Positions 1 to 64,000 of a DNA stretch of 64,000 nt are shown one piece after another (the stretch's first letter is position 1; every line of letters starts with the position of its first letter). The translations under genes and the position numbers were made by a program. The notes under the pieces are model-generated. The model was not told the origin of the DNA. It was given only the letters and a program-made list of their open reading frames with translations, and did no database searches. The stretch is from Larkinella humicola (GTDB lineage: Bacteria; Bacteroidota; Bacteroidia; Cytophagales; Spirosomataceae), in NCBI RefSeq assembly GCF_008727875.1, contig NZ_VTWS01000003.1:866728-930727 (forward strand). The letters run 5' to 3'.

Positions 1-2
1 AG

Positions 3-158
3 GGGCAAATCATCAATGCATCGGCCAACGTGGGCTACCAACTTGGCAAACGCCAGAATCTTACTTTCCAGATGGCGTATCTCAACTCAAATACCGGCGT
101 TGCTGAACAACGCTACAACGAACTTCGGGGCACCTTAGGCTATGGCATCTCTTTCTAA
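3..158 (+). CDS. C-terminal end of an outer-membrane beta-barrel protein (partial)
   Basis: An open frame enters from the left edge and stops with TAA at 156-158, giving about 51 residues. The peptide alternates polar and hydrophobic residues and ends LRGTLGYGISF, with a C-terminal phenylalanine, which is the usual signature of the last strand of a Gram-negative outer-membrane beta-barrel. The stop lies 17 nt inside the next gene (ATG at 142), so the two are translationally coupled and probably belong to one surface-protein operon. The N-terminal part lies outside the window, so the family cannot be named. The barrel reading is an inference from the C-terminal pattern. Confidence 0.6.
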   Translation, partial: GQIINASANVGYQLGKRQNLTFQMAYLNSNTGVAEQRYNELRGTLGYGISF

Positions 159-3100
159 AATACGCACCGGACATCGGGCCTTCTGGCTGCTTTTTGTTGC
201 CTTTTTTGGCCCTAAAACCGCCTGGGCGCAACAGGTTCAGGTGACGGTCAACGTGCTGCCGCCCTACAGCGCCTACATTCAGGACTATGCCACGTCGGTG
301 AACCGGGTCCAGATTTTTGTGCGCAATACCACGACCACAGCGGTCAACATCCGGCTGCAGGCCAGTGTGACGGGCGATAACGGCGTGGATATTCGCACCC
401 TGCCGAATTTTCGGCCCGTTGTGCCGCTGCGACTGGGACCGCTGGAAAACAAGCTGCTCACCCGCCCCGATCTCGAAGGTCTGTTCGACCTCAATCAGAT
501 TAGCGTGGAGGGCCTGGATAAAAACTTGTTGTATCAGGGAAAACCGCTGCCCGACGGTCAGTATCAACTCTGCGTGCAGGTGTTCGACAACGCGACCAGC
601 CGCCAGTTGTCGGCCGGTGAACCGCTGGGGTGTTCGCCCCCGTTTCCGGTTCGGGCCATCGAGCCGCCCATCCTGATCGCGCCCTTGTGCGATGGTGAAA
701 TCCTGCCTACAACGCCCCAGGTAACGGTTTTTACATGGACACCGCCTACCGGGATTTCGCCCGCACAGGTCAGCTACACGCTGCGGGTGGTGGAATTGCC
801 GCTCGAAAACGTGGACCCTAACGTGTTTATCGATGCCGTTACGCTGCCGCCTTCAGGCATCGAAATCAAAAATCTGCTCACCAGTACGTTTCTGTACGGC
901 CCCCAGTACCTGCCGCTAAAACCGGGTAAACGCTACGCCTGGCGGGTGCAGGCCGTGGACAAAACCGGTCGGCTGAATTTGCTCAACAACGGCAAAAGTC
1001 CGGTTTGTGCGTTTCGGTATGGCCCGATGCTGCGCGACCCCCTTGGCGATAATCCACCGCACTACCTGGCGTTTCTGAAACCGGGTGAGGGCAAAGGCAG
1101 AAAACTACCGGAGGTGGCCCTGGGTTACGGCAATCCGCTGTACCTGAGTTGGGAGATGTCGGGCCCATTGGCGACGATGTTGGCCGAAAACCGGTCATCG
1201 CCGTCTGGTCAGGAAAATGCGCTGAAAACACCGGCAAAGAGTCATGACCTGACCAAAACCAATCTCAGTTACCGGGTTCTCATTAAAACGCTGGCGCAGC
1301 CGAACAAACCCGCCCAGATCGTGCTCGACCGGCAGGTGAAAACGCCTTATCTGAGTGCTGAAAAAGGTGATTTACCCGCTACGCTTCTGCCGGGAAAACC
1401 GTATCGGGCGGAAGTCGAACTGGTGGGGCTGACGGACTTGCAACGTAAAACCTTCGGCCTGTCGAGCCGCCCGATTGCCGCCGAGCCCCGCAGTTTTTCA
1501 CTGGTTAGCAAAAATTCGGGAAGTCAGTCCGACTCGGTGTATGTGAAAGGCGTGCTGGTGTTTCGCTACCCCGGCGAAAACGGGGGCGGCCACGTCATGC
1601 CCAACACCTGGCTGATGCTGAAGCGCATCGAAAAAAGTGGCTACGAAAATAACATGGGCTACACCAAAACCAATGCCCTCGGCGAGTTTACGGTGGCCGT
1701 TGCCCGCTGGCAAATTACGCCAGCAGATACGGTGGTCAAGGCCAACAGTTATCAGGTTCGGTACCGGGTGGTTTCTGGTAACATGTATTTGCTGCCTTCG
1801 GAGCAGACGTTCACCATTTCGCACGAACAGGTTGGCCCGCTGGATGCCGGAACCATTCTGATGCCCGCCAAAGGCTATCGCCTGAGCATAACGGCCCGGC
1901 AGGCTTACAACGACTGGCCCGGTGCGCCCCATGTGAACCTTAGCGGCAAACGCCTGGTGCTGTACCGCAAGCCCAACAAGCAGGTTGACGACTATCGGTT
2001 GCCCCTGGAAGGCCAGATAGACCGTTCTACGGATGAGCAGAAACAGGCCCAGAACGACACGACGTCTGGCGGGCAGACCAGCATCGGACTTGGAGCTTAT
2101 GCTGCCAACTCCGGTACCAATACCCAAAAAAAACCGGCCAATCCAGTTAATGCAGGACCGTTGAATGCCGATGCTGACAAGAAAAAAGAGGTGATCACTA
2201 CCCAGTTGCAAGCCAACGCGTTGCAGAAAGAGGTTGAACAGGCCGGGTATACATTCATCGGAATCACTACGCTTCAGGCCGACGGCAATGCGTATAAAGC
2301 TGGTATCGACCAGTTGCTTTATGCCTTTAATCCACTCGATAAATACGCGGTGTATTGCCCCGATTGCGGCCAGAATCCCGATGATGCCGAAACGTTCTGG
2401 ATCAACGCCCCCAAAGAAGCGCTGTCGCCCGTACTGGCCCGCACCGAAAGTTATACGTTCAACATCCAGACTACCGAAGCGCCCACGGTGACGTTCAAAG
2501 GGAAACTGACGTATCGGTTTGCCGACCTTGGGAAAGACGGCGCCGATGTCCGGCCGTTGGGAAAGACTCTGGTACGGCTTCAGGTGGTTTATCGCAGCAG
2601 CAATGGCAAAACGCTGTATTACAACCAGGTACCTTCCGGATTTGCCGAGTTTCACAAAACCTTGAATCAGACGCTGGCGACGGACGAAACCGATCAAGAC
2701 GGCAATTTCTCGTTCAGCGTCAAACTCACCAAACCACTCGAACTGGGCACGCTTGACCCCGTTACCGAGAGCAATGCTGATTTTGGAACGGACCAGAATG
2801 TATACGTCCGAACTCTACAGGTAATGGTCGATAATGCCTACTACACGCATCCCTCGAGCCAGTTTGGCGACACTGCGGAGGAGCGCATTCAGCCACAGGG
2901 CCAGTATGATCTCGGCAATCTGCTGTCCAAAGTCCGCAGTTACGGCCTGACCGTCGAGGTTCGCTCGGACACGACGGGTCTGGGCGGAGCCGAAAAGCAG
3001 GTCAGTGGCATTCAGCAGGTCTTGTCGGGCATTGCGGTTCATGTCCTTCGCCGACCGTTGCCGGTGGCCCCCGGACTAGCGCCCCCCAAAGACGAAGGCC

Positions 3101-6100
3101 AGGGTTTGAACGAGAAAATGACCCTCAACGGCGTGACGTACGCGGTGGTTTCGTCCGGGAAAACCAACGCCGAAGGCATCGTAAAATTTACGCGGCTGGT
3201 GGTGGCAAAAGACGAAGCCGATACATACCTGATTGCGACCCAGTCGGGAAAAACCGGTCAGAATAACTACGAGATGGTCAGCCTGAAAAGTATCCTGCTT
3301 TCGGAAAAATATTACCCGGATTGCATGGAGCATCCCTATTCAAACGCGTCAGCCGCGCAGTTGAAAGAGGCCATTGCCAAAGGGCAGGTAACCTACAAAA
3401 AAGACGTCGGAACGATCGGTTCTGTGTCCATCGACTGCGCCTGGACCACCATGCGGGTTGCCGATAGCCCCGTCAACAATTCCGGTGCTCTGCTCAAGTA
3501 TACCAGTAACGCGGCCTTCACCGATGACTATAAATATGGCCTTATTGCGCCGATCACCCGCTTTCTCAAACCCGGAAACCCCAGTGTGAACCTGCGGGTG
3601 GTGGACAAAACGAACCCAACCAAAGGCATTTGGGCCGCTGAAGTATACCTCAATCATGGCAACAAAATCATCGCCGGGCACTGGTCCGACCCCTCGGGGT
3701 ATGTGTCATTCACGGACCTGCCAACCGGCAAGAATACCGTGCTGACGATTGAGAAGGAGGGCTATATTTTCGACAGCTACGTGTATTATGACCCGGTGAA
3801 AAAAGACACGGTAAAAATGTCGGCCGGTGCGGAATTAAAAATCAACCTCGGCGATTTGATGCTGGGTCAGAACGTGTATATCGACCGGATTCTGATGCAG
3901 CCCAATACGCGGTACATCGGCTCGACGGTCGATCAGGACGCGGTTGAAGCCAACCCCGGCGTGCAGCCAAAACCGTCGCTGGAAGCTTACGTGCAGATTG
4001 ACGACGGTTATTATTTCAAGACGTTTCCGTCGAACGGCAACAAGAACGTTCAGCGGTTTGCGGCCTACGCCCCCAGCAGCAAGGCGGATTCGCTGAAAAT
4101 TTATCCCGTCAACATCAGTTATTTCAACGAATTCCGGCTGGTGAGCCAACTACCCAAACCGATACCCAGCACGCTCGCTTCCGACGCCAAAGGAATGCTC
4201 AGTGTCGATGCGGGTGAAATCAAAATCTACCAGCGCGACCACCGGATCAGTTTTTTCCTGCTGGATAATGTCGCTAAAAAACCGATTAAAGGCGGCACCG
4301 TTCGGCTTTTCGGACGCAATGAACCGGGCTTTGTCTTTGGACCAAGCGATGGAGACGGTTTGCTGGATGCCCAATTCAAGAACGTCTCGGTCGAAAATCT
4401 GTTTGTCGAAATTCTGGCCCCCGGTTACGTAACCAAAACGCAGTCGGTCACGAACGTAGAATCGAAATCGTCCAAAATCCAACCGGTTTTGCTCGAACCC
4501 GCCAGTCTCATCAAAGGGGTTGTGGTGGTTAAAACCGCCGATAACAAAGAAAAACCGCTGGTCGGTGCCGAAGTCTTTGTCGCGGGCGGCTCCAACACCC
4601 AGACGCCCTACAGCACAACTTCGGGGCCGGGCGGTTCGTTTACGCTGGCCGTTGGCAAACAACTGAAAGACGTAACGATTCAGGCCACCTACCGCGAAGC
4701 GGGCAGCCAATCTTCGTCGACCGGCCGGGGCGGAACGCCGGTAAACGTGGTCGTTGCGGGCGAGAGCTACGCGGGCGCCACCGAAAAAAACTACCCGGTA
4801 CCGCAAGCCCCCGGTGCGTCGCTGAAACTGACGCTGACCTCCTTCGATACATTCAAGATTTCGACCATCTGGGGCTTTCCGATCAAGGTGGAAACCCTAA
4901 CGGCCTTGCCAAACGGCACCGTCCGGGTTTCGGGTGAGGTCGATCTGAGCGGTACAAATCTGGGGCCATTCGCCATTCTCGATCCTGATTTGCGGGTTCG
5001 TTTCGAAAATGTCATCTTCAAACCCAGCGCCAGCGACCCGAAACTGGGTGAACCGACGACCGTGAACGTTCCGCTGAAAACCGGCATACTGAATAATCTG
5101 GGGTATTACAGCAAGCTCTACAAACCCGGCGACGTTCCGCTGTATAACATCCGCTTAACCGCGTTCGACAACGTATTCTCGGGTGGAAATTTTCAAATTG
5201 TCAAATCCGAAGGGTCGGCAGGGGTGATTATGGCGCAGGCCCAGGTCATCGACAACTCATTTAAGTTCTCGGAGAATCTACTCAAATACCAGAAAGGCCA
5301 GTTTTTCCTCTACGATCCGAAAACCGCCGGGCAACCCGGAACGCGCCCCATCGTGGTGGCTTTCGACTCGGGCAACGGCACCAAAAAACGGACGGACTTC
5401 GGTATTTGCAGCAAAGACGGTAAACCGATTGAGCTGGAACTGCTGGCGTTCAAAGCCACCAGCAGCCTGGAAGGTTCGCGCCTGATGGGCGATGAAATTC
5501 ACCTGAGCCCCACGCTGACCTGCCACCTCAAAGACGCCATTCCCAGCAGCATGACGGTGAATGTGGGCGACCTGGTGTTGAAAAATAACACGGTAGATGC
5601 CAAATCGGGCCAGACTCCGCTCACGTTTACGCTCGCCGGGAAGTGGAGCGTCGAAGTTCGCAACTGGGTGCTCGACTACAAACAGGGCGGTTTTTATGCC
5701 ACGGAAGGTGTGGTAAAAACCGGTAAAGTCGATATGCCGATTTCGCTCTTCAACCTCCGCGCCGACTTTTTCAAACTCGATGCCAAACCCACCAACACCC
5801 TCGACCTGGCGGGTATTGCGCAAATTAATCTGGGCGGAAAAGCCTATTTCGGCTACGACCAGGCCACCGGCAGCGATCAGAAAGGCCACTGGGCGCTGGT
5901 GGTGGTGCCCGACGGCAATAAACAGGCGGGGGTGTTATCGGCGGCTTCCAAACTGCCGGGATTGAGCAGTGATCTGTCCTTTGAAACCATTTCGCTGCTC
6001 GACAACGGGGAGGACGTGTTTTCGTTCGGAGCCAGCAGCCAGTTGGTAAACTATTACGGGGGCGTGATGACCGTCCGGCCCAAAACCATCGAAACCGGTC

Positions 6101-7581
6101 CTGACTATTTCTCCTTCGACGCCGGGATGTCCACCACCATTCCGAATGCGCCGAAAGATGTCCCGATGCGGCTGACGTATTTCAGACCGGGCGGAACCGG
6201 TCCCGTTACCCTCAAAACCATCGTGCCGGGCGGCTATACCATTGACACCAAAGGGCAGGTACGGTTTGTGGCCGGGCAGGATGTAGCGCAGGATGGCGCG
6301 CAGAAAACCGCTTTTTATTTCGGCGACAAGATCATGGCCATTCGGGGCATGGTGGAAGAACCGGGCAAGCTGAAACTGGGCCAAACCGACAATGTGAAAA
6401 ATGGGGGAGTCGTGCTGGTTCATTCGATCCAGGACGGCGGATCGACCTACATCACCCACGATGTCACTATTGACCTCAACGATTCCAAAAAGGTGGAGTC
6501 CCTGCCCGTTCAGGCCTTCGTTAAAGCCAATTACAAACCGCTGAAAATTGATTTGGGCGGTAAATCATTCGGTTCGGTGCAGTGCTACCAGCCCGTCAAA
6601 GGCGGCCAGTGGGATTTGCTCACCTTTTCGGGGATCCCACAGGGCTACACGATGATTCCTGAGAAAGAAGAAAACCGGTTGACGTTCACCAACTACGGGT
6701 CGATCCGGGCCGAAAATCAAAAAATCAAAGCCGACGGAATCGGTGGCGAAGGTGGTTTTCCGGGCATGAGCCTGGAGTACGACATGCCCAACAGCCGCTT
6801 TACCGGCACCGTGACGTTACCGCCCAATATGCCGCTGCCACCCACCATGCGGGTTCAGAAAGGTGTGGCGCAGGTCCGGATCGACCCCAAAGGCTTTTAC
6901 CTCGCGGCCTCGGCAACAGTTGAAAATGTGCCGCTGATTATTCCGGTGACGATGACGGCGGGGCTGATGCTGGGCTACTACGACAGCCCGGAATTCAAGG
7001 ATGCGGAATCCATTCTGTTCAGCAACACCCACCGAAAATCATTGCCCTGTGCCTTTGGAACGGGTTTCAAAGGGGTTTTCGTGAACGGCCAGCTACCAAT
7101 TCCCGTCATCGACAACTTTACCTACCAGCAAAGCTTCGGCGTGGGGGAGGTCAAAATGGGCCTGAATGCCTACGTCGACGGATATGCCTTCGCCAATTAC
7201 CAGTCCGGTGGTGGATTTACGTTCGGAACGGGTCTGGGTGCGGGGGTTCATTACTATGCCTACGGCCAGGTTCTGAACGTGTCGGCATCCGGTTCAATCG
7301 ACGTAGACGGAGCATCGCAGTTTGCACTAAACCTGAATGGCTCCACGGTATCGATGGCGGCTGACATGAAAATGTCGGCAAATTTCAACGCCAGACTCAA
7401 CGTCGATCTCGGCATCGATTCCTATTCCGTCGATCAAACCATTGGCTTTTGTCTGGGGATGAATATGCCGAATCTATCGTACACCATCGGCGGGGGCGCC
7501 AGCGTGTCTGCCCCAAAATTTAGCTGTGATTTCAATTCGTGTGAAGAAAAAGGATGTCAATCGGTTTCAACCAATCAATGA
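142..7581 (+). CDS. Giant secreted surface protein, TANFOR-like N-terminus (2479 aa)
   Basis: A 2479-residue protein starts at ATG 142 with a basic leader, a hydrophobic core (FWLLFVAFF) and a signal-peptidase-like AWAQQ end near residue 30. The next ~150 residues (NVLPPYSAYIQDY, then VNRVQIFVRNTT) resemble the TANFOR domain of Bacteroidota surface proteins; this is recall, not a search. An Fn3-like segment with FTWTPP follows near residues 195-290. The middle holds many Ig/carboxypeptidase-regulatory-like beta modules (for example PLVGAEVFVAGG near 1470), and the last 800 residues are glycine-rich beta structure ending in a cysteine-containing tail (CDFNSCEEKGC). No T9SS sorting domain of either class is evident. 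It overlaps the barrel gene by 17 nt and the next gene by 4 nt. A role as a cell-surface or adhesion scaffold exported with its barrel partner is inference. Confidence 0.72.
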   Translation: MASLSKIRTGHRAFWLLFVAFFGPKTAWAQQVQVTVNVLPPYSAYIQDYATSVNRVQIFVRNTTTTAVNIRLQASVTGDNGVDIRTLPNFRPVVPLRLGPLENKLLTRPDLEGLFDLNQISVEGLDKNLLYQGKPLPDGQYQLCVQVFDNATSRQLSAGEPLGCSPPFPVRAIEPPILIAPLCDGEILPTTPQVTVFTWTPPTGISPAQVSYTLRVVELPLENVDPNVFIDAVTLPPSGIEIKNLLTSTFLYGPQYLPLKPGKRYAWRVQAVDKTGRLNLLNNGKSPVCAFRYGPMLRDPLGDNPPHYLAFLKPGEGKGRKLPEVALGYGNPLYLSWEMSGPLATMLAENRSSPSGQENALKTPAKSHDLTKTNLSYRVLIKTLAQPNKPAQIVLDRQVKTPYLSAEKGDLPATLLPGKPYRAEVELVGLTDLQRKTFGLSSRPIAAEPRSFSLVSKNSGSQSDSVYVKGVLVFRYPGENGGGHVMPNTWLMLKRIEKSGYENNMGYTKTNALGEFTVAVARWQITPADTVVKANSYQVRYRVVSGNMYLLPSEQTFTISHEQVGPLDAGTILMPAKGYRLSITARQAYNDWPGAPHVNLSGKRLVLYRKPNKQVDDYRLPLEGQIDRSTDEQKQAQNDTTSGGQTSIGLGAYAANSGTNTQKKPANPVNAGPLNADADKKKEVITTQLQANALQKEVEQAGYTFIGITTLQADGNAYKAGIDQLLYAFNPLDKYAVYCPDCGQNPDDAETFWINAPKEALSPVLARTESYTFNIQTTEAPTVTFKGKLTYRFADLGKDGADVRPLGKTLVRLQVVYRSSNGKTLYYNQVPSGFAEFHKTLNQTLATDETDQDGNFSFSVKLTKPLELGTLDPVTESNADFGTDQNVYVRTLQVMVDNAYYTHPSSQFGDTAEERIQPQGQYDLGNLLSKVRSYGLTVEVRSDTTGLGGAEKQVSGIQQVLSGIAVHVLRRPLPVAPGLAPPKDEGQGLNEKMTLNGVTYAVVSSGKTNAEGIVKFTRLVVAKDEADTYLIATQSGKTGQNNYEMVSLKSILLSEKYYPDCMEHPYSNASAAQLKEAIAKGQVTYKKDVGTIGSVSIDCAWTTMRVADSPVNNSGALLKYTSNAAFTDDYKYGLIAPITRFLKPGNPSVNLRVVDKTNPTKGIWAAEVYLNHGNKIIAGHWSDPSGYVSFTDLPTGKNTVLTIEKEGYIFDSYVYYDPVKKDTVKMSAGAELKINLGDLMLGQNVYIDRILMQPNTRYIGSTVDQDAVEANPGVQPKPSLEAYVQIDDGYYFKTFPSNGNKNVQRFAAYAPSSKADSLKIYPVNISYFNEFRLVSQLPKPIPSTLASDAKGMLSVDAGEIKIYQRDHRISFFLLDNVAKKPIKGGTVRLFGRNEPGFVFGPSDGDGLLDAQFKNVSVENLFVEILAPGYVTKTQSVTNVESKSSKIQPVLLEPASLIKGVVVVKTADNKEKPLVGAEVFVAGGSNTQTPYSTTSGPGGSFTLAVGKQLKDVTIQATYREAGSQSSSTGRGGTPVNVVVAGESYAGATEKNYPVPQAPGASLKLTLTSFDTFKISTIWGFPIKVETLTALPNGTVRVSGEVDLSGTNLGPFAILDPDLRVRFENVIFKPSASDPKLGEPTTVNVPLKTGILNNLGYYSKLYKPGDVPLYNIRLTAFDNVFSGGNFQIVKSEGSAGVIMAQAQVIDNSFKFSENLLKYQKGQFFLYDPKTAGQPGTRPIVVAFDSGNGTKKRTDFGICSKDGKPIELELLAFKATSSLEGSRLMGDEIHLSPTLTCHLKDAIPSSMTVNVGDLVLKNNTVDAKSGQTPLTFTLAGKWSVEVRNWVLDYKQGGFYATEGVVKTGKVDMPISLFNLRADFFKLDAKPTNTLDLAGIAQINLGGKAYFGYDQATGSDQKGHWALVVVPDGNKQAGVLSAASKLPGLSSDLSFETISLLDNGEDVFSFGASSQLVNYYGGVMTVRPKTIETGPDYFSFDAGMSTTIPNAPKDVPMRLTYFRPGGTGPVTLKTIVPGGYTIDTKGQVRFVAGQDVAQDGAQKTAFYFGDKIMAIRGMVEEPGKLKLGQTDNVKNGGVVLVHSIQDGGSTYITHDVTIDLNDSKKVESLPVQAFVKANYKPLKIDLGGKSFGSVQCYQPVKGGQWDLLTFSGIPQGYTMIPEKEENRLTFTNYGSIRAENQKIKADGIGGEGGFPGMSLEYDMPNSRFTGTVTLPPNMPLPPTMRVQKGVAQVRIDPKGFYLAASATVENVPLIIPVTMTAGLMLGYYDSPEFKDAESILFSNTHRKSLPCAFGTGFKGVFVNGQLPIPVIDNFTYQQSFGVGEVKMGLNAYVDGYAFANYQSGGGFTFGTGLGAGVHYYAYGQVLNVSASGSIDVDGASQFALNLNGSTVSMAADMKMSANFNARLNVDLGIDSYSVDQTIGFCLGMNMPNLSYTIGGGASVSAPKFSCDFNSCEEKGCQSVSTNQ

Positions 7582-9584
7582 AAACGCGCCTTATCGTTCT
7601 GTTGCTATCAACCCTGTCCGGCCTGTCAGCACGGGCGCAGTACCCGCAGATTCAGTCGGGTCGTTACGGGGTATTTGTCCAGGTTGACCGGCTGTTGCAC
7701 GGCCCGCGTTTCGCGCTGGAACGGCTCGAAGCGGGCACCCGCGAGTGGAAACGGGTGTATACCAACGACGATGCCCCCCGCTCGGCCAGCGATTTAAAAA
7801 TGCGGCTGATGCTGATTGCGCCAAAAAATCCGCTTTACGATCTCCCTTCGGATACGCTGGCTATCAGCTTATTCCGGCAATTCTCGGCAGCTCCCACCAC
7901 CGATTCGCTGTTTGCTTTTGGGCAGCATCCGCAGATTCTGGAAGCCCTCGGCGTGGGCTATCTGGACACCGCGGTCGTTGCCGGGCGTCGGTATGACTAC
8001 CGGATTCGGCTGGCCGATTTACCCGCCGACGCGCCCATTCGCACCACGCGAACCGTCACCGTGCCGGATCTCAAAACCCTGCGCGGGCGGCTGGCTACCA
8101 CGGCCCGGTCGTTGCACCACGAAGCTGACGGACGTTCCATACGCATTACGTATCTGCTTAAAAAAACCGTCCCGATACTGGCCGGAATGCGGGTGATGCG
8201 GGCGACCTATGCCCAGACCGGTTTTGCCGAAATCGGTGCGGATTGGGGATTTACGAAAGGAAAGAAAGACAGTACGTTCGCTTTTTTTGTCGACCGTGAC
8301 GCGCGTCGGAAAATGATTTATCAGTATGTGGTCATTCCAATCGACCTGTTGGGCAACGAAGGACAACCGTCCGATACGCTGACAATTACCAACCTGCGCG
8401 ATGGAGAAGCCTTGCCCGTCATTGCCGACCTGAAAGCCACCAGTGACGAAAAAAACGGCGCCATCCGGCTTTCGTGGCAGTTGTCGTCCACCAAAGACCT
8501 GCGCTCGGTGGAAATCTGGCGCAGCACCCGCTACGACGACGGTTATGTCCGCATCGGCTCGGCCCAACCTGCCGATACGGTTTTTCTGGATAACCGGGTT
8601 GAGCCCGTCGAAAGCTACTACTACCAGCTCCGGCCCAACGGCACCTACAGTCAGATGGCGACCTCGGTGATCGTGTCGGGCATGGTGAAAGCCTATCGTC
8701 TGGCGGTCGTTTCGCCTTCGTTTCTGCGGGTAAGTGAAGGAAATGATACGTTACGCTTTAGCTGGCAGCGCGCTGATTTCGACACCCGGGGCTATTACCT
8801 CTACCAGTCGACCAACGCCAGCACACCCTTACAACCTTATTCGGGCCTGATCGAAACGCGGGATTCGGTGGTTCATTTTGCCATTCCGACGAAAAACCTG
8901 CCCATCGGCGTGAGTTACCGCTGGGCCGTAGCGGCTTTGAATACCAGTTACAACATCGGTCCCAAAAGTAATGAAGTCTATACGTCCATGCGCCTGCCCG
9001 AACGCGTCGCGACGCCGTTCAACCCGGTGGTATTGCGGCAGGAGAAAGGCGTGCTGGTGGTTTGGGAGAACATGAAAGAAATCGATCCCTACATCGCAGG
9101 ATATGCGGTTTATCGCGTCGAAAACAATCAGAAAGAAACGCTGCTGTATCGCCAGACGCCGAAGGATCGCGCCCGCAATGCCTACGCGGACATGACCGTG
9201 CAGCCCGGACGCCGGTATTCGTACCGGATCAAAGCGTACCGAACCGATCGCAAAGAAAGTGCTTTCAGTACGGCCACCAGCGACTATTTTCGTCCTCTGT
9301 CGCCGGTGCTTCCGTTGCGCGGAATCAAAGTACTGGCTGTCAATCAGGGCGTTCGCGTGGCGTGGGATGAGCCGCTGGACCGGAACCTGGACAAAATTGT
9401 GGTGTATCGGTACACCGATAAAACCGACCGCCCCCGGCTGATTGGCACCTTGCCGGGACGTCAGACCGAGTACATCGATCGCGAAGCCACACCCGGTATT
9501 GCCTATTTCTACACTCTGGTAGCCGTTCAACCCGACAAACGCGAAAGCGACCCGACCGACCCCATCGGCGTGGAATGGCGCTAA
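7578..9584 (+). CDS. Secreted fibronectin type III repeat protein (668 aa)
   Basis: I chose ATG 7578 (MKTRLIVLLLSTLSGLSARAQ), which gives a clean signal peptide and an ATGA overlap with the preceding stop; an in-frame upstream start at 7554 would only prefix eight residues. The mature protein contains several Fn3-like units with the core pattern IRLSWQLS, VEIWRST, YYYQLRP and SYRIKAYRTDRKES, roughly at residues 280-375, 380-480, 485-580 and 585-668. It ends in a complete Fn3 module with no sorting domain, so it is probably periplasmic or held by a partner. Its place between the giant protein and a T9SS cargo suggests one surface complex. No catalytic motif was seen. Confidence 0.72.
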   Translation: MKTRLIVLLLSTLSGLSARAQYPQIQSGRYGVFVQVDRLLHGPRFALERLEAGTREWKRVYTNDDAPRSASDLKMRLMLIAPKNPLYDLPSDTLAISLFRQFSAAPTTDSLFAFGQHPQILEALGVGYLDTAVVAGRRYDYRIRLADLPADAPIRTTRTVTVPDLKTLRGRLATTARSLHHEADGRSIRITYLLKKTVPILAGMRVMRATYAQTGFAEIGADWGFTKGKKDSTFAFFVDRDARRKMIYQYVVIPIDLLGNEGQPSDTLTITNLRDGEALPVIADLKATSDEKNGAIRLSWQLSSTKDLRSVEIWRSTRYDDGYVRIGSAQPADTVFLDNRVEPVESYYYQLRPNGTYSQMATSVIVSGMVKAYRLAVVSPSFLRVSEGNDTLRFSWQRADFDTRGYYLYQSTNASTPLQPYSGLIETRDSVVHFAIPTKNLPIGVSYRWAVAALNTSYNIGPKSNEVYTSMRLPERVATPFNPVVLRQEKGVLVVWENMKEIDPYIAGYAVYRVENNQKETLLYRQTPKDRARNAYADMTVQPGRRYSYRIKAYRTDRKESAFSTATSDYFRPLSPVLPLRGIKVLAVNQGVRVAWDEPLDRNLDKIVVYRYTDKTDRPRLIGTLPGRQTEYIDREATPGIAYFYTLVAVQPDKRESDPTDPIGVEWR

Positions 9585-9595
9585 CTGAGAATCCC

Positions 9596-12178
9596 ATGAA
9601 AAAACAACACCTATTTGCCGTTTTGGGCTGGTGGCTGGTGCTCACGTCCACGTTCGCCCAGACGAATAACGCTCCGTCGAATCTGGTCGCTTCGGCCCAA
9701 TCCAGCAGCCAGATCAATCTGACCTGGAAAGACAACAGCACCGGCGAATCGGGCTTCGAAATTGAAATCAGTACCGATAACCGGTCGTTTTCGAAAATTG
9801 CCGATGCTGATGCCAACGCCACGTCGTACCAAAGCACCGGTTTGAAGCCCACCACCCGATACTATTACCGAATCCGGGCGAGTTTGCGGGGTGGCCCAAC
9901 CCCTAATTCAAATACTGCCGATGCTACAACGCTTCCCGTGCCGACGTCAACCGTAACCGACCTGAAAGCGACGGCAAAAAGCACCACGTCCATCGAATTG
10001 ACCTGGACGGACATCGGCAAAGAAGCCGAGTACTACCTCGAACGGCGAACGGGGCAATCGGGTCGTTTTGAGCGGATTGCCAGCACGACGGTGGGGTATA
10101 CCGACAACAACCGGACGCCGGCGACGGAGTACTGCTACCGGATCATGCTGGCTACGTACGAAGCCGCACCGTATTCCAGCATCGTCTGTGCCACGACGCA
10201 AGCTCCACCCATTGCGAAGCCCAACAATCCGGCGCGGCTGACGGCCACGGCGGTTTCGCCCAGCCAGATCAATCTACAATGGGCCGATGTGTCGGATAAT
10301 GAAACCGGTTTTGAACTGGAACGCTCAACGGATGGCGCTTCGTTTCAGAAAATCGCTGATCTGGGAGCCAATGCCACGTCGTACAGCGACCCGAATTTGC
10401 AACCGCGTACCCAATATTTTTACCGCATTCTGGCTAAAAACGCAGCCGGTTCCTCCACCTATTCCAACGTAGCGGATGCAACGACGCCCGACGCTCCGCC
10501 CGCAACCCCCGCCCGGCTAGCAGCGACGGCGGTTTCGCCCAATCAGATCAATTTGCAGTGGGCCGACGTGTCGGACAATGAGACCGGTTTTCAACTCGAA
10601 CAAAGTCCTGACGGGGCGATCTGGAAAAAAATTGCCGATCTCCCGGCCAACACGACAACGCATCAACATACCGGTCTGAATCCGGCTACGAAGTACTTTT
10701 ACCGGGTTAAGGCCACCAATGCCGTAGGTGAATCCGGCTTTTCCAATACCGCCGACGCAACCACGCAGGACAAACCGCTGACTCCGCCCGTGGCGCCGGC
10801 CCGGCTGACGGCCACGGCGGTTTCGGCCACCCAGATTAACCTGGTTTGGGCGGACTTATCGGACAACGAAAGCGGTTTTATGATCGAGCGCAGTGCCAAT
10901 GGTACCAGCGACTGGACTAAAGTCGGCGATGCAGCAGCGAACGCGACCTCTTTTCAGAATACCGGTCTGCAACCCGTCACGAAGTATTTTTACCGCATTC
11001 TGGCGACCAACGTGGCTGGGCAGTCGGCTTTTTCCAACATTGCCGATGCCACGACGCCCGATGTGGCCCCGGTTGCACCCGCCCGGCTGATGGCCACCGC
11101 GACGTCGGCGGTTAGCGTTACGCTCAGTTGGGCCGATTTATCGGGCAACGAAACCGGTTTTGAAATTGAACGTGGTAGGAGTGAAACCGGTACGTTCAGC
11201 AAACTGGCGGATGTAGCCGCGAATGTGACCACCTACGAAGACCGGGGCCTGACGCCTGCGGAACCGTATTGCTACCGGATTCGGGCCAGAAACGCGATTG
11301 GCGCGTCAGACTTCTCCAACGCGGCCTGTGTCACGACGCCGAACGTACCCCCAGCCGCGCCCGCCCGACTGACCGCCACCGCCGTTGCACCAACTCAGAT
11401 TAATCTGGCCTGGGCCGATCTGTCGACGAACGAAAGCGGTTTTGAAATCGAGCGGGGGAGTAGCGCGACAGGTTCGTTTACAAAAATTGCCGATGTAGCC
11501 CCCAATGCTACGACCTACGAAGACAAAAACCGGGTTGATAATACCACGTATTGTTACCGGGTCCGGGCCAAAAATGCCGCTGGCGTTTCGGGCTTCACCG
11601 ACGCGGTTTGCGCCACCACGCCCCTGGCTCCTCCGGCAGTTCCCGGAACGCTGGTGGCCCAATTAGCCGATTACGATCAGGTGCTGTTAACGTGGCCTGT
11701 GGTATCGTCCGGTACGGTTACAGTCGCGATTGAACGATCGACGGACCCGAATGCCGGATTTACAGAGATTGCGCAGCAGCCAGCCGCCCAAACCAACTAC
11801 CTCGACACGGGTTTACAGGAATTTACGACCTATTACTATCGCATTCGGGCTGTCAACCCGGCAGGAAAATCGGGCTATTCCAATGTTGCCAACGTGCGGA
11901 TTGAGGAGATCATCATTGCGGTGGAAGATGAATGGGCGACGCACACGTTCTTTTCCGTCAGTCAGAAAACCCTGCAGGTCAACACCAACTGGTTCCAGCC
12001 CACCCAAACAACCATTCAACTGATCACCATGACGGGACAGGTCGTTTTGACCGATACCCGCAAGGTGCATCCCGCTGATGTCTGGACGTATTCGCTTGAT
12101 CGGCTACCCACCGGGATTTATCTCATTGCCCTCGTCGCCGACGGGCGTTCGCTCACCAAACGGTTTCTTTTGCCATGA
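9596..12178 (+). CDS. Eight-module Fn3 protein with T9SS class-A C-terminal sorting domain (860 aa)
   Basis: ATG 9596 (MKKQHLFAVLGWWLVLTSTFAQ) starts a signal peptide; the upstream in-frame codon lies inside the previous gene. Eight fibronectin type III modules of about 95 residues follow, each opening with a PARLTATAVSPSQINL-type strand, then a W-A-D-x-S-x-N-E-x-G-F turn, a YFYRI or YCYRI strand and a linker. Modules 3-7 are nearly identical. The final ~70 residues (TIQLITMTGQVVLTDTRK, then LPTGIYLIALVADGRS, KRFLLP) match the Por-secretion class-A sorting tail, so the protein should cross the outer membrane by T9SS and be anchored or released. An adhesin, matrix or glycan-binding role is inferred. 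It starts 11 nt after the preceding stop and overlaps the next gene by 4 nt. Confidence 0.85.
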   Translation: MKKQHLFAVLGWWLVLTSTFAQTNNAPSNLVASAQSSSQINLTWKDNSTGESGFEIEISTDNRSFSKIADADANATSYQSTGLKPTTRYYYRIRASLRGGPTPNSNTADATTLPVPTSTVTDLKATAKSTTSIELTWTDIGKEAEYYLERRTGQSGRFERIASTTVGYTDNNRTPATEYCYRIMLATYEAAPYSSIVCATTQAPPIAKPNNPARLTATAVSPSQINLQWADVSDNETGFELERSTDGASFQKIADLGANATSYSDPNLQPRTQYFYRILAKNAAGSSTYSNVADATTPDAPPATPARLAATAVSPNQINLQWADVSDNETGFQLEQSPDGAIWKKIADLPANTTTHQHTGLNPATKYFYRVKATNAVGESGFSNTADATTQDKPLTPPVAPARLTATAVSATQINLVWADLSDNESGFMIERSANGTSDWTKVGDAAANATSFQNTGLQPVTKYFYRILATNVAGQSAFSNIADATTPDVAPVAPARLMATATSAVSVTLSWADLSGNETGFEIERGRSETGTFSKLADVAANVTTYEDRGLTPAEPYCYRIRARNAIGASDFSNAACVTTPNVPPAAPARLTATAVAPTQINLAWADLSTNESGFEIERGSSATGSFTKIADVAPNATTYEDKNRVDNTTYCYRVRAKNAAGVSGFTDAVCATTPLAPPAVPGTLVAQLADYDQVLLTWPVVSSGTVTVAIERSTDPNAGFTEIAQQPAAQTNYLDTGLQEFTTYYYRIRAVNPAGKSGYSNVANVRIEEIIIAVEDEWATHTFFSVSQKTLQVNTNWFQPTQTTIQLITMTGQVVLTDTRKVHPADVWTYSLDRLPTGIYLIALVADGRSLTKRFLLP

Positions 12179-12621
12179 AAAAACAACGTTATTTTTTGCT
12201 GTTTCTCGTTTTGATGAGTCTGGGAAGCTGCCGGGTGAAACCGCTGGCACCCATTACCGATTTGCTGGCGAAAGTCTGGAAAGCCAATACCGTTAAAGAA
12301 GCGGATTTGCTTGTGTTTACGTTGGGATCTTCCACGAACATTAAACCGGGTTATACCCGCTTCCGGCTCGACTTAAGCCAGGCTGACAAGGCCAGTTTAA
12401 TCGACATCGATGGACGGCTGGTAACAGGAACCTGGACGGTATCGACCGACAACAAACGCCTGATATTGAGCAATCTGACACCCAAACCGACTAATACCGG
12501 CGGCCTTATTGAATACTATATTTTAAGCGAACCCGACGGTTTATCCCTGCAATTGCAACGCACGGCGGAAAGCCGTAAAACCGGTAACACGATTGATCAA
12601 TACGCCCTGATTCCGGAATAA
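12175..12621 (+). CDS. Small lipoprotein of the surface operon (148 aa)
   Basis: The ATG at 12175 overlaps the previous stop (ATGA). The N-terminus MKKQRYFLLFLVLMSLGSC is a lipoprotein signal with the lipobox ending at Cys19. The remaining ~130 residues are rich in beta strands (GTWTVSTDNKRLILSNLTPK) and look like the small lipocalin-like lipoproteins common in Cytophagales, where a 'W-K-A/T-G-T-W' pattern precedes a meander of strands; no exact family is claimed. As the last gene of the operon it may be the membrane anchor or accessory of the surface system. It is followed by an inverted-repeat element that probably also ends transcription. Confidence 0.65.
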   Translation: MKKQRYFLLFLVLMSLGSCRVKPLAPITDLLAKVWKANTVKEADLLVFTLGSSTNIKPGYTRFRLDLSQADKASLIDIDGRLVTGTWTVSTDNKRLILSNLTPKPTNTGGLIEYYILSEPDGLSLQLQRTAESRKTGNTIDQYALIPE

Positions 12622-12637
12622 TTGATTGCAGTGACAG

Positions 12638-12780
12638 TAGCCCCCGGTTTCGACCGGGTGGACGGGAAAATGACGGTAACGCCGACAGCCGAACCGTTTT
12701 AACGGTTTAGAAACCGTTAAAACGGTTGTTAAAAGCTAACAAAATGGCGTTTATAAACCCCCGGTTGAAACCGGGGGCTA
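12638..12780. repeat. 143-bp intergenic inverted-repeat element
   Basis: The convergent gap contains perfect 14-bp terminal inverted repeats, TAGCCCCCGGTTTC at 12638-12651 and GAAACCGGGGGCTA at 12767-12780. Inside lies a perfect 17-bp inverted repeat (12692-12708 and 12711-12727) separated by only two bases, each arm built from AACCGTTTT/AACGGTTT units. Each terminal repeat also forms its own hairpin: 12643-12658 with a TTCG loop, and 12758-12777. It resembles a REP- or MITE-type non-coding element and could also act as a bidirectional terminator between the + lipoprotein gene and the - oxidoreductase gene. No transposase or target duplication was seen. Confidence 0.7.
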
Positions 12781-12816
12781 GAAAAAACCTGACGGCAATT
12801 GAAAACCACACGGTTT

Positions 12817-14166
12817 TTATACTTTCGGCTCCCAGCCTTTTTCGTAATCGCGACTCCAGAGCTTTTGCGCTTCTTTGTCACCAATGATATGGCCGTTTTT
12901 GGGGTCGATTTTCAAATCCCGGCCCACGCGCCAGGCAATGTTGCCCAACTGCATCGCCACTACACTTTTATACCCCAATTCAACATCGCAGTTCGGACGG
13001 CGGTTGTTCTTGATTGCGTCCAGAAAGTCGGCAACGTGGAGATTGTCCATGCCCAAACTCGGGCTGGCCGTATTCCGTCCCTGCACATCGCCTTCGCCAT
13101 CACCGACGGATTTGATCTCCTTCACCAGCTTGCCATCCAGATCATAGACTTTGTAGCTGTCGCCACCGGTATCCAGACTGCCGTTTTCGCCGTAGAAAAT
13201 AATACCCCGATCCAGGCCTTCGATTTTCCGGCCGTTTGAGCTTCGGGACTCCCACATCAGCGACACGCGACCGGGATAATCCATCGTAATCACCTGCGTA
13301 TCGGGCGTTTCCCAGTCATCTTTGAACTCATAGCGACCCCCTACGGAGGTGACTCGCGTTGGAAAATCGACGTTCAATCCCCAGCGGGCTACATCGACTT
13401 CGTGGGTGCCGTTGTTCAGTGCTTCGCCGGTTCCCCAGTGCCAGAACCAGTGCCAGTCATAGTGAATCAGTCCTTCTTTGTACGGCATACGCGGAGCCGG
13501 GCCTTGCCACAGTTCATAATCCAGCCAGGACGGAACCGTGCCCGGTTTTAAAACCGTAGCCTTGCGTTTGTTCGTATACCAGGCTTTCGCCAGATACACG
13601 CGTCCGATAATGCCCTTGTGCAACTGCTGAATCCCTTCCGTCAAAACCGGTGCCGACCGGCGTTGGGCGCCCATCTGCACCACCTTGTTGTATTTCCGGG
13701 CGGCCGCAATGGCCAGTTCGCCCTCGTGCGGATTGTGGCTCAGCGGTTTTTCAACATACACGTGTTTTCCGGCCTGACAGCCCATGATGGTCAGCGGAGC
13801 GTGCCAATGGTCGGGCGTGGCGATGTAGATGGCATCGATCGATTTGTCCTCCAGCACTTTCCGGCAGTCTTTTTCGGATTTCGGGCTGGCCGTTGCTTTA
13901 ACCTTTTTGATGGTGGCGATGGCCTTCGGAATGGTGCGCTCATCTACGTCACAAACCGTGGCGACTTCCGCGTTTTTCTGTCCGGCAATGGTGCCGCCCA
14001 TGCTGTTTCCGCGGCTATTGACGCCAATCGTGGCTACCCGAACCAGTTCATTCGCCCCGATGATGCGGTTATAGCTTTTGGCACTGAATCCGAAGGCCGT
14101 TCCGCCGACGGCCAGGCTGGCCGAACCGGCGGCTATTTTCTTAATAAATTCACGTCTTTTTTCCAT
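12817..14166 (-). CDS. Gfo/Idh/MocA family oxidoreductase, Tat-exported (449 aa)
   Basis: A nucleotide-dependent sugar-type oxidoreductase. The N-terminus MEKRREFIKKIAAGSASLAVGG carries a twin-arginine (Tat) motif RREFIK and a hydrophobic stretch, implying export in folded form with bound cofactor. A Rossmann region starts near residue 43 (VRVATIGVNSRG), the family motif EKP is at 139-141, and a C-terminal substrate domain contains GALNNGTHEVD-type residues (near 250) and GRFEYKDDW-like strands. It lies 9 nt downstream of a DUF1080 gene in a SusC/SusD operon; Gfo/DUF1080 pairs are associated with 3-keto-glycoside turnover. The actual sugar is unknown. Confidence 0.85.
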   Translation of the reverse strand: MEKRREFIKKIAAGSASLAVGGTAFGFSAKSYNRIIGANELVRVATIGVNSRGNSMGGTIAGQKNAEVATVCDVDERTIPKAIATIKKVKATASPKSEKDCRKVLEDKSIDAIYIATPDHWHAPLTIMGCQAGKHVYVEKPLSHNPHEGELAIAAARKYNKVVQMGAQRRSAPVLTEGIQQLHKGIIGRVYLAKAWYTNKRKATVLKPGTVPSWLDYELWQGPAPRMPYKEGLIHYDWHWFWHWGTGEALNNGTHEVDVARWGLNVDFPTRVTSVGGRYEFKDDWETPDTQVITMDYPGRVSLMWESRSSNGRKIEGLDRGIIFYGENGSLDTGGDSYKVYDLDGKLVKEIKSVGDGEGDVQGRNTASPSLGMDNLHVADFLDAIKNNRRPNCDVELGYKSVVAMQLGNIAWRVGRDLKIDPKNGHIIGDKEAQKLWSRDYEKGWEPKV

Positions 14167-14175
14167 GCGCAGGGC

Positions 14176-14892
14176 TTATAACTCTTTGATTTTGATATTT
14201 TTAAACGAAACCTCACCGCCATGTTCCTGCAACAGAATATGGCCTTTTTCAACCGTTCCAAAAGCGGGTTCGGCTTTGTTGAACTTACTCAGCGCCACCG
14301 CATCCGTAAACGCCTGACTGCCGCGTGTAAACTCCAGAATCTTCACGCCATTCAGCCAGTGTTCCACTTTTTTGGCTTTGGAAACGATTCGCACCGTATT
14401 CCACTGACCTGGTTCATGGATCTTTTTCAGGGCCGCATTGGGCGGTATCACATCATAAAACGAGCCCGTCAGGTGGTTTTCCTTCTTGTTGTCTTCCGCC
14501 AGTTTATCATCCAGAAGCTGGTATTCCATGCCCAGATTACCGCCTTTATCGTATTTCGTGTAAAAATACTTGACGCCACTGTTGCCAGTCGGTTCGATAG
14601 TGTAATCGAACCTCAGATCAAAATCCGAATACTGGTTTTCGCTGACAATATCCCCGCCTTTACCGCCTTTTTTGGCCGTCAGCGTCCCGTCTTTGATTTC
14701 CCAACCCGCCGGAACCGGATTTCCCGCTGGTGTTTTCCAACCCGCCGAACTCGTGCCGTCAAACAGCAGAACCCAGCCGTCCTTTTTTTCTTTTCCAGTC
14801 AAGGTGTTGGCCTTCTGGGCGAAAACCGCCGTTGGCAGCAGCATTCCGAGCGTCAAAATACCTAAAAGCCCTGGTATCATCCGTGTTTTCAT
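14176..14892 (-). CDS. DUF1080 / 3-keto-disaccharide hydrolase-like protein (238 aa)
   Basis: I chose ATG 14892 (MKTRMIPGLLGILTLGML), 5 nt after the SusD stop; the alternative TTG at 14901 would overlap it. After a signal peptide ending TAVFAQ the protein has the hallmark DGWVLLFDGTSSAGWK start, followed by a jelly-roll (YSDFDLRFDYTIEPTGNSG, GMEYQLLDD, GQWNTVRIV, VEHWLNGVKILEF) of the DUF1080 concanavalin-like family. Members have been described as 3-keto-glucoside hydrolases or lyases. The neighbouring Gfo/Idh/MocA oxidoreductase supports an oxidise-then-cleave route for glycosides. It is probably periplasmic. The substrate is not deducible. Confidence 0.85.
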   Translation of the reverse strand: MKTRMIPGLLGILTLGMLLPTAVFAQKANTLTGKEKKDGWVLLFDGTSSAGWKTPAGNPVPAGWEIKDGTLTAKKGGKGGDIVSENQYSDFDLRFDYTIEPTGNSGVKYFYTKYDKGGNLGMEYQLLDDKLAEDNKKENHLTGSFYDVIPPNAALKKIHEPGQWNTVRIVSKAKKVEHWLNGVKILEFTRGSQAFTDAVALSKFNKAEPAFGTVEKGHILLQEHGGEVSFKNIKIKEL

Positions 14893-14897
14893 GCGTC

Positions 14898-16406
14898 TCA
14901 ATAGCCAGGGTTTTGCTTGATTTTATCCGGATTCGATTGAATAACCGACAACGGAATCGGAAACAGCAGCATGTTGTCGCTCCACGAAGCCGGGTTAAAT
15001 CCATTCTGTTCTTTCTGCTCCTGCGACATCACGGTTTTGGCCCGTTCCGTTCTGACCAGATCGAACCACCGGTGGTTTTCAAAAGCCAGCTCGACCCGAC
15101 GCTCTTTTTCGATGGCCAGCAAGAACGCTTCACTGGAGGTAAAAGGCGGATAATCAGCCAGTATACTTGCCGAACCGCCGGTGCTGTTCCGGGCGCGCTG
15201 GCGAATTTTATTGAGGTAAACGAGGGCGGTTTCGGACTGCTTGCCCTGCCGAACGAGTGCTTCGGCGTAGAGCAGGTAGACATCCGCCAACCGAAGTTCG
15301 ATCCAGTTGTTGTCGTTGTCGGAACCCGCAAACGAGACGTCGTAGTATTTCCGTACGTATTTCTCGTTCACCGTGTTGCCACCCGGCACCGCCACGTAGT
15401 TATCGCTCATGGATACGGTTTTTCGCGGATCACCAGTTTCGTAGGCTGCCGATATCGACGGCGTGGGCGCGTTAAAACCGCTCTTGTCGCCAACCAAAAC
15501 AACTTCCCGGTTCGAAAACCGGGGCGCGAAATCATTGTTCCACGGGCTTCCCGTTGTCGTTCCGCCCTTTTTGTATTGAATCTCGAACAAGGATTCGGCC
15601 GTGTTTTCATTTTTCACATCGAACAACGCCTTGTAATCCGGCACCAGCGAATAGGTCGGCATGCTGATCACTTCCAGGGCTTTGGCTTCCGCCAAAGCGT
15701 AATGCGATGCGCCTTTTTTCAGGGGAAAACCGGCCATCGTCATGTAGACTTTCGCCAGCAGCCCTTTGGCACCGCCCACCGTGACGCGTCCTTTGTCGAC
15801 CGTTGCGTACGAAACCGGCAGATTGGCCTCGGCGAATTTCAGATCCTCGACGATAAAGTCATAGATCTCCTGCGTCGATGTGCGCCCGACGGCATAGGCT
15901 TCCGAAACCGATAACTGTTTGTCGACTTTCGGCACATCGCCGTAAACGCGAACCAGCCAGAAATACATCAGCGCCCGAACGAATTTGGCCTCCGCCTTAT
16001 ACTGCTCTTTCAGTTTTGGATCTTTGAACGGTACGGCGTCGATTTTATCCAGCACGATGTTGCACCGCAGAATGGTGTTGTAGACGTTGTTCCAGAAATT
16101 CAGAACAAACGTATTGTCAGACAGCATCACATCCCCGAAATTGTCGATGGACGTCATGTTTTTGGAGTCGCCGGGCACCCAGGAAAACGTCGTATTATCC
16201 GAACGAACCTCGCCCATGTAGATAAAAAGCTGGTTGTAGACATTCCGCAGCGACGCATAAGGCGACATAACCGCCTGATTCATATCCTGTTCGGTCTTGT
16301 AAAATACGCCCGCGTTCATGTCCGAAATGGGTTGGAGGTTGATAAACTCCTCCTTGCAGGAGAAAGAAACCGCAATGAGCAGGACGAGTATAAGAATTCG
16401 TTTCAT
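14898..16406 (-). CDS. SusD/RagB family outer-membrane lipoprotein (502 aa)
   Basis: The substrate-capturing lipoprotein of a SusC/SusD pair. The signal MKRILILVLLIAVSFSC places the lipidated Cys at residue 17. Helical TPR-like SusD features follow: YKTEQDMNQAVMSPYASLRN, NNVYNTILRCNIVLDKID, AEAKFVRALMYFWLVRVYGDVP (near residue 150), LRLADVYLLYAEALVRQGK and the C-terminal ELAFENHRWFDLVRT with a closing ...NPGY. It lies 26 nt downstream of susC. It should sit on the cell surface as the lid over the SusC barrel. No insertion or truncation is visible. Confidence 0.93.
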   Translation of the reverse strand: MKRILILVLLIAVSFSCKEEFINLQPISDMNAGVFYKTEQDMNQAVMSPYASLRNVYNQLFIYMGEVRSDNTTFSWVPGDSKNMTSIDNFGDVMLSDNTFVLNFWNNVYNTILRCNIVLDKIDAVPFKDPKLKEQYKAEAKFVRALMYFWLVRVYGDVPKVDKQLSVSEAYAVGRTSTQEIYDFIVEDLKFAEANLPVSYATVDKGRVTVGGAKGLLAKVYMTMAGFPLKKGASHYALAEAKALEVISMPTYSLVPDYKALFDVKNENTAESLFEIQYKKGGTTTGSPWNNDFAPRFSNREVVLVGDKSGFNAPTPSISAAYETGDPRKTVSMSDNYVAVPGGNTVNEKYVRKYYDVSFAGSDNDNNWIELRLADVYLLYAEALVRQGKQSETALVYLNKIRQRARNSTGGSASILADYPPFTSSEAFLLAIEKERRVELAFENHRWFDLVRTERAKTVMSQEQKEQNGFNPASWSDNMLLFPIPLSVIQSNPDKIKQNPGY

Positions 16407-16432
16407 GTTCCAGAAGTTTGACGATCAGGTAA

Positions 16433-19400
16433 TTAAAAACTTACGTTAAGACCAGCGATGATGGTGCGGGCGGCCGGATACCCCAGGTAATCACCACCCC
16501 GCGACAACCCGTCGCCCTGGCTGCTCGTTTCCGGATCGAAGCCCGGATAGTTCGTGAAGGTGTACAGGTTTTGCCCCGTCACGTAAACCCGTAAACCTTT
16601 GACGTGCAGGCGTTGGGTGAGAGCCGGTGCGAAATTATAGCCCAGCGAAACATTGCGGATGCGCAGGAACGAGCCGTCTTCCACCCAATAGCTGGAAGGC
16701 TCTTTCTGCAAGCCTTTCGGGTCACGGTTGGCCCGCAGAATGTCGCCCGATCCCGGGTCACTTTCCGACCGCCAGCGATCGATCAACTTGGTCCGTCCGT
16801 TCCGGTCGCCGTGGTAAATACCGACCATCCGGTTGAAGAAACTAAACAGTTTGGCACCCTGCGAACCGGTCAACTGCACATTCAGATCGAAGCGGTTGTA
16901 CGAAAAATCGTTGCTAAAACCGTACATAAACTTCGGCTGGTTATTGCCCAGATAGGTTTTGTCGGCAGCACTGATGATGCCGTCTTTGTTGATGTCGACG
17001 TAGCGCGGATCGCCGGGGTGGTCGTTCGCCAAATGGGGCGCAGCATCCAGCTCCGACTGATTTTTGAAGACCCCGTCGTACTGGTAGCCGTAGAACGTGG
17101 CAATGGGCTGGCCAATCGTCGTAATAAACGTGTTATTCGCGTTGGGCGCACCCGCATAAATCGGCAGCCGATCCGGCCCCAGTGCCAGCACTTTGTTTTT
17201 GTTGAAGGAAATGTTGAAATCCGTCGACCATTTCAGCTTGCCGATCAGGTTGCGGGTTCTCACCAGGTATTCCATGCCTTTGTTTTCCACCTGCCCGATG
17301 TTCTGAAGCTGCGTCGCGTAGCCAGTCAGCGTCGGAACCGGCACGTTCAGCAGCAGATCCACCGACCGGCTGTTGTAGAAATCCGCTTCCACCTGAATCC
17401 GCCCGTTCAGTAAGCCCAGATCAAAACCGAGGTTCCACTGCCGGGTTTTTTCCCAGCCCAGATCGGGGTTCGGGTAGTTGATCGGATTGACGGAATTAAC
17501 CAGGCTGTTGTTCAGGATGTAATAATTGGAACTGGTGCGGGCAATGGCGTCATAATTGCCGATGCGGTTATTGCCGACCAAACCCCAGCTCGCCCGCAGT
17601 TTCAGGTCCGTAATTTGCCGGATGTCCTGCATAAACGGTTCACTGCTCACCCGCCAGCCGACGGAGAGCGACGGAAACGTCCCCCATTTGTTGTTGGCCC
17701 CGAACTTGGACGAGCCATCGGTTCGGATGCTGGCCGTCAGCAGGTATTTTTCATCGTACGCGTACGTAAACCGGCCTAAATACGAAATCAGTGAGTTGCG
17801 GAATTCCGTGTTGGTTCCGCCCACGATTTGCCCGGCATTCAGGGTCCGGATCACGTCATTGGGAAAATTCTGGGCCATCACCTGCGTGTATTCGCCGAAG
17901 GTTTTCTGGGCCGTATACCCCGCCAACAGGCCAATGGCGTGTTTATTAAAAAGCGTCTTGTTGTAATTCAACGTATGTTCGATCAGCCAGTTGCGGTCCA
18001 GCCAGGTTTCATTCCGGGCATCGGCGGTTTTGGGCGCGCGCGAACCGTCGGTATCGACAAACGAAGGGCGGTAGTATTTCAACCGCTTGTTTTCCAGCGA
18101 GCCGTTCAAACTGATCCGGTATCTCAGGCCTTCGATGATTTCATACTGCCCGTAGACCGAAGCAATCAGTCCGTTTCTGGTCGTAAAATTGGTTATGTTT
18201 TCCGCAATACCGACCGGGTTGGCGACGTCGCCCGCCCAGATTTCGGGGTTCCGAACCTGCGAACCGTAGGTACCATCGGCATTTCTGAGCGGATAAATCG
18301 GTGGCAGGTATACCGCATACGCCAGCGGGCTGTCTTTCCCGTCATCGACGTTGTTGTTTTCGGAATAATAGGCACTGATGGTGGTACCGATCTCCAGCTT
18401 TTTGCTGATGTTCGACGTAACGTTTGCCCGCAAATTGTACCGTTTGAAGTCGGTTTTGATCTGAATACCTTCCTGATTCGTATACCCTGCGGAAATCGCA
18501 TACCGGGTTTTCTCAACGCCCCCAGTTACGGAAAGCTCGTGCCGCTGCGTTGCAGCAATCCGGAAAATTTGGTCCTGCCAGTTGATGTCCGCAAACTGGC
18601 TCGGATCGTTAAAACTTTCGGGAATGACGTAAAAGCTGGAGTTCGTATATTTTTGGCGGACGGAATTGGGATCATTGATGGTATGCGGGGCATTGCCGGG
18701 CATCGGTGCCCGATCCAGCCAGGCCTGGTTGTGGCCGTCTTTAAAAAACTCAATGTACTCCCGGGTGTTCATGACGTCCATTTTTCTGGCAACCTGCTGA
18801 ATCCCGTAAAAAGCGTTGTAAGAGATGGTTGGAGCGCCGATGCTCCCTTTTTTCGTCGTAACAATAATAACCCCATTGGAACCCCGCGACCCGTAAATGG
18901 CGGTAGAAGAGGCATCTTTCAACACCTGAATGCTTTCAATATCGGACGGGTTCACCAGCGAAAACGCACTGCCTTCAATCGGATACCCGTCGATCACGTA
19001 GAGGGGCGCATTTCCTGCCGTAATGGAACCCGTTCCCCGCACCCGCACCGACAGGCCTTCGCCACCGGGAGCACCGTTGATCTGCTGCACCTGCACGCCC
19101 GCCATCTGGCCCACCAGCGCTTCACCATAGGAAACCGCTGCCTTGTTTTTGAATTTGTCCGCCGAAATAGTCGCAATGGCCCCGGTCAGATCAGCTTTTT
19201 TCTGGGTGCCGTATCCCACGACGACCACTTCACTCAGCGTTTTGTCGTCGGACTTCAGCGTGATCGTAAACGTGGTCTGGCTGTTAACCGGAACTTCCTG
19301 ATTCACAAACCCAACGTAGGAAAACACCAGCACCGATTTGGTATCCGGCACCGAAAGGCGAAAAGCGCCTTCGGCATCGGTGGACGTTCCTTTGGTCGTG

Positions 19401-19900
19401 CCTTTCACCACCACACTCACCCCCGGAAGGGCCAGCCCGGCTTCATCCCGCACGGTTCCGCTGACGGTTTGCTCGACCGAACCCACAAAAGCCGTGTTTT
19501 CATTGGCTACCGGAAGGGCGGTTTCCGGCTTGGCGGGTTCCGGAATCGGCGAGATAACAATCTGTCGTCCAATGACTTCATAACGAAGCCGAAGCGGTTT
19601 TACCACTTTGTCCAAAACCGTTCCCAGCGATTCGTTGGACACACTAATGGTCGTTTTTCGGTCGAAGGGAATCTCCCGGGGCCGGAACGCAAACCGAATG
19701 TTGGTCTGGTTTTCGATTTCTTTCAGCACCTTGCGTAAGCCCTGATTTTCAAACCGAAAGCTTACCCGCTTATTCAATACTTCCTGGGCGGTGGCATCAT
19801 AGGCCAGCGAAACACCCGTACAAATCATGGCCAGAATAACCTGGGCCAGCGAGAGTTTCATGAGTAATAGCAGGGTTTGGATTGGTATTGGTTTTTTCAT
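16433..19900 (-). CDS. SusC/RagA TonB-linked outer-membrane receptor with STN signalling domain (1155 aa)
   Basis: I chose ATG 19900 (MKKPIPIQTLLLLMKLSLAQ), which gives a normal signal peptide; a GTG at 20017 would add 39 unlikely residues, and ATG 19948 is possible. Order: STN domain (VSFRFENQGLRKVLKEIENQ to QIVISP), carboxypeptidase-regulatory-like domain (VSGTVRDEAGLALPGVSVVV), TonB-box region (SEVVVVGYGTQKK), plug with the SusC hallmark VRVRGTGSITAGNAPLYVID and SNGVIIVTTKKG, then a ~800-residue barrel ending in phenylalanine (IIAGLNVSF). The STN domain and the upstream FecR/ECF sigma genes indicate transmembrane signalling, with substrate loading relayed to FecR. It imports an oligosaccharide or glycoside together with SusD. 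Confidence 0.94.
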   Translation of the reverse strand: MKKPIPIQTLLLLMKLSLAQVILAMICTGVSLAYDATAQEVLNKRVSFRFENQGLRKVLKEIENQTNIRFAFRPREIPFDRKTTISVSNESLGTVLDKVVKPLRLRYEVIGRQIVISPIPEPAKPETALPVANENTAFVGSVEQTVSGTVRDEAGLALPGVSVVVKGTTKGTSTDAEGAFRLSVPDTKSVLVFSYVGFVNQEVPVNSQTTFTITLKSDDKTLSEVVVVGYGTQKKADLTGAIATISADKFKNKAAVSYGEALVGQMAGVQVQQINGAPGGEGLSVRVRGTGSITAGNAPLYVIDGYPIEGSAFSLVNPSDIESIQVLKDASSTAIYGSRGSNGVIIVTTKKGSIGAPTISYNAFYGIQQVARKMDVMNTREYIEFFKDGHNQAWLDRAPMPGNAPHTINDPNSVRQKYTNSSFYVIPESFNDPSQFADINWQDQIFRIAATQRHELSVTGGVEKTRYAISAGYTNQEGIQIKTDFKRYNLRANVTSNISKKLEIGTTISAYYSENNNVDDGKDSPLAYAVYLPPIYPLRNADGTYGSQVRNPEIWAGDVANPVGIAENITNFTTRNGLIASVYGQYEIIEGLRYRISLNGSLENKRLKYYRPSFVDTDGSRAPKTADARNETWLDRNWLIEHTLNYNKTLFNKHAIGLLAGYTAQKTFGEYTQVMAQNFPNDVIRTLNAGQIVGGTNTEFRNSLISYLGRFTYAYDEKYLLTASIRTDGSSKFGANNKWGTFPSLSVGWRVSSEPFMQDIRQITDLKLRASWGLVGNNRIGNYDAIARTSSNYYILNNSLVNSVNPINYPNPDLGWEKTRQWNLGFDLGLLNGRIQVEADFYNSRSVDLLLNVPVPTLTGYATQLQNIGQVENKGMEYLVRTRNLIGKLKWSTDFNISFNKNKVLALGPDRLPIYAGAPNANNTFITTIGQPIATFYGYQYDGVFKNQSELDAAPHLANDHPGDPRYVDINKDGIISAADKTYLGNNQPKFMYGFSNDFSYNRFDLNVQLTGSQGAKLFSFFNRMVGIYHGDRNGRTKLIDRWRSESDPGSGDILRANRDPKGLQKEPSSYWVEDGSFLRIRNVSLGYNFAPALTQRLHVKGLRVYVTGQNLYTFTNYPGFDPETSSQGDGLSRGGDYLGYPAARTIIAGLNVSF

Positions 19901-20069
19901 TAGCTTTAAAGGTTTTGTTAAATTTTTGGACAAAACAACCCTCTTCATCCTGAAAAGGACGACGGCAAAACCAGCGCATCGAGGGGGAATCGGCATCAGT
20001 GGTGTTACGAGCATCACTGATGTTTTTTTGGGTAAAAGCTTATCGGATTGGCATACCGGCAGGGGTTTA

Positions 20070-21158
20070 TTACAAGGGTTTAGGACAGCCTTTGCTATAG
20101 ATTACGATTTGCGCATTGAGCAGTTTATACCGGGCGTCGAGCACTTTGCAAATGACATCCAGTTTCTGAAAAAGATCTTCATTGTCGATGCTCATCGTCA
20201 GCGTACAATACTGCATCACTTCCTCATCGAAAATGATATCGATCCCGTAAGCCCGCTCGATGGCCGTAAAAACCCGGTCTACCGACGCATCTTCAAACAC
20301 AAACCGCTGCATTTCTTTTTTGGGAATCAACGGGAGCGGTTTTTCCACCAGCAGTTTGTTGAGCGTCTCAGCCTCGCGTTGAAAAACGACTTTCTGGTTG
20401 GGCGTCAACACCATTCCTTTTGACTCCGGGTCGTGAACCCGGCTCGGCTGGTTGGGATAGACCGACACCCGACCGGTTTTGACATCCACCGTCACCGTGG
20501 GCGCATCCTTCGGGGCTTTGATCCAAAAACTGGTCCCCAACACCTTCGTTACCAACCCATTGGCATAGACAATGAACGGTTTTTTAGGATTCTTTTTCAC
20601 ATCAAAAAAGGCCTCGCCGGTCAGATGCACCTCCCGCTGAGCGCCTGCCAGTTCTTTCCGGTAGCGAAGACGGCCACCTTTTTTCAGATCGACCCGGCTG
20701 CCATCCGCCAGTTGAATATGCATGATCTGGCTGGCTTCGTTGAGCGTTTCCACCCATTCATTCGCCGTCAGAGAACGTTCTGTCGGCGAAAAACCGGCTT
20801 TCTCCAGTTGCTGCCAACCGAACCAGCCGACGCCCAGCATCAGCAAAACCGTTGCCGCCACTTTCCAACTCCGGGAGCCCGTCAGCCAACGTTCCACCGG
20901 CATCGGCCGGGTACGTTCGAGCGTGTTTTCGATCCGGTTCCAGATGGCGTCTACGTTTTTCGTGAGCGCGGGCTGGTGCTGAATGTCCCGCAAACCGCTC
21001 ACCAGTTGCCGGGCTTCCGCCACCTGGTAATACCGTTCCGGATACTCCCGCAGGAACTCCGTCCAGAAGGCCTCCGTTTCAGGACCGGGCGAGCTGACCC
21101 ACTCTTTGAAGTAGTCGTCAGCCGCCAGATCTTCCGTGCTGAATTGATAATAATTCAT
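20070..21158 (-). CDS. FecR family anti-sigma factor (362 aa)
   Basis: An inner-membrane anti-sigma regulator. The cytoplasmic N-terminal part (residues 1-95) contains the DUF4880-like pattern FWTEFLREYPERYYQVAEAR. One transmembrane segment lies near 97-115 (WKVAATVLLMLGVGWFGW), followed by a periplasmic FecR domain (IQLADGSRVDLKKGGRLRY, LTGEAFFDVKKNPKKPFIVY, VLGTSFWIKA) and a C-terminal DUF4974-type STN-interacting domain (RFVFEDASVDRVFTAIERAY). Its start overlaps the sigma gene stop by 4 nt, so the two are co-translated. It should hold the sigma factor until the STN domain of the downstream SusC signals. Confidence 0.93.
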   Translation of the reverse strand: MNYYQFSTEDLAADDYFKEWVSSPGPETEAFWTEFLREYPERYYQVAEARQLVSGLRDIQHQPALTKNVDAIWNRIENTLERTRPMPVERWLTGSRSWKVAATVLLMLGVGWFGWQQLEKAGFSPTERSLTANEWVETLNEASQIMHIQLADGSRVDLKKGGRLRYRKELAGAQREVHLTGEAFFDVKKNPKKPFIVYANGLVTKVLGTSFWIKAPKDAPTVTVDVKTGRVSVYPNQPSRVHDPESKGMVLTPNQKVVFQREAETLNKLLVEKPLPLIPKKEMQRFVFEDASVDRVFTAIERAYGIDIIFDEEVMQYCTLTMSIDNEDLFQKLDVICKVLDARYKLLNAQIVIYSKGCPKPL

Positions 21159-21739
21159 GGTTGTATGTGCTTAAAGAATTCGTCCAGCCCGACCCACAAA
21201 AGTCCCCAGGAAAAAATCCGAACGGCTTCCCGGAGTGTTTTCAACGCGGAGTAAATAAACCGGCAGGCCGATTGGTAGTTGACGCCCATAATCCGGGCAA
21301 TCTCTTCGTTGCTGAAGTGCTGGTAAAATCGAAGATTCAGGGCTTCCTGCTGGCGGGGTGTCAGCAGATCGTAACTTTTGCGAAGCTGCTGGTGTACCTG
21401 TTCCCGCTGTTCGTGCTCGATGAGGGTATTTTCAATGATAAAGTCGTCCGCCGTATGAACGGTATCGATGTCAGAAGCCTGAAAAAACGGATCACGGTGG
21501 CGGGTTTTGTTAATCTTGTTGCGCAACGACCGAAACAGGTAAAACCGGATCGAATCCGTGTCGCTCAGGTTAGTCCGGCTTTGCCACAGTTCGATGAACA
21601 GGTCGTGGATGCTGTCTTCGATGAGCGGTACATCGTTGGTTACTTTGTAGCCATAATTCAACAGGTCGCGGGCATATAACCGATACATCTGTTGAAAAGC
21701 CGCTTCATCCCCCTGGCGGAAGGCATACCACAAATCCAT
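21155..21739 (-). CDS. ECF RNA polymerase sigma-70 factor (194 aa)
   Basis: A group-4 sigma factor with region 2 (MDLWYAFRQGDEAAFQQMYR, IEDSIHDLFIELW, FYLFRSLRNKI) and region 4 (LLTPRQQEALNLRFYQHF then NEEIARIMGVNYQSAC). ATG 21739 is preferred over an in-frame GTG at 21760 because the protein then starts exactly at the conserved helix. It heads the sigma/FecR/SusC/SusD locus and probably activates it on ligand binding. The upstream 350 bp has only a weak candidate -7 element (TACCATTG), which could mean that the sigma factor is itself needed for its own transcription. Confidence 0.93.
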   Translation of the reverse strand: MDLWYAFRQGDEAAFQQMYRLYARDLLNYGYKVTNDVPLIEDSIHDLFIELWQSRTNLSDTDSIRFYLFRSLRNKINKTRHRDPFFQASDIDTVHTADDFIIENTLIEHEQREQVHQQLRKSYDLLTPRQQEALNLRFYQHFSNEEIARIMGVNYQSACRFIYSALKTLREAVRIFSWGLLWVGLDEFFKHIQP

Positions 21740-21760
21740 AGGGGAGTGATGAGTCGGCAC

Positions 21761-22131
21761 AGTGGTAAAAGGTCGGGTTAGGAATAGTTGAACAATGGTA
21801 GGATTTATTGGCCCAAAACCACGTCCGTTTAATTACTAATGCCGGGTTATATCAATTTTAATCCTTTTTTTTCTAAAAATAGTTGAAAAGGCGGGCTGGA
21901 AGCTCAAAAACAACGGTTCTTTGATTTTCGGAAAATAACCGGTTTTTGACTTCCTACCCTTGCTAAAAAGCATCATAAGCACAATTTCACGGTTCGTATA
22001 TTTATTACAGTTCACTGAACTTTTTGAAGGCTCCTCTCTCTTATCATTTTGTAGGGGCGTAAAGATCAATCGTGACGTTTTAGCGCGGATTTACGCCAAA
22101 TTCCCCGTTTGTTCAACAAATCATCTTTCGT
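21761..22131. other. Divergent intergenic region between the ECF sigma gene and GAPDH
   Basis: These 371 bases between two divergent starts are AT-rich relative to the surrounding genes. I see no open frame with coding character, no tRNA and no strong hairpin. It must hold the promoters for the sigma locus (-) and for GAPDH (+). A loose candidate for GAPDH is the TTATCATTTTG stretch at about 22040-22052, but its spacing does not fit the TAnnTTTG consensus, so no exact promoter is called. Confidence 0.4.
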
Positions 22132-23133
22132 ATGGCAACTATTGCATTGTATGGATTCGGTCGCATCGGGCGGCAGTTTCTGCGTGTTGGCTTGAGCAAC
22201 AACCTCTTTGTTCCCGTTTCGATTTCCGACATCCGTGATGAGCCTACTCTGGCGGCTCTGTTCGCAGTCGATACCAACTACGGCCGCTGGCCGGAGCCTG
22301 TTTCGGGCAGCGAAGGCCAGTTGACCATTGGCGACCGGACCATTCCGTATATCAACTCCGCCAAGGAAGTCCCCGACTGGAAGGCACTGGGCGTCGATCT
22401 GGTGGTCGATTGTACGGGCCGGGCCACCACCCGCGCCGGAGCGCAGGTTCACCTGGACCGGGGTGCTAAATATGTGCTCATCAGTGCACCCAGCAAATCC
22501 CTGGCCGACTGCGACGCGGTGTTGCTGAAAGGCATTAACCTCGACACGTTCGATCCGGAAAATCACCACATCATCAGCATGGGAAGTTGCACGACCAATG
22601 CCCTGGCGGCCGTGGTGAAAGTGATTCGGGAGAATTTTGGCATTCAATACGGTTTATTTTCGACGGTTCACTCGTATACCAACACCCAGTCGCTGACCGA
22701 CCAGCCGATGAAGGACCGGCGGGATTCGTGGGCGGCCGCCGAAAACATCATTCCGTCGTCGTCGGGAGCCGCCCGTGCCTTGCAATTCATCTGGAAAGAC
22801 CTCAAAATCACCGGGAAAGCCTACCGCGTTCCGACGCGCACGGGTAGCATCGCCGAGTTGAACCTGATTACTGAAAAAGACTGCACCGTGCAGGAAGTCA
22901 ACGACGCGTTCCGTAAAGCGGCCTCGGAAGGACCCTTGAAAGGTGTGCTGGATGTGCTGGAGCAGGAGTGGGCCTCGTCGCGGATTGTGGCCGACCCGCA
23001 TTCGTCCATTATCGATCTGCCACTGACCGCGAAAGAAGGGAATCTGCTGTCGGTAGCGGCCTGGTACGACAACGAGTGGGGTTTCTCAAACCGCCTGGCC
23101 GAAGTGGCCGCCCATCTGGCCGAACGGATTTAA
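22132..23133 (+). CDS. gap: Glyceraldehyde-3-phosphate dehydrogenase, type I (333 aa)
   Basis: Converts glyceraldehyde-3-phosphate to 1,3-bisphosphoglycerate in the cytoplasm. The Rossmann motif GFGRIGR is at residues 8-14; the active-site SCTTN has Cys153, and the catalytic His is near 180 (STVHSYTN). RVPTRTGSIAEL and the C-terminal YDNEWGFSNR are conserved. It departs from the commonest form: the second cysteine of SCTTNC is alanine, the N-terminus lacks the usual GIN before GFGRIG, and 'NYGRW' replaces the usual HGRF. It may be a paralogue with altered role or cofactor preference. It is monocistronic or paired with dps 59 nt downstream. Confidence 0.9.
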   Translation: MATIALYGFGRIGRQFLRVGLSNNLFVPVSISDIRDEPTLAALFAVDTNYGRWPEPVSGSEGQLTIGDRTIPYINSAKEVPDWKALGVDLVVDCTGRATTRAGAQVHLDRGAKYVLISAPSKSLADCDAVLLKGINLDTFDPENHHIISMGSCTTNALAAVVKVIRENFGIQYGLFSTVHSYTNTQSLTDQPMKDRRDSWAAAENIIPSSSGAARALQFIWKDLKITGKAYRVPTRTGSIAELNLITEKDCTVQEVNDAFRKAASEGPLKGVLDVLEQEWASSRIVADPHSSIIDLPLTAKEGNLLSVAAWYDNEWGFSNRLAEVAAHLAERI

Positions 23134-23192
23134 CAGTGTTTTGTCTACATTGCCTTTCAAGCCCACAGTTCCCATTTTAACACACACAACAG

Positions 23193-23666
23193 ATGAAAAC
23201 AAGTATTGGTATTTCAGCCGAAAACCGGGAGGTTGTCGCTCACCAACTGGCCAAATTACTGGCCGATGAATTTGTATTGTACACAAAAACCCTCAATGCC
23301 CACTGGAATCTGGAAGGCATGGATTTCCATTCGGTTCACCTGTATTTTGAGGAGTTATACACGCAATCGGCAGAGATTGTGGACGAGGTCGCCGAACGGA
23401 TTCGCCAATTGGGTCATTACGCGCCCGCCACGCTGAAAAGCTTCCTGGAACTGACGCACTTAACCGAGCACGATGCCGGTGGAAACGACAGCCGTAGCCT
23501 GATCAAAAAACTGCTGGCCGACCACGAAAGCATCATTGCGTTTATCCGGGGCAATATCGACGAGTTTGCCGATGCCCACAAAGATGCCGGAACGAGCGAT
23601 TACATCACCGGTTTGATGGAAAAACATGAGAAAATCGCCTGGATGCTGCGGGCGCATATTAAATAA
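23193..23666 (+). CDS. dps: Dps-family ferritin-like DNA protection protein (157 aa)
   Basis: A miniferritin that oxidises and stores iron and shields DNA under starvation or oxidative stress. The family ferroxidase ligands are all present at the subunit interface: His37 (NAHWNLEG), His49, Asp64 and Glu68 in the pattern H-W x G x x F x x x H x x x E x x Y ... D x x A E R. Length and the four-helix layout are typical. There is no long lysine-rich N-terminal tail, so direct DNA binding may be weak. It ends just before a long hairpin. No promoter could be assigned in the 59-nt gap after GAPDH, so read-through from gap is possible. Confidence 0.93.
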   Translation: MKTSIGISAENREVVAHQLAKLLADEFVLYTKTLNAHWNLEGMDFHSVHLYFEELYTQSAEIVDEVAERIRQLGHYAPATLKSFLELTHLTEHDAGGNDSRSLIKKLLADHESIIAFIRGNIDEFADAHKDAGTSDYITGLMEKHEKIAWMLRAHIK

Positions 23667-23768
23667 AAGGGAATGATAAATGTTAAATGATGAATATCGA
23701 ATGTAAAAGTGCTCGATTTGAAACACTTTTGCATTCGATATTCATCATTTAACATTTATCGTCCTTTT
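23665..23768. repeat. 104-bp near-perfect intergenic hairpin
   Basis: Directly after dps, a 29-bp perfect inverted repeat (23675-23703 with 23732-23760) continues after one mismatch into seven more pairs (23705-23711 with 23724-23730), closing a 12-nt loop. Outside, AAAAGG at 23665-23670 pairs with CCTTTT at 23763-23768. The arms are AT-rich (ATGTTAAATGATGAATATCG), unlike the GC-rich genes around them. It sits between the convergent dps and hxlR genes, so it may terminate both, but it is far longer than an ordinary terminator and looks like a small palindromic repeat element. Confidence 0.75.
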
Positions 23769-23801
23769 CCGGTATAATCCTAAACAATATCCTTTATAAG
23801 G

Positions 23802-24155
23802 TCACGCGTTCTTCAGAATGAGCGTCCGCAAACGCTGGTCATGCTCATCACCCCACTGCCCGATTGCGCCGATGACCGGGATCAGGGATTGGCCAAAATC
23901 GGTCAGATAATATTCCACCTTTGGGGGAACAACCGGATAAATCACCTTTCCCACCAGCTCGTGGCTTTCCAGTTCCTTCAACTGCACATTCAGCACGCGC
24001 CGGGACGCACCCGGAATTTTTCGCTGCAACTCGCTGGGACGTTTAAATCCTTCGTTGATAAACCACAAAAGCCGCATCTTCCATTTCCCGTAAAGTACTT
24101 CGCCGATCAGGTCGAGCCCGCAGTTCAGGTCGGGCAATGTCTTTCTTTCGTACAT
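23802..24155 (-). CDS. HxlR family winged-helix transcriptional regulator (117 aa)
   Basis: A small MarR-related regulator with the HxlR signature: a conserved cysteine near the N-terminus (LNCGLDLIG, Cys12), GKWKMRLLWFINEG, RPSELQRKIPGASRRVLNVQLKELE as the recognition helix and the wing VPPKVEYYLTDFG. Members sense aldehydes, quinones or other electrophiles through that cysteine. It is divergent from an SDR oxidoreductase, which it most likely controls together with itself. Its promoter and ATG are so close that the mRNA may be leaderless, and a 14-bp palindrome lies between its -33 and -7 elements. Confidence 0.92.
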   Translation of the reverse strand: MYERKTLPDLNCGLDLIGEVLYGKWKMRLLWFINEGFKRPSELQRKIPGASRRVLNVQLKELESHELVGKVIYPVVPPKVEYYLTDFGQSLIPVIGAIGQWGDEHDQRLRTLILKNA

Positions 24156-24159
24156 ACGG

Positions 24160-24190
24160 CAAAGATAACCAGATGCATCTGGCTGTTCAA
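24160..24190 (-). promoter_or_regulatory. Promoter of hxlR (TTG-N20-TATCTTTG)
   Basis: On the minus strand TTG (24190-24188) is followed by 20 nt and TATCTTTG (24167-24160), an exact match to the Bacteroidota sigma-A consensus TTG-N19/20-TAnnTTTG and identical in layout to the rRNA promoter at 63783-63813. The expected start of transcription falls at or within a few nt of the hxlR ATG (24155), leaving almost no 5' untranslated region. Confidence 0.75.
24169..24182. promoter_or_regulatory. Palindromic operator 1 (CCAGATGCATCTGG)
   Basis: A perfect 14-bp palindrome located exactly between the -33 and -7 elements of the hxlR promoter, where binding of a dimeric repressor would block RNA polymerase. 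Assignment to HxlR autoregulation is inferred from position. Confidence 0.6.
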
Positions 24191-24211
24191 TAGGGATAAA
24201 TTTATCCCTAT
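24190..24211. promoter_or_regulatory. Palindromic operator 2 (22 bp)
   Basis: A perfect 22-bp palindrome with half-site ATAGGGATAAA centred at 24200/24201, in the intergenic region between hxlR and the divergent SDR gene and just upstream of the hxlR -33 element. It differs in sequence from operator 1, so the two may bind different regulators, or this one may control the SDR side. Its function is inferred from symmetry and position. Confidence 0.55.
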
Positions 24212-24283
24212 CTGAATCGTAAGTCCGTACTTGTCAGCCCGTGTCCTACGCCCGAAATTTGTCCTAAACAAATCAGCAGGTCA

Positions 24284-25072
24284 ATGGACTTTACGTTTGA
24301 AAATGAACTGGCGGGCAAAATTGCGCTGGTAACGGGAGGCAGCAAAGGTACCGGTAAAGCGATTGCGGATCGCCTTTTGAAGGCGGGAGCAACGGTGATC
24401 ATCACGGCAAGAAACAAGCCGGAAATTGAAAACAACAGCACCTTTTTTATAGCGGCCGATTTAAGCAAGGCAGAAGAAACGCAGAAAGTCGTTGACGCAG
24501 TATTGGATCAATTCGGCCACCTGGACATCCTCGTTAATAATATGGGGGGCTCAGAAACGTCGGGTGGCGGTTTTGCGGTGCTTTCTGATCAGGATTGGGA
24601 GTCATCCATTCAGACCAATTTCCTCGCACCCGTACGACTGGACCGCGGATTTTTGCCCGGCATGATCAGTCGCGGGGAAGGGGTTATCATCCACATTGCG
24701 TCCATCCAGGCGAAGTTGCCCCTGTATGACTCCACGCTCCCCTATGCAGCGGCAAAAGCAGCCCTGGTTAATTACAGCAAAAGCCTTTCCAATGAAGTTT
24801 CACCGAAAGGCGTGCGCGTGCTCACGGTATCGCCAGGCTGGATTATGACCACGGCATCCGCCAGGATGATGGAACGTATTGCCCAGAGTTCGGGCAGCAC
24901 CGCTGAACAGGCCGCTAAGGGGGTCATGGAGGCCCTGGGCGGCATTCCCTTCGGCAGGCCGGCCTGGCCCGAGGAAGTTGCCGAGCTGGTAGGGTTCCTG
25001 GTTTCGCCCAGGGCAACTTACCTGACCGGCACCGATTATGTGATTGACGGCGGCACGATACCCACGGTATAG
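24284..25072 (+). CDS. Short-chain dehydrogenase/reductase (SDR), 262 aa
   Basis: A classical SDR with NAD(P)-binding TGGSKGTG at residues 17-24, NNMGG (the NNAG position) near 88, a serine in the strand HIASIQAK and the catalytic Y-x3-K in LPYAAAKAAL (near 155). TVSPGWIMTTAS and the C-terminal LTGTDYVIDGG are typical of the fabG-like branch. It is divergent from hxlR, which probably represses it until an electrophile or aldehyde is present, and it is followed 58 nt later by a SnoaL-like protein, likely in the same transcript. The substrate is unknown; detoxifying carbonyl reduction is the simplest inference. Confidence 0.9.
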   Translation: MDFTFENELAGKIALVTGGSKGTGKAIADRLLKAGATVIITARNKPEIENNSTFFIAADLSKAEETQKVVDAVLDQFGHLDILVNNMGGSETSGGGFAVLSDQDWESSIQTNFLAPVRLDRGFLPGMISRGEGVIIHIASIQAKLPLYDSTLPYAAAKAALVNYSKSLSNEVSPKGVRVLTVSPGWIMTTASARMMERIAQSSGSTAEQAAKGVMEALGGIPFGRPAWPEEVAELVGFLVSPRATYLTGTDYVIDGGTIPTV

Positions 25073-25130
25073 GCGGGCATTTATCAAACCGTTATTGAAG
25101 CAAAACTCGTTTAATCATACCTTAAATTTC

Positions 25131-25454
25131 ATGAAACTTCCTGGCACTATTGAAGGGCTTATCAAGGCTCAAAACGATTTGGACAGCATGGCCTTTGCTG
25201 CGTACTTCACCGAAGAAGCTACCGTTTCCGATGAAGGATCCGCGTATTCGGGCCGAACCGAAATCAAGCAGTGGATCCAGCAGGCGACTCAGAAGTATCA
25301 AATGCAGTTACAACCACTCGATTACAATCAAACCGGCACCGTGGCCGATCTCACCGTAGAAGTTACGGGCACCTTTGATGGAAGTCCTGCCGTGATGCAC
25401 TATCACCTTGACCTTGCTGGTCAATTCATCCGCTCGTTGAGGATTACGGGGTAA
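25131..25454 (+). CDS. SnoaL/NTF2-like small protein (107 aa)
   Basis: I chose ATG 25131 (MKLPGTIEGLIKAQNDLD); an upstream in-frame start at 25044 would overlap the SDR gene by 29 nt and add no recognisable sequence. The cone-shaped NTF2-like fold is suggested by ALIKAQN-type helix 1, FAAYFTEEATVSDEGSAYSG, TEIKQWIQQATQKY and the strands VTGTFDGSPAVMHYHLDL ending in FIRSLRITG. Such proteins act as isomerases, cyclases or small-molecule binding partners of SDR enzymes. Its position after the SDR gene suggests a shared substrate. No catalytic residues can be assigned. Confidence 0.8.
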   Translation: MKLPGTIEGLIKAQNDLDSMAFAAYFTEEATVSDEGSAYSGRTEIKQWIQQATQKYQMQLQPLDYNQTGTVADLTVEVTGTFDGSPAVMHYHLDLAGQFIRSLRITG

Positions 25455-25546
25455 GCTTTCAAAACCTTCCTTTCGCCGGCTTTGCTGCGAGAAAACGCAT
25501 ACTTTTGTGACGGAACCTCCTGCGAAACCTTAAAAGTATTCTACCA

Positions 25547-26479
25547 ATGATAATCGAAAAATCGGGATTGAGATGGGCCCTGTTGGCATTGGTCATACTG
25601 TTTTTCTCCGCATTTACCAAAGCGCAAAAGTCGGACGTCACCTACAGAAATGACCCGTCTCAGCGGATACGAATTGCACCTGAAAGCGTTTTCAAGATGT
25701 TTCGCGAAGCCGGCATGAAGCCCGTCGATCATGGCCTGACGCCCGCCCAGAAAGACAAGGTGAAGAATGCGTTCGCGCTGTTGCCACCGTTGCATCAGCG
25801 GATTTTGAAACAGCATCTGCACAGCATCAGCTTTATGGATAACATGCCGAACACGGCATTGACATCTCCGGTTGATTCCGCTGGCGTGCCGAAGCTGTTC
25901 AACATTACCTTTCGGGCGGGTTTACTGGACGAGACCATTTCAGAATGGGCATCGTGGAAAGAAAATACCTGCTTCAAACCGGCAGATGATGCTGACTACA
26001 AACTACGCATTGAAGGCGGAAATCTGGATGCCATTATTTACGTGCTGCTGCACGAGGCTACCCACATCGTCGATGTGGTGATGGGGGTCACCCCGCAGGC
26101 GGCCGAAAAACAGTCCGTTGGTGAACCGACAGCGTTCACCAACGGTATTTGGCGCACGATGAACGTGCCCGTCGATCCCTATATCGATTCGCTGCTGGAA
26201 CAAACCCGTTTCCGAAGCGGCAAAGCCGTGCCGATCAGCCTGGCACCGGAAGTCTACCGAAAGCTCGCGAAGACGCCGTATGCCTCATTGTATGCCATGG
26301 CGGCCTGGTCTGAAGACATCGCTGAACTGGCAACCATCTATCACCTCACCACCCGGTTGAATCAGCCGTTTTATGTGGTCGTCACCAAAGACGGCGTCGA
26401 GCTGGCCAGATTCGAGCCCATGAAGAGCGCGCTTGTTCAACAGCGACTGGAACAGCTAGCGATTTTCTATGCGAAATGA
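25547..26479 (+). CDS. Secreted putative zinc metallopeptidase, HEATH motif (310 aa)
   Basis: A signal peptide (GLRWALLALVILFFSAFTKAQ) starts the protein. The motif HEATH at residues 169-173, in the helix VLLHEATHIVDVVMG, fits the HExxH zinc site, and ~85 residues later SEDIAELATIYHL offers an acidic third ligand as in gluzincins. I do not recognise a named family. The upstream half (LTPAQKDKVKNAFALLPPLH, ILKQHLHSISFMD) is unassigned, and the protein is probably periplasmic. It could be an inactive relative or an unusual protease acting on envelope proteins. It is monocistronic, and no promoter match was seen in the 92-nt gap before it. Confidence 0.7.
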   Translation: MIIEKSGLRWALLALVILFFSAFTKAQKSDVTYRNDPSQRIRIAPESVFKMFREAGMKPVDHGLTPAQKDKVKNAFALLPPLHQRILKQHLHSISFMDNMPNTALTSPVDSAGVPKLFNITFRAGLLDETISEWASWKENTCFKPADDADYKLRIEGGNLDAIIYVLLHEATHIVDVVMGVTPQAAEKQSVGEPTAFTNGIWRTMNVPVDPYIDSLLEQTRFRSGKAVPISLAPEVYRKLAKTPYASLYAMAAWSEDIAELATIYHLTTRLNQPFYVVVTKDGVELARFEPMKSALVQQRLEQLAIFYAK

Positions 26480-26620
26480 TCGCGCAATATGGTTGTATAG
26501 ATATCAATACCAGTACCTGGTTGAAAAAGAGATCAGGGTCATTGGGATTTCCCTTCGCGGTTTCGGTAAATCCGTAGGACCACCTAAAATTCAGGCCCTT
26601 TAGAACCCAAAACCGCTTCA

Positions 26621-29527
26621 TTAATTCGTTCCGCCGGATTCTCTCAGAATCTCCACCCAGCCTTTGTAGATTTCCTCGGGTGCTGCGCAATTCAGCCGCG
26701 TGAATTTCACCCGAATCTGGTAGTAATACAAACCGCCCGGCAATTCCTGACCGCGGCTGTTGGTACCATTCCAGGTTAGCGCGCCATCGACGCTGTTGTT
26801 CTGATAAACTTGTACACCCCACCGGTTTACAATGATCAATTCGGCCGACTCCACAAACCGGGGGCATTGCATAGGCTGAAACTCGTCATTTTTGCTATCG
26901 CCGTTGGGCGTAAACACATTTGGCATCATCAGATACGGGCAATTGTCCTTACAAACCCGGTTGGAAGCCACACTTTCCTGACCACTCCGACTCACCGCCC
27001 GGACTTCGTAACACCCCGCAAAGGAAGTCAGATTTTCGTGCCGATAGGTCATCGTAGGCGCGTTCACCGACGCCAGCAAAACCAGCTCCTGGCCTTCGCA
27101 GGGCGCATAATAAATATTGTATTTGACTACGTTTGGGTCACACTCGCCCGTGGTCGGCCTTTGCCACGTTAACGTGTTGGCAAAGGTCGTCTGGTTGCAG
27201 AACGCTTCGGGTGTCAGACTGGCGCAATTGAGCGTATCGATGGCCAACTGTGGGGGGCACGGTTTGGTCGTGTCGATGGGCATTGCACACACGCCCTGCG
27301 AGAAATTGTTCAGCAACATCGTCGTCAGCGGAGCCGAATACCGCCCTACGGTTTCCACCCGGTAACAGTAATTGCTATCGACCGACATCGTGACGGGCTG
27401 AATACCATCGGCCGCGTACGTATCGGCCCCCTGATCGGTATATGTATAGCTATTTGCCGTGGTAACCGGAACCACGGCCACCAGGTTGAACGGGCCGTTG
27501 AGGCCGGTTTTGCTGCGGTACACGCGATGTTGCTGGTTGTCATTGCTCCACGGCACATTGGCTTCCCAGGCAAGCTGAATGCGTCGCATGCCGGGGGTGG
27601 CCGTCAGCCGAACCGAACTGGCGTTTTCCGTCGCATCGAGCCGCTGCAACTGGCCGGAAGCCGGGTCAGTAAAGTAAAATTCAATACGGTAGCGATAGGC
27701 ATTCGCCACCGTATTCAGTCCGCGGTCGGTATACACCGTATCCGCAACGCCAGGCTGCAGCGTGGTGCTGATGACCGCAATCTGGGTAAAGTTGGTGCCC
27801 GTGAGGCCGGTAGCCCGGAAAAGGCGGTATTGGAACGGGCCAGTGCCATCGTTGGGGTCGACACCGGGCGGGCGGGTCCAGCGAACCGTGACAACGCCCC
27901 GGGTATCGTAGGTACTGTCGACCGTAACGTGGGTAATCAGCGGCACCTGTTGGGGCAGGGTCACGCAAATCTGCTCGGAAACCGCACTTTGGCCGTTGTT
28001 AGGACGCGGTAGAATAACCACAATCCGGTAGCTATACTGCACACCCCGCGGTAGTCCCTGACTGGAATTGTTATCCGTAAACGTGGTTTGGTCGATCGGT
28101 ACTTCGCCAATTTTCACATAACCGGTCGACGCCAGCAGACCGGCCTCGGTGCAGGGGTCGAGGGTGAGATTCTCACAGCCTTCCTTGCGATAAATAGCCA
28201 TTTGCGTGCCCGACGGCAGCGCCGAAACCCCGCAGGCATAGGCGGCCCAATTGAGAATGATGGCGCGTCCGGCCGGGTCCGTGGTCGGGCGGGCGGTGAG
28301 ATTCTGGGGTTTGGGGGCATAAATCCTGATTCGGAACGATTCGAGTGTTGCCAGTTGAGTCTGACCCGCTCTTTGCGGGAAATCGACAACGCGGAAAATG
28401 ACATCGTACGGTTCGGCCCGGACGTGGGCACAGTTGGTTTGCCAGCGAAAAGCCGAGGTTGCGGGACTGTTCTGAACGCCCGCTGGCGTCAGCGTAGCGG
28501 CTGGTGGAGCCACCAGTTGAACGGTGGCATTGTTGGGACCTTTGTTGAACGGGCCACCGTAGCCAGTCAGTTCGAGCCGGTTTCCGTCGGGGTCGGTGGC
28601 CGTAATGGTCTGGTTGATGAGCGTCCCGGCCTCCACACAGAGGTCTTCCGGTACCCTCAGTTCCGGACGCTTGTTGACGGAAGGCGTCACAATGATTTGA
28701 ATATCCCGGACAATTTCGCCGATTTTGACACCATCCCGCCATTCTTCCACAATGAATGCAATGTTATATTGCCCTACTTCGGCCGGTGCGTCCCAGCAGA
28801 CATCACCGGTCAGGGCGTTGACTGTCAGGGTCGCCGGGCCGGTATTGGCTTCATTGACCCGATTGAGACCAATGGTCGTCGGGTCCGAATAACCGGCCAC
28901 AAAACCCAGGTCGCAGGAAGCATCGTCGGTCTCGTTTATTTTCCCGGAAGGCGTGTAAAGCCGGTAGGCCAAACTATCGCCATCAGCATCGAAAGCCGCC
29001 GGGTTGTGGCACCATTTCTGGCCCACGCGGGCCGAATCCAACGGGGGATTCAACAAAACCGGGGTGCTGTTGAGCCCCAGATTGGCATTCACCACAATGG
29101 TGGTCCGCAGTTTAAAGCTGGTATTGATCGAAACGGGAATATTACGGGTTCCTTCGTTCCGGTTAACGATGGTGCAACTGATGTCATAGACACCGGGCCC
29201 CGAATAGGTATAGGTGGTCCGGTACATGTTGATGGTGGTATTGGCATTGATGTTTCGGGTTTCGGCATCGACCCGGGGCACCCGGCGCATTTGCTGCCCA
29301 ACGCCGAAACAGAAATTGACATCCCGTTGTGCAAGAGCAGCATCATAGCCCCCCCCGGGGCCGCGTGTGACGTCGTAATAAACCGTTAAGGTGATTTCGT
29401 AGGTCAGCGACGTAGACGACACCCGCCGGGTCGTAATTTCGCCCGCCCGAACGTGGGTGGCCAGCGCATCCGAAACCGCTGCCAGATTCAGCAATGCCCA
29501 GAAGATCAGAAGTAGATACCTTTTCAT
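26621..29527 (-). CDS. T9SS class-B secreted multidomain protein, gliding-associated C-terminus (968 aa)
   Basis: A signal peptide (MKRYLLLIFWALLNLAAVSDALA) precedes a ~300-residue N-terminal region (THVRAGEITTRRVSSTSLTYEITLTVYYD, FDADGDSLAYRLYTPSG, GDVCWDAPAEVGQYNIAF) seen at the start of many large Bacteroidota secreted proteins. Fn3-like domains follow (LTARPTTDPAGRAIILNWAA, VTVRWTRPPGVDPNDG, IQLAWEANVPWS). The C-terminus PNVFTPNGDSKNDEFQP ... WNGTNSRGQELPGGLYYYQI is the class-B sorting domain (CHU_C type). It should therefore be exported by T9SS to the cell surface. Surface adhesion or gliding is inferred. Confidence 0.9.
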   Translation of the reverse strand: MKRYLLLIFWALLNLAAVSDALATHVRAGEITTRRVSSTSLTYEITLTVYYDVTRGPGGGYDAALAQRDVNFCFGVGQQMRRVPRVDAETRNINANTTINMYRTTYTYSGPGVYDISCTIVNRNEGTRNIPVSINTSFKLRTTIVVNANLGLNSTPVLLNPPLDSARVGQKWCHNPAAFDADGDSLAYRLYTPSGKINETDDASCDLGFVAGYSDPTTIGLNRVNEANTGPATLTVNALTGDVCWDAPAEVGQYNIAFIVEEWRDGVKIGEIVRDIQIIVTPSVNKRPELRVPEDLCVEAGTLINQTITATDPDGNRLELTGYGGPFNKGPNNATVQLVAPPAATLTPAGVQNSPATSAFRWQTNCAHVRAEPYDVIFRVVDFPQRAGQTQLATLESFRIRIYAPKPQNLTARPTTDPAGRAIILNWAAYACGVSALPSGTQMAIYRKEGCENLTLDPCTEAGLLASTGYVKIGEVPIDQTTFTDNNSSQGLPRGVQYSYRIVVILPRPNNGQSAVSEQICVTLPQQVPLITHVTVDSTYDTRGVVTVRWTRPPGVDPNDGTGPFQYRLFRATGLTGTNFTQIAVISTTLQPGVADTVYTDRGLNTVANAYRYRIEFYFTDPASGQLQRLDATENASSVRLTATPGMRRIQLAWEANVPWSNDNQQHRVYRSKTGLNGPFNLVAVVPVTTANSYTYTDQGADTYAADGIQPVTMSVDSNYCYRVETVGRYSAPLTTMLLNNFSQGVCAMPIDTTKPCPPQLAIDTLNCASLTPEAFCNQTTFANTLTWQRPTTGECDPNVVKYNIYYAPCEGQELVLLASVNAPTMTYRHENLTSFAGCYEVRAVSRSGQESVASNRVCKDNCPYLMMPNVFTPNGDSKNDEFQPMQCPRFVESAELIIVNRWGVQVYQNNSVDGALTWNGTNSRGQELPGGLYYYQIRVKFTRLNCAAPEEIYKGWVEILRESGGTN

Positions 29528-29649
29528 AGAGCCCGTCGTATTTCATATAAACGGCTCATCATCTGGTTTTTGCATACCCATCCATCGCTTTTGCGTGAAA
29601 AAAAACGGCGGTGCTGCTTATATTGCGCTATAAAATTCAATTCCCAATC

Positions 29650-29955
29650 ATGGATACAACGATCGAAAAAGTGTATAAACGCATCCGGCAGCTCTGGAAC
29701 GATGAATTTGAGCTCAATCCCGGCCACCGGATCATTCAGTCGGTAGAGATGAGTGACGACGAAAAAGTCGAGGTAGAACTGCTGGATTTCCGCTTTTCCT
29801 TAGCGGCTGAAAAGGATCATCTTACGGCAACCTTCGAAACAATACCGCATGTTGATGCGCCCTCGGCAGAGGACATGAAAGCCGTCGTCGTTCACGTAGC
29901 GGACTTGGTCAAAAACCTGACGGGTGAGCTGCCGGTTGAAATCATTCCGGCCTGA
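29650..29955 (+). CDS. Conserved small protein of unknown function (101 aa)
   Basis: I chose ATG 29650 (MDTTIEKVYKRIRQLWNDEF) over an in-frame start 39 nt upstream. It is an acidic cytoplasmic protein without signal or membrane segment: VEMSDDEKVEVELLDFRFSLAAEKDHLTATFETIPHVDAPS, then a closing helix VVVHVADLVKNLTGELPVEI. I do not recognise the family. It is divergent from the T9SS class-B gene and convergent to the four-repeat protein gene, which has its own terminator between them. Reading-frame quality and start context support a real gene. Confidence 0.6.
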   Translation: MDTTIEKVYKRIRQLWNDEFELNPGHRIIQSVEMSDDEKVEVELLDFRFSLAAEKDHLTATFETIPHVDAPSAEDMKAVVVHVADLVKNLTGELPVEIIPA

Positions 29956-29998
29956 CGGTTAGAGTAACGCACGTTCCTGTAGCTTGAAAGGCAAAAAA

Positions 29999-30041
29999 GG
30001 TTTGGCATGAACGATCGACCCAAAACCGTTCATGCCAAACC
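29999..30041 (-). terminator. Intrinsic terminator after the four-repeat protein gene
   Basis: A 15-bp perfect inverted repeat, GGTTTGGCATGAACG at 29999-30013 with its complement at 30027-30041 and a 13-nt loop. On the minus strand the stem is followed by six T (AAAAAA at 29993-29998 on +), so it ends the gene at 30065-31750. Confidence 0.85.
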
Positions 30042-30064
30042 CTAAACAGAAGGTGTGGATGTTG

Positions 30065-31750
30065 TTAATTCGAGACGCAGTTCCGAATCAACTGCCTGAA
30101 GGCTTCGGCCACGTAGCGGCCTTTTTCAATATCACCCAGTTGAATTTTTACGGTGTGGACGTAGTCGGAAGGCTTTCCGTCTTTAAAGGTTTTCACCAGT
30201 TTTTCTTTTCCTTTGGTCACCAGGCTGACGTAGACCGTTTTGCCGTCGACATCGAAGCTGGTGGCATCCGCATTCAGGTCTTTCAAGGCCAGGTCATACA
30301 CGAGTTCCGATACTTTCCGGCCGCCTTGCGCCACCGTCAGCTTGAGATCGCAGGTACCATTTTCGGCCGTCAGCGTATACGTAACCGGATCTTTTTCAGC
30401 GGATTCTTTGGGAAGTTGCTGCGAAATCCAGTCCAGCCGGGCTTGTTGACCAGCCGTTGGCACCGGGCTTTTCCGGGATTGCGCACAGGCCTGAACGGCT
30501 TTTTCAAACGCCTGTGACATGTATCGGACGTTCTCCAGATTGTCGGACGCCAGTTCGATTTCGGATACATAATTTTGACGAACACCATTCTTGGTATACC
30601 CAATAAACCGGCGGTTGTCGCGCGTTTTCAGATCGATGGTGTAGAGTTCTTTATCGACGCCCAGTTTGGCACCTTTCTCTGCCAGATCGGCCAGATTGAA
30701 CTCATAAACCTCTTCGGTATTGTTTTTATTGTAGGTTTCGCGCCGGGTGTACGTACAGATGCAGTCCGGTTTCAGGCTCTGCTCAATCGTGCGGTCGTTT
30801 GTTTTAGCCGGTTGGATGCTCGATTCCAGGTATTTCTGCGCTGCGGGCATCGCGGCAAAAACCGGCTTTTTAGACTCCAGTTGCTTGACTGCCAGCGGGA
30901 TCAGTTTGCGCCAGGCGGCAGCCACATCCCGGATTTTGTCGGCATCACCGCTGATGATTTCAAACGTCTGAACGACATTATCCAGTTTTCCGTCTTTCGC
31001 ATAACCCATCAGCTTCTGCTTTTGCTGAACCACCAGCGACAGCTCAAACCGCTTGCCTTTAGTCTCTATTTGCAGTCCTTCCAGTCCCAGATCACCGAGG
31101 TTAAATGAGAAGGTTTCCGACGAGGCCGACCCTTTTCCGCCCACTTCGCTCCGGCGGAAAACCGCCCGCAGCGGATTATCAAAATCGAAGGTAAGTGCCT
31201 GTTCGTATTTGTCAGAACCGATGGCTTCGTTGCCAATGTTGGCTTTCAACCACTGGCGCAACTCGTCCAGCGTATCGGGCGTCCGGGCGGGTTTGTAGGC
31301 TTTTTCGGCAGCCAGAATCACCTTTTTCAACGACTCAACGAGTGCTTTGGCGATGTCCGGATTATCGGCGTAGAGTTTAACGCGGTCGGTCAGGTTTTTC
31401 AACTCGCCGTTCTCGCTGTAGCGAACAAATTTGCGGTGTTGTTTGGTATCGGCCAAAACCGCAATGACGTCTCGCTCAACCTTATACGTTACCGTTGAGA
31501 CGTCCAGATCCGATAGATTCAGAAAATACGTATTTTCATCTCCTTTGCCTTTATCGCTGGTTTTGGTCACCGAAAACGTTGCCCGGTAATTGGGTTGAGA
31601 CGCTTCGATTTTCTGAATGAACTGCGCATTTCCGGTTTTGACGGGTTTCAACTGGGTAGATACGCCGGAAAGTGGGCCGGTCATGAGGTCTTGGGCATTG
31701 GCCGCGACGCAGAAGGTGGCTGCCAACCAGAACAGTACTGGTTTTTTCAT
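30065..31750 (-). CDS. Secreted protein built of four divergent ~105-residue repeats (561 aa)
   Basis: After a signal peptide (MKKPVLFWLAATFCVAANAQ) I see four copies of one module, about residues 50-150, 185-295, 325-430 and 455-560. Each has a strand with xYxFNLxDL (YFLNLSDLD, FSFNLGDLG, YEFNLADLA, YDLALKDLN), then a K/R-x-[FY]-x-x-Y-x-x-x-G-x-x-x-x-[YL] strand (KFVRYSENGELK, LMGYAKDGKLD, FIGYTKNGVRQ, KTFKDGKPSD) and an amphipathic helix with A-F-x-x-L/A-I (VESLKKVI, AAWRKLIPL, QAFEKAVQA, EAFRQLIRN). Copies are only ~20-30 % alike, suggesting old internal duplication. I recognise no known family. Localisation is probably periplasmic or surface. Its own promoter (-7 at 31802-31809) and terminator make it a single-gene unit. 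Confidence 0.8.
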   Translation of the reverse strand: MKKPVLFWLAATFCVAANAQDLMTGPLSGVSTQLKPVKTGNAQFIQKIEASQPNYRATFSVTKTSDKGKGDENTYFLNLSDLDVSTVTYKVERDVIAVLADTKQHRKFVRYSENGELKNLTDRVKLYADNPDIAKALVESLKKVILAAEKAYKPARTPDTLDELRQWLKANIGNEAIGSDKYEQALTFDFDNPLRAVFRRSEVGGKGSASSETFSFNLGDLGLEGLQIETKGKRFELSLVVQQKQKLMGYAKDGKLDNVVQTFEIISGDADKIRDVAAAWRKLIPLAVKQLESKKPVFAAMPAAQKYLESSIQPAKTNDRTIEQSLKPDCICTYTRRETYNKNNTEEVYEFNLADLAEKGAKLGVDKELYTIDLKTRDNRRFIGYTKNGVRQNYVSEIELASDNLENVRYMSQAFEKAVQACAQSRKSPVPTAGQQARLDWISQQLPKESAEKDPVTYTLTAENGTCDLKLTVAQGGRKVSELVYDLALKDLNADATSFDVDGKTVYVSLVTKGKEKLVKTFKDGKPSDYVHTVKIQLGDIEKGRYVAEAFRQLIRNCVSN

Positions 31751-31801
31751 GAGTGTTTAGCGGTATTTGTTGTTGGTATACCGGTTTTAAAAACCGTTCG
31801 G

Positions 31802-31809
31802 CAAAGATA
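31802..31809 (-). promoter_or_regulatory. -7 element (TATCTTTG) upstream of the four-repeat protein gene
   Basis: An exact TAnnTTTG on the minus strand, 52 nt upstream of the start codon at 31750. No clear TTG is found 19-20 nt further upstream, so only the -7 element is called. Confidence 0.45.
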
Positions 31810-31897
31810 GGCAGGCGGGGGCAGGCCGAAAGCAGACCAATCAGCAAACGGAAGTTCAGCCTGTTCAACTGCACATTTCGCTAGCTGAATCGTAAAA

Positions 31898-31939
31898 ACA
31901 GAAATGCCGCCGGGATAACGTTCCCGACGGCATTTCTGT
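31898..31939 (-). terminator. Intrinsic terminator of lpd
   Basis: ACAGAAATGCCG at 31898-31909 pairs with 31928-31939; one mismatch and four inner pairs (CGGG/CCCG) close an 8-nt loop. The minus-strand transcript then runs into TTTTT. It lies 27 nt beyond the lpd stop. Confidence 0.8.
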
Positions 31940-31966
31940 AAAAAGCTAAAACTCTATTGTCCTGAC

Positions 31967-33367
31967 TTAGAGGTGAATTGCTTCTCCGTAAGCCGCTTCT
32001 GTCGCATCCTTGATGGATTCGGAGATGGTCGGGTGGGGGTGAACCGCTTTCAGGATTTCATGACCCGTCGTCTCCAACCGGCGAGCAGCCACCACCTCGG
32101 CAATGATTTCCGTAACGTTGTACCCGATGAAGTGAGCACCTAACCACTCGCCGTATTTTTTGTCGAAAATCACTTTCACGAAGCCTTCCGGTGCACCAGC
32201 GGCTTTGGCTTTTCCTGATGCTGACAAGGGGAATTTACCCACCAGAATGTCATAACCGGCTTCCTTGGCCGCAGCCTCCGTGTAGCCAACCGACGCAATT
32301 TCCGGCGTGCAGTACGTACAACCCGGAATGTTGTTGTAGTTCATCGGTTCGACGTGGTCCAGACCGGCGATTTTTTCCACACAAATGATGGCTTCCGCTG
32401 AGGCCACGTGGGCCAGCGCCTGGCCTTTGGTACAGTCGCCGATGGCGTAATAACCGTCCACATTCGTGCGGTAAAAGTCGTCCGTGGTGATTTTACCCTT
32501 TTCGGTTTTGATCCCGGTTTCTTCCAGACCGATGTTTTCGATGTTGGCCACTACGCCAGCCGCCGACAGCACCACTTCCACATCAAACGTCTTTTCGCCA
32601 TCCGGCGTCTTGACGTATACTTTGCTGAGTTTTCCGCTCGTATCGACTTTCGTTACTTCCGAACTCGTATAAATATCGACGCCCAGTTTCTTGTAATTTT
32701 TAGCCAGTTCTTTCGAGATTTCCTCGTCTTCGACCGGCACAATGCGCGGCATAAACTCGACAATGGTCACTTTCGTGCCCATCGAAGCATACACATACGC
32801 AAATTCGACCCCGATGGCCCCGGAACCAATCACCAGCATCGATTCGGGTTGTTTTGTCAACGACATCGCCTTGCGGTATTCGATCACTTTTTCGCCATCG
32901 ATCGGCACGGCAGGCAGGGCGCGGGCGCGGCCACCGGTGGCAATGATGATGTGTTTGGCTTCGTATTCGGCGGTTTTACCGTCTTTATCCGTTACGTCGA
33001 TTTTCTTACCCGGTTTTACTTTTCCGTTTCCGAACAGAACATCGATTTTATTTTTCTTCATCAGGAAGGTAACCCCTTTGCTCATGGAGTCGGCGACACC
33101 CCGGCTGCGTTTGATCACCGCACCAAAGTCCGGTTTTGCTTCACCGCTGATGGTAATACCGTAATTTTCAGAATGTTTGATGTATTCAAAAACCTGTGCG
33201 CTTTTCAGCAGGGCTTTGGTTGGGATACAACCCCAGTTCAGGCAGATTCCACCCAGACTTTCGCGTTCGACAATGGCGGTTTTCATACCCAACTGCGACG
33301 CGCGAATAGCAGCTACGTAGCCTCCGGGGCCGCTGCCAAGAACAATTACATCATATTGTGATGCCAT
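31967..33367 (-). CDS. lpdA: Dihydrolipoyl dehydrogenase (E3), 466 aa
   Basis: The FAD- and NAD-dependent E3 component that reoxidises lipoamide in pyruvate, 2-oxoglutarate or branched-chain dehydrogenases. FAD motif GSGPGGYVAA at residues 11-20, redox-active Cys42/Cys47 in GGICLNWGCIPTK, NAD-binding GSGAIGVEFAYVYASMG (near 180), YAIGDCTKG (near 310), and the C-terminal HPHPTISE with the catalytic His near 447. The length is normal. It stands alone; the E1/E2 genes are not in this window. A -7 element at 33423-33430 and an intrinsic terminator support a monocistronic unit. Confidence 0.96.
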   Translation of the reverse strand: MASQYDVIVLGSGPGGYVAAIRASQLGMKTAIVERESLGGICLNWGCIPTKALLKSAQVFEYIKHSENYGITISGEAKPDFGAVIKRSRGVADSMSKGVTFLMKKNKIDVLFGNGKVKPGKKIDVTDKDGKTAEYEAKHIIIATGGRARALPAVPIDGEKVIEYRKAMSLTKQPESMLVIGSGAIGVEFAYVYASMGTKVTIVEFMPRIVPVEDEEISKELAKNYKKLGVDIYTSSEVTKVDTSGKLSKVYVKTPDGEKTFDVEVVLSAAGVVANIENIGLEETGIKTEKGKITTDDFYRTNVDGYYAIGDCTKGQALAHVASAEAIICVEKIAGLDHVEPMNYNNIPGCTYCTPEIASVGYTEAAAKEAGYDILVGKFPLSASGKAKAAGAPEGFVKVIFDKKYGEWLGAHFIGYNVTEIIAEVVAARRLETTGHEILKAVHPHPTISESIKDATEAAYGEAIHL

Positions 33368-33422
33368 AATTTGCGGAATGTTAATGAATAGTAGAATTAA
33401 CCGTAACTCTATCAGGGGAACG

Positions 33423-33430
33423 CAAAGTTA
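33423..33430 (-). promoter_or_regulatory. -7 element (TAACTTTG) of lpd
   Basis: An exact TAnnTTTG on the minus strand, 56 nt upstream of the lpd start; the -33 position does not show a clear TTG. The call rests on the -7 match and position. Confidence 0.5.
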
Positions 33431-33551
33431 GTTTGAAAAGTTGATTTACCACCTACTTCTACTCCGCCCCGGTTTCAATCACAACCTATTTCCGCATTAC
33501 TTTCCGCATCCTTTCCCGTCTAAGGAGAAACCGCTTTGAAACTGTGCATAC

Positions 33552-34409
33552 ATGTTACAGGATTACGATAAAATTTTTCGGGAAAATCTGGCTGAAATCA
33601 TCTTGCCTCTGGTTCGGAAAACCGTCGGTCTGAATCCGGTAAGGTTAGAAAATTTGCCCGAGAAATTGCAGCGAACCGTCGAACGGATTCCCGACTTTTT
33701 AAAGAAAGTCGTCGATGTGGCGAATGATCCCTATATTCTCCACATCGAGATTCAAACCACCGACACGCCGGATATGGTGTACCGGATGCTGGAATATGCC
33801 GCCATGATGCTGCGGAAATACAAAATCCTGGTTCGGCAATACGTCTTTTACATTGGTGAAGGCCACGCCCGAATGCCGGTTCAATTGGAAACCGGGACCT
33901 TGCGGTATCAGTTCACGCTCGTCAATCTGAGTGAAATTCCGTATCAGCACTTTATCAATTCCGAAAAACCGGAAGAGCTGATCCTGACGATTTTAGCGGA
34001 TTTTCAGCAGGAAAAACCGCGTGAGATTATCAGCCAGATTTTACTGAATTTGCATCGGTTAGCGCCCGATCATCTCCAGTTGGGCAAATTTATCCGGCAG
34101 TTGGAAATCTTGTCCCAACTCCGTAATTTTAATTCAATCGTTTCAGAAGAAGCAGAAACCATGGCACACGGATTCGACATCACCATCGATCGGCTTTATA
34201 TCAAAGGCCGGGAAGAAGGAATAAAAACCGGGATAAAAGAAGGTGTACGGGAAGGTATGGAAAATGGAGTCAAGATAGGCAAAGAACAGGCCCGTCGGGA
34301 GTTGATTTTCTCGTTTCTCCATAAGAAATCACTATCCATCGAACAGATTGCCGAACTCATGGAAGTTCCGATTGCTCTGGTCCTCGATGTTCAACAAAAA
34401 GGTATTTAA
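33552..34409 (+). CDS. Rpn family recombination-promoting nuclease / PD-(D/E)XK-like protein (285 aa)
   Basis: The opening MLQDYDKIFRENLAEIILPLV and the central ILHIEIQTTDTPDMVYRMLEYAAMMLRKY (the E-x-Q nuclease core, near residues 62-90) match the Rpn/transposase_31-like proteins of Bacteroidota, which show DNA endonuclease activity and promote RecA-independent recombination. The C-terminal ~90 residues contain a run of glycine-lysine/glutamate repeats (GREEGIKTGIKEGVREG) and end with a small helical segment. It may be a cargo-type mobile gene, but there is no transposase and no flanking repeat. A terminator at 34433-34457 isolates it from prfB. Confidence 0.8.
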   Translation: MLQDYDKIFRENLAEIILPLVRKTVGLNPVRLENLPEKLQRTVERIPDFLKKVVDVANDPYILHIEIQTTDTPDMVYRMLEYAAMMLRKYKILVRQYVFYIGEGHARMPVQLETGTLRYQFTLVNLSEIPYQHFINSEKPEELILTILADFQQEKPREIISQILLNLHRLAPDHLQLGKFIRQLEILSQLRNFNSIVSEEAETMAHGFDITIDRLYIKGREEGIKTGIKEGVREGMENGVKIGKEQARRELIFSFLHKKSLSIEQIAELMEVPIALVLDVQQKGI

Positions 34410-34432
34410 CCGGTTTTGTATATAGACCTTCG

Positions 34433-34457
34433 AGCGGATGAAATCATCCGCTTTTTT
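34433..34457 (+). terminator. Intrinsic terminator of the Rpn-family gene
   Basis: AGCGGATG (34433-34440), loop AAAT, CATCCGCT (34445-34452), followed by a T-run to 34457. It lies 24 nt after the stop codon. Confidence 0.8.
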
Positions 34458-34487
34458 GTTGGGTTCGGATAGCGGTTTGCAAAATCG

Positions 34488-34495
34488 TATCTTTG
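34488..34495 (+). promoter_or_regulatory. -7 element (TATCTTTG) of prfB
   Basis: An exact TAnnTTTG, 48 nt before the prfB ATG. Twenty nt upstream the sequence is TCG rather than TTG, so the -33 element is imperfect. Confidence 0.55.
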
Positions 34496-34542
34496 CAGGC
34501 TAATTAGTAAGACATTCACCATTCAATTATTTTTTCACGCAT

Positions 34543-35620
34543 ATGACGACCGACCAATTAAAGGACGTGAGGGCCAGAGTAGAGGCCCTGAGGGGGTATC
34601 TTTGACTACGATAGCAAAAAAGAACAACTCGCTGATTTAGAAGACCGAACAACCCAACCGGAGTTCTGGCAGGACGCCGAAGGTGCCGAGAAAACCATGA
34701 AGCAGGTCCGCGCCCTGAAAGGCTGGACGGGCGGTTTCGAGCATGTCGATGCCCTGGTGGGCGACCTCGAAACGCTTTATGAATTTTACGAAGCGGGCGA
34801 CGTTACGGAAGAAGAAGTTGACGCCGAGGGCGAAAAAGTGAAAGCCGCGCTCGACGATCTGGAGCTGAAGAAAATGCTCAGCAACGAGGAAGACCAGCTC
34901 AGTGCAGTGTTGGAAATCAACTCGGGTGCGGGCGGAACCGAAAGCCAGGACTGGGCCGATATGCTCTACCGAATGTACCTGATGTGGTCCGAAAAACACG
35001 GCTACAAGGTCAAACAGGTGGATTATCAGCCTGGCGACGGAGCCGGGATCAAATCCGCCACGCTGGAAGTGGACGGCCCGTTGGCCTACGGTTTCCTGAA
35101 ATCGGAAAACGGCGTTCACCGGCTCGTGCGGATTTCCCCCTACGACGCCAACGCCCGTCGGCATACGTCGTTTGCTTCCGTTTACGCGTATCCGCTCATC
35201 GACGATTCGATTGAGATTGAAGTCAATCCGGCTGACATCGACTGGGATACCTTCCGGTCGGGTGGCGCGGGTGGTCAGAACGTCAACAAGGTCGAAACCG
35301 CCGTACGGCTGCGTCACCGGCCCTCGGGTCTGATCATCGAATGCCAGCAGGAGCGGAGCCAGTTGCAGAATAAGGAAGTGGCGATGCGGCTGTTGAAATC
35401 GAAACTGTACCAGATCGAAGTTGAAAAACGCAATGCGGCCCGCGCGGAAGTGGAAGCCAGCAAAAAGAAAATCGAGTGGGGCTCCCAAATCCGCAGTTAC
35501 GTTCTCGACGACCGCCGGGTGAAAGATCACCGCACCGGTTACCAGACGTCCAATACCGATGCGGTTTTGAACGGTGACCTCGACGGGTTTATCAAATCGT
35601 ACCTGCTGATGCAGGATTAA
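34543..35620 (+). CDS. prfB: Peptide chain release factor 2 with programmed +1 frameshift (358 aa)
   Basis: Two frames are joined. Frame one starts at ATG 34543 and runs 20 codons to CTT followed by an in-frame TGA (34603-34605); the second frame continues from GAC at 34604. Just upstream, AGGGGG at 34591-34596 acts as the internal Shine-Dalgarno-like stimulator. This is the classical RF2 autoregulation: low RF2 stalls at UGA and promotes +1 shifting. The product recognises UGA/UAA and releases peptide, with GGQ at residues 243-245. The anticodon-recognition triplet reads SPY at 198-200 instead of the textbook SPF. The sequence is otherwise intact. Confidence 0.96.
34591..34606 (+). promoter_or_regulatory. 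Programmed +1 frameshift site of prfB
   Basis: AGGGGG, a three-nt spacer, then CTTTGAC. The slippery CTT re-pairs one base forward over UGA with C after it, a weak termination context. This explains why the long prfB frame has no good start of its own. Confidence 0.95.
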
Positions 35621-35641
35621 GTCTTTTTTGGCCCACTACAT

Positions 35642-35673
35642 TGTTCCCGGCAGGCTCTGGCTTGCCGGGAACA
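35642..35673 (+). terminator. Probable terminator after prfB
   Basis: A perfect 11-bp inverted repeat (TGTTCCCGGCA 35642-35652, complement 35663-35673) with a 10-nt loop. It is followed by a T-containing but not uniform stretch, so termination strength is uncertain. Confidence 0.6.
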
Positions 35674-35695
35674 GTCGTTTATTGTATGTTTGGCC

Positions 35696-36454
35696 ATGCT
35701 CCCGGTTTTCAAGCTGTCAAACGGCCCCGTTCCCTTATTGGCTTTCCACGGAATTGGTCAGGATCACCGGGCCTTTGAACCGCTGGCGCAGCAACTGGAA
35801 GGACGGTTTGCGGTGTATGCCTTCGATCTGTTTTTTCACGGCTCCCAACCCGCTCCGGTTTCTGACGATGTGCTGACCAAACAACGGTTTCAGGAAATCA
35901 TTCAGGCTTTTCTGCATCAATACCAGATCAATCGCTTCGCCGTTTTGGGGTTCAGCATGGGCGGTCGTTTTGCGCTGGCCACCGCCGAGGCTTTTCCTAA
36001 ACACACCACCGAACTCATTTTGCTGGCACCCGATGGCATTACGATTAGTCCCTGGTACCAAATGGCAACGAATACCGGTCTGGGTCGGCGGCTTTTTCGG
36101 TATTTCCTGAAGCATATGCCGCTTTTTCACCGGTTTGGGTTGCTTTTTTTAGCGTTGGGGCTTATCAATCGCAGTGTCCTGCGGTTCGCCGAAAGTACGC
36201 TTGCTACGCCGGAACAGCGGGAATCGGTGTATAATGCCTGGGTGTATTTCCGGAAATTACAGTTCAATCATCGAAAACTGAGCGAGACTTTGAATAATCA
36301 CCCGGTACGCGTGCGTTTTTTTGCCGGACATTTTGATCAGGTGCTGCCGGTTTCATACATCAAACCATTGAGCCAAAAATTACACGCATATGAACTGACG
36401 GTCTTAAAAACCGGTCACAACCGACTCCTCGAACGCGTAGGGAAGATTCTTTAA
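35696..36454 (+). CDS. Alpha/beta hydrolase (252 aa)
   Basis: I chose ATG 35696; an upstream TTG would add two residues. The fold is recognisable from LLAFHGIGQDHRAF (oxyanion region), VYAFDLFFHG, the nucleophile elbow GFSMGG with Ser87, and LLAPDGI. Near the C-terminus FFAGHFDQVLPV and LKTGHNRLLE supply the acid and His of the triad. The substrate is unknown. It is expressed downstream of prfB, with only a hairpin between. Its stop overlaps that of the convergent VTT gene by three nt. Confidence 0.88.
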   Translation: MLPVFKLSNGPVPLLAFHGIGQDHRAFEPLAQQLEGRFAVYAFDLFFHGSQPAPVSDDVLTKQRFQEIIQAFLHQYQINRFAVLGFSMGGRFALATAEAFPKHTTELILLAPDGITISPWYQMATNTGLGRRLFRYFLKHMPLFHRFGLLFLALGLINRSVLRFAESTLATPEQRESVYNAWVYFRKLQFNHRKLSETLNNHPVRVRFFAGHFDQVLPVSYIKPLSQKLHAYELTVLKTGHNRLLERVGKIL

Positions 36455-37128
36455 CGGTTTAAGGCCCGATTCAAGACGACAAATAACCCAACAACCGACG
36501 CCAACAGCAGAATCCCAATGAGAAGCTGCGTTTCATTGCCGGCATTTGGATCTTCGACTAATGCCCGGATTTCTTTGGCTTGCTTTGCCGTCCAGACCGC
36601 AATCAGGGTTCGCGGAATCATGCCCAGAAAACCGCCCAGCAAAATATTGTTCAACCGCGCACCCGACAGGGCAAACACCAGATTCGTCACGGCAAAAGGC
36701 AAAACCGGTGATAATTTCGTAAAAAAGATCACCTTCAATTCCTGCTCCCGAATGCGTTCCAGGACGTTTTTGGCCTTGGGATTTTGCTCGATGAAATGCA
36801 AAAACCGGTCCTGATCGAACCAGCTTACCAGTTTATTGACCAGTAAGATACAAACCATATTGAGCGCAAAAAGCGGCAGCAAAGCATTCCAGCCCAGAAA
36901 ATAACCAAATATTAGTGCTAGAAAGGTCGGTGGCGTCAGGGCAAACGTCGACGTCAGGCAACAGGCGATGGTTAATAGCAGCCATTCCCAGCCGTTAAAT
37001 TGAGCAACGGTTTCTTCGTTCGAAATGGTCAGATACGTCAGCGCCGAACTGAACAGGAGGGGGGCCACCGACAGGACCAATCCCGCCAGTGCTGGTCCCG
37101 AAAATGCTTTGAGTAGTACCGTCTTCAC
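36451..37128 (-). CDS. TVP38/TMEM64 (VTT domain, DedA-like) membrane protein (225 aa)
   Basis: A multipass inner-membrane protein with about five to six hydrophobic segments. The VTT core is seen as FGYFLGWNALLPLFALN, FFTKLSPVLPFAVTNLVFALSG and GFLGMIPRTLIAVW, with the re-entrant proline/glycine pattern of the DedA/TVP38 superfamily. Such proteins are implicated in lipid scrambling or undecaprenyl-phosphate handling. It is monocistronic, convergent to the hydrolase and divergent from the trans-sulfuration gene. Substrate and direction are not deducible. Confidence 0.88.
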   Translation of the reverse strand: MKTVLLKAFSGPALAGLVLSVAPLLFSSALTYLTISNEETVAQFNGWEWLLLTIACCLTSTFALTPPTFLALIFGYFLGWNALLPLFALNMVCILLVNKLVSWFDQDRFLHFIEQNPKAKNVLERIREQELKVIFFTKLSPVLPFAVTNLVFALSGARLNNILLGGFLGMIPRTLIAVWTAKQAKEIRALVEDPNAGNETQLLIGILLLASVVGLFVVLNRALNR

Positions 37129-37194
37129 GCACCAAACTTACAGCTTTTCATGGCAATGACTGGCACGGTTTCCAAAACCGTGTTACATTCGGGT

Positions 37195-38334
37195 ATGAAA
37201 TTCGCAACCAAAGCCATCCACGCCGGCATTGAACCGGACCCCACGACGGGCGCCATCATGACGCCGATTTACCAAACCTCGACCTATGTTCAGGAATCGC
37301 CCGGCAAGCACAAGGGCTACGAATACGCCAGGACGCAAAACCCGACGCGAACGGTTTTGCAAAACAACCTGGCCGCGCTGGAAAATGGCAAACACGGGAT
37401 TTGCTACGCATCCGGGCTGGCCGCGACTGATGCCATTCTGAAGCTTTTCAAACCCGGCGACGAGATTATTGCCAGCAACGACCTCTACGGCGGCACGTAC
37501 CGGATTATGGTGCGGGTTTTTCAGGAATACGGCATCAAATTCACCTTTATCGGACTGGAGAATCCTTCAGCACTGGAGAGCGCTATCACGCCCGAAACGA
37601 AAATGGTCTGGATTGAAACGCCGACCAATCCACTGCTGCGAATCGTTGATATTCAAGCCATTGCCGCGATTACCAAAGCAAAAAACACCTTGTTGGTGGT
37701 CGATAATACGTTTGCGTCGCCGTATCTGCAAAATCCACTGGATCAGGGTGCTGATATTGTGCTTCACTCGGTGACGAAATACCTCGGCGGTCACTCCGAC
37801 ACGGTGATGGGCGCAATTGTTCTGAACGATGATGAGCTAACGAAACGGCTGGAATTTATCCAGAATGCGTGCGGGGCCGTTCCGGGGCCGCAAGATTGCT
37901 TTCTGGTTTTGCGCGGCATTAAAACGCTGCACATCCGGATGCAGCGGCACTGCGAAAATGCGCTGCAAGTTGCCCGGTTTTTGAGTCAGCATCCGAAAGT
38001 GAGTCAGGTGAATTATCCGGGGCTGGAAAATCATCCGCAGCACGAACTGGCGAAGAAGCAGATGCGCGGTTTTGGCGGGATGGTGTCCTTCGAACTCCAC
38101 GGCGATTCGCTCCCGGAAGCCATCAAAGTGATGGAAAGTTTCGAGGTGTTTTCGCTGGGCGAATCGCTCGGGGGTGTCGAGTCGCTTTGCACGCATCCGG
38201 CTTCGATGACGCACGCCAGCATTCCGAAAGAAGAACGGGCGAAGAACGGCTTGAAAGACACGCTGATTCGGTTAAGTGTTGGTATTGAGGACGTTGACGA
38301 TTTGATTGCAGATTTGAATCAGGCGATTGGGTAA
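37195..38334 (+). CDS. Cystathionine gamma-synthase/lyase, PLP-dependent trans-sulfuration enzyme (379 aa)
   Basis: I chose ATG 37195 (MKFATKAIHAGIEPDPTTGA), which is the standard family start; in-frame ATGs at 37150 and 37156 would add 13-15 atypical residues. Hallmarks are TPIYQTSTYVQESPGKHKGYEYART, ASGLAATDAI, ETPTNPLLRIVDI, the PLP lysine Lys195 in SVTKYLGGHSD, and SLGGVESLCTHPASMTHA. It makes or cleaves cystathionine in methionine/cysteine metabolism; synthase and lyase cannot be told apart from sequence. Its stop codon TAATG contains the next start, linking it to the DUF4258/DUF2283 pair. Confidence 0.92.
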   Translation: MKFATKAIHAGIEPDPTTGAIMTPIYQTSTYVQESPGKHKGYEYARTQNPTRTVLQNNLAALENGKHGICYASGLAATDAILKLFKPGDEIIASNDLYGGTYRIMVRVFQEYGIKFTFIGLENPSALESAITPETKMVWIETPTNPLLRIVDIQAIAAITKAKNTLLVVDNTFASPYLQNPLDQGADIVLHSVTKYLGGHSDTVMGAIVLNDDELTKRLEFIQNACGAVPGPQDCFLVLRGIKTLHIRMQRHCENALQVARFLSQHPKVSQVNYPGLENHPQHELAKKQMRGFGGMVSFELHGDSLPEAIKVMESFEVFSLGESLGGVESLCTHPASMTHASIPKEERAKNGLKDTLIRLSVGIEDVDDLIADLNQAIG

Positions 38335-38588
38335 TGAATAGGAGTTTCGAACTATCACGCCATGCGATCGAACAAATGAGCTTACGCGGTATTTCTTTAG
38401 AAGTGGTGAATACGATTTTAGAGAATCCTGACAAAATAATCCCCGATGGAATTGGACAAGTTATTTACCAGTCCACGGTTCTTTTATCTGGCAAAAATTA
38501 TCTAGTCAGAATATTTGTTAACTCCGAAAAGACGCCGAACTTGGTTAAAACGGTATATCGAACTTCTAAACTAAGTAAATACGTATGA
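38334..38588 (+). CDS. DUF4258 protein, possible toxin-like partner (84 aa)
   Basis: The ATG at 38334 shares its A with the preceding stop. The protein (SRHAIEQMSLRGISLEVVNTILENPDKI ... YQSTVLLSGKNYLVRIFVN ... VKTVYRTSKLSKY) fits DUF4258, whose strand/helix layout resembles RelE/BrnT-like small RNases. It overlaps the next gene by 4 nt, and DUF4258-DUF2283 pairs are frequent in bacterial genomes. Toxin activity is not shown, and the catalytic residues of RelE are not evident. Together with its partner it is a candidate toxin-antitoxin module riding in the 3' end of a biosynthetic transcript. Confidence 0.85.
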   Translation: MNRSFELSRHAIEQMSLRGISLEVVNTILENPDKIIPDGIGQVIYQSTVLLSGKNYLVRIFVNSEKTPNLVKTVYRTSKLSKYV

Positions 38589-38779
38589 AAGTGAAATACG
38601 ATAAAGAAACCGATATACTTTACATTCGCCTGAGCGATGAACCGATTGCCGAAAGTGATGAAGATAAACCTGGTGTTATCCTTGACTATTCGGAAACGGG
38701 CTCGCTGGTTGGAATCGAAGTATTAAATGCTTCGAGTACACAAATTAATCCGAGTAAAGTTGAAATAGAAATGGCATAA
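38585..38779 (+). CDS. DUF2283 protein, possible antitoxin-like partner (64 aa)
   Basis: A compact acidic protein: MKVKYDKETDILYIRLSDEPIAESDEDKPGVILDYSETGSLVGIEVLNASS. This is the DUF2283 family, predicted to be a small beta-rich fold. It overlaps the DUF4258 gene by ATGA, so the two are translated together and may form a complex. A bidirectional terminator follows immediately. Its role is unproven. Confidence 0.9.
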   Translation: MKVKYDKETDILYIRLSDEPIAESDEDKPGVILDYSETGSLVGIEVLNASSTQINPSKVEIEMA

Positions 38780-38780
38780 A

Positions 38781-38807
38781 AAAGCCGGTTACAAACCGGC
38801 TTTTTTT
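38781..38807. terminator. Bidirectional terminator between DUF2283 and the TPP-controlled receptor
   Basis: AAAGCCGGTT (38781-38790), loop ACA, AACCGGCTTT (38794-38803), with an A-run before and a T-run to 38807 after. It therefore terminates both the + DUF2283 gene and the - receptor gene ending at 38809. Confidence 0.9.
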
Positions 38808-38808
38808 A

Positions 38809-41190
38809 CTAAAACCGCATTTTTACCCCCGCCAGAAAATTCCGTCCGGCTTGTGGATAATAGAAGTTTTCCGTCACGGTTTTCCCTTCCGAAATGTAGC
38901 TGAACGTGTAGCCGTTCGACTCATACAACTCACTCAGGACATTATTCAGCAGAAATGAAAACGAAAGTTCGTTCATCCCTTTGGGCTTTACGGTATAAAT
39001 AAACCGCAGATCGTTCACAAAATACGCGTCCAGTTGGCGGTTTTCGTTGGATGTATTGTCCAGGTATTGCTTCCCGACGTATTTCGATAACAACCCGATT
39101 TCCAGCCCTTTCGCGGGCGTATACAGCAATTGCGAGCCTACAATGGTATTCGGCGCAAACGCAATGTCGGTGTTTGCATACTGATTTACTTTCTGCTCGC
39201 CGGTGTCATAGTTGTCCAGAAACTCCGTAAACGTTTTGACTTTATTCTGGCTGAAAGTCGCGTTGACGTTCCAGCGCAGATTTTTCGCCAGCGCAGTTCC
39301 AGCTTCCAGTTCGATCCCGGCGCGGTAACTGCTCGGTATATTGACACGGTTGTACGCCCCAACATCATTGATCTGCCCGGTCAATACCAGTTCATTTTTG
39401 TATTTCATGTAATACAGATTGGCCGAAAAAGCCAGCCGCTGGGTTTGCAGCTTGTACCCCGCTTCCCAGTCATTCAATGCCTCCGCTTTCGGGCGGCTGG
39501 CGGGTGTCGATTGCGTGTAGTCATTGCGGTTCGGTTCCCGGTGACCAACGCCGTAGGATGCATACACGGTGCTGCGGTCGTTCAGGGCGTACGTAATACC
39601 GGCCTTGGGATTAAAGAAGCTCAAATTAGCATCCTGCTGCACATTCCGTAGTTGATTGTCGAAGCCTAAAAACGAGTAACCGACCGTCCGCACCTGCAAA
39701 TCGACAAAAGCGTTTAGTTTTGACGTAAACTGATAGTAGGCCTTCCCGTACAGATTAAAATCGGTTTTGGTGGCATCATTGTCGTAATACCGGTGCCGGA
39801 TGTTGCCCGTGCTGGCAAACCGCGCCCAGATTACTTCGCCGTAATGCTTACCCCGGTATTGATTCCAGCCCCCGCCGATGTGGGCCGTCAGCTTCCCGAA
39901 ACTGTTGTAATCCAGCGAAAAAACCGCCCCGTAAAAGTCATTGTCCAGCCAGCGACGACGAATCAAATCAGTTCGGCTGATGGTCGAATCACGGATCACG
40001 ATCGACGGCAAACCGTAGTCGGCCAGGTCGTTATCAGCCCGGTATTGCTCATAATAGCCCCGGCCCTGCGTGTAGTGCAACGACGCGTTCAATCGCCAGT
40101 TGCGGCTCAGTTCGCGCGAACTAATCAACTGGTAATGATCCTGTTGATAATTGTCCACTTCATTGTCGTAGGTGTAGGAATTATACGTACGATTGGTTTT
40201 CAGCAAGCTTTCGGGAATACCATTCCAGGATTGGTACGTCTTTTCTGTCCCGGAAAAGACATTCAGCCGCACGAAGCTTTTTTTGCCGTACCAGCCCCCT
40301 GAAAGGTAAAACGATTTCAGATTGGACGACGCACGATCGACAAAACCGTCGGAAACAATGCGGGAAAGCCGGGCATCTACCACAAAGTGATTGTTCAACA
40401 AGCCCGAACCGGCTTTAACCGTCGTTTTTAACGTGTTAAAAGAACCGCCCGAAACATCTACTTCGCCATACGGATTTTTCTCGAAACTGTTGGTTTGCAC
40501 GTTCACCGATGCTCCAAAAGCCCCCGCGCCGTTGGTCGATGTGCCGACGCCCCGCTGAATCTGAATGCTGCTGACGGACGACGCCAGATCGGGCATATTG
40601 ACCCAAAACGTCCCCTGCGATTCGGCATCGTTGTATGGTATTCCGTTAACGGTGACGTTAATCCGCGTCGCATCCGAACCCCGAATCCGAAAACCGGTGT
40701 AGCCCACGCCCGCGCCCGCGTCGGAGGTCGTAACCAGCGATGGCGTGAAATTGAGCAGCAGCGGAATGTCCTGACCCAGATTCTGTTTGTTGAGTTCCCG
40801 CGCCGAAACGTTCGTGTAGGCAATTGCCGACTTCTGATTAGCCCGCGTGGCACTAACCACCACCTCATCGATGGCAACGGCGGTTTTAGTGAGCGATACG
40901 GCGATCTCAGCATCCTGATTCAGTTCGACGGCTTGCAAAACCGGCTCATAACCCAGCAGAGAAATACGAAGCTGGAGTGAACCCGGTTTGAGATTGGTCA
41001 GACGAAAAGCCCCGCTGGCGTCGGCATAGGTGCCTTTGAACGTGCCTTCGACCGCAATGGCAGCTCCGGGTAAGATTCCGCCGTCGGCATCGCTGACTTT
41101 TCCAGAAATGGAGAATTGGGCCCAGGCGGGCAGGCATGACAAGCAAAGTAACGCTGCCACACCAACAAGATAGGTCGTAACTTTTTTCAT
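38809..41190 (-). CDS. TonB-dependent outer-membrane receptor, probable thiamine transporter (793 aa)
   Basis: I chose ATG 41190 (MKKVTTYLVGVAALLCLS...AWAQ); an in-frame ATG at 41274 lies in the riboswitch trail. Order: carboxypeptidase-regulatory domain (ISGKVSDADGGILPGAAI), TonB-box region (AIDEVVVSATRANQKS), plug (LLLNFTPSLVTTSD, GFRIRGSDATRINVTVNGIPYND, VGTSTNGAGAFGASVNVQT) and a barrel to the C-terminal KMRF. A TPP riboswitch lies directly upstream on the same strand, so expression should fall when thiamine pyrophosphate is abundant, pointing to uptake of thiamine or a precursor. No SusD partner is nearby. Confidence 0.92.
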   Translation of the reverse strand: MKKVTTYLVGVAALLCLSCLPAWAQFSISGKVSDADGGILPGAAIAVEGTFKGTYADASGAFRLTNLKPGSLQLRISLLGYEPVLQAVELNQDAEIAVSLTKTAVAIDEVVVSATRANQKSAIAYTNVSARELNKQNLGQDIPLLLNFTPSLVTTSDAGAGVGYTGFRIRGSDATRINVTVNGIPYNDAESQGTFWVNMPDLASSVSSIQIQRGVGTSTNGAGAFGASVNVQTNSFEKNPYGEVDVSGGSFNTLKTTVKAGSGLLNNHFVVDARLSRIVSDGFVDRASSNLKSFYLSGGWYGKKSFVRLNVFSGTEKTYQSWNGIPESLLKTNRTYNSYTYDNEVDNYQQDHYQLISSRELSRNWRLNASLHYTQGRGYYEQYRADNDLADYGLPSIVIRDSTISRTDLIRRRWLDNDFYGAVFSLDYNSFGKLTAHIGGGWNQYRGKHYGEVIWARFASTGNIRHRYYDNDATKTDFNLYGKAYYQFTSKLNAFVDLQVRTVGYSFLGFDNQLRNVQQDANLSFFNPKAGITYALNDRSTVYASYGVGHREPNRNDYTQSTPASRPKAEALNDWEAGYKLQTQRLAFSANLYYMKYKNELVLTGQINDVGAYNRVNIPSSYRAGIELEAGTALAKNLRWNVNATFSQNKVKTFTEFLDNYDTGEQKVNQYANTDIAFAPNTIVGSQLLYTPAKGLEIGLLSKYVGKQYLDNTSNENRQLDAYFVNDLRFIYTVKPKGMNELSFSFLLNNVLSELYESNGYTFSYISEGKTVTENFYYPQAGRNFLAGVKMRF

Positions 41191-41295
41191 GTGACTGAAA
41201 AGTTTACGATAGGCAAGGGGCCAACCTACCTTTTGGTTGTTTGGATGATAAATTAAATTGTGCGGTCGAGCCATTTTGACCCGTTCCGCAGATCC

Positions 41296-41374
41296 GTTCC
41301 CTTCGCCGGCATTACCCGGTGCAGGTTCAATGGGTATAATCTCAGCCCGTTGTATTAAGGCACCCCTTATTAAG
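41296..41374 (-). promoter_or_regulatory. TPP (thi-box) riboswitch
   Basis: Read on the minus strand: GGGGTGCC near 41367, then GGGCTGAGA (about 41349-41340), ATACCCATTGAACCTG (about 41336-41321), CCGGGTAATGCCGGCG and AGGGAA (about 41297). These are the strongly conserved TPP aptamer blocks: CUGAGA, ACCC...GAACCUG, the GGUAAUGCC-type P4/P5 segment and AGGGAA. It precedes the TonB-dependent receptor by 106 nt. The expression platform, probably controlling translation or termination in the 41190-41295 stretch, is not resolved. Confidence 0.93.
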
Positions 41375-41384
41375 ATTAGCGACG

Positions 41385-41392
41385 CAAAGGTA
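41385..41392 (-). promoter_or_regulatory. -7 element (TACCTTTG) of the riboswitch-controlled receptor
   Basis: An exact TAnnTTTG about 10 nt upstream of the aptamer start, on the minus strand. The nearest TTG is 23 nt further upstream (41418-41416), longer than the usual 19-20. Confidence 0.6.
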
Positions 41393-41548
41393 ATGCATAA
41401 AAGCGGTCATGCTGACAAAAAAGGCATCTTTACACTTTTATTTAAAACCAGTGAACTCAAATCCTAGTTTAAATGTATATACATTAAATGTAGCAACATT
41501 TAAAAACTCAAACCAAAACGAATTGCTTTAATTAACTGATATTCAATT

Positions 41549-42490
41549 ATGGAAACGCTCGTCAATGGGTTACACCACGTCACTGCTCTCGCCGGAGAAG
41601 CCCAACGCAATGTTGATTTTTACACCCATATTCTGGGGTTACGACTGGTTAAAAAAACAATCAATTTCGACGCACCGGACGTGTACCACCTGTATTACGG
41701 TGACGAAACCGGGTCGCCGGGCAGCATTCTGACCTTTTTCCCGTACGGAAAAAACATTCACCGCGGACGCAAGGGTGGGGGACAACTGACCTACACCGCC
41801 TTTTCTATTCCGTCCGAATCGTTGACCTACTGGATCAACCGGTTGAATGAATTCAATATTGCGCATACTGAACCGCTGCAACGGTTTAACGAAACGTATC
41901 TACGGTTTGAAGATTTCGACGGCATGGGCATCGAACTGGTCGCCAATGACGCTGATCAAAGGCCGGGCTGGTCGAACGGTTTTATTCCCGTCGAACACGC
42001 CGTGAAAGGTTTTCACACCGTTACACTGAACGAGTTTCGGATCGACGACACGGTAAAATTATTAACCGAATCGCTCGGCCACACGTTGGTATCGGAAGAA
42101 GCCGGACGGTTCCGGTTCCAGGCAGGGAAAGGCGGTTCCGGCAATTACGTCGACGTTCAGCATTCACCGAATGATGTCCGCGGACAGCAGGGTGGTGGCT
42201 CGGTTCACCACGTGGCTTTCTCGACGGATACGGACGAATCACAACTCGTTCTCCAGCATCAGCTTCTGGAAGCCGGGTATCAGGTGACGCCCGTTCAGGA
42301 TCGGAATTATTTCCACAGCATTTATTTCCGCGAACCGGGCGGTATTTTATTTGAAGTCGCCACCAATCCTCCGGGCTTCTCGGTGGACGAACCGGTTGCA
42401 GAATTGGGCAAAACGCTTAAATTGCCGGAGTGGTACGAACCCCGTCGCGCTAAAATCGAAGCGGCTTTACCGAAAATCGAAGTAAAATAA
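41549..42490 (+). CDS. Ring-cleaving dioxygenase, VOC family, MhqO-like (313 aa)
   Basis: A two-domain vicinal-oxygen-chelate enzyme. METLVNGLHHVTALAGEAQRNVDFYTHILGLRLVKKTINFD begins the first domain and GFHTVTLNEFR begins the second. Metal-ligand candidates are His9/His10, a Glu in the GIELVAND strand, His near residue 218 (VHHVAFSTD) and Glu in GGILFEVATNPPGF. Length and motifs fit the MhqO/MhqA subgroup linked to quinone or catechol stress. It is followed 79 nt later by a matching MhqD-like hydrolase. The substrate is inferred from the neighbour pair. Confidence 0.9.
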   Translation: METLVNGLHHVTALAGEAQRNVDFYTHILGLRLVKKTINFDAPDVYHLYYGDETGSPGSILTFFPYGKNIHRGRKGGGQLTYTAFSIPSESLTYWINRLNEFNIAHTEPLQRFNETYLRFEDFDGMGIELVANDADQRPGWSNGFIPVEHAVKGFHTVTLNEFRIDDTVKLLTESLGHTLVSEEAGRFRFQAGKGGSGNYVDVQHSPNDVRGQQGGGSVHHVAFSTDTDESQLVLQHQLLEAGYQVTPVQDRNYFHSIYFREPGGILFEVATNPPGFSVDEPVAELGKTLKLPEWYEPRRAKIEAALPKIEVK

Positions 42491-42569
42491 TCGCTTTCTC
42501 TCGTCCGGTTTTGTCATTCCAGTCCTTTCGATTGGCATGGCAAAACCGGAGTAATCCGTAGAAGTTGCT

Positions 42570-43235
42570 ATGATACACAATCCGAATAATTTCGTAACCG
42601 CCGGGAAACCGCTGGAAAAAGCTACCAAAGTCATGATTATGATCCACGGTCGGGGAGCGCCGGCGCGGGATATTTTGTCGTTGTCGGACCACATCGACGA
42701 CAAGGAATTTGCCTTCATTGCGCCCCAGGCCAGCCAGAATACGTGGTATCCCTATTCGTTTTTGAGTCCGCTGGAACAAAACGAACCGTATTTGTCATCG
42801 GCACTTCAGGTGTTGAGCAGCATTCGCGCCCGGTTGCAATCCGATTATAATTTTAAAACGCCCCAGATTTTCTGGCTGGGCTTTTCGCAGGGCGCTTGTC
42901 TGGCGCTGGAATACGTGGCCCGCAACGCAATGCCCTACGGGGGTGTCTTTGGTTTGAGCGGTGGTTTGATCGGCCCTCCGGGAACACCCCGGTTGTATGA
43001 AGGGGAGTTGGACGAAACACCGGTTTTTCTGGGTTGCAGCGACATTGACCCGCATATCCCGAAAGAACGCGTGATTGAGTCGGAAGGTGTGTTTCGATCG
43101 ATGGGTGCGGAAGTGACGATGAAATTATATCCAAATTTTCCGCATTCGGTCAACGAAGATGAGCTAAAGATTGTTAATCAATTGATTGCTGGTTCGCCCA
43201 CGTCCGGTGCCACCATTCGAGAACTGTACACCTAA
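42570..43235 (+). CDS. Phospholipase/carboxylesterase-type hydrolase, MhqD-like (221 aa)
   Basis: A serine hydrolase with MIMIHGRGAPARDI (oxyanion hole), the elbow GFSQGA with Ser106, an acid in LGCSDIDPHIP and His in YPNFPHSVN. It belongs to the LysoPL/carboxylesterase branch that includes B. subtilis MhqD. It is paired with the ring-cleaving dioxygenase upstream as in mhqNOD, suggesting hydrolysis of ring-cleavage products. The next gene, a small isomerase-like protein, starts 13 nt after its stop, so the three form one transcript. Confidence 0.9.
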   Translation: MIHNPNNFVTAGKPLEKATKVMIMIHGRGAPARDILSLSDHIDDKEFAFIAPQASQNTWYPYSFLSPLEQNEPYLSSALQVLSSIRARLQSDYNFKTPQIFWLGFSQGACLALEYVARNAMPYGGVFGLSGGLIGPPGTPRLYEGELDETPVFLGCSDIDPHIPKERVIESEGVFRSMGAEVTMKLYPNFPHSVNEDELKIVNQLIAGSPTSGATIRELYT

Positions 43236-43248
43236 AACTACCACCGCC

Positions 43249-43545
43249 ATGAGCCAGTTTATGGTAGAATTTGATCTCCCGGTTAACATGACCGAGGAAT
43301 TTACGTCAAAAATCCCGCTTCAGCGGCTGAAAGTAAATGAGCTGATGGAAAGCGGAAAACTGCTTTCGTACGCTTTATCCTACGATCGTCAGAAATTATG
43401 GTGTGTTGTGAAAGCACTGACTGAATTTGATGCGATTGAAATTATTTCGGAATTCCCGTTGATCAATTACATGGAGCCGACGATTACGGAACTGATGTTC
43501 AACAATATCGTTTCGTTACGAATGCCCTTGTTTTCGCTGAATTGA
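43249..43545 (+). CDS. Muconolactone-isomerase-like small protein (98 aa)
   Basis: I chose ATG 43249 (MSQFMVEFDLPVNMTEEF) rather than an upstream in-frame codon that overlaps the hydrolase. The ferredoxin-like dimeric barrel pattern (MVEFDLPVNMTEEFTSKIPLQRLKV, GKLLSYALSYDRQKLWCVVKA, ISEFPLINYMEPTITEL) resembles muconolactone delta-isomerase, including the L-P-L-x-x-Y-M segment. Together with the MhqO/MhqD-like genes it suggests a short pathway for catechol- or quinone-derived lactones. The assignment is by pattern only; catalytic residues of true muconolactone isomerase are not verified. Confidence 0.75.
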   Translation: MSQFMVEFDLPVNMTEEFTSKIPLQRLKVNELMESGKLLSYALSYDRQKLWCVVKALTEFDAIEIISEFPLINYMEPTITELMFNNIVSLRMPLFSLN

Positions 43546-43576
43546 CTATTTTTGCCTTCTCATCTTCCGCTTATTC

Positions 43577-44014
43577 ATGGCAAATTTTAGAGTCGTTCAA
43601 TCGGATTCGGACTTAAAACCGTACGCTGCTTTTCGAGTGGCCCGAATCGACGGCCAGAAGGCCCAGACGTTCAAAGCATTTTATGAGCAAATGGCCCGCG
43701 AGCTCAAATTCCCGGATTATTTTGAATTCAACCTGGAATCCCTGGATGAATTACTGAACGATCTGGATTGGCTGGAGGATGACAAAATTGCGCTGTACAT
43801 CACCCATTCGGACGTTTTTCTGTCGCAGGAAAAAAATGAAGCGCGCAAGGTGGAATTGCTGAACGTCCTGGATGTGGCCGCCGAAGACTGGAAATGGGTC
43901 GATGAGGAAGAAGAGGGCGTTACGCCCCGCGAGCTGGTGATTTTGTTTCAACCCGGCGACGCGTTCACTGCGCTGTTGGATAAAGAAGATTTTGCGTACG
44001 ACCGCACCGTTTAA
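43577..44014 (+). CDS. Barstar family protein (145 aa)
   Basis: The barstar (RNase inhibitor) core is seen as RVARIDGQKAQTFKAFYEQMARELKFPDYFEFNLESLDELLNDLDWLE, followed by IALYITHSDVFL and an acidic C-terminus. True barstars bind and inhibit barnase-type RNases. No barnase or other toxin gene is adjacent, so this is an orphan: either an immunity gene against imported toxins or a housekeeping relative. It sits 31 nt after the isomerase-like gene and 93 nt before mfd. Confidence 0.9.
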   Translation: MANFRVVQSDSDLKPYAAFRVARIDGQKAQTFKAFYEQMARELKFPDYFEFNLESLDELLNDLDWLEDDKIALYITHSDVFLSQEKNEARKVELLNVLDVAAEDWKWVDEEEEGVTPRELVILFQPGDAFTALLDKEDFAYDRTV

Positions 44015-44107
44015 TTTTGCAACCAAAACCGCTTGCAGACGGTTAATCAGTTGCTGTGTGCCGCATGGAAAATTCGCTCCCTGCGGCTTTTGGCATTTTA
44101 TTTTTCT

Positions 44108-47100
44108 ATGAAAGTAGCCGATTTAATCACTTTATATACTGAAGATAGTTTCATCAAAATCATTGGTGAACAATTCCGACAGCCGCATACGACAGAACCT
44201 TCGCGCATTCAACTGAAAGGCATTACCGGTAGCCTGGATGCCGTACTGGCCGCGTCGATTTACCGTACAAACCCCTCCACGTTTCTGTTCATTTTAAGCG
44301 ACCGGGAAGAAGCTTCGTATTTCTACAACGACCTGCAAAACGTTCTGGGTCAGGAGGTTTTGTTCTTTCCGATGTCGTATAAAAAACCGTATCAATACGA
44401 GGAAATCGAAAATGCCAATGTGCTGATGCGGGCGGAAGTACTGAATAAACTCAATTCGGAGGCCAAAGAAAATGCCGTTGTCGTAACCTATCCGGAAGCT
44501 TTATCAGAAAAAGTAATCAACAAACGGTCGTTGCGGGCCAATACGCTGTCGGTCCAGACCGGTGATAAACTGGATGCCAATTTCATCAATGAACTGCTGA
44601 ACAGTTATGATTTCGAGAAAACCGACTTTGTATACGAAGCCGGTCAATTCTCCATTCGCGGGGGAATTATCGACGTTTTTTCGTTTGCCAGCGAGTTTCC
44701 GTATCGGATCGAACTCTTTGGCGATGAGATCGAAAGTATCCGGTTGTTCAATCCCGAAAGTCAGCTTTCCACCGATCCTGTAAACCGCATCAGCATCATT
44801 CCCAACATTGAAAACAAGCTGACGCACGAAAGCCGGGAGCCGTTTCTGGAGTTTTTTCCGGAAACCGCCACGCTCTGGTTCAAAGACGTGGAACTCACGC
44901 TTGAAATCATTGAGAAGAGTTTTGAAAAAGCGGAAGAGAGCCTGGCCAGTCTGGTGGGTGCCAAAGGCGCGATCAAGATTGTTTCTGATCCGAACACCTT
45001 GTTTGAAACCCGGCGCGGTTTTCTGAATCAGATCAAGCCGTTTCGGACGGTGGAGTTTGGCCGCCGGTTTTATTTTAAATCCGAAGACAAACTCACCTAC
45101 GCATCCAAGGCACAGCCGTCGTTCAACAAAGATTTCAAGCGACTGGTCGAAAACCTGGCTGAAAACCAGTCGAAAGGTTACACCAACATCATCGCGGCTG
45201 AGTCGTATAAACAGCATGAACGCTTAAAAACGATTTTCGAAGAACTCGATCCGTTTCTCAAATTTCAGGCCTTAGGCATTTCGCTGAAAGAAGGATTTGT
45301 AGACGAGCAGACGAAAATCGTCTGTTATACCGACCACCAGATTTTTGACCGGTATTACAAATACCGGGTTCGTGATAAATTCTCCAAATCGAAAGCCCTG
45401 ACGCTACGCGAACTGAAAACGCTGCAACCCGGCGATTACGTCACGCACGTCGACCACGGCATCGGGCGGTTTGCGGGGCTGGAAAAAGTGGACGTTGGCG
45501 GTCGTGAACAGGAAGCGATCCGGCTCATTTACCGCGATAACGACATTCTGCTGGTCAGCATTCACAGCCTGCACAAGATTGCTAAATACACGGGGAAGGA
45601 AGGTACGCCACCGGTGATGAGCAAACTGGGTTCGCAGGAGTGGGATCTGAAAAAATCGCGGGTCAAGAAGCAGGTCAAGGATATTGCCAAGGAACTGATT
45701 GCGTTGTATGCCAAACGCCGGCAAGCCCCCGGTTTTGCGTTTTCGCCCGACAGTTTCCTGCAAGCCGAACTCGAGTCGTCGTTTATTTACGAGGATACGC
45801 CCGATCAGGCCAAGGCGACGGCGGACGTGAAAGTCGACATGGAGCAAAGTCACCCGATGGATCGGCTGGTGTGCGGTGATGTCGGTTTTGGCAAAACCGA
45901 AGTGGCGATTCGGGCGGCTTTCAAAGCCGTGACGGACAATAAACAGGTGGCGGTTTTGGTGCCGACGACCATTCTGGCCATGCAACACCACAATACGTTC
46001 CGCGAGCGGCTGGCCGATTTCCCGGTTAAAATCGAATACATCAACCGGTTTCGAACGGCAGCCCAAATCAAGGAAACGCTGAAACGGGTGGCTACGGGCG
46101 AAACCGGTATTCTGATCGGAACGCACCGGATCGTGAATAAAGACATCAAATTCAAGGATTTAGGATTGCTGGTTATCGATGAAGAGCAAAAATTCGGCGT
46201 CAAAACGAAAGACCGGCTGAAAGAAATGCGGGTCGATGTCGACGTGCTGACGCTGACGGCCACGCCGATTCCCCGAACCCTGCACTTTTCACTCATGGGT
46301 GCGCGTGACCTTTCGGTGATTGCGACGCCACCGCCCAACCGCCAGCCGGTGACGACCGAAGTTCACACGTTTAGTGAAGCCGTCATCCGCGACGCCGTTA
46401 GCTACGAAGTTCGGCGGGGTGGTCAGGTATTTTTTGTTCACAACCGGGTGAGCGACATCGAGTCGATGGCCAATCTAATCATGCGGCTGGTGCCCGACGC
46501 CCGCGTGTCGGTGGCGCACGGCCAGATGGAAGGCGACCGGCTGGAGCGGGTGATGACCCGGTTTATCGAAGGCGAAAATGACGTGCTGGTTTCGACGAAC
46601 ATCATCGAATCCGGTCTGGATATTCCGAATGCCAATACCATCATCATCAACCAGGCTCACATGTTTGGTTTGTCGGATCTGCACCAGATGCGCGGCAGGG
46701 TAGGGCGGTCCAACAAAAAAGCGTTCTGTTACCTGATGACGCCCCCGGTTTCGGTGATCACGACGGATGCGCGGAAGCGGCTGCAAACCCTCGAGGATTT
46801 TTCGGAACTGGGCGAAGGCTTTAAAATTGCGATGCGTGACCTCGACATCCGGGGTGCCGGAAATCTGCTGGGTGCCGAACAAAGCGGTTTTGTGAATGAC
46901 CTCGGTTTTGAAATGTATCACAAGATTCTGGACGAAGCCGTTCAGGAACTGAAAGAAACCGAGTTCAAAAACCTGTTTATGCCCAATGACGAAACGCTGA
47001 AAAGTCTGCTGCCGGACACGCTCATCGAAACGGATTTGCAAGTGTTGATTCCCGAACGATACGTAGCCAATATCTCGGAGCGTCTGTCGTTGTATAACCA

Positions 47101-47461
47101 GTTGGATAACATTCAAAACCAGACGGAACTGTCGAGTTTTCAGCGATCCATCGCCGACCGGTTTGGCCCAATGCCGGAAGAGGTCGAGAATCTGATCAAA
47201 TTAGTGATGGTTCGCTGGAAAGCCGAGCGCTTACAGCTTGAAAAATTGACACTAAAAAATAATATCATGAAGGGAACTTTCGTTTCTTCTGGGAATGACG
47301 CTTTCTTCAACTCCGGGCAGTTTGGCAAAGTAATTGATTATGTCAAGAAAAATTCGGCAACCTGCTCATTAAAAGACTTTAAAGGAAAATTGATTTTTAC
47401 GCAACGAGACGTAAATGCAGTCGATCAGATGGATGATGTGTTGAGCCAGATGGTGGAGTGA
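44108..47461 (+). CDS. mfd: Transcription-repair coupling factor Mfd (1117 aa)
   Basis: An ATP-dependent translocase that removes stalled RNA polymerase and recruits UvrA. I chose ATG 44108 (MKVADLITLYTEDSF); an upstream in-frame TTG would add 25 unlikely residues. Domains: UvrB-like N-terminal region (to ~350), RNA-polymerase-interacting CarD-like domain near 440 (LQPGDYVTHVDHGIGRFAGLE), helicase motifs with Walker A GDVGFGKTE (near 588) and DEEQKFG (near 690), TATPIPRTL, motif VI QMRGRVGRSNKKAF, and the TRCF C-terminal domain. Length is normal for the family. Confidence 0.97.
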   Translation: MKVADLITLYTEDSFIKIIGEQFRQPHTTEPSRIQLKGITGSLDAVLAASIYRTNPSTFLFILSDREEASYFYNDLQNVLGQEVLFFPMSYKKPYQYEEIENANVLMRAEVLNKLNSEAKENAVVVTYPEALSEKVINKRSLRANTLSVQTGDKLDANFINELLNSYDFEKTDFVYEAGQFSIRGGIIDVFSFASEFPYRIELFGDEIESIRLFNPESQLSTDPVNRISIIPNIENKLTHESREPFLEFFPETATLWFKDVELTLEIIEKSFEKAEESLASLVGAKGAIKIVSDPNTLFETRRGFLNQIKPFRTVEFGRRFYFKSEDKLTYASKAQPSFNKDFKRLVENLAENQSKGYTNIIAAESYKQHERLKTIFEELDPFLKFQALGISLKEGFVDEQTKIVCYTDHQIFDRYYKYRVRDKFSKSKALTLRELKTLQPGDYVTHVDHGIGRFAGLEKVDVGGREQEAIRLIYRDNDILLVSIHSLHKIAKYTGKEGTPPVMSKLGSQEWDLKKSRVKKQVKDIAKELIALYAKRRQAPGFAFSPDSFLQAELESSFIYEDTPDQAKATADVKVDMEQSHPMDRLVCGDVGFGKTEVAIRAAFKAVTDNKQVAVLVPTTILAMQHHNTFRERLADFPVKIEYINRFRTAAQIKETLKRVATGETGILIGTHRIVNKDIKFKDLGLLVIDEEQKFGVKTKDRLKEMRVDVDVLTLTATPIPRTLHFSLMGARDLSVIATPPPNRQPVTTEVHTFSEAVIRDAVSYEVRRGGQVFFVHNRVSDIESMANLIMRLVPDARVSVAHGQMEGDRLERVMTRFIEGENDVLVSTNIIESGLDIPNANTIIINQAHMFGLSDLHQMRGRVGRSNKKAFCYLMTPPVSVITTDARKRLQTLEDFSELGEGFKIAMRDLDIRGAGNLLGAEQSGFVNDLGFEMYHKILDEAVQELKETEFKNLFMPNDETLKSLLPDTLIETDLQVLIPERYVANISERLSLYNQLDNIQNQTELSSFQRSIADRFGPMPEEVENLIKLVMVRWKAERLQLEKLTLKNNIMKGTFVSSGNDAFFNSGQFGKVIDYVKKNSATCSLKDFKGKLIFTQRDVNAVDQMDDVLSQMVE

Positions 47462-47518
47462 TGGCCGTAAAATTCGGATTCGGCTGTTCGTAATCGTGAA
47501 AGTTTCCCTGACAAACTG

Positions 47519-47526
47519 TAATTTTG
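47519..47526 (+). promoter_or_regulatory. -7 element (TAATTTTG) of gldJ
   Basis: An exact TAnnTTTG 26 nt before the gldJ ATG. Twenty nt upstream reads GTG, one base off TTG, so the match is good but not perfect. Confidence 0.5.
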
Positions 47527-47551
47527 AACTTCTATTAGTTACCTAATCACA

Positions 47552-48829
47552 ATGAATCGAAAACAACCGTTACGCTCGATGGTCTGTCTGCTGGCTTTTG
47601 CCGCAGTGTTAGGCGCGTGTAAGTCCAAGCACCCGACCAGCGTGAAGCCGGGGAAGGAAAGTACGGCCACCGGTATTAACTACAACAAGGAAAACGGATT
47701 TCAGGTAGCTAAGTACAGAGGACAATCGGCCGGCCCGAACCTCGTCTTCATCGAAGGAGGCCGTTTCACGATGGGTGCGCTGGAAGAAGATGTCATGAAT
47801 TCGCGCGACAACCGCGAGCGAACCGTCAGTATTCAGTCGTTCTACATGGACGAAACCGAAATCGCCAACATTCACTACCTCGAATACCTCGACGCCATTC
47901 AGCGCGATTCGTCGGAAGAAATTTACAGCCGCGCGCTGCCCGATACGAACGTGTGGAAAAACCCGCTATCGTATAACGATCCCTACGTAACGCAATACCT
48001 GCGTTTCCCGGGTTTCCGGTATTATCCGGTCGTTGGGGTTTCGTGGGAACAGGCCGTGGATTATTCTACCTGGCGGACGGATGCCGTCAATGCCAACCTG
48101 GCCCAGAAAGGTGCCAGCAGCGGCAAGAAAAAAGGATTCTCGCTGAAGCGGAAGAAGAAAGAAGATGCCGCTCCGGCAGCCGCCGAAGGAGAGCAGCCAG
48201 TCGCGGTCGCCAAAAATTCGCAAACCACGGCTTCGATGGAAAGCGGGAATGTGTTGCCGAATTACCGATTGCCTTCCGAAGCGGAATGGGAATATGCCGC
48301 CAAAGCTATGATCGGTACGCAATACATTGACGAAAACCAGTCGAATCAGCGCATTTATCCGTGGGATGGTTCGTCTGTTCGGAACGCCAAAAAAGGCCGC
48401 AAACAAGGCCAGATGTTGGCCAACTTCAAACGCGGTCGCGGTGACTACGCCGGGATTGCCGGGAAATCGAACGATGCGGCCATTATCACCGCAGAAATCT
48501 ACACCTATCCTCCCAACGACTTCGGTTTGTATAACATGGCCGGAAACGTGAACGAGTGGGTGTATGACGTCTATCGTCCGCTGTCGTATCAGGACATGAA
48601 CGATCTCAATCCGCTGCGTCGGGATGGGTATCAGGATGAAGAGAAAAACTACGATACGAAAAACGGCAACTCGATCATCAACGATAAATTACGGGTTTAC
48701 AAAGGTGGTTCCTGGTCGGATGTTGCCTACTGGTTGTCACCGGGTACCCGTCGGTTCATGGCGCAGGATTCGGCAACGGCTACCATCGGTTTCCGTTGTG
48801 CCATGATCGCCGGAGGACGGAACAAATAA
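47552..48829 (+). CDS. gldJ: Gliding motility lipoprotein GldJ (FGE/SUMF1-like), 425 aa
   Basis: An outer-membrane lipoprotein essential for Bacteroidota gliding and T9SS function. The signal MNRKQPLRSMVCLLAFAAVLGAC has its lipobox Cys at residue 23. The formylglycine-generating-enzyme-like domain carries GPNLVFIEGGRFTMG, FYMDETEIANIHYLEYL, FPGFRYYPVVGVSWEQAVDY, NYRLPSEAEWEYAAKA, GLYNMAGNVNEWVYD and KGGSWSDVAYWL. The family has lost catalytic formylglycine activity and is structural. A K/A-rich insert (SLKRKKKEDAAPAAAEGE) interrupts it near 200. The related gldK-gldN genes are not in the window. Confidence 0.93.
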   Translation: MNRKQPLRSMVCLLAFAAVLGACKSKHPTSVKPGKESTATGINYNKENGFQVAKYRGQSAGPNLVFIEGGRFTMGALEEDVMNSRDNRERTVSIQSFYMDETEIANIHYLEYLDAIQRDSSEEIYSRALPDTNVWKNPLSYNDPYVTQYLRFPGFRYYPVVGVSWEQAVDYSTWRTDAVNANLAQKGASSGKKKGFSLKRKKKEDAAPAAAEGEQPVAVAKNSQTTASMESGNVLPNYRLPSEAEWEYAAKAMIGTQYIDENQSNQRIYPWDGSSVRNAKKGRKQGQMLANFKRGRGDYAGIAGKSNDAAIITAEIYTYPPNDFGLYNMAGNVNEWVYDVYRPLSYQDMNDLNPLRRDGYQDEEKNYDTKNGNSIINDKLRVYKGGSWSDVAYWLSPGTRRFMAQDSATATIGFRCAMIAGGRNK

Positions 48830-48852
48830 GAACGAACTTCCTGGACCCTTAC

Positions 48853-48881
48853 AGCGGCCACCCGACTATCGGGTGGCCGCT
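48853..48881. terminator. Terminator hairpin between gldJ and comF
   Basis: A perfect 12-bp inverted repeat, AGCGGCCACCCG (48853-48864), loop ACTAT, complement 48870-48881. It overlaps the comF stop codon (48866-48868) and lies 23 nt after the gldJ stop. T-runs are weak on both sides. Confidence 0.6.
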
Positions 48882-49582
48882 AGTGTTACAATCCCAACCG
48901 ATTGGCTGTTGGCGGCCAATAAAGTCGCCGTACAGGCCTCCAAAGTGGCTCCGGTGGTCAAGACATCATCGACCAGCAAAATCCGCTTATTTGCCACCAA
49001 ATCCGGATCACCAATCCCGAAGACGTTGTTGACATTGTGCCAGCGTTCAATTCGATCTTTCCCGGTTTGGCTAATGGTGTACAGATTGCGTACCAACGCC
49101 CGATCACTCCACGGTATTTCCAGCGTTTCCGACAGACCCTGAGCAAACCAGTCGCTCTGGTTATAACCGCGTTGCCGAAGTTTGGCCGGATGCAGCGGTA
49201 CGCCTACGATAAGATCAACCTGATCGTTTAATCGAATGTCGGTTTTTAACTGATAGCCATACCAACGCCCGAGCACGCTTCCCACCTCTTTCATAGTGCG
49301 GTATTTCAGGGCATGAATCAGTCGCTGCGTTTTTCCTTTCTTGTTAAAATAGAGATACGCATACACAAAGTCCACCGGCACTTTTCCGGCAAACCGGAGT
49401 TGGCCCGACACCAGTGCTTCGCCCCGGTGCTGTCCGGTTTCCGGAAGTTCAAGACGACAGGCCGTGCAGACCAGTTGTTCCTGGCTTTGCAGTGTGTTGC
49501 GGCACAGCAGACAAGGGTTGGGATAAAACAGATTGAGCAGATCCCGAAAACCGTCTGCAACCAATTTTCCAATGATTTTCAC
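48866..49582 (-). CDS. comF: ComF family phosphoribosyltransferase-like protein (238 aa)
   Basis: The N-terminal zinc ribbon with cysteines in CLLCRNTLQSQEQLVCTAC (residues ~23-42) is followed by a phosphoribosyltransferase domain with DFVYAYLYFNKKGKTQRLIHALKYR, VPLHPAKLRQRGYNQSDWFA and the PRPP motif ILLVDDVLTTGATLEAC. ComF proteins act in DNA uptake and transformation in Gram-positives and are conserved in Bacteroidota with unclear role. It is monocistronic and convergent to gldJ. Confidence 0.92.
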   Translation of the reverse strand: MKIIGKLVADGFRDLLNLFYPNPCLLCRNTLQSQEQLVCTACRLELPETGQHRGEALVSGQLRFAGKVPVDFVYAYLYFNKKGKTQRLIHALKYRTMKEVGSVLGRWYGYQLKTDIRLNDQVDLIVGVPLHPAKLRQRGYNQSDWFAQGLSETLEIPWSDRALVRNLYTISQTGKDRIERWHNVNNVFGIGDPDLVANKRILLVDDVLTTGATLEACTATLLAANSQSVGIVTLAATR

Positions 49583-49718
49583 GAACTTGGTTTGTTGAAA
49601 TTATTTTGATGCAACGACGTGCAGAATCCATTCCTCTTTTGTTCTCTTCCTATGTGACGAAGGCGGGTGGAAAAAGTCATAAAAATGAGTGAACAAACTC
49701 CATAAATCTTTACGAAGA

Positions 49719-50078
49719 ATGATTACACAGGAAATTGAACAGGAGTGGGAGCAGGTGCTGGACTATCTGGAGAAAGCCGTTGGCAAACGGCCGGCGGATT
49801 TAAACAGCGTGCTGTTTCTGATTGGTGTGCAGGAACTGGGCCGGGGAACGCAGGTCTTTACAAAAGAACAGAAACAGGATTTGATGCACATCGCCATCTG
49901 CAAAGTCCTGAGTTTTTCGGGGTATTACGAACTGGCAGGAACGGATCAGGACGGCTGGCCCCATTGGAAACTGGTCCAGAAAGTCCCATACGTCGACTTG
50001 CTGACGCAGGAGAATTTTCTGAAACTCCACGTCATTACGTATTTTAACGACTACCTCGATTTACCCGGAAATCAGTGA
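49719..50078 (+). CDS. Conserved protein of unknown function (119 aa)
   Basis: I chose ATG 49719 (MITQEIEQEWEQVLDYLE) rather than an in-frame GTG at 49689. A helical, acidic cytoplasmic protein (FLIGVQELGRGTQVFTKEQKQDLMHIAICKVLS, WPHWKLVQKVPYVDLLTQENFLKLHVITYFNDY). I do not recognise its family. It lies upstream of the DUF4175 gene in the same direction, 136 nt away, without a clear terminator between, so they may share a transcript. Confidence 0.7.
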   Translation: MITQEIEQEWEQVLDYLEKAVGKRPADLNSVLFLIGVQELGRGTQVFTKEQKQDLMHIAICKVLSFSGYYELAGTDQDGWPHWKLVQKVPYVDLLTQENFLKLHVITYFNDYLDLPGNQ

Positions 50079-50214
50079 GTCGAGCCACGGGATAAAATTG
50101 TACAACGATCTTTTTCGTTATCAGAAGGAAGTTAAGGTTCAATTGATTATCTTCATTTTAAGGATCATTGAGTTGTGATGACCAGAGCAGTGTCAACCCT
50201 TTAAGACTAGACCG

Positions 50215-53200
50215 ATGCCGATGCAAGAATCCATTCAATCGCTGCTGCTGCGTATTGAAGAATACCGAAAGAAATTTTACATCAACCAGATTGCCAAAGG
50301 GGCCATATTTTTCATTGCCTTTACGCTGTCGATTTATCTCCTGATGAACACGGCCGAGTTTTTCGGCCGGTTTAGCTCGCCGGTTCGTGGTGTGCTGTTT
50401 TTTGGTTCGTTGACGGTTCTGCTGCTGGCTTTGTACTACTGGGTTATTAATCCACTGGTGCATCTGTACGGTATTGGAAAATCACTGACCAACGAAGAAG
50501 CGGCCCAACAGATCGGCCGGTTTTTTCCGGAAGTAGGGGATAAGCTCCTGAACACGCTGCAACTTCAGGCGTTGTCACGCCAGCAAAGCGATTTGCTTGA
50601 AGCCAGCATCAACCAGCGGTCGAAACAACTGCTGATCGTTCGGTTTGCCGACGCCATTCAAATCAATCAAAACCGCCGTTTCATCAAATTTGCCATTATT
50701 CCGGCGTTTATCATCGGCGGTTTGCTGCTGCTGTATCCGGCATTTCTGACCAGCACGTCGAAGCGAATTATCAGCTATGATCAGGAGTTTGCGGAAGAAG
50801 CCCCGTTTCAGTTTCAATTGCGCAACAAAAACCTCAAAGCTTTTCGGAACGAAGACTATACACTGGAATTACAACTCAAGGGAAACAGCTTGCCACAGGA
50901 CGTTTACCTGGTTTCGAATAATACGCGCTTCAAGCTGACCAATGACGGCAAAGGGCTTTTTACCTATACGTTTGATAATGTTCAGCGCGATATTCCCTTC
51001 CGTTTTGAAGCCGTCGGATTCAATTCGCCGGGCTACGAGCTGGTCGTTCTGGATCGTCCGGGTTTGCTAGCTTTCGACGTCAGCCTGGTGTATCCATCCT
51101 ATCTCAACAAACCGTCGGAGCAACTTTCGAATGTTGGCAATTTGCTCGTCCCCGAAGGAACACAGGTGACCTGGCGGTTTTCCGCGGCCAATACCGACTC
51201 GGTTCTGGTGCGGTTTGGCAATGAACCCAGGGGCCTGGTGGCCGACAAACAGTCGTCAGACGAGTTCGAATTCTCCCGCGTGGTGAAGAAATCCTCGACG
51301 TATTCTATTTCCCTGAAGAACAAAGTAGCCGCCAGCCGGGATAATATTCAGTATACGCTGAATGTTGTCAATGACAAATTTCCGCAGGTTTCGCTGGAAA
51401 ATTTCAAGGATACGACTTTCTACAACTACGTCATGCTGGGAGGCACCATCACCGACGACTACGGTTTCTCCAACCTGAAAGTGATGTACAAAGTGATCCG
51501 GGCTGGTCAAAACTCACCGGATAAATTCCTAACCCGCGCGGTTCCATTCAACCGATCGGCGGCTACCCAGAATTTTTATTACCAGTGGGGGCTTGATAGC
51601 CTGAAAATGCAGCCCGGCGACCGGCTTGAGTATTTCGTTCAGGTCTGGGATAACGACGTGGTCAATGGCTACAAAAGCGCCCGTTCCAGCTTCGCTCAGT
51701 TTGCCGTTCCCGATCAGGCGAAGCTGGCAGAAGCCGCTGAGCAGTCGGCCCAGAAGACCGAAAACCAGATTAGCAAAACGCTGACGAAAGCACAGCAGCT
51801 CAAAAAAGATTTGAATGCGCTGGAAAACCGCCTGCAAACGAAGAAGAATCTGGACTTTCAGGATAAAAAGCAAGCCGAAGATTTGCTGAAAAAGCGGGAA
51901 GAACTGATGCAGGAATTGAAAGAACTGCAGGAACAGAACAAGACCAACAACGAACGCCAGGAACGGTTTAACAACCAGAATCCGGAAATGCTCCAGAAAT
52001 TTGAACAGCTCCAGAAGCTCATGAACGAGCTGATGGATCCGGAAACGCAGAAGCTGTACGAGGAACTGAAAAAGATGCTGGAGCAGAAGCAGGACGACAA
52101 AATGATCGACATGCTCGACCGGCTGAAGAATAAAGAGAAAAATCTGGAGAAAGAATTAGAGCGCGCTTTGGAGCTTTTCAAGCAGCTTCAGATGGAACAG
52201 AAGATGGAAAATGCCATCAAAGATCTGGAGAAGCAGGCTGAAAAACAGGAGAAACTGGCGAACGAAACGGAGAAACAGGAAGCTCAGAAAGAAAAGGACG
52301 ACAAGGCTCAGCCGAAAAAAGACGACGCCAAATCGAAGAAGGACGATAAGGCTCAGTCGAAGAAAGACGAAAATCAGTCGGCGAAGAAGGATGAAAACGG
52401 CGATAAGAAGGATCAGAACGCTGATTCCAAAAAAGAGGATAACGCCAAAAAAGAAGAGAATGCCGAGCTGAGCAAGAAACAGGAGGAACTTAACAAGGAG
52501 TTTGAGAAGACCCGCGAGGATCTGAAAGAGATCGAGAAAATGGCCGAAGAGATGAAGAATGCGCAGGAAAAAGACACGCGCGAAGATCTTCAGCAGGAAA
52601 TCAGCAACGAGCAGCAGGAGAGCCAGAAGCAGCTTGATCAGAAACAAAATGACAAAGCGTCGAAATCGCAGAAGAATGCCGCCAAGCAAATGAAGAAGCT
52701 GAGCCAGGAACTGGAGCAACAACAGCAGTCGGCAGAGATGGAAGAGTCGCAGGAAAACATGGACGATTTGCGTGACATTCTTGAAAACCTGATCCAACTG
52801 TCATTTGATCAGGAACGCGTTATGAAGGATTTCAAGGCGGTTTCGTTGCAGGACCCCCGCTTCGTAAAACTCGCCCAGGATCAATTAAAGCTCCAAGATG
52901 ACGCCAAAATTATTGAAGACAGCCTCTATGCTCTGGCCAATCGGGTCTTACAAATCCAGTCTTTTGTGACCCGGGAATTGAACAGCATGAAAGGATACAT
53001 GGATGAAAGTGTTAAATATATTCGCGAACGTCGATTAAATGTTGCTACATCGAAGCAGCAATTTGCGATGACTTCCATCAATAATTTGGCCTTAATGCTC
53101 AGCGATGTATTCAAGCAAATGCAGGAGCAGATGAGCCAAATGTCGGCCTCCGGTTCGGGAAAAGGCAAGAAAAAAGGCAAAGGTAAGAGCATGTCGATGG

Positions 53201-53718
53201 GAGAAATGCAAAAGCAATTGAATGAGCGGATGCAAAAACTCATGAAAGAAGGACAGGGGCAAGGGCAGGGAGGCAAAGGCGGACGGGGTATGTCGGAAGA
53301 GCTTTCGCGTCTGGCAGCCGAACAGGCCATGATGCGGAAAATGCTGAAAGAACTTCAGGACGCTCAAAAAGGCACTGAAATGGGCAAGAAACTGGGTGGT
53401 GAAATGAATGACATTATGAATAAAATGGATGAGACGGAAACGGATCTGGTCAACAAACGTGTCACACAGAATACCATTAAACGCCAGCAGGAGATGTTAA
53501 TTCGCTTACTGGAATCTGAAAAAGCAATTAAGGAGCAGGAGGAGGATATGCAACGGAAAGCAGAATCGGCCAAACCGGTTATGCGGAAACCACCTCCACA
53601 GTATGAACAATTGGTGAAGGACAAGCAAAAACAAGTTGAATTGTTGCGCTCGGTACCACCTGATTTTTCACCATTCTACAAACGCGAAGTGGATTCATAT
53701 CTCAAAAAGTTAAAGTAA
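50215..53718 (+). CDS. DUF4175 family membrane protein with long coiled-coil (1167 aa)
   Basis: Two N-terminal membrane segments (GAIFFIAFTLSIYLLM and VLFFGSLTVLLLALYYWV, ~30-85) and a third near 165 (FAIIPAFIIGGLLLLYPAF) anchor the protein. A beta-rich extracytoplasmic region (300-500) follows (DYTLELQLKGNSLPQDVYLV, SLVYPSYLNKPSEQL). From ~515 to ~1160 it becomes a Q/E/K-rich coiled coil with a low-complexity stretch (KKDDAKSKKDDKAQSKKDEN) near 710-750, then methionine-rich helices (SMSMGEMQKQLNERMQKLM). This fits DUF4175, of unknown function. ATG 50221 is also a possible start. It ends at a strong TTCG terminator. Confidence 0.88.
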   Translation: MPMQESIQSLLLRIEEYRKKFYINQIAKGAIFFIAFTLSIYLLMNTAEFFGRFSSPVRGVLFFGSLTVLLLALYYWVINPLVHLYGIGKSLTNEEAAQQIGRFFPEVGDKLLNTLQLQALSRQQSDLLEASINQRSKQLLIVRFADAIQINQNRRFIKFAIIPAFIIGGLLLLYPAFLTSTSKRIISYDQEFAEEAPFQFQLRNKNLKAFRNEDYTLELQLKGNSLPQDVYLVSNNTRFKLTNDGKGLFTYTFDNVQRDIPFRFEAVGFNSPGYELVVLDRPGLLAFDVSLVYPSYLNKPSEQLSNVGNLLVPEGTQVTWRFSAANTDSVLVRFGNEPRGLVADKQSSDEFEFSRVVKKSSTYSISLKNKVAASRDNIQYTLNVVNDKFPQVSLENFKDTTFYNYVMLGGTITDDYGFSNLKVMYKVIRAGQNSPDKFLTRAVPFNRSAATQNFYYQWGLDSLKMQPGDRLEYFVQVWDNDVVNGYKSARSSFAQFAVPDQAKLAEAAEQSAQKTENQISKTLTKAQQLKKDLNALENRLQTKKNLDFQDKKQAEDLLKKREELMQELKELQEQNKTNNERQERFNNQNPEMLQKFEQLQKLMNELMDPETQKLYEELKKMLEQKQDDKMIDMLDRLKNKEKNLEKELERALELFKQLQMEQKMENAIKDLEKQAEKQEKLANETEKQEAQKEKDDKAQPKKDDAKSKKDDKAQSKKDENQSAKKDENGDKKDQNADSKKEDNAKKEENAELSKKQEELNKEFEKTREDLKEIEKMAEEMKNAQEKDTREDLQQEISNEQQESQKQLDQKQNDKASKSQKNAAKQMKKLSQELEQQQQSAEMEESQENMDDLRDILENLIQLSFDQERVMKDFKAVSLQDPRFVKLAQDQLKLQDDAKIIEDSLYALANRVLQIQSFVTRELNSMKGYMDESVKYIRERRLNVATSKQQFAMTSINNLALMLSDVFKQMQEQMSQMSASGSGKGKKKGKGKSMSMGEMQKQLNERMQKLMKEGQGQGQGGKGGRGMSEELSRLAAEQAMMRKMLKELQDAQKGTEMGKKLGGEMNDIMNKMDETETDLVNKRVTQNTIKRQQEMLIRLLESEKAIKEQEEDMQRKAESAKPVMRKPPPQYEQLVKDKQKQVELLRSVPPDFSPFYKREVDSYLKKLK

Positions 53719-53721
53719 GTT

Positions 53722-53744
53722 AAGGGGCTTCGGCCCCTTTTTTC
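53722..53744 (+). terminator. Intrinsic terminator of the DUF4175 gene
   Basis: AAGGGGC (53722-53728), TTCG tetraloop, GCCCCTT (53733-53739), then TTTTTC. A textbook rho-independent terminator four nt after the stop codon. Confidence 0.92.
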
Positions 53745-53811
53745 TTTTGAATCTTTTCTGTCCGGCCTACGTTGATTTTGACAATCCTTCTCTTTACGCT
53801 TGTTTTATTTC

Positions 53812-53819
53812 TATTTTTG
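53812..53819 (+). promoter_or_regulatory. -7 element (TATTTTTG) upstream of mnmG
   Basis: An exact TAnnTTTG, 73 nt before the mnmG ATG. No TTG sits at the usual distance. Confidence 0.45.
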
Positions 53820-53845
53820 TATTTCTTTTTTGTCACGCTGTGAAA

Positions 53846-53862
53846 TGTTTCCACGTGGAACA
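53846..53862. promoter_or_regulatory. ParB-site-like palindrome (parS candidate)
   Basis: TGTTTCCACGTGGAACA contains a perfect 12-bp palindrome TTCCACGTGGAA (53849-53860). It is close to the bacterial parS consensus TGTTTCACGTGAAACA and closer to the TGTTCCACGTGGAACA form known in pseudomonads, but has one extra T in the left half. It lies 30 nt before mnmG and ~4.5 kb from the oriC candidate, where parS sites commonly occur. Function is inferred. Confidence 0.45.
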
Positions 53863-53891
53863 TTTTTTCAAAATTGTAAAATCTCAAACCA

Positions 53892-55754
53892 ATGTTCAAT
53901 AAGTATGATGTTATTGTAGTAGGAGCGGGTCATGCCGGTTGTGAAGCTGCCACAGCAGCCGCAACGATGGGATCATCCGTTTTACTGATTACAATGAACA
54001 TGCAAACGATTGCTCAAATGTCATGCAATCCGGCGATGGGCGGTGTGGCAAAAGGGCAGATTGTTCGTGAAATCGATGCATTAGGGGGGCAATCAGGAAT
54101 CATCAGCGATAGATCGATGATTCAATTCCGAATGCTGAATCGCTCCAAAGGTCCCGCTATGTGGAGTCCACGTTGTCAAAGTGACCGCATGCTATTTGCC
54201 GCCGAGTGGCGTAAAACTATGGAAGAAACGCCCAATCTTGACTTCTGGCAGGATATGGTGACTGAAATCATCGTAAAGGACCAACGGGTTACCGGTGTAA
54301 AAACCAGCATGGGTATGGAAATTCTGGCTGATTCCGTTGTACTTACAAACGGAACATTTCTGAATGGAAAAATCTACATTGGTGAGAAAACATTCGGGGG
54401 CGGACGAACCGCGGAGCGATCGGCCACCGGCTTAACGGAACAACTCGTGCACCTCGGTTTTGAAGCAGGCCGGATGAAAACCGGTACGCCACCGCGGGTC
54501 GATGGTCGTAGTTTAAATTATAAGTTGATGGAGGAACAGCCCGGCGATGAAAACCCGGGCAAGTTTTCTTACCTCAATACAACCGCTTTAACCAAACAAC
54601 GGCACTGCTGGATCACGTATACAAACCCGGAAGTTCATGAAATTTTGAAGACCGGTTTTGAGCGTTCACCCATGTTTACAGGCCGAATTAAGGGTTTAGG
54701 CCCCCGGTATTGCCCGTCTGTGGAAGACAAAATCAACCGGTTTGCCGACAAAGATCGCCACCAGATTTTCGTAGAACCGGAAGGATGGGACACCGTCGAG
54801 GTGTACGTCAACGGTTTTTCGACTTCTTTGCCGGAAGATGTGCAGATAAAAGCCTTGCGAAAAATACCGGGTTTCGAGAATGCCAAAATGTTTCGCCCCG
54901 GCTACGCGGTCGAATATGACTACTTTCCACCGACCCAATTGAAGCAAACGCTGGAGACCCAGTTGATCGACGGGCTGTTTTTTGCCGGTCAAATCAATGG
55001 AACAACCGGTTATGAAGAAGCCGCCTGCCAGGGTTTGATGGCCGGCATCAACGCCCACAATACCGCAAAAGGTCTCGGCGAATTCACGCTGAAACGTTCC
55101 GAAGCCTACATTGGCGTGCTGATCGATGACCTGATTACGAAGGGGACCGAAGAACCGTATCGCATGTTTACGTCCCGTGCTGAATACCGAACCATTCTCC
55201 GGCAGGACAATGCCGACCTGCGTCTGACCGAAAAAGGATATAAAATTGGTCTCGCTTCGCAGGAACGGTTTGACCTCATGCAGACCAAACAGGCCAATGT
55301 AACGGCCATTCTGGATGAAATGAGACAAATGCGGGTGCAACCGGAAACCATCAACACCCTGCTGGATTCGCTGGGGAGTGCACAGATTCGGGAAAAAACA
55401 TCGCCATATGCGCTGCTAAGACGACCGGAAATTAATCGCAAAGAGCTGACCATGCTGGGCGAAAACGTTGCCGATTATCTCAATGCGTTCAACGAAGAAA
55501 CCGTTGAGGAAGCCGTGATTCTGGTGAAATACGAAAGCTATATCGAGAAGGAGAGACTGCTGGTGGAACGCACGGAAAAGCTGGAAAGCCTGATGATCCG
55601 TCCGGATTTTGACTTCGACCGGCTTTCTGCTTTGTCGTTCGAAGGGCGTGAAAAGTTGAAGCGGATCCGTCCCCAAACCATTGGCCAGGCATCGCGGATC
55701 AGCGGTGTTAGTGCTTCGGATATTTCCATATTGATGATTTATTTAGGCCGGTAA
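53892..55754 (+). CDS. mnmG: tRNA uridine-5-carboxymethylaminomethyl modification enzyme MnmG (GidA), 620 aa
   Basis: With MnmE it installs the cmnm5 group at U34 of several tRNAs. FAD motif [16 protein letters not shown] at residues 8-23, the conserved [40 protein letters not shown], and [13 protein letters not shown] in the catalytic region, ending with the C-terminal helical [17 protein letters not shown] that binds MnmE. Length fits the family (about 620-630). mnmG is typically origin-proximal in bacteria, consistent with the DnaA-box cluster at 58312-58762. Confidence 0.97.
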
Positions 55755-55756
55755 AC

Positions 55757-56647
55757 ATGACGGTTGAGCACCTTGTAGAATGCCCGGTTTGTGGAAATCA
55801 GTCTTTTTCCAACTGGATGACTTGTACGGATTATCTGGTTTCGAAGAACGAATTTGCCATCCAGCGTTGTGAACAATGCGGTTTTAAGGCAACAAATCCA
55901 CGACCGGTAGAAGCAGAAATTGGACAGTATTACCAATCAGAAGAATACATTTCGCACAGCGATACGCGGAAAGGAATCATCAGCCAGCTCTACCATACCG
56001 TTCGAACGATAACCGTTCGGCAGAAGGTGAAACTGATTACGGAGCTATCTCCACGGAAAGGTCAATTACTGGACATCGGCTGCGGCTCCGGTTATTTTCT
56101 GGCAGCCAGTCAGGAAGCGGGCTGGAAAATCAGGGGGACTGAACCGGATGTCAACACGCGACAACAAGCCGCAGAACGGACTAAAACGGAGCTTGGAAAG
56201 TCTATTTTTGAGCTTGAAAACAAGGAGCCATTTGATGTGATTACGATGTGGCACGTATTGGAACACGTTCACGAATTGCAGGAAACTCTGGAGTGGATAC
56301 GCAGGCACAGTCACCCGAAAGGGCATTTGGTGATTGCCGTTCCAAACTATCACTCGTGGGATGCCCGGCACTACAAACAGTTCTGGGCGGCTTATGATGT
56401 GCCCCGGCACCTCTATCACTTTTCGCCCGATACCATGAAAAGGTTGCTGAAACGATACGGTTTTGAATTGAAAGAACAGCGGCCGATGGTATTTGATGCG
56501 TTCTATGTGAACATGCTCAGCACGAAAAACCGGGACGGAAAGCCGGCTTATCTTGAAAGTTTTTGGAATGGAATTCGTTCTAATTGGTCAGCCTATCAGG
56601 ATGGAGGGAATTATTCAAGCTTGATTTACGTCGCTCAGGCCCAATAA
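55757..56647 (+). CDS. Class I SAM-dependent methyltransferase with zinc-ribbon N-terminus (296 aa)
   Basis: It begins 2 nt after the mnmG stop, so the two are coupled. Residues 9-12 and ~39-42 carry a CxxC pair (CPVCGN ... CEQCGF), a small treble-clef. LLDIGCGSGYFLAASQEAGW (near 104) is the SAM-binding motif I, and DVITMWHVLEHVHELQETL is motif IV. The C-terminal PNYHSWDARHYKQFWAAYDVPRHLYHFS pattern is usual for Bacteroidota methyltransferases of unclear substrate. A small molecule or surface-sugar role is possible. Confidence 0.9.
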   Translation: MTVEHLVECPVCGNQSFSNWMTCTDYLVSKNEFAIQRCEQCGFKATNPRPVEAEIGQYYQSEEYISHSDTRKGIISQLYHTVRTITVRQKVKLITELSPRKGQLLDIGCGSGYFLAASQEAGWKIRGTEPDVNTRQQAAERTKTELGKSIFELENKEPFDVITMWHVLEHVHELQETLEWIRRHSHPKGHLVIAVPNYHSWDARHYKQFWAAYDVPRHLYHFSPDTMKRLLKRYGFELKEQRPMVFDAFYVNMLSTKNRDGKPAYLESFWNGIRSNWSAYQDGGNYSSLIYVAQAQ

Positions 56648-56663
56648 TAAATCATTTCTCATG

Positions 56664-56693
56664 CCCTGATCAGGAAACTGTTCAGGGTTTTTT
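56664..56693 (+). terminator. Weak terminator after the methyltransferase gene
   Basis: CCCTGA (56664-56669) pairs with TCAGGG (56682-56687) over a 12-nt loop, followed by TTTTTT. The stem is only 6 bp, but the T-run is good. It lies between the stop at 56647 and the next ATG at 56704. Confidence 0.55.
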
Positions 56694-56703
56694 ATTGCCA
56701 AAA

Positions 56704-58311
56704 ATGAAACAAGCACTCGCTCTATTCGCCATTATCGTTGTTTTTCTGAACTCCTGTTCCCAGTATGCCGCACCGATTGGGGGTAAAAAAGACACCCTCG
56801 CGCCCGTTCTGGTGGTCAGCACACCCATCAATAAACAAAAGAATTTTAAAGGAAAAACCGTCGAAGTTTTCTTTAACGAATACATCCGGGTGGAGAATGC
56901 CAACCAGAAAATCCTGATCACGCCGGAGCCGGAAACACCTTTCAAAGTCAAAATCAAGCCGACCAGTTTGCGGCTCTCGTTCGACAAACCGTTCAAGGAT
57001 AGTACGACGTACACCTTCAATTTCACGGATGCCGTAAAAGACGTGACCGAAAACAACCCGGCTCTGAGCCTCAAATTGGTCTTCAGCACGGGCAACACCA
57101 TCGACTCGCTCAGGGTAGGAGGGAAGGTGACGGACATCCAGACGGGCCAGCCCACCTTGAATACATTGGTGGGACTCTACATTCCAAATGATACGCTGAC
57201 GCCCACCAAAAGCAAACCGTATTACTTCACGCGCACCGATACATCAGGGGTATTTCTATTGGAAAACGTGAAAGACGGTCGCTATAGAGTATTCGCGTTC
57301 GACGATAAAAATCTGAATTTTATCCTGAATCCAAATACGGAAAAAGTAGCTTTTCTGAAAGGTGATCTTGACCTGAAGGCAAACAATGACACCCTGAATT
57401 TGCAGTTATTTTCGTTTTACAATACCCCTCCGCGATCGGTCCGAACGCAGCAAATGGTTAACACGTATACCTATGTATTCGATCGGGGAATTGAAAAGTA
57501 TTCCATACGTTTTAACAATCCGGAGGACAGCATTCCATCGTATTTCAGAACGCCAACGGAGCTGACCTTCTTTAATGCGAAGGCAACATCGGATACGATT
57601 CGGGTGAAGATTTCAGTGACGGACTCGCTAAAAAACACGACAGAACTTACCCAGAAATTCAAGTTTCGAACCTCCACGCGCCGGGAAACGCCGGAGCCGG
57701 TAACGATCACGGCCAGGCCGACCGACAATGGAGATAGTGATCGAAACCTGGAAGTCGTGCTTGAGTTTTCGAAGCCGATGAAGCAAATCACACCGGATTC
57801 GGTACAGCTCTTTAGTGACAGCACAAACCGCATTCCGTTGACCCCGCAGGACTACCGATGGGAAGATAATCAAACCCGTTTTGTACTGACCAGGTCGACC
57901 ACCGCCCGGAACAACCTTATCCTCCGATTGGGAAGAGGAGCATTTATCAGTGCACTCAATGACTCGACGGCGCGAACGGAATTGAACTATACCATCCGTG
58001 ATCCCGAGAAATATGGCGTCCTGACGGGCCGGGTGAATACCTCGGCAAAGCAGTTTATTGTGGAATTACTGGACGAGAATTTTAAGCTGGTTGAGAAGCA
58101 ATTAAACAACCCCACCTATCGATTCGTTAACATAAAACCGGGTCGCTACCGGCTTCGGGTCATCATCGATGAGAATGGAAACGGCCGGTGGGACAGTGGG
58201 AATGTGACCGAAAACCGCTTTCCTGAACCCATCTTTTTCTTCACGAATAACAAGGGCATCATACCCATCAAGCAGAACTTCGACGTTAATGAGGATATAG
58301 ACGCCTTTTGA
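56704..58311 (+). CDS. Ig-like (Big_5/SbsA-type) domain lipoprotein (535 aa)
   Basis: I chose ATG 56704 (MKQALALFAIIVVFLNSCSQ); the upstream in-frame codon lies inside the methyltransferase gene. The lipobox Cys is residue 18 (FLNSC). The start of the mature protein (APIGGKKDTLAPVLVVSTPINKQKNFKGKTVEVFFNEYI) is the Ig-like Big_5 module common in Cytophagales lipoproteins, followed by CNA/carboxypeptidase-like modules with RYRVFAFDDKNLN. The C-terminal KPGRYRLRVIIDENGNGRWDSG is typical. It is probably an outer-membrane lipoprotein; function unknown. It ends at the putative origin. Confidence 0.85.
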   Translation: MKQALALFAIIVVFLNSCSQYAAPIGGKKDTLAPVLVVSTPINKQKNFKGKTVEVFFNEYIRVENANQKILITPEPETPFKVKIKPTSLRLSFDKPFKDSTTYTFNFTDAVKDVTENNPALSLKLVFSTGNTIDSLRVGGKVTDIQTGQPTLNTLVGLYIPNDTLTPTKSKPYYFTRTDTSGVFLLENVKDGRYRVFAFDDKNLNFILNPNTEKVAFLKGDLDLKANNDTLNLQLFSFYNTPPRSVRTQQMVNTYTYVFDRGIEKYSIRFNNPEDSIPSYFRTPTELTFFNAKATSDTIRVKISVTDSLKNTTELTQKFKFRTSTRRETPEPVTITARPTDNGDSDRNLEVVLEFSKPMKQITPDSVQLFSDSTNRIPLTPQDYRWEDNQTRFVLTRSTTARNNLILRLGRGAFISALNDSTARTELNYTIRDPEKYGVLTGRVNTSAKQFIVELLDENFKLVEKQLNNPTYRFVNIKPGRYRLRVIIDENGNGRWDSGNVTENRFPEPIFFFTNNKGIIPIKQNFDVNEDIDAF

Positions 58312-58762
58312 AAGGTCAATGTGAAATTAAAAAAACACAAGTAATCGGTGGAAAAGTGCGTGGAAAAGTTAATAATGAGTGTGGATAAAATGTGACGGGG
58401 TACAAAAATTGCTGTGGACAAACAGGTTGCGGCTGTGGATAAGAAAAAAGTAAAGTGTAGAGCGTGTACAACTCTGCTATTTTCCACAACTTATTCCTAC
58501 CTTCATCAACACGTGGAAATGTTTATAGTGTATCTTGTGGAAATGTGTCTAAAAGACCGGTGTATTCCAGAGTGTGAATGTTGATAAGAAATAAAACCTC
58601 TGGTAATCAGTATATTACATGTGGATAAGTATGTAACCAATGTGGATAAGTCAGTTTTGTTTTCCACAGAATTTTCAAACCAATGTGCATAAAGAAGTTG
58701 TCCACATATCCACAGGCAACAATCCTTTAAATCCTTTTATTCTTTAATTAATAAAAAAGAAA
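58312..58762. other. Candidate chromosomal replication origin oriC (DnaA-box cluster)
   Basis: A 451-bp non-coding interval. Five exact DnaA boxes matching TTATNCACA, all on the minus strand: 58380-58388, 58434-58442, 58620-58628 and 58641-58649 (TGTGGATAA on +) and 58684-58692 (TGTGCATAA). One-mismatch boxes lie at 58413-58421, 58480-58488, 58660-58668, 58698-58706 and 58706-58714. The right end (58718-58762) is an AT-rich tract of the kind used for duplex unwinding. mnmG and an rRNA operon lie within 6 kb. The boxes are far denser than chance (about 0.02 exact matches expected here). Alternatively it could be a DnaA-titrating locus. Confidence 0.85.
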
Positions 58763-60571
58763 ATGAAGAAGATAGTAGGACTCCTGATAATGCTACTGTT
58801 GGTGGGCTCATTGAGTGGATTTGCGCAGGAAGGAGCAGACCTGGCAGATGAATATTTCAAAAAAGGCGAATTTGAAAAAGCGCATACAATCTACCAGAAA
58901 TTGATGAAGCCCGGAGCCAGCAAGCAAATCATCAGTCGCTACGTGGAAAGCTCAGTCAAGTTGAATAAAATACCAGAAGCGGAAAAGGTGATCAGGAAGC
59001 TGGTGAAGTCGGACGACAAAAATCCGTATGTGTTTCTACAGGCCGGCATTCTCGAAGAAAGCCGGAGCGATTCGGCTAAAGCAGACGTTTACTTTAACAA
59101 AGCTATCGCCGTTGCAGGAAACGCAATGAACGGGTTGCCGGAACTGGCTCAGGATTTTGCCGAGCAAAGCAAACAGAACTGGGCCATCAAAGTATTGAAG
59201 AAGGGGCGCGAGCAAAGTCGGGAACCGCTGGCCTATGCCGGCGAACTGGCTCGCCTATATGGCGCTGTCGGGCAAAAGGAAAACATGATTGACGAATTGC
59301 TGCACTGGGGACTCATTCCGGGCAATCGTGACAATGTGCAGGCCATTTTGCAGGACAACCTGAAAGACGCCGATCAGAAGATGCTGGAGACGGTTCTGTA
59401 CAAGAAAGTGCAGGAAAATCCGAACGAGATGTTCTATACCGAGATGCTCGTCTGGTACTTAACGCAGAAGAAGGAGTTTTATAAAGCATTCATTCAGGAA
59501 CGCGCCCTCGACAAACGCTTAAAATTGACCGGTGTGCGCGTTTATGACCTGGGAGCGGTCGCACTCCAGAACAAAGATTATAAGAACGCAGCGGCCATGT
59601 TTGAGTACGTAGCGAAGGAATATCCCCAGGGGCAGCTCTATCCGTTTGCCCGGCGGCTAGTGATCAAGGCCCGGGAGGAGCAGGTAAAGAACACCTACCC
59701 GGTGGATAATCTTGAAATCCGGAAGCTCATTGCCGATTACCAGAAGATGTTTCAGGAACTGGGCAAAAACAACCGGACGCTCGAAGCCCTCCGCAGCACC
59801 GCCAGTCTGTATGCGTTTTACCTGGATGAAAAAGACACGGCTTTGACAATTCTGCAACTGGCCACCGAAATCAGCAAAAACGAAAAAGGGTTTATCGACC
59901 GGTGCAAACTGGACATGGGCGATATTTACCTCCTGAAAGGCGAACCCTGGGAAGCCACGTTGCTGTATTCACAGGTTGAAAAATCACAGAAAGAAGAGTT
60001 GCTGGGGTACGAAGCCAAGCTGCGGAATGCCCGGTTGCATTACTACAAAGGCGAATTTGAGCTATCGAAAGATGTGCTGGATATTCTGAAGCAAGCCACC
60101 AGCCGGGAAATTGCCAACGACGCCGGGGCACTCAGTTTGCTCATTATGGACAATACCGGCATGGATTCGGATAGCAACGAAACCGCCATGAAAGAATACG
60201 CTTCCATTGAGCTGATGTTGTTTCAGAACAAAGTCGATTCGGCCGCGCTGGAACTCAACCGGTTGTATGCCAAATACAAAGACCACAGTCTGGCCGACAA
60301 CATTTTGTGGCTGCGGGCCAATACGCTGATCAAGCAGAATAAGATCGATGAAGCCCTGCAGGATCTGGAAAAAATCTCGGCCAACTACGGAGAAGATGTT
60401 CTGGGCGACGACGCGCTTTTTTTGACGGCCAAAACGTACGAGGAAAACAAACAGGATAAGCCGAAAGCGATGGAACTCTACAACCAGCTTTTACAGAAAT
60501 ATCCGGGAAGTATTTTTGGCGCCGACGCCCGAAAGCGGTTTCGAGCCTTGCGGGGAGACACCATCAATTAA
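58763..60571 (+). CDS. Secreted tetratricopeptide-repeat protein (602 aa)
   Basis: A signal peptide (MKKIVGLLIMLLLVGSLSGFAQ) precedes an all-helical protein of TPR-like repeats: DEYFKKGEFEKAHTIYQKLMKP, VRVYDLGAVALQNKDYKNAAAMFEYVAKEYPQGQLYPFAR, NILWLRANTLIKQNKIDEALQDLEKIS, DALFLTAKTYEENKQDKPKAMELYNQLLQKYPGS. It is probably a periplasmic scaffold for an envelope complex, with no catalytic motif. It is the first gene right of the oriC candidate and transcribed away from it; its promoter must lie within the DnaA-box region. A strong terminator follows. Confidence 0.9.
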   Translation: MKKIVGLLIMLLLVGSLSGFAQEGADLADEYFKKGEFEKAHTIYQKLMKPGASKQIISRYVESSVKLNKIPEAEKVIRKLVKSDDKNPYVFLQAGILEESRSDSAKADVYFNKAIAVAGNAMNGLPELAQDFAEQSKQNWAIKVLKKGREQSREPLAYAGELARLYGAVGQKENMIDELLHWGLIPGNRDNVQAILQDNLKDADQKMLETVLYKKVQENPNEMFYTEMLVWYLTQKKEFYKAFIQERALDKRLKLTGVRVYDLGAVALQNKDYKNAAAMFEYVAKEYPQGQLYPFARRLVIKAREEQVKNTYPVDNLEIRKLIADYQKMFQELGKNNRTLEALRSTASLYAFYLDEKDTALTILQLATEISKNEKGFIDRCKLDMGDIYLLKGEPWEATLLYSQVEKSQKEELLGYEAKLRNARLHYYKGEFELSKDVLDILKQATSREIANDAGALSLLIMDNTGMDSDSNETAMKEYASIELMLFQNKVDSAALELNRLYAKYKDHSLADNILWLRANTLIKQNKIDEALQDLEKISANYGEDVLGDDALFLTAKTYEENKQDKPKAMELYNQLLQKYPGSIFGADARKRFRALRGDTIN

Positions 60572-60606
60572 TCAAAAAGACCCGCTACTCGGCGGGTCTT
60601 TTTGAT
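60571..60606. terminator. Bidirectional terminator between the TPR gene and thrC
   Basis: A 15-bp perfect stem (60571-60585 with 60592-60606; core AAAAAGACCCGC) with loop TACTCG, A-rich on one side and T-rich on the other, so it terminates both convergent genes. Confidence 0.92.
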
Positions 60607-60608
60607 TA

Positions 60609-61913
60609 TCAGGCGGTTTGCAGAAGGAAATCTTTAAACTCCGCAAAATCAGCCTTCATTTTAAAACTGCTTTTTGGCCGGTTCATCAATTCTTCCAAAG
60701 CCGCCGGGATATCCACAGGCGTGTGGATAACTGACTCGACCAGCTCTTTGAACTTGGCCGGATGAGCCGTGGCCAGCGTTATTCCACACACATCCGGGTT
60801 GGTTTGTTGATAACGTTGTAAACCGAGGTAACCGACCGCCGTGTGTGGGCACATCACGTAGTTGAATTGTTGATAAACAGCCGCCATGGCTTGTTTGGTC
60901 TGCTCATCATCGAAGAAATAACCGGATAAAACGTGTTTCAACGTTTCAAAATTATCGTTGAACAAGTGGGTAAGGCGCACGAAATTGCTCGGACTTCCCA
61001 CATCCATCGCGTTCGAAATGGTTTCAACCGACGGTTTGGGCTCGTATACGCCCGTTTCCAAATACTTCGGAACCACGTAGTTCAGGTTCGTCGACGCAAT
61101 GAACTGTTGAACGGGAAGTCCCATTTTGTAAGCTAACGCCCCCGCACTCAGATTACCGAAATTGCCGCTGGGCGTCGAGAAAACCACCGGTTTTCCCAAA
61201 TGCTTCACCTGTCCATAGGCCCGGGCGTAGTAAAAGCTTTGCGGAATCAGGCGGAAGATGTTGATGGAGTTGGCCGACGCCAGGCTAAACTGCTGATTCA
61301 ATTCAGAATCGGTAAAGGCGGTTTTCACCAGCGCCTGACAATCATCAAACGAACCGTCGACTTCAATGGCCGTAATATTTTGCCCCAGAGTCGTTAACTG
61401 CTTTTCCTGCAACTCACTGACCCGACCGGTGGGATACAGAATCGTCACTTTGATACCGGGAACACCCAGAAAGCCCATGGCCACGGCACCACCCGTATCA
61501 CCGGACGTCGCGACCAGGATATGCACTTCCCGGTTCGATTTTTCCAGATAATAGCCCATCATGGCCGCCATATAGCGGGCGCCCACATCTTTGAAAGCCA
61601 GCGAAGGTCCGTGGAACAACTCCAGAACGTGCGTTTTTCCGTCTTCGAGTGCCACCACGGGCGTATCGAATGGAAAAGCGTGGTGAACCAGTTCTTCCAG
61701 TTTCGCGGTTGGAATAGCGTCTTTAAAAAGCGCCGAGCTGATTTGAAAGCCAATATCGGCCAGTGAGCCGCCGGAAATGGAATTGAAAAAATCCGCGCCC
61801 ATCGCTGGGATCGTTTCCGGCATATAAAGGCCCCGGTCTGCTGGCAAACTGCGGAGCAACGCTTCTTCCATCGAAACCCGGACAGAAGGATTATTCGTAC
61901 TGTAAAACTTCAT
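60609..61913 (-). CDS. thrC: Threonine synthase (434 aa)
   Basis: A PLP enzyme converting O-phospho-homoserine to threonine. PLP lysine Lys108 in HGPSLAFKDVGARYMAAMM, the phosphate-binding region VATSGDTGGAVAMGF, PTGRVSELQEKQLTTLGQN, and STPSGNFGNLSAGALAYKMG. The N-terminal MKFYSTNNPSVRVSMEEALLRSLPADRGLYMPE is characteristic of the short (bacterial/yeast type) synthases. The length is normal. It appears monocistronic; homoserine kinase genes are not in the window. Confidence 0.96.
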   Translation of the reverse strand: MKFYSTNNPSVRVSMEEALLRSLPADRGLYMPETIPAMGADFFNSISGGSLADIGFQISSALFKDAIPTAKLEELVHHAFPFDTPVVALEDGKTHVLELFHGPSLAFKDVGARYMAAMMGYYLEKSNREVHILVATSGDTGGAVAMGFLGVPGIKVTILYPTGRVSELQEKQLTTLGQNITAIEVDGSFDDCQALVKTAFTDSELNQQFSLASANSINIFRLIPQSFYYARAYGQVKHLGKPVVFSTPSGNFGNLSAGALAYKMGLPVQQFIASTNLNYVVPKYLETGVYEPKPSVETISNAMDVGSPSNFVRLTHLFNDNFETLKHVLSGYFFDDEQTKQAMAAVYQQFNYVMCPHTAVGYLGLQRYQQTNPDVCGITLATAHPAKFKELVESVIHTPVDIPAALEELMNRPKSSFKMKADFAEFKDFLLQTA

Positions 61914-62070
61914 GGTAAGGAGCTAAAAAATTGCCGCAAGTTACGAAACCCCAAACCGTTAAGCGAACAATTGAATCGACAAATGACAAAAACTGTGGTA
62001 TAAACCACTGGGAACCTAAATAGGTTACATTCAATTATCTAGTTTAGCAGCTTCAAAAATCAACAAACGT

Positions 62071-63702
62071 ATGTCAGTAGGCTTTTTTCAGGTTCCGATT
62101 CCACAAAATGAGCCGGTTAAAGAGTATCGTCCCGGTTCCGACGAGCGCGCAAAGTTAAAAGCCGCCCTCGCCGAGGCTTCTTCGAAAACCGTTGATATTC
62201 CGATGTACATCGGTGCAGACGAAGTTCGGACCGAAATTCAGAAGGAATTAGTAGCTCCGCATAACCGCCATCAGATTCTGGCGCATTTTCATGAAGGAGA
62301 TCAATCGCATGTTGAACAGGCTATTACGGCGGCACTGAATGCGAAAGGAGAGTGGGCGAATCTGTCGTGGGAACACCGCGCCAGCATTTTTCTGAAAGCC
62401 GCTGAACTGCTGGCTGGGCCGTATCGCTACAAAATGAATGCGGCAACGATGTTGGGTCAGTCGAAAAACGCATATCAGGCCGAGATTGATTCGGCTTGTG
62501 AACTGATTGATTTTCTACGATTTAATGTCCATTACGCAACGGAAATCTACAGCCAGCAACCTAAATCGTCGGCTGGTGTCTGGAACCGTCTGGAATACCG
62601 TCCGCTGGAAGGCTTCGTTTTTGCCCTGACGCCATTCAACTTCACCGCCATTGCCGGCAATCTGCCCACCGCGCCCGCTTTGTTGGGAAATACCGTGGTT
62701 TGGAAACCGGCCTACCAGCAAATTTATTCAGCGCAAGTCATCATGGAAGTGCTGAAAGAAGCCGGTTTGCCCGATGGTGTCATCAATTTGATTTACGTGG
62801 ATGGGCCATTGGCGGGGGAAGTGATTTTCAAACACCCGGATTTTGCGGGAATACATTTTACCGGTAGCACTGGTGTTTTCCAGCAGATCTGGAAAACGAT
62901 TGGCGAAAACATCCATCGGTACAAATCCTATCCGCGCATTGTGGGCGAAACCGGCGGAAAAGACTTCGTATTGGTTCACGAATCAGCCGATCCGAAAGCC
63001 GTGGCGACCGGCCTGGTTCGCGGGGCCTTTGAATACCAGGGGCAGAAATGCTCGGCGGCATCCCGGGCGTACATTCCGTCAAACCTCTGGGAACAGATCC
63101 GGACGTACATCGTGGCCGATTTGCAGGCCATCAAAATGGGAGGTGTCGAAGATTTCGGGAATTTCGTCAATGCGGTTATTGATGAAAAATCCTTCGATAA
63201 GATCAGCAAATACATTTCTGATGCGAAGGCTGATCCGACCGTCGAAATCATTGCGGGGGGAAATGTGGATAAAACCGACGGTTTTTTTGTGGAACCAACG
63301 GTTTTGGTCGCGTCTAATCCGCTGTATGTAACGATGTGTGAGGAAATATTCGGCCCGGTTTTGACCATTTATCTCTATCATCCTGACAATTTTGAACATA
63401 CCATCGAACTGGTTGATCAAACGTCACCGTATGCCTTGACGGGGGCGGTTTTCGCCAAAGACCGGTATGCCCTTGAATTGGTCACGAAAAAACTGTCAAA
63501 TGCGGCCGGTAATTTCTACATCAATGACAAACCAACGGGAGCCGTTGTGGGTCAGCAACCCTTTGGCGGAGCCCGGGCGTCAGGGACAAACGACAAAGCC
63601 GGTTCCTTATTAAACTTGCTGCGGTGGGTTTCGGCCCGGACCATCAAGGAGACGTTGGTGTCACCAACTGACTTCCGGTATCCTTTTTTGGAGAGTGAAT
63701 AA
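62071..63702 (+). CDS. L-glutamate gamma-semialdehyde (P5C) dehydrogenase (543 aa)
   Basis: The second step of proline catabolism, oxidising glutamate semialdehyde to glutamate with NAD. It shows the ALDH fold with TPFNFTAIAGNLPTAPALLGN, FTGSTGVFQQIW, the general-base Glu293 in VGETGGKDF and the nucleophile Cys327 in GQKCSAASRAYIP. The C-terminal FGGARASGTNDKAGS is typical of P5C dehydrogenases (RocA/PruA type). No proline dehydrogenase is adjacent. It lies upstream of the rRNA operon, 81 nt before its promoter. Confidence 0.95.
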   Translation: MSVGFFQVPIPQNEPVKEYRPGSDERAKLKAALAEASSKTVDIPMYIGADEVRTEIQKELVAPHNRHQILAHFHEGDQSHVEQAITAALNAKGEWANLSWEHRASIFLKAAELLAGPYRYKMNAATMLGQSKNAYQAEIDSACELIDFLRFNVHYATEIYSQQPKSSAGVWNRLEYRPLEGFVFALTPFNFTAIAGNLPTAPALLGNTVVWKPAYQQIYSAQVIMEVLKEAGLPDGVINLIYVDGPLAGEVIFKHPDFAGIHFTGSTGVFQQIWKTIGENIHRYKSYPRIVGETGGKDFVLVHESADPKAVATGLVRGAFEYQGQKCSAASRAYIPSNLWEQIRTYIVADLQAIKMGGVEDFGNFVNAVIDEKSFDKISKYISDAKADPTVEIIAGGNVDKTDGFFVEPTVLVASNPLYVTMCEEIFGPVLTIYLYHPDNFEHTIELVDQTSPYALTGAVFAKDRYALELVTKKLSNAAGNFYINDKPTGAVVGQQPFGGARASGTNDKAGSLLNLLRWVSARTIKETLVSPTDFRYPFLESE

Positions 63703-63782
63703 CATTTAAAATGATCAATAAGGAGATAGAATTGCATTCAAAAAAGAATGTTGTGGTAAATTAACTTTTTTCGAAAAAGGAC

Positions 63783-63813
63783 TTGCGCTAAGCAAAACAA
63801 ACCTCTATCTTTG
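63783..63813 (+). promoter_or_regulatory. rRNA operon promoter (TTG-N20-TATCTTTG)
   Basis: TTG at 63783-63785, a 20-nt spacer and TATCTTTG at 63806-63813: an exact match to the Bacteroidota housekeeping consensus. The region just upstream (63754-63778) is A/T-rich like an UP element. It precedes the 16S gene by ~137 nt, leaving room for the leader with its TTCTTTGACA processing/antitermination segment near 63882. Confidence 0.9.
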
Positions 63814-63950
63814 CAGTCCCAAATAAGTGATACGGCTGGACGGAAGCGTTCAGCAACAGTTTTCCAAGCGAGGAAAACACGTTCTTTGACAACTTGACCA
63901 AGTAAGTAAGAAGTAAGGATTCTGCGTAAAGTATAAGTACAAATCATTTA

Positions 63951-64000
<50 letters not shown>

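Follow-up and report, generated by a model that had tools for sequence, protein, structure and literature searches.

A predicted chromosomal replication origin beside a TPR-repeat gene in Larkinella and related Spirosomataceae, with a possible second set of DnaA boxes in coding DNA

Introduction

Models of the bacterial replication origin come largely from Proteobacteria and Firmicutes. In Bacteroidota, the majority of assigned origins are computer predictions; mnmG (gidA) is a common neighbor of origins. In the family Flavobacteriaceae, the origins of Mariniflexile and Algorimicrobium were predicted beside mnmG with Ori-Finder 2022, in line with GC skew, and the Mariniflexile origin is described as not lying at dnaA (PMC11278836, PMC12843772). 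In the Mariniflexile paper, the text and a figure legend conflict over which genes mark oriC and which mark ter (PMC11278836). A mismatch between the positions of the origin and dnaA was also noted among gut bacteria, in a set that included Bacteroidota (PMC10197239). Closer to the organism considered here, the oriC plasmids of Cytophaga hutchinsonii (Xu et al. 2012), which represent a fellow Cytophagales origin, are cited as the basis of replicative plasmids. Among the open papers listed, judged by titles and abstract openings, no report was found of an origin study in Spirosoma or Dyadobacter or of a TPR-linked or bipartite origin in Bacteroidota, and the text of the Spirosoma linguale genome paper contains neither "origin" nor "dnaA."

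Two further types of described origin bear on the comparison. In the bipartite origins of Bacillus subtilis and Helicobacter pylori, clusters of DnaA boxes are separated by dnaA, and looping has been reported (PMC8235120); according to a review, the spacer of bipartite origins is usually dnaA (PMC4285127). Boxes 6 and 7 of B. subtilis, located by the unwinding region, are fused or overlapping and have been paired with ts1 and ts2 of H. pylori (PMC8235120). The basal unwinding system is described as consisting of boxes, a GC-rich spacer, and DnaA-trios, the limit being at least three trios within 16 bases of a box (PMC8287927).

Here we describe a candidate oriC in Larkinella. Like the predicted origins of Mariniflexile and Algorimicrobium, it is found near mnmG; unlike them, it occupies a gap about 2.6 kb past mnmG and immediately before a gene for a TPR-repeat protein, and its layout, its parS-like site, and its neighbors were compared across 80 relatives.

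Results

Setting of the candidate origin

The window, meaning the whole stretch of 64,000 nucleotides that was analyzed, is the right end (positions 866728 to 930727) of a 930,727-bp contig (C14) in a Larkinella genome (Spirosomataceae, Bacteroidota) that comprises 7.86 Mb in 20 contigs and is 99.8% complete. The features discussed below are collected in Table 1. The nearest proteins to the TPR-repeat protein, with its own entry excluded, were from Larkinella (up to 99% identity). DnaA scoring above the NCBIfam cutoff is encoded on a different contig (C3) from the gap. An initial interpretation made from the letters of the window (here called the sequence-only reading) held that there was no open frame in the gap; a mechanical 113-amino-acid frame on the minus strand (58146 to 58487) does overlap its left part, but nothing marks this frame as a gene. 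The same reading placed mnmG and an rRNA operon nearby, and whereas mnmG is present, the operon is absent from the window, where neither rRNA nor tRNA genes were found in the 64 kb searched. rRNA genes were located downstream of the TPR gene in 5 of the 7 relatives searched, and the contigs of 59 of 80 relatives end 5.0 to 5.75 kb past the TPR start, as does the contig that holds the window. Because most of the relatives searched have rRNA genes after the TPR gene and most of the 80 contigs break at a like distance, an rRNA operon probably sits just past the end of the window, and it is probably the cause of the contig end. To the right of this break, the genome was traced through C12 (7,959 bp) and, by synteny, C15.

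Table 1. Features of the candidate origin region (positions in the window)
Feature	Position	Strand	Remarks
parS-like site GTTTCCACGTGGAACA	53847..53862		Directly upstream of mnmG; 4.9 kb upstream of the gap
mnmG (gidA)	53892..55754	+	Start 4.9 kb upstream of the TPR gene
Main origin region (candidate)	58312..58762		451-bp intergenic gap; Ig-like-domain gene stop at 58311, TPR gene start at 58763
DnaA box TTATCCACA	58380..58388	-	Exact match
DnaA box TTGTCCACA	58413..58421	-	One mismatch
DnaA box TTATCCACA	58434..58442	-	Exact match; TGTGGATAA invariant in eight Larkinella aligned
DnaA box TTTTCCACA	58480..58488	+	One mismatch
Two GTGGAAATGT copies	58513..58546		24 bases apart; invariant in eight Larkinella aligned
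DnaA box TTATCAACA	58579..58587	-	One mismatch
DnaA box TTATCCACA	58620..58628	-	Exact match
DnaA box TTATCCACA	58641..58649	-	Exact match; TGTGGATAA invariant in eight Larkinella aligned
DnaA box TTTTCCACA	58660..58668	+	One mismatch
DnaA box TTATGCACA	58684..58692	-	TTATNCACA match
Fused box pair TTGTCCACA/ATATCCACA, then G	58698..58715 (pair, 58698..58714)	+	One shared base; faces the AT-rich tract
AT-rich tract	58716..58762		Candidate DNA unwinding element; 81% AT
TPR-repeat protein gene	58763..60571	+	602 amino acids; conserved origin neighbor; spacer between the two box clusters
thrC, threonine synthase	60609..61913	-
Second box cluster, 3' end of thrC	60709..60876		ATATCCACA (+, 60709); TTATCCACA (-, 60722); TTATCAACA (-, 60805 and 60868)
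End of window and contig	64000		In 5 of 7 relatives searched, rRNA genes come next on this flank of the TPR gene

A cluster of DnaA boxes in the gap

The gap contains four exact copies of TTATCCACA, compared to an expectation of 0.012 (1,000 dinucleotide shuffles; largest count, 1), and 11 boxes with no more than one mismatch to it, compared to an expectation of 0.275 (1,000 shuffles; largest count, 3). Eight matches to TTATNCACA were counted in the whole window against 1.42 expected, a number reached in none of 100 shuffles. Genome-wide, TTATCCACA occurs 53 times in 7.86 Mb and a backward control pattern occurs 44 times; single TTATCCACA sites are therefore background. A genome-wide search for box clusters had been suggested as a check in the sequence-only reading; run with TTATCCACA, it returned no other group of four within a few hundred bases, and four copies within 270 bases were found nowhere in the genome except at the gap. 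As for smaller groups, a box pair near the end of C13 was considered as a rival origin and rejected, since it belongs to a repeat-like element; pairs in C14, C15, and C19 and box groups in four relatives (G097, G026, G034, and G004) are located in other genes or gaps. Two of the TTATCCACA pairs in the genome (C13:1052614-1052818 and C19:14675-14782) lie in look-alike "GGATT...ATCCGGGGTTATCCACA" elements, and one (C14:656647-656726) lies inside an inverted repeat.

The composition of the cluster differs in part from its first description, which listed five boxes in a single orientation, four of them strong, plus five more with one mismatch, and which suggested that the orientation and spacing of the boxes may define a lineage-specific architecture. 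Five TTATNCACA matches (at 58380, 58434, 58620, 58641, and 58684) are indeed on the minus strand, but when all 11 boxes are considered, 7 are on the minus strand and 4 are on the plus strand. Since the plus-strand boxes are not only present but better conserved, the single-orientation architecture is not supported. Seven boxes carry one mismatch to TTATCCACA; with TTATGCACA among them, the number of further boxes is six rather than five. The GTGGAAATGT pair has no match to a DnaA box within one mismatch and may be a weak target of DnaA or the target of a different protein.

A fused box pair adjoining an AT-rich tract

Within the region, conservation is highest at the fused pair of plus-strand boxes, which the sequence-only reading overlooked. 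When eight Larkinella gaps were aligned, with the gap of a further relative (G026) as the ninth row, the strongest block was TTGTCCACATATCCACAG; CACATATCCACAG was kept in 8 of 8 Larkinella, and in L. arboricola the first box of the pair is TTATCCACA. When an 18-letter consensus of the pair was used for scoring, 67 of 81 loci scored 24 or more out of 28; the median was 26, compared to 20 for the median of the highest scores in shuffles. The score shows spread and not independent discovery, because the consensus was drawn from the same loci. A strict tandem-pair pattern with CCACA required in both boxes was present in only 12 of the 81 loci.

The AT-rich tract reported at the right edge of the gap was confirmed, with 78% AT in the last 50-base step, compared to 58 to 70% in the other steps, and with the value given in Table 1 over 58716 to 58762. 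Judging from its composition, this tract is a candidate DNA unwinding element. The fused pair directly adjoins it, so that, as in the basal unwinding system, tandem boxes are aimed at an AT-rich tract; moreover, five NTN triplets in a row are found in the window 16 bases past the second box of the pair (shuffle p = 0.03), inside the published limit (PMC8287927). In contrast to that system, the run was not kept in L. rosea and L. terrae, where it is only two triplets long, and over 81 loci the opposite-strand triplets were equally long (mean, 4.02 versus 3.59; shuffles, 2.52). For these two reasons, DnaA-trios are not claimed. The arrangement also resembles that of B. subtilis, in which fused boxes are the ones nearest the unwinding region (PMC8235120), the likeness being one of layout.

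Conservation of the boxes before the TPR gene

For the comparison with relatives, 80 of the 292 loci found were kept. Within the 800 bp upstream of the TPR gene, at least three TTATNCACA were present in 70 of the 80 loci and at least one in 79 (median, 6), and at least one TTATCCACA was present in 74 (median, 3.5). Between -5,500 and -1,000 of the TPR gene, no TTATCCACA was found in any of the 80 loci. A Persicitalea locus (L063) lacks TTATNCACA over these 800 bp, and a single-contig genome of the same family (G021) has no TTATCCACA before the gene and two located 4.3 kb after it. In the wider order, the TPR profile was matched in 55 of 59 genomes, and 29 order-level loci, with that of the window left out, had 79 TTATCCACA upstream of the TPR gene, 6 inside it, and 4 downstream. 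At least three upstream boxes occurred in 6 of the 13 families represented by these loci; since the other families had one or none, the link between box and TPR gene is not order-wide in this form of the box.

Two side observations were made in the relatives. The origin region of a record titled "Flavobacterium sp. SUN052" (L064) looks like that of Spirosomataceae, with a TPR identity of 56% and a parS-like site at -3.3 kb, and the title may be wrong. In G026, three TTATCCACA exactly 21 bases apart were seen within an open frame that precedes the TPR gene by about 28 kb (L258:5842-5892).

A parS-like site near the gap

Of the 80 relatives' loci, 71 carry the pattern TT[TC]CACGTG[AG]AA, located 3.3 to 5.3 kb upstream of the TPR gene. 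No such site was found upstream of the gene in any of 8 Runella, and at one locus (L095) the sole match is inside the gap, at -252. In 60 stretches totaling 1.17 Mb from three relatives, the only match was beside the TPR gene of a Larkinella (G097). When two mismatches were allowed, the parS pattern was found at 13 places in the window's own genome and the backward control at 25, which is background; the parS claim therefore rests on conservation. The best parS match in this genome (C15:20009) has one mismatch, and the gene next to it has orthologues about 43 and 44 kb past the TPR gene in G097 and G026, respectively; in G004, the orthologue is on the opposite side of the TPR gene, at a distance of about 40 kb. 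One gene in the genome encodes ParB above the cutoff. By sequence, the genome thus has the two features expected of a ParABS origin region, namely, a parS-like site close to the candidate origin and a gene for ParB.

GC skew

A switch of GC skew at the locus, another check that had been proposed, was found as a sign change in sampled stretches of three single-contig relatives, one of them a Larkinella; the contigs of the window's own genome agree but are blurred. Because 20-kb stretches were sampled (one per 280 to 350 kb in G026 and G004 and unevenly in G097), the placing is coarse. In the Larkinella (G097), 10 stretches to the left had a mean skew of -0.023, with one positive, and 8 stretches to the right had a mean of +0.028, with no overlap of values (Mann-Whitney p = 4.6e-5; 18 of 20 stretches, with the stretch at the locus left out). 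The corresponding left and right values were -0.018 and +0.024 in G004 (p = 0.0006) and -0.014 and +0.017 in G026 (p = 0.007), each from 10 plus 10 stretches. On C14 to the left of the gap, 16 of 20 sampled stretches were negative (mean, -0.019) and 4 were positive, up to +0.030 at 810 to 830 kb. Skew was positive in the final three 8-kb blocks of the window and in 3 of 3 stretches of C15, which belongs to the right side by synteny with G097 and G026. The blurring is seen in the cumulative minimum within the window, which falls at 27 kb.

DnaA boxes in coding DNA and a possible split origin

Beyond the TPR gene, the 3' end of thrC carries four boxes, one exact and three with one mismatch, in 168 bases. 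Only 0.70 boxes were expected in thrC, and none of 1,000 synonymous-codon shuffles reached four; among the 22 window genes tested, this was the sole gene with an excess, none being found in the other 21 (lowest p = 0.25; 100 shuffles each). All 8 Larkinella keep the exact thrC box and at least one further box. In the sister genera, boxes occur inside the TPR gene itself: 60 TTATCCACA were counted in 80 loci, compared to 12.8 expected, and with one locus per genus the count was 10.8, compared to 1.5 under a synonymous-codon null and reached in none of 1,000 draws. The one-per-genus test covered 11 genera and 75 of the 80 loci, the 5 loci whose titles gave no usable genus being dropped. The extra boxes were found in Spirosoma, Fibrisoma, Runella, and others. 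In two Spirosoma loci (L066 and L073), a terminator-like hairpin just past the TPR stop has TTATCCACA on one side and the inverse of this box on the other, so that the outer stem would consist of DnaA boxes.

The same trend was evident in stop-to-stop frames around the locus. The first minus-strand frames downstream held 11 boxes, compared to 1.1 expected (71 frames), and the plus-strand frames downstream held 17, compared to 2.1 expected (82 frames). Upstream, the nearest frames held 8 boxes, compared to 2.4 expected, an excess that perhaps comes from frames running into the gap, and the farther frames held 3, compared to 3.9 expected. Since the downstream excess exceeds the upstream one, boxes reach through or past the TPR gene more than they extend upstream of the gap.

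The gap and the thrC cluster thus form two box clusters with a gene between them and with the candidate unwinding region by one of them, as in the bipartite origins of B. subtilis and H. pylori (PMC4285127, PMC8235120). Unlike in those origins, the spacer is the TPR gene, and not dnaA, which is the usual although not a required spacer and which in this genome is on C3; likewise, the second cluster lies within the coding end of thrC. We put at about even the chance that the thrC cluster and, in the sister genera, the boxes inside the TPR gene take part in a bipartite origin with the TPR gene as its spacer.

A nearly even chance attaches to the explanation that the origin is simple and confined to the gap, so that the boxes in thrC and the TPR gene would be by-products of codon use or shared descent and would have no role. 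Most of the origins studied are described as continuous (PMC4285127), loci of the same genus are not independent, and the thrC test was run after the cluster had been noticed. Moreover, seven Larkinella TPR genes that were tested have no exact box, nor do those of Siphonobacter; among 33 Dyadobacter, one TTATCCACA was found inside the TPR gene, and both of the latter genera are at or below expectation. The restriction of the excess to thrC among the genes tested argues against a by-product of codon use, as does the excess inside the TPR gene, which persisted when each genus was represented by a single locus. In thrC, invariant codons run for at most five in succession, and this longest run can be read either way: it covers 8 of the 9 bases of the exact box at 60722, but a run of this kind anywhere in the gene is by itself only mildly unusual (P = 0.04).

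Discussion

On the basis of these sequence comparisons, we consider it very likely that the gap is the chromosomal oriC of Larkinella, as had been proposed. The proposal is supported by a dense group of boxes that is unique in the genome, by the adjoining AT-rich region, by the presence of boxes before the TPR gene in relatives, by the skew switch in single-contig relatives, and by a conserved position and context consisting of mnmG, the parS-like site 4.9 kb away, the TPR gene, and, in 5 of 7 relatives, an rRNA operon. At such an origin, DnaA would fill the 11 boxes of the gap, and the fused plus-strand pair at 58698 to 58714 would steer it onto the adjoining AT-rich tract, which would then melt and allow the replicative helicase to be loaded. 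ParB bound at parS would segregate the new origins. The thrC cluster may also be occupied by DnaA and be brought to the main cluster by looping, by analogy with what has been reported for B. subtilis and H. pylori.

Two other explanations place the start of the chromosome elsewhere. The cluster could be a DnaA-controlled promoter of the TPR gene, inasmuch as the boxes are immediately upstream of the start of that gene and recur there across Spirosomataceae and several other Cytophagales families. This is very improbable, since 11 boxes, a tract of 81% AT, a skew switch in three relatives, a parS-like site, and the lack of a second four-box group in the genome all fit an origin better and since a promoter leaves the boxes after the TPR gene unexplained. 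datA and DARS of Escherichia coli are sites that titrate or reactivate DnaA. A reservoir of this sort near an origin situated tens of kilobases away is the least probable explanation: the sampled stretches cannot resolve places 30 kb apart, the cumulative skew minimum of the window lies about 31 kb to the left of the gap, and G097 has a second group of four TTATCCACA, but no group of four boxes corresponds to it in the window's genome, the gap in which it lies is 53% AT and reaches at most 74% over 47 bases, compared to 81% here, and what the relatives have in common is the cluster at the TPR gene. The four boxes of the G097 group (L256:6135-6244) fall within 110 bases; the gap that contains them measures about 240 bases, separates two frames, and is 32 kb upstream of the TPR gene. 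This group is possibly itself a DnaA reservoir.

The gap as oriC would be an origin of a known kind; what would be new is a split arrangement in which a TPR gene is the spacer and boxes are embedded in coding sequence. Slightly short of even odds, in our judgment, is the broader proposal that Spirosomataceae have a split origin in which the TPR gene is the spacer and working DnaA boxes lie in coding DNA, within the TPR gene in Spirosoma, Fibrisoma, Runella, and others and at the 3' end of thrC in Larkinella. The codon choice of two ordinary genes would then be held by replication control, and a bipartite layout without dnaA would be a lineage-wide plan of Bacteroidota origins.

For the family, the analysis provides a well-supported origin with a recurring map, which runs from the parS-like site through mnmG, the box cluster, the TPR gene, and the second boxes to, in several relatives, the rRNA operon. 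The map can serve as a guide for closing assemblies, because the contigs of 59 of 80 relatives break at a similar distance past the TPR start, and the locus offers a fragment that could be tried in origin plasmids for Larkinella, Spirosoma, and Dyadobacter. A split layout, if real, would test the need for dnaA as the spacer of a bipartite origin and would show DnaA sites constraining coding sequence.
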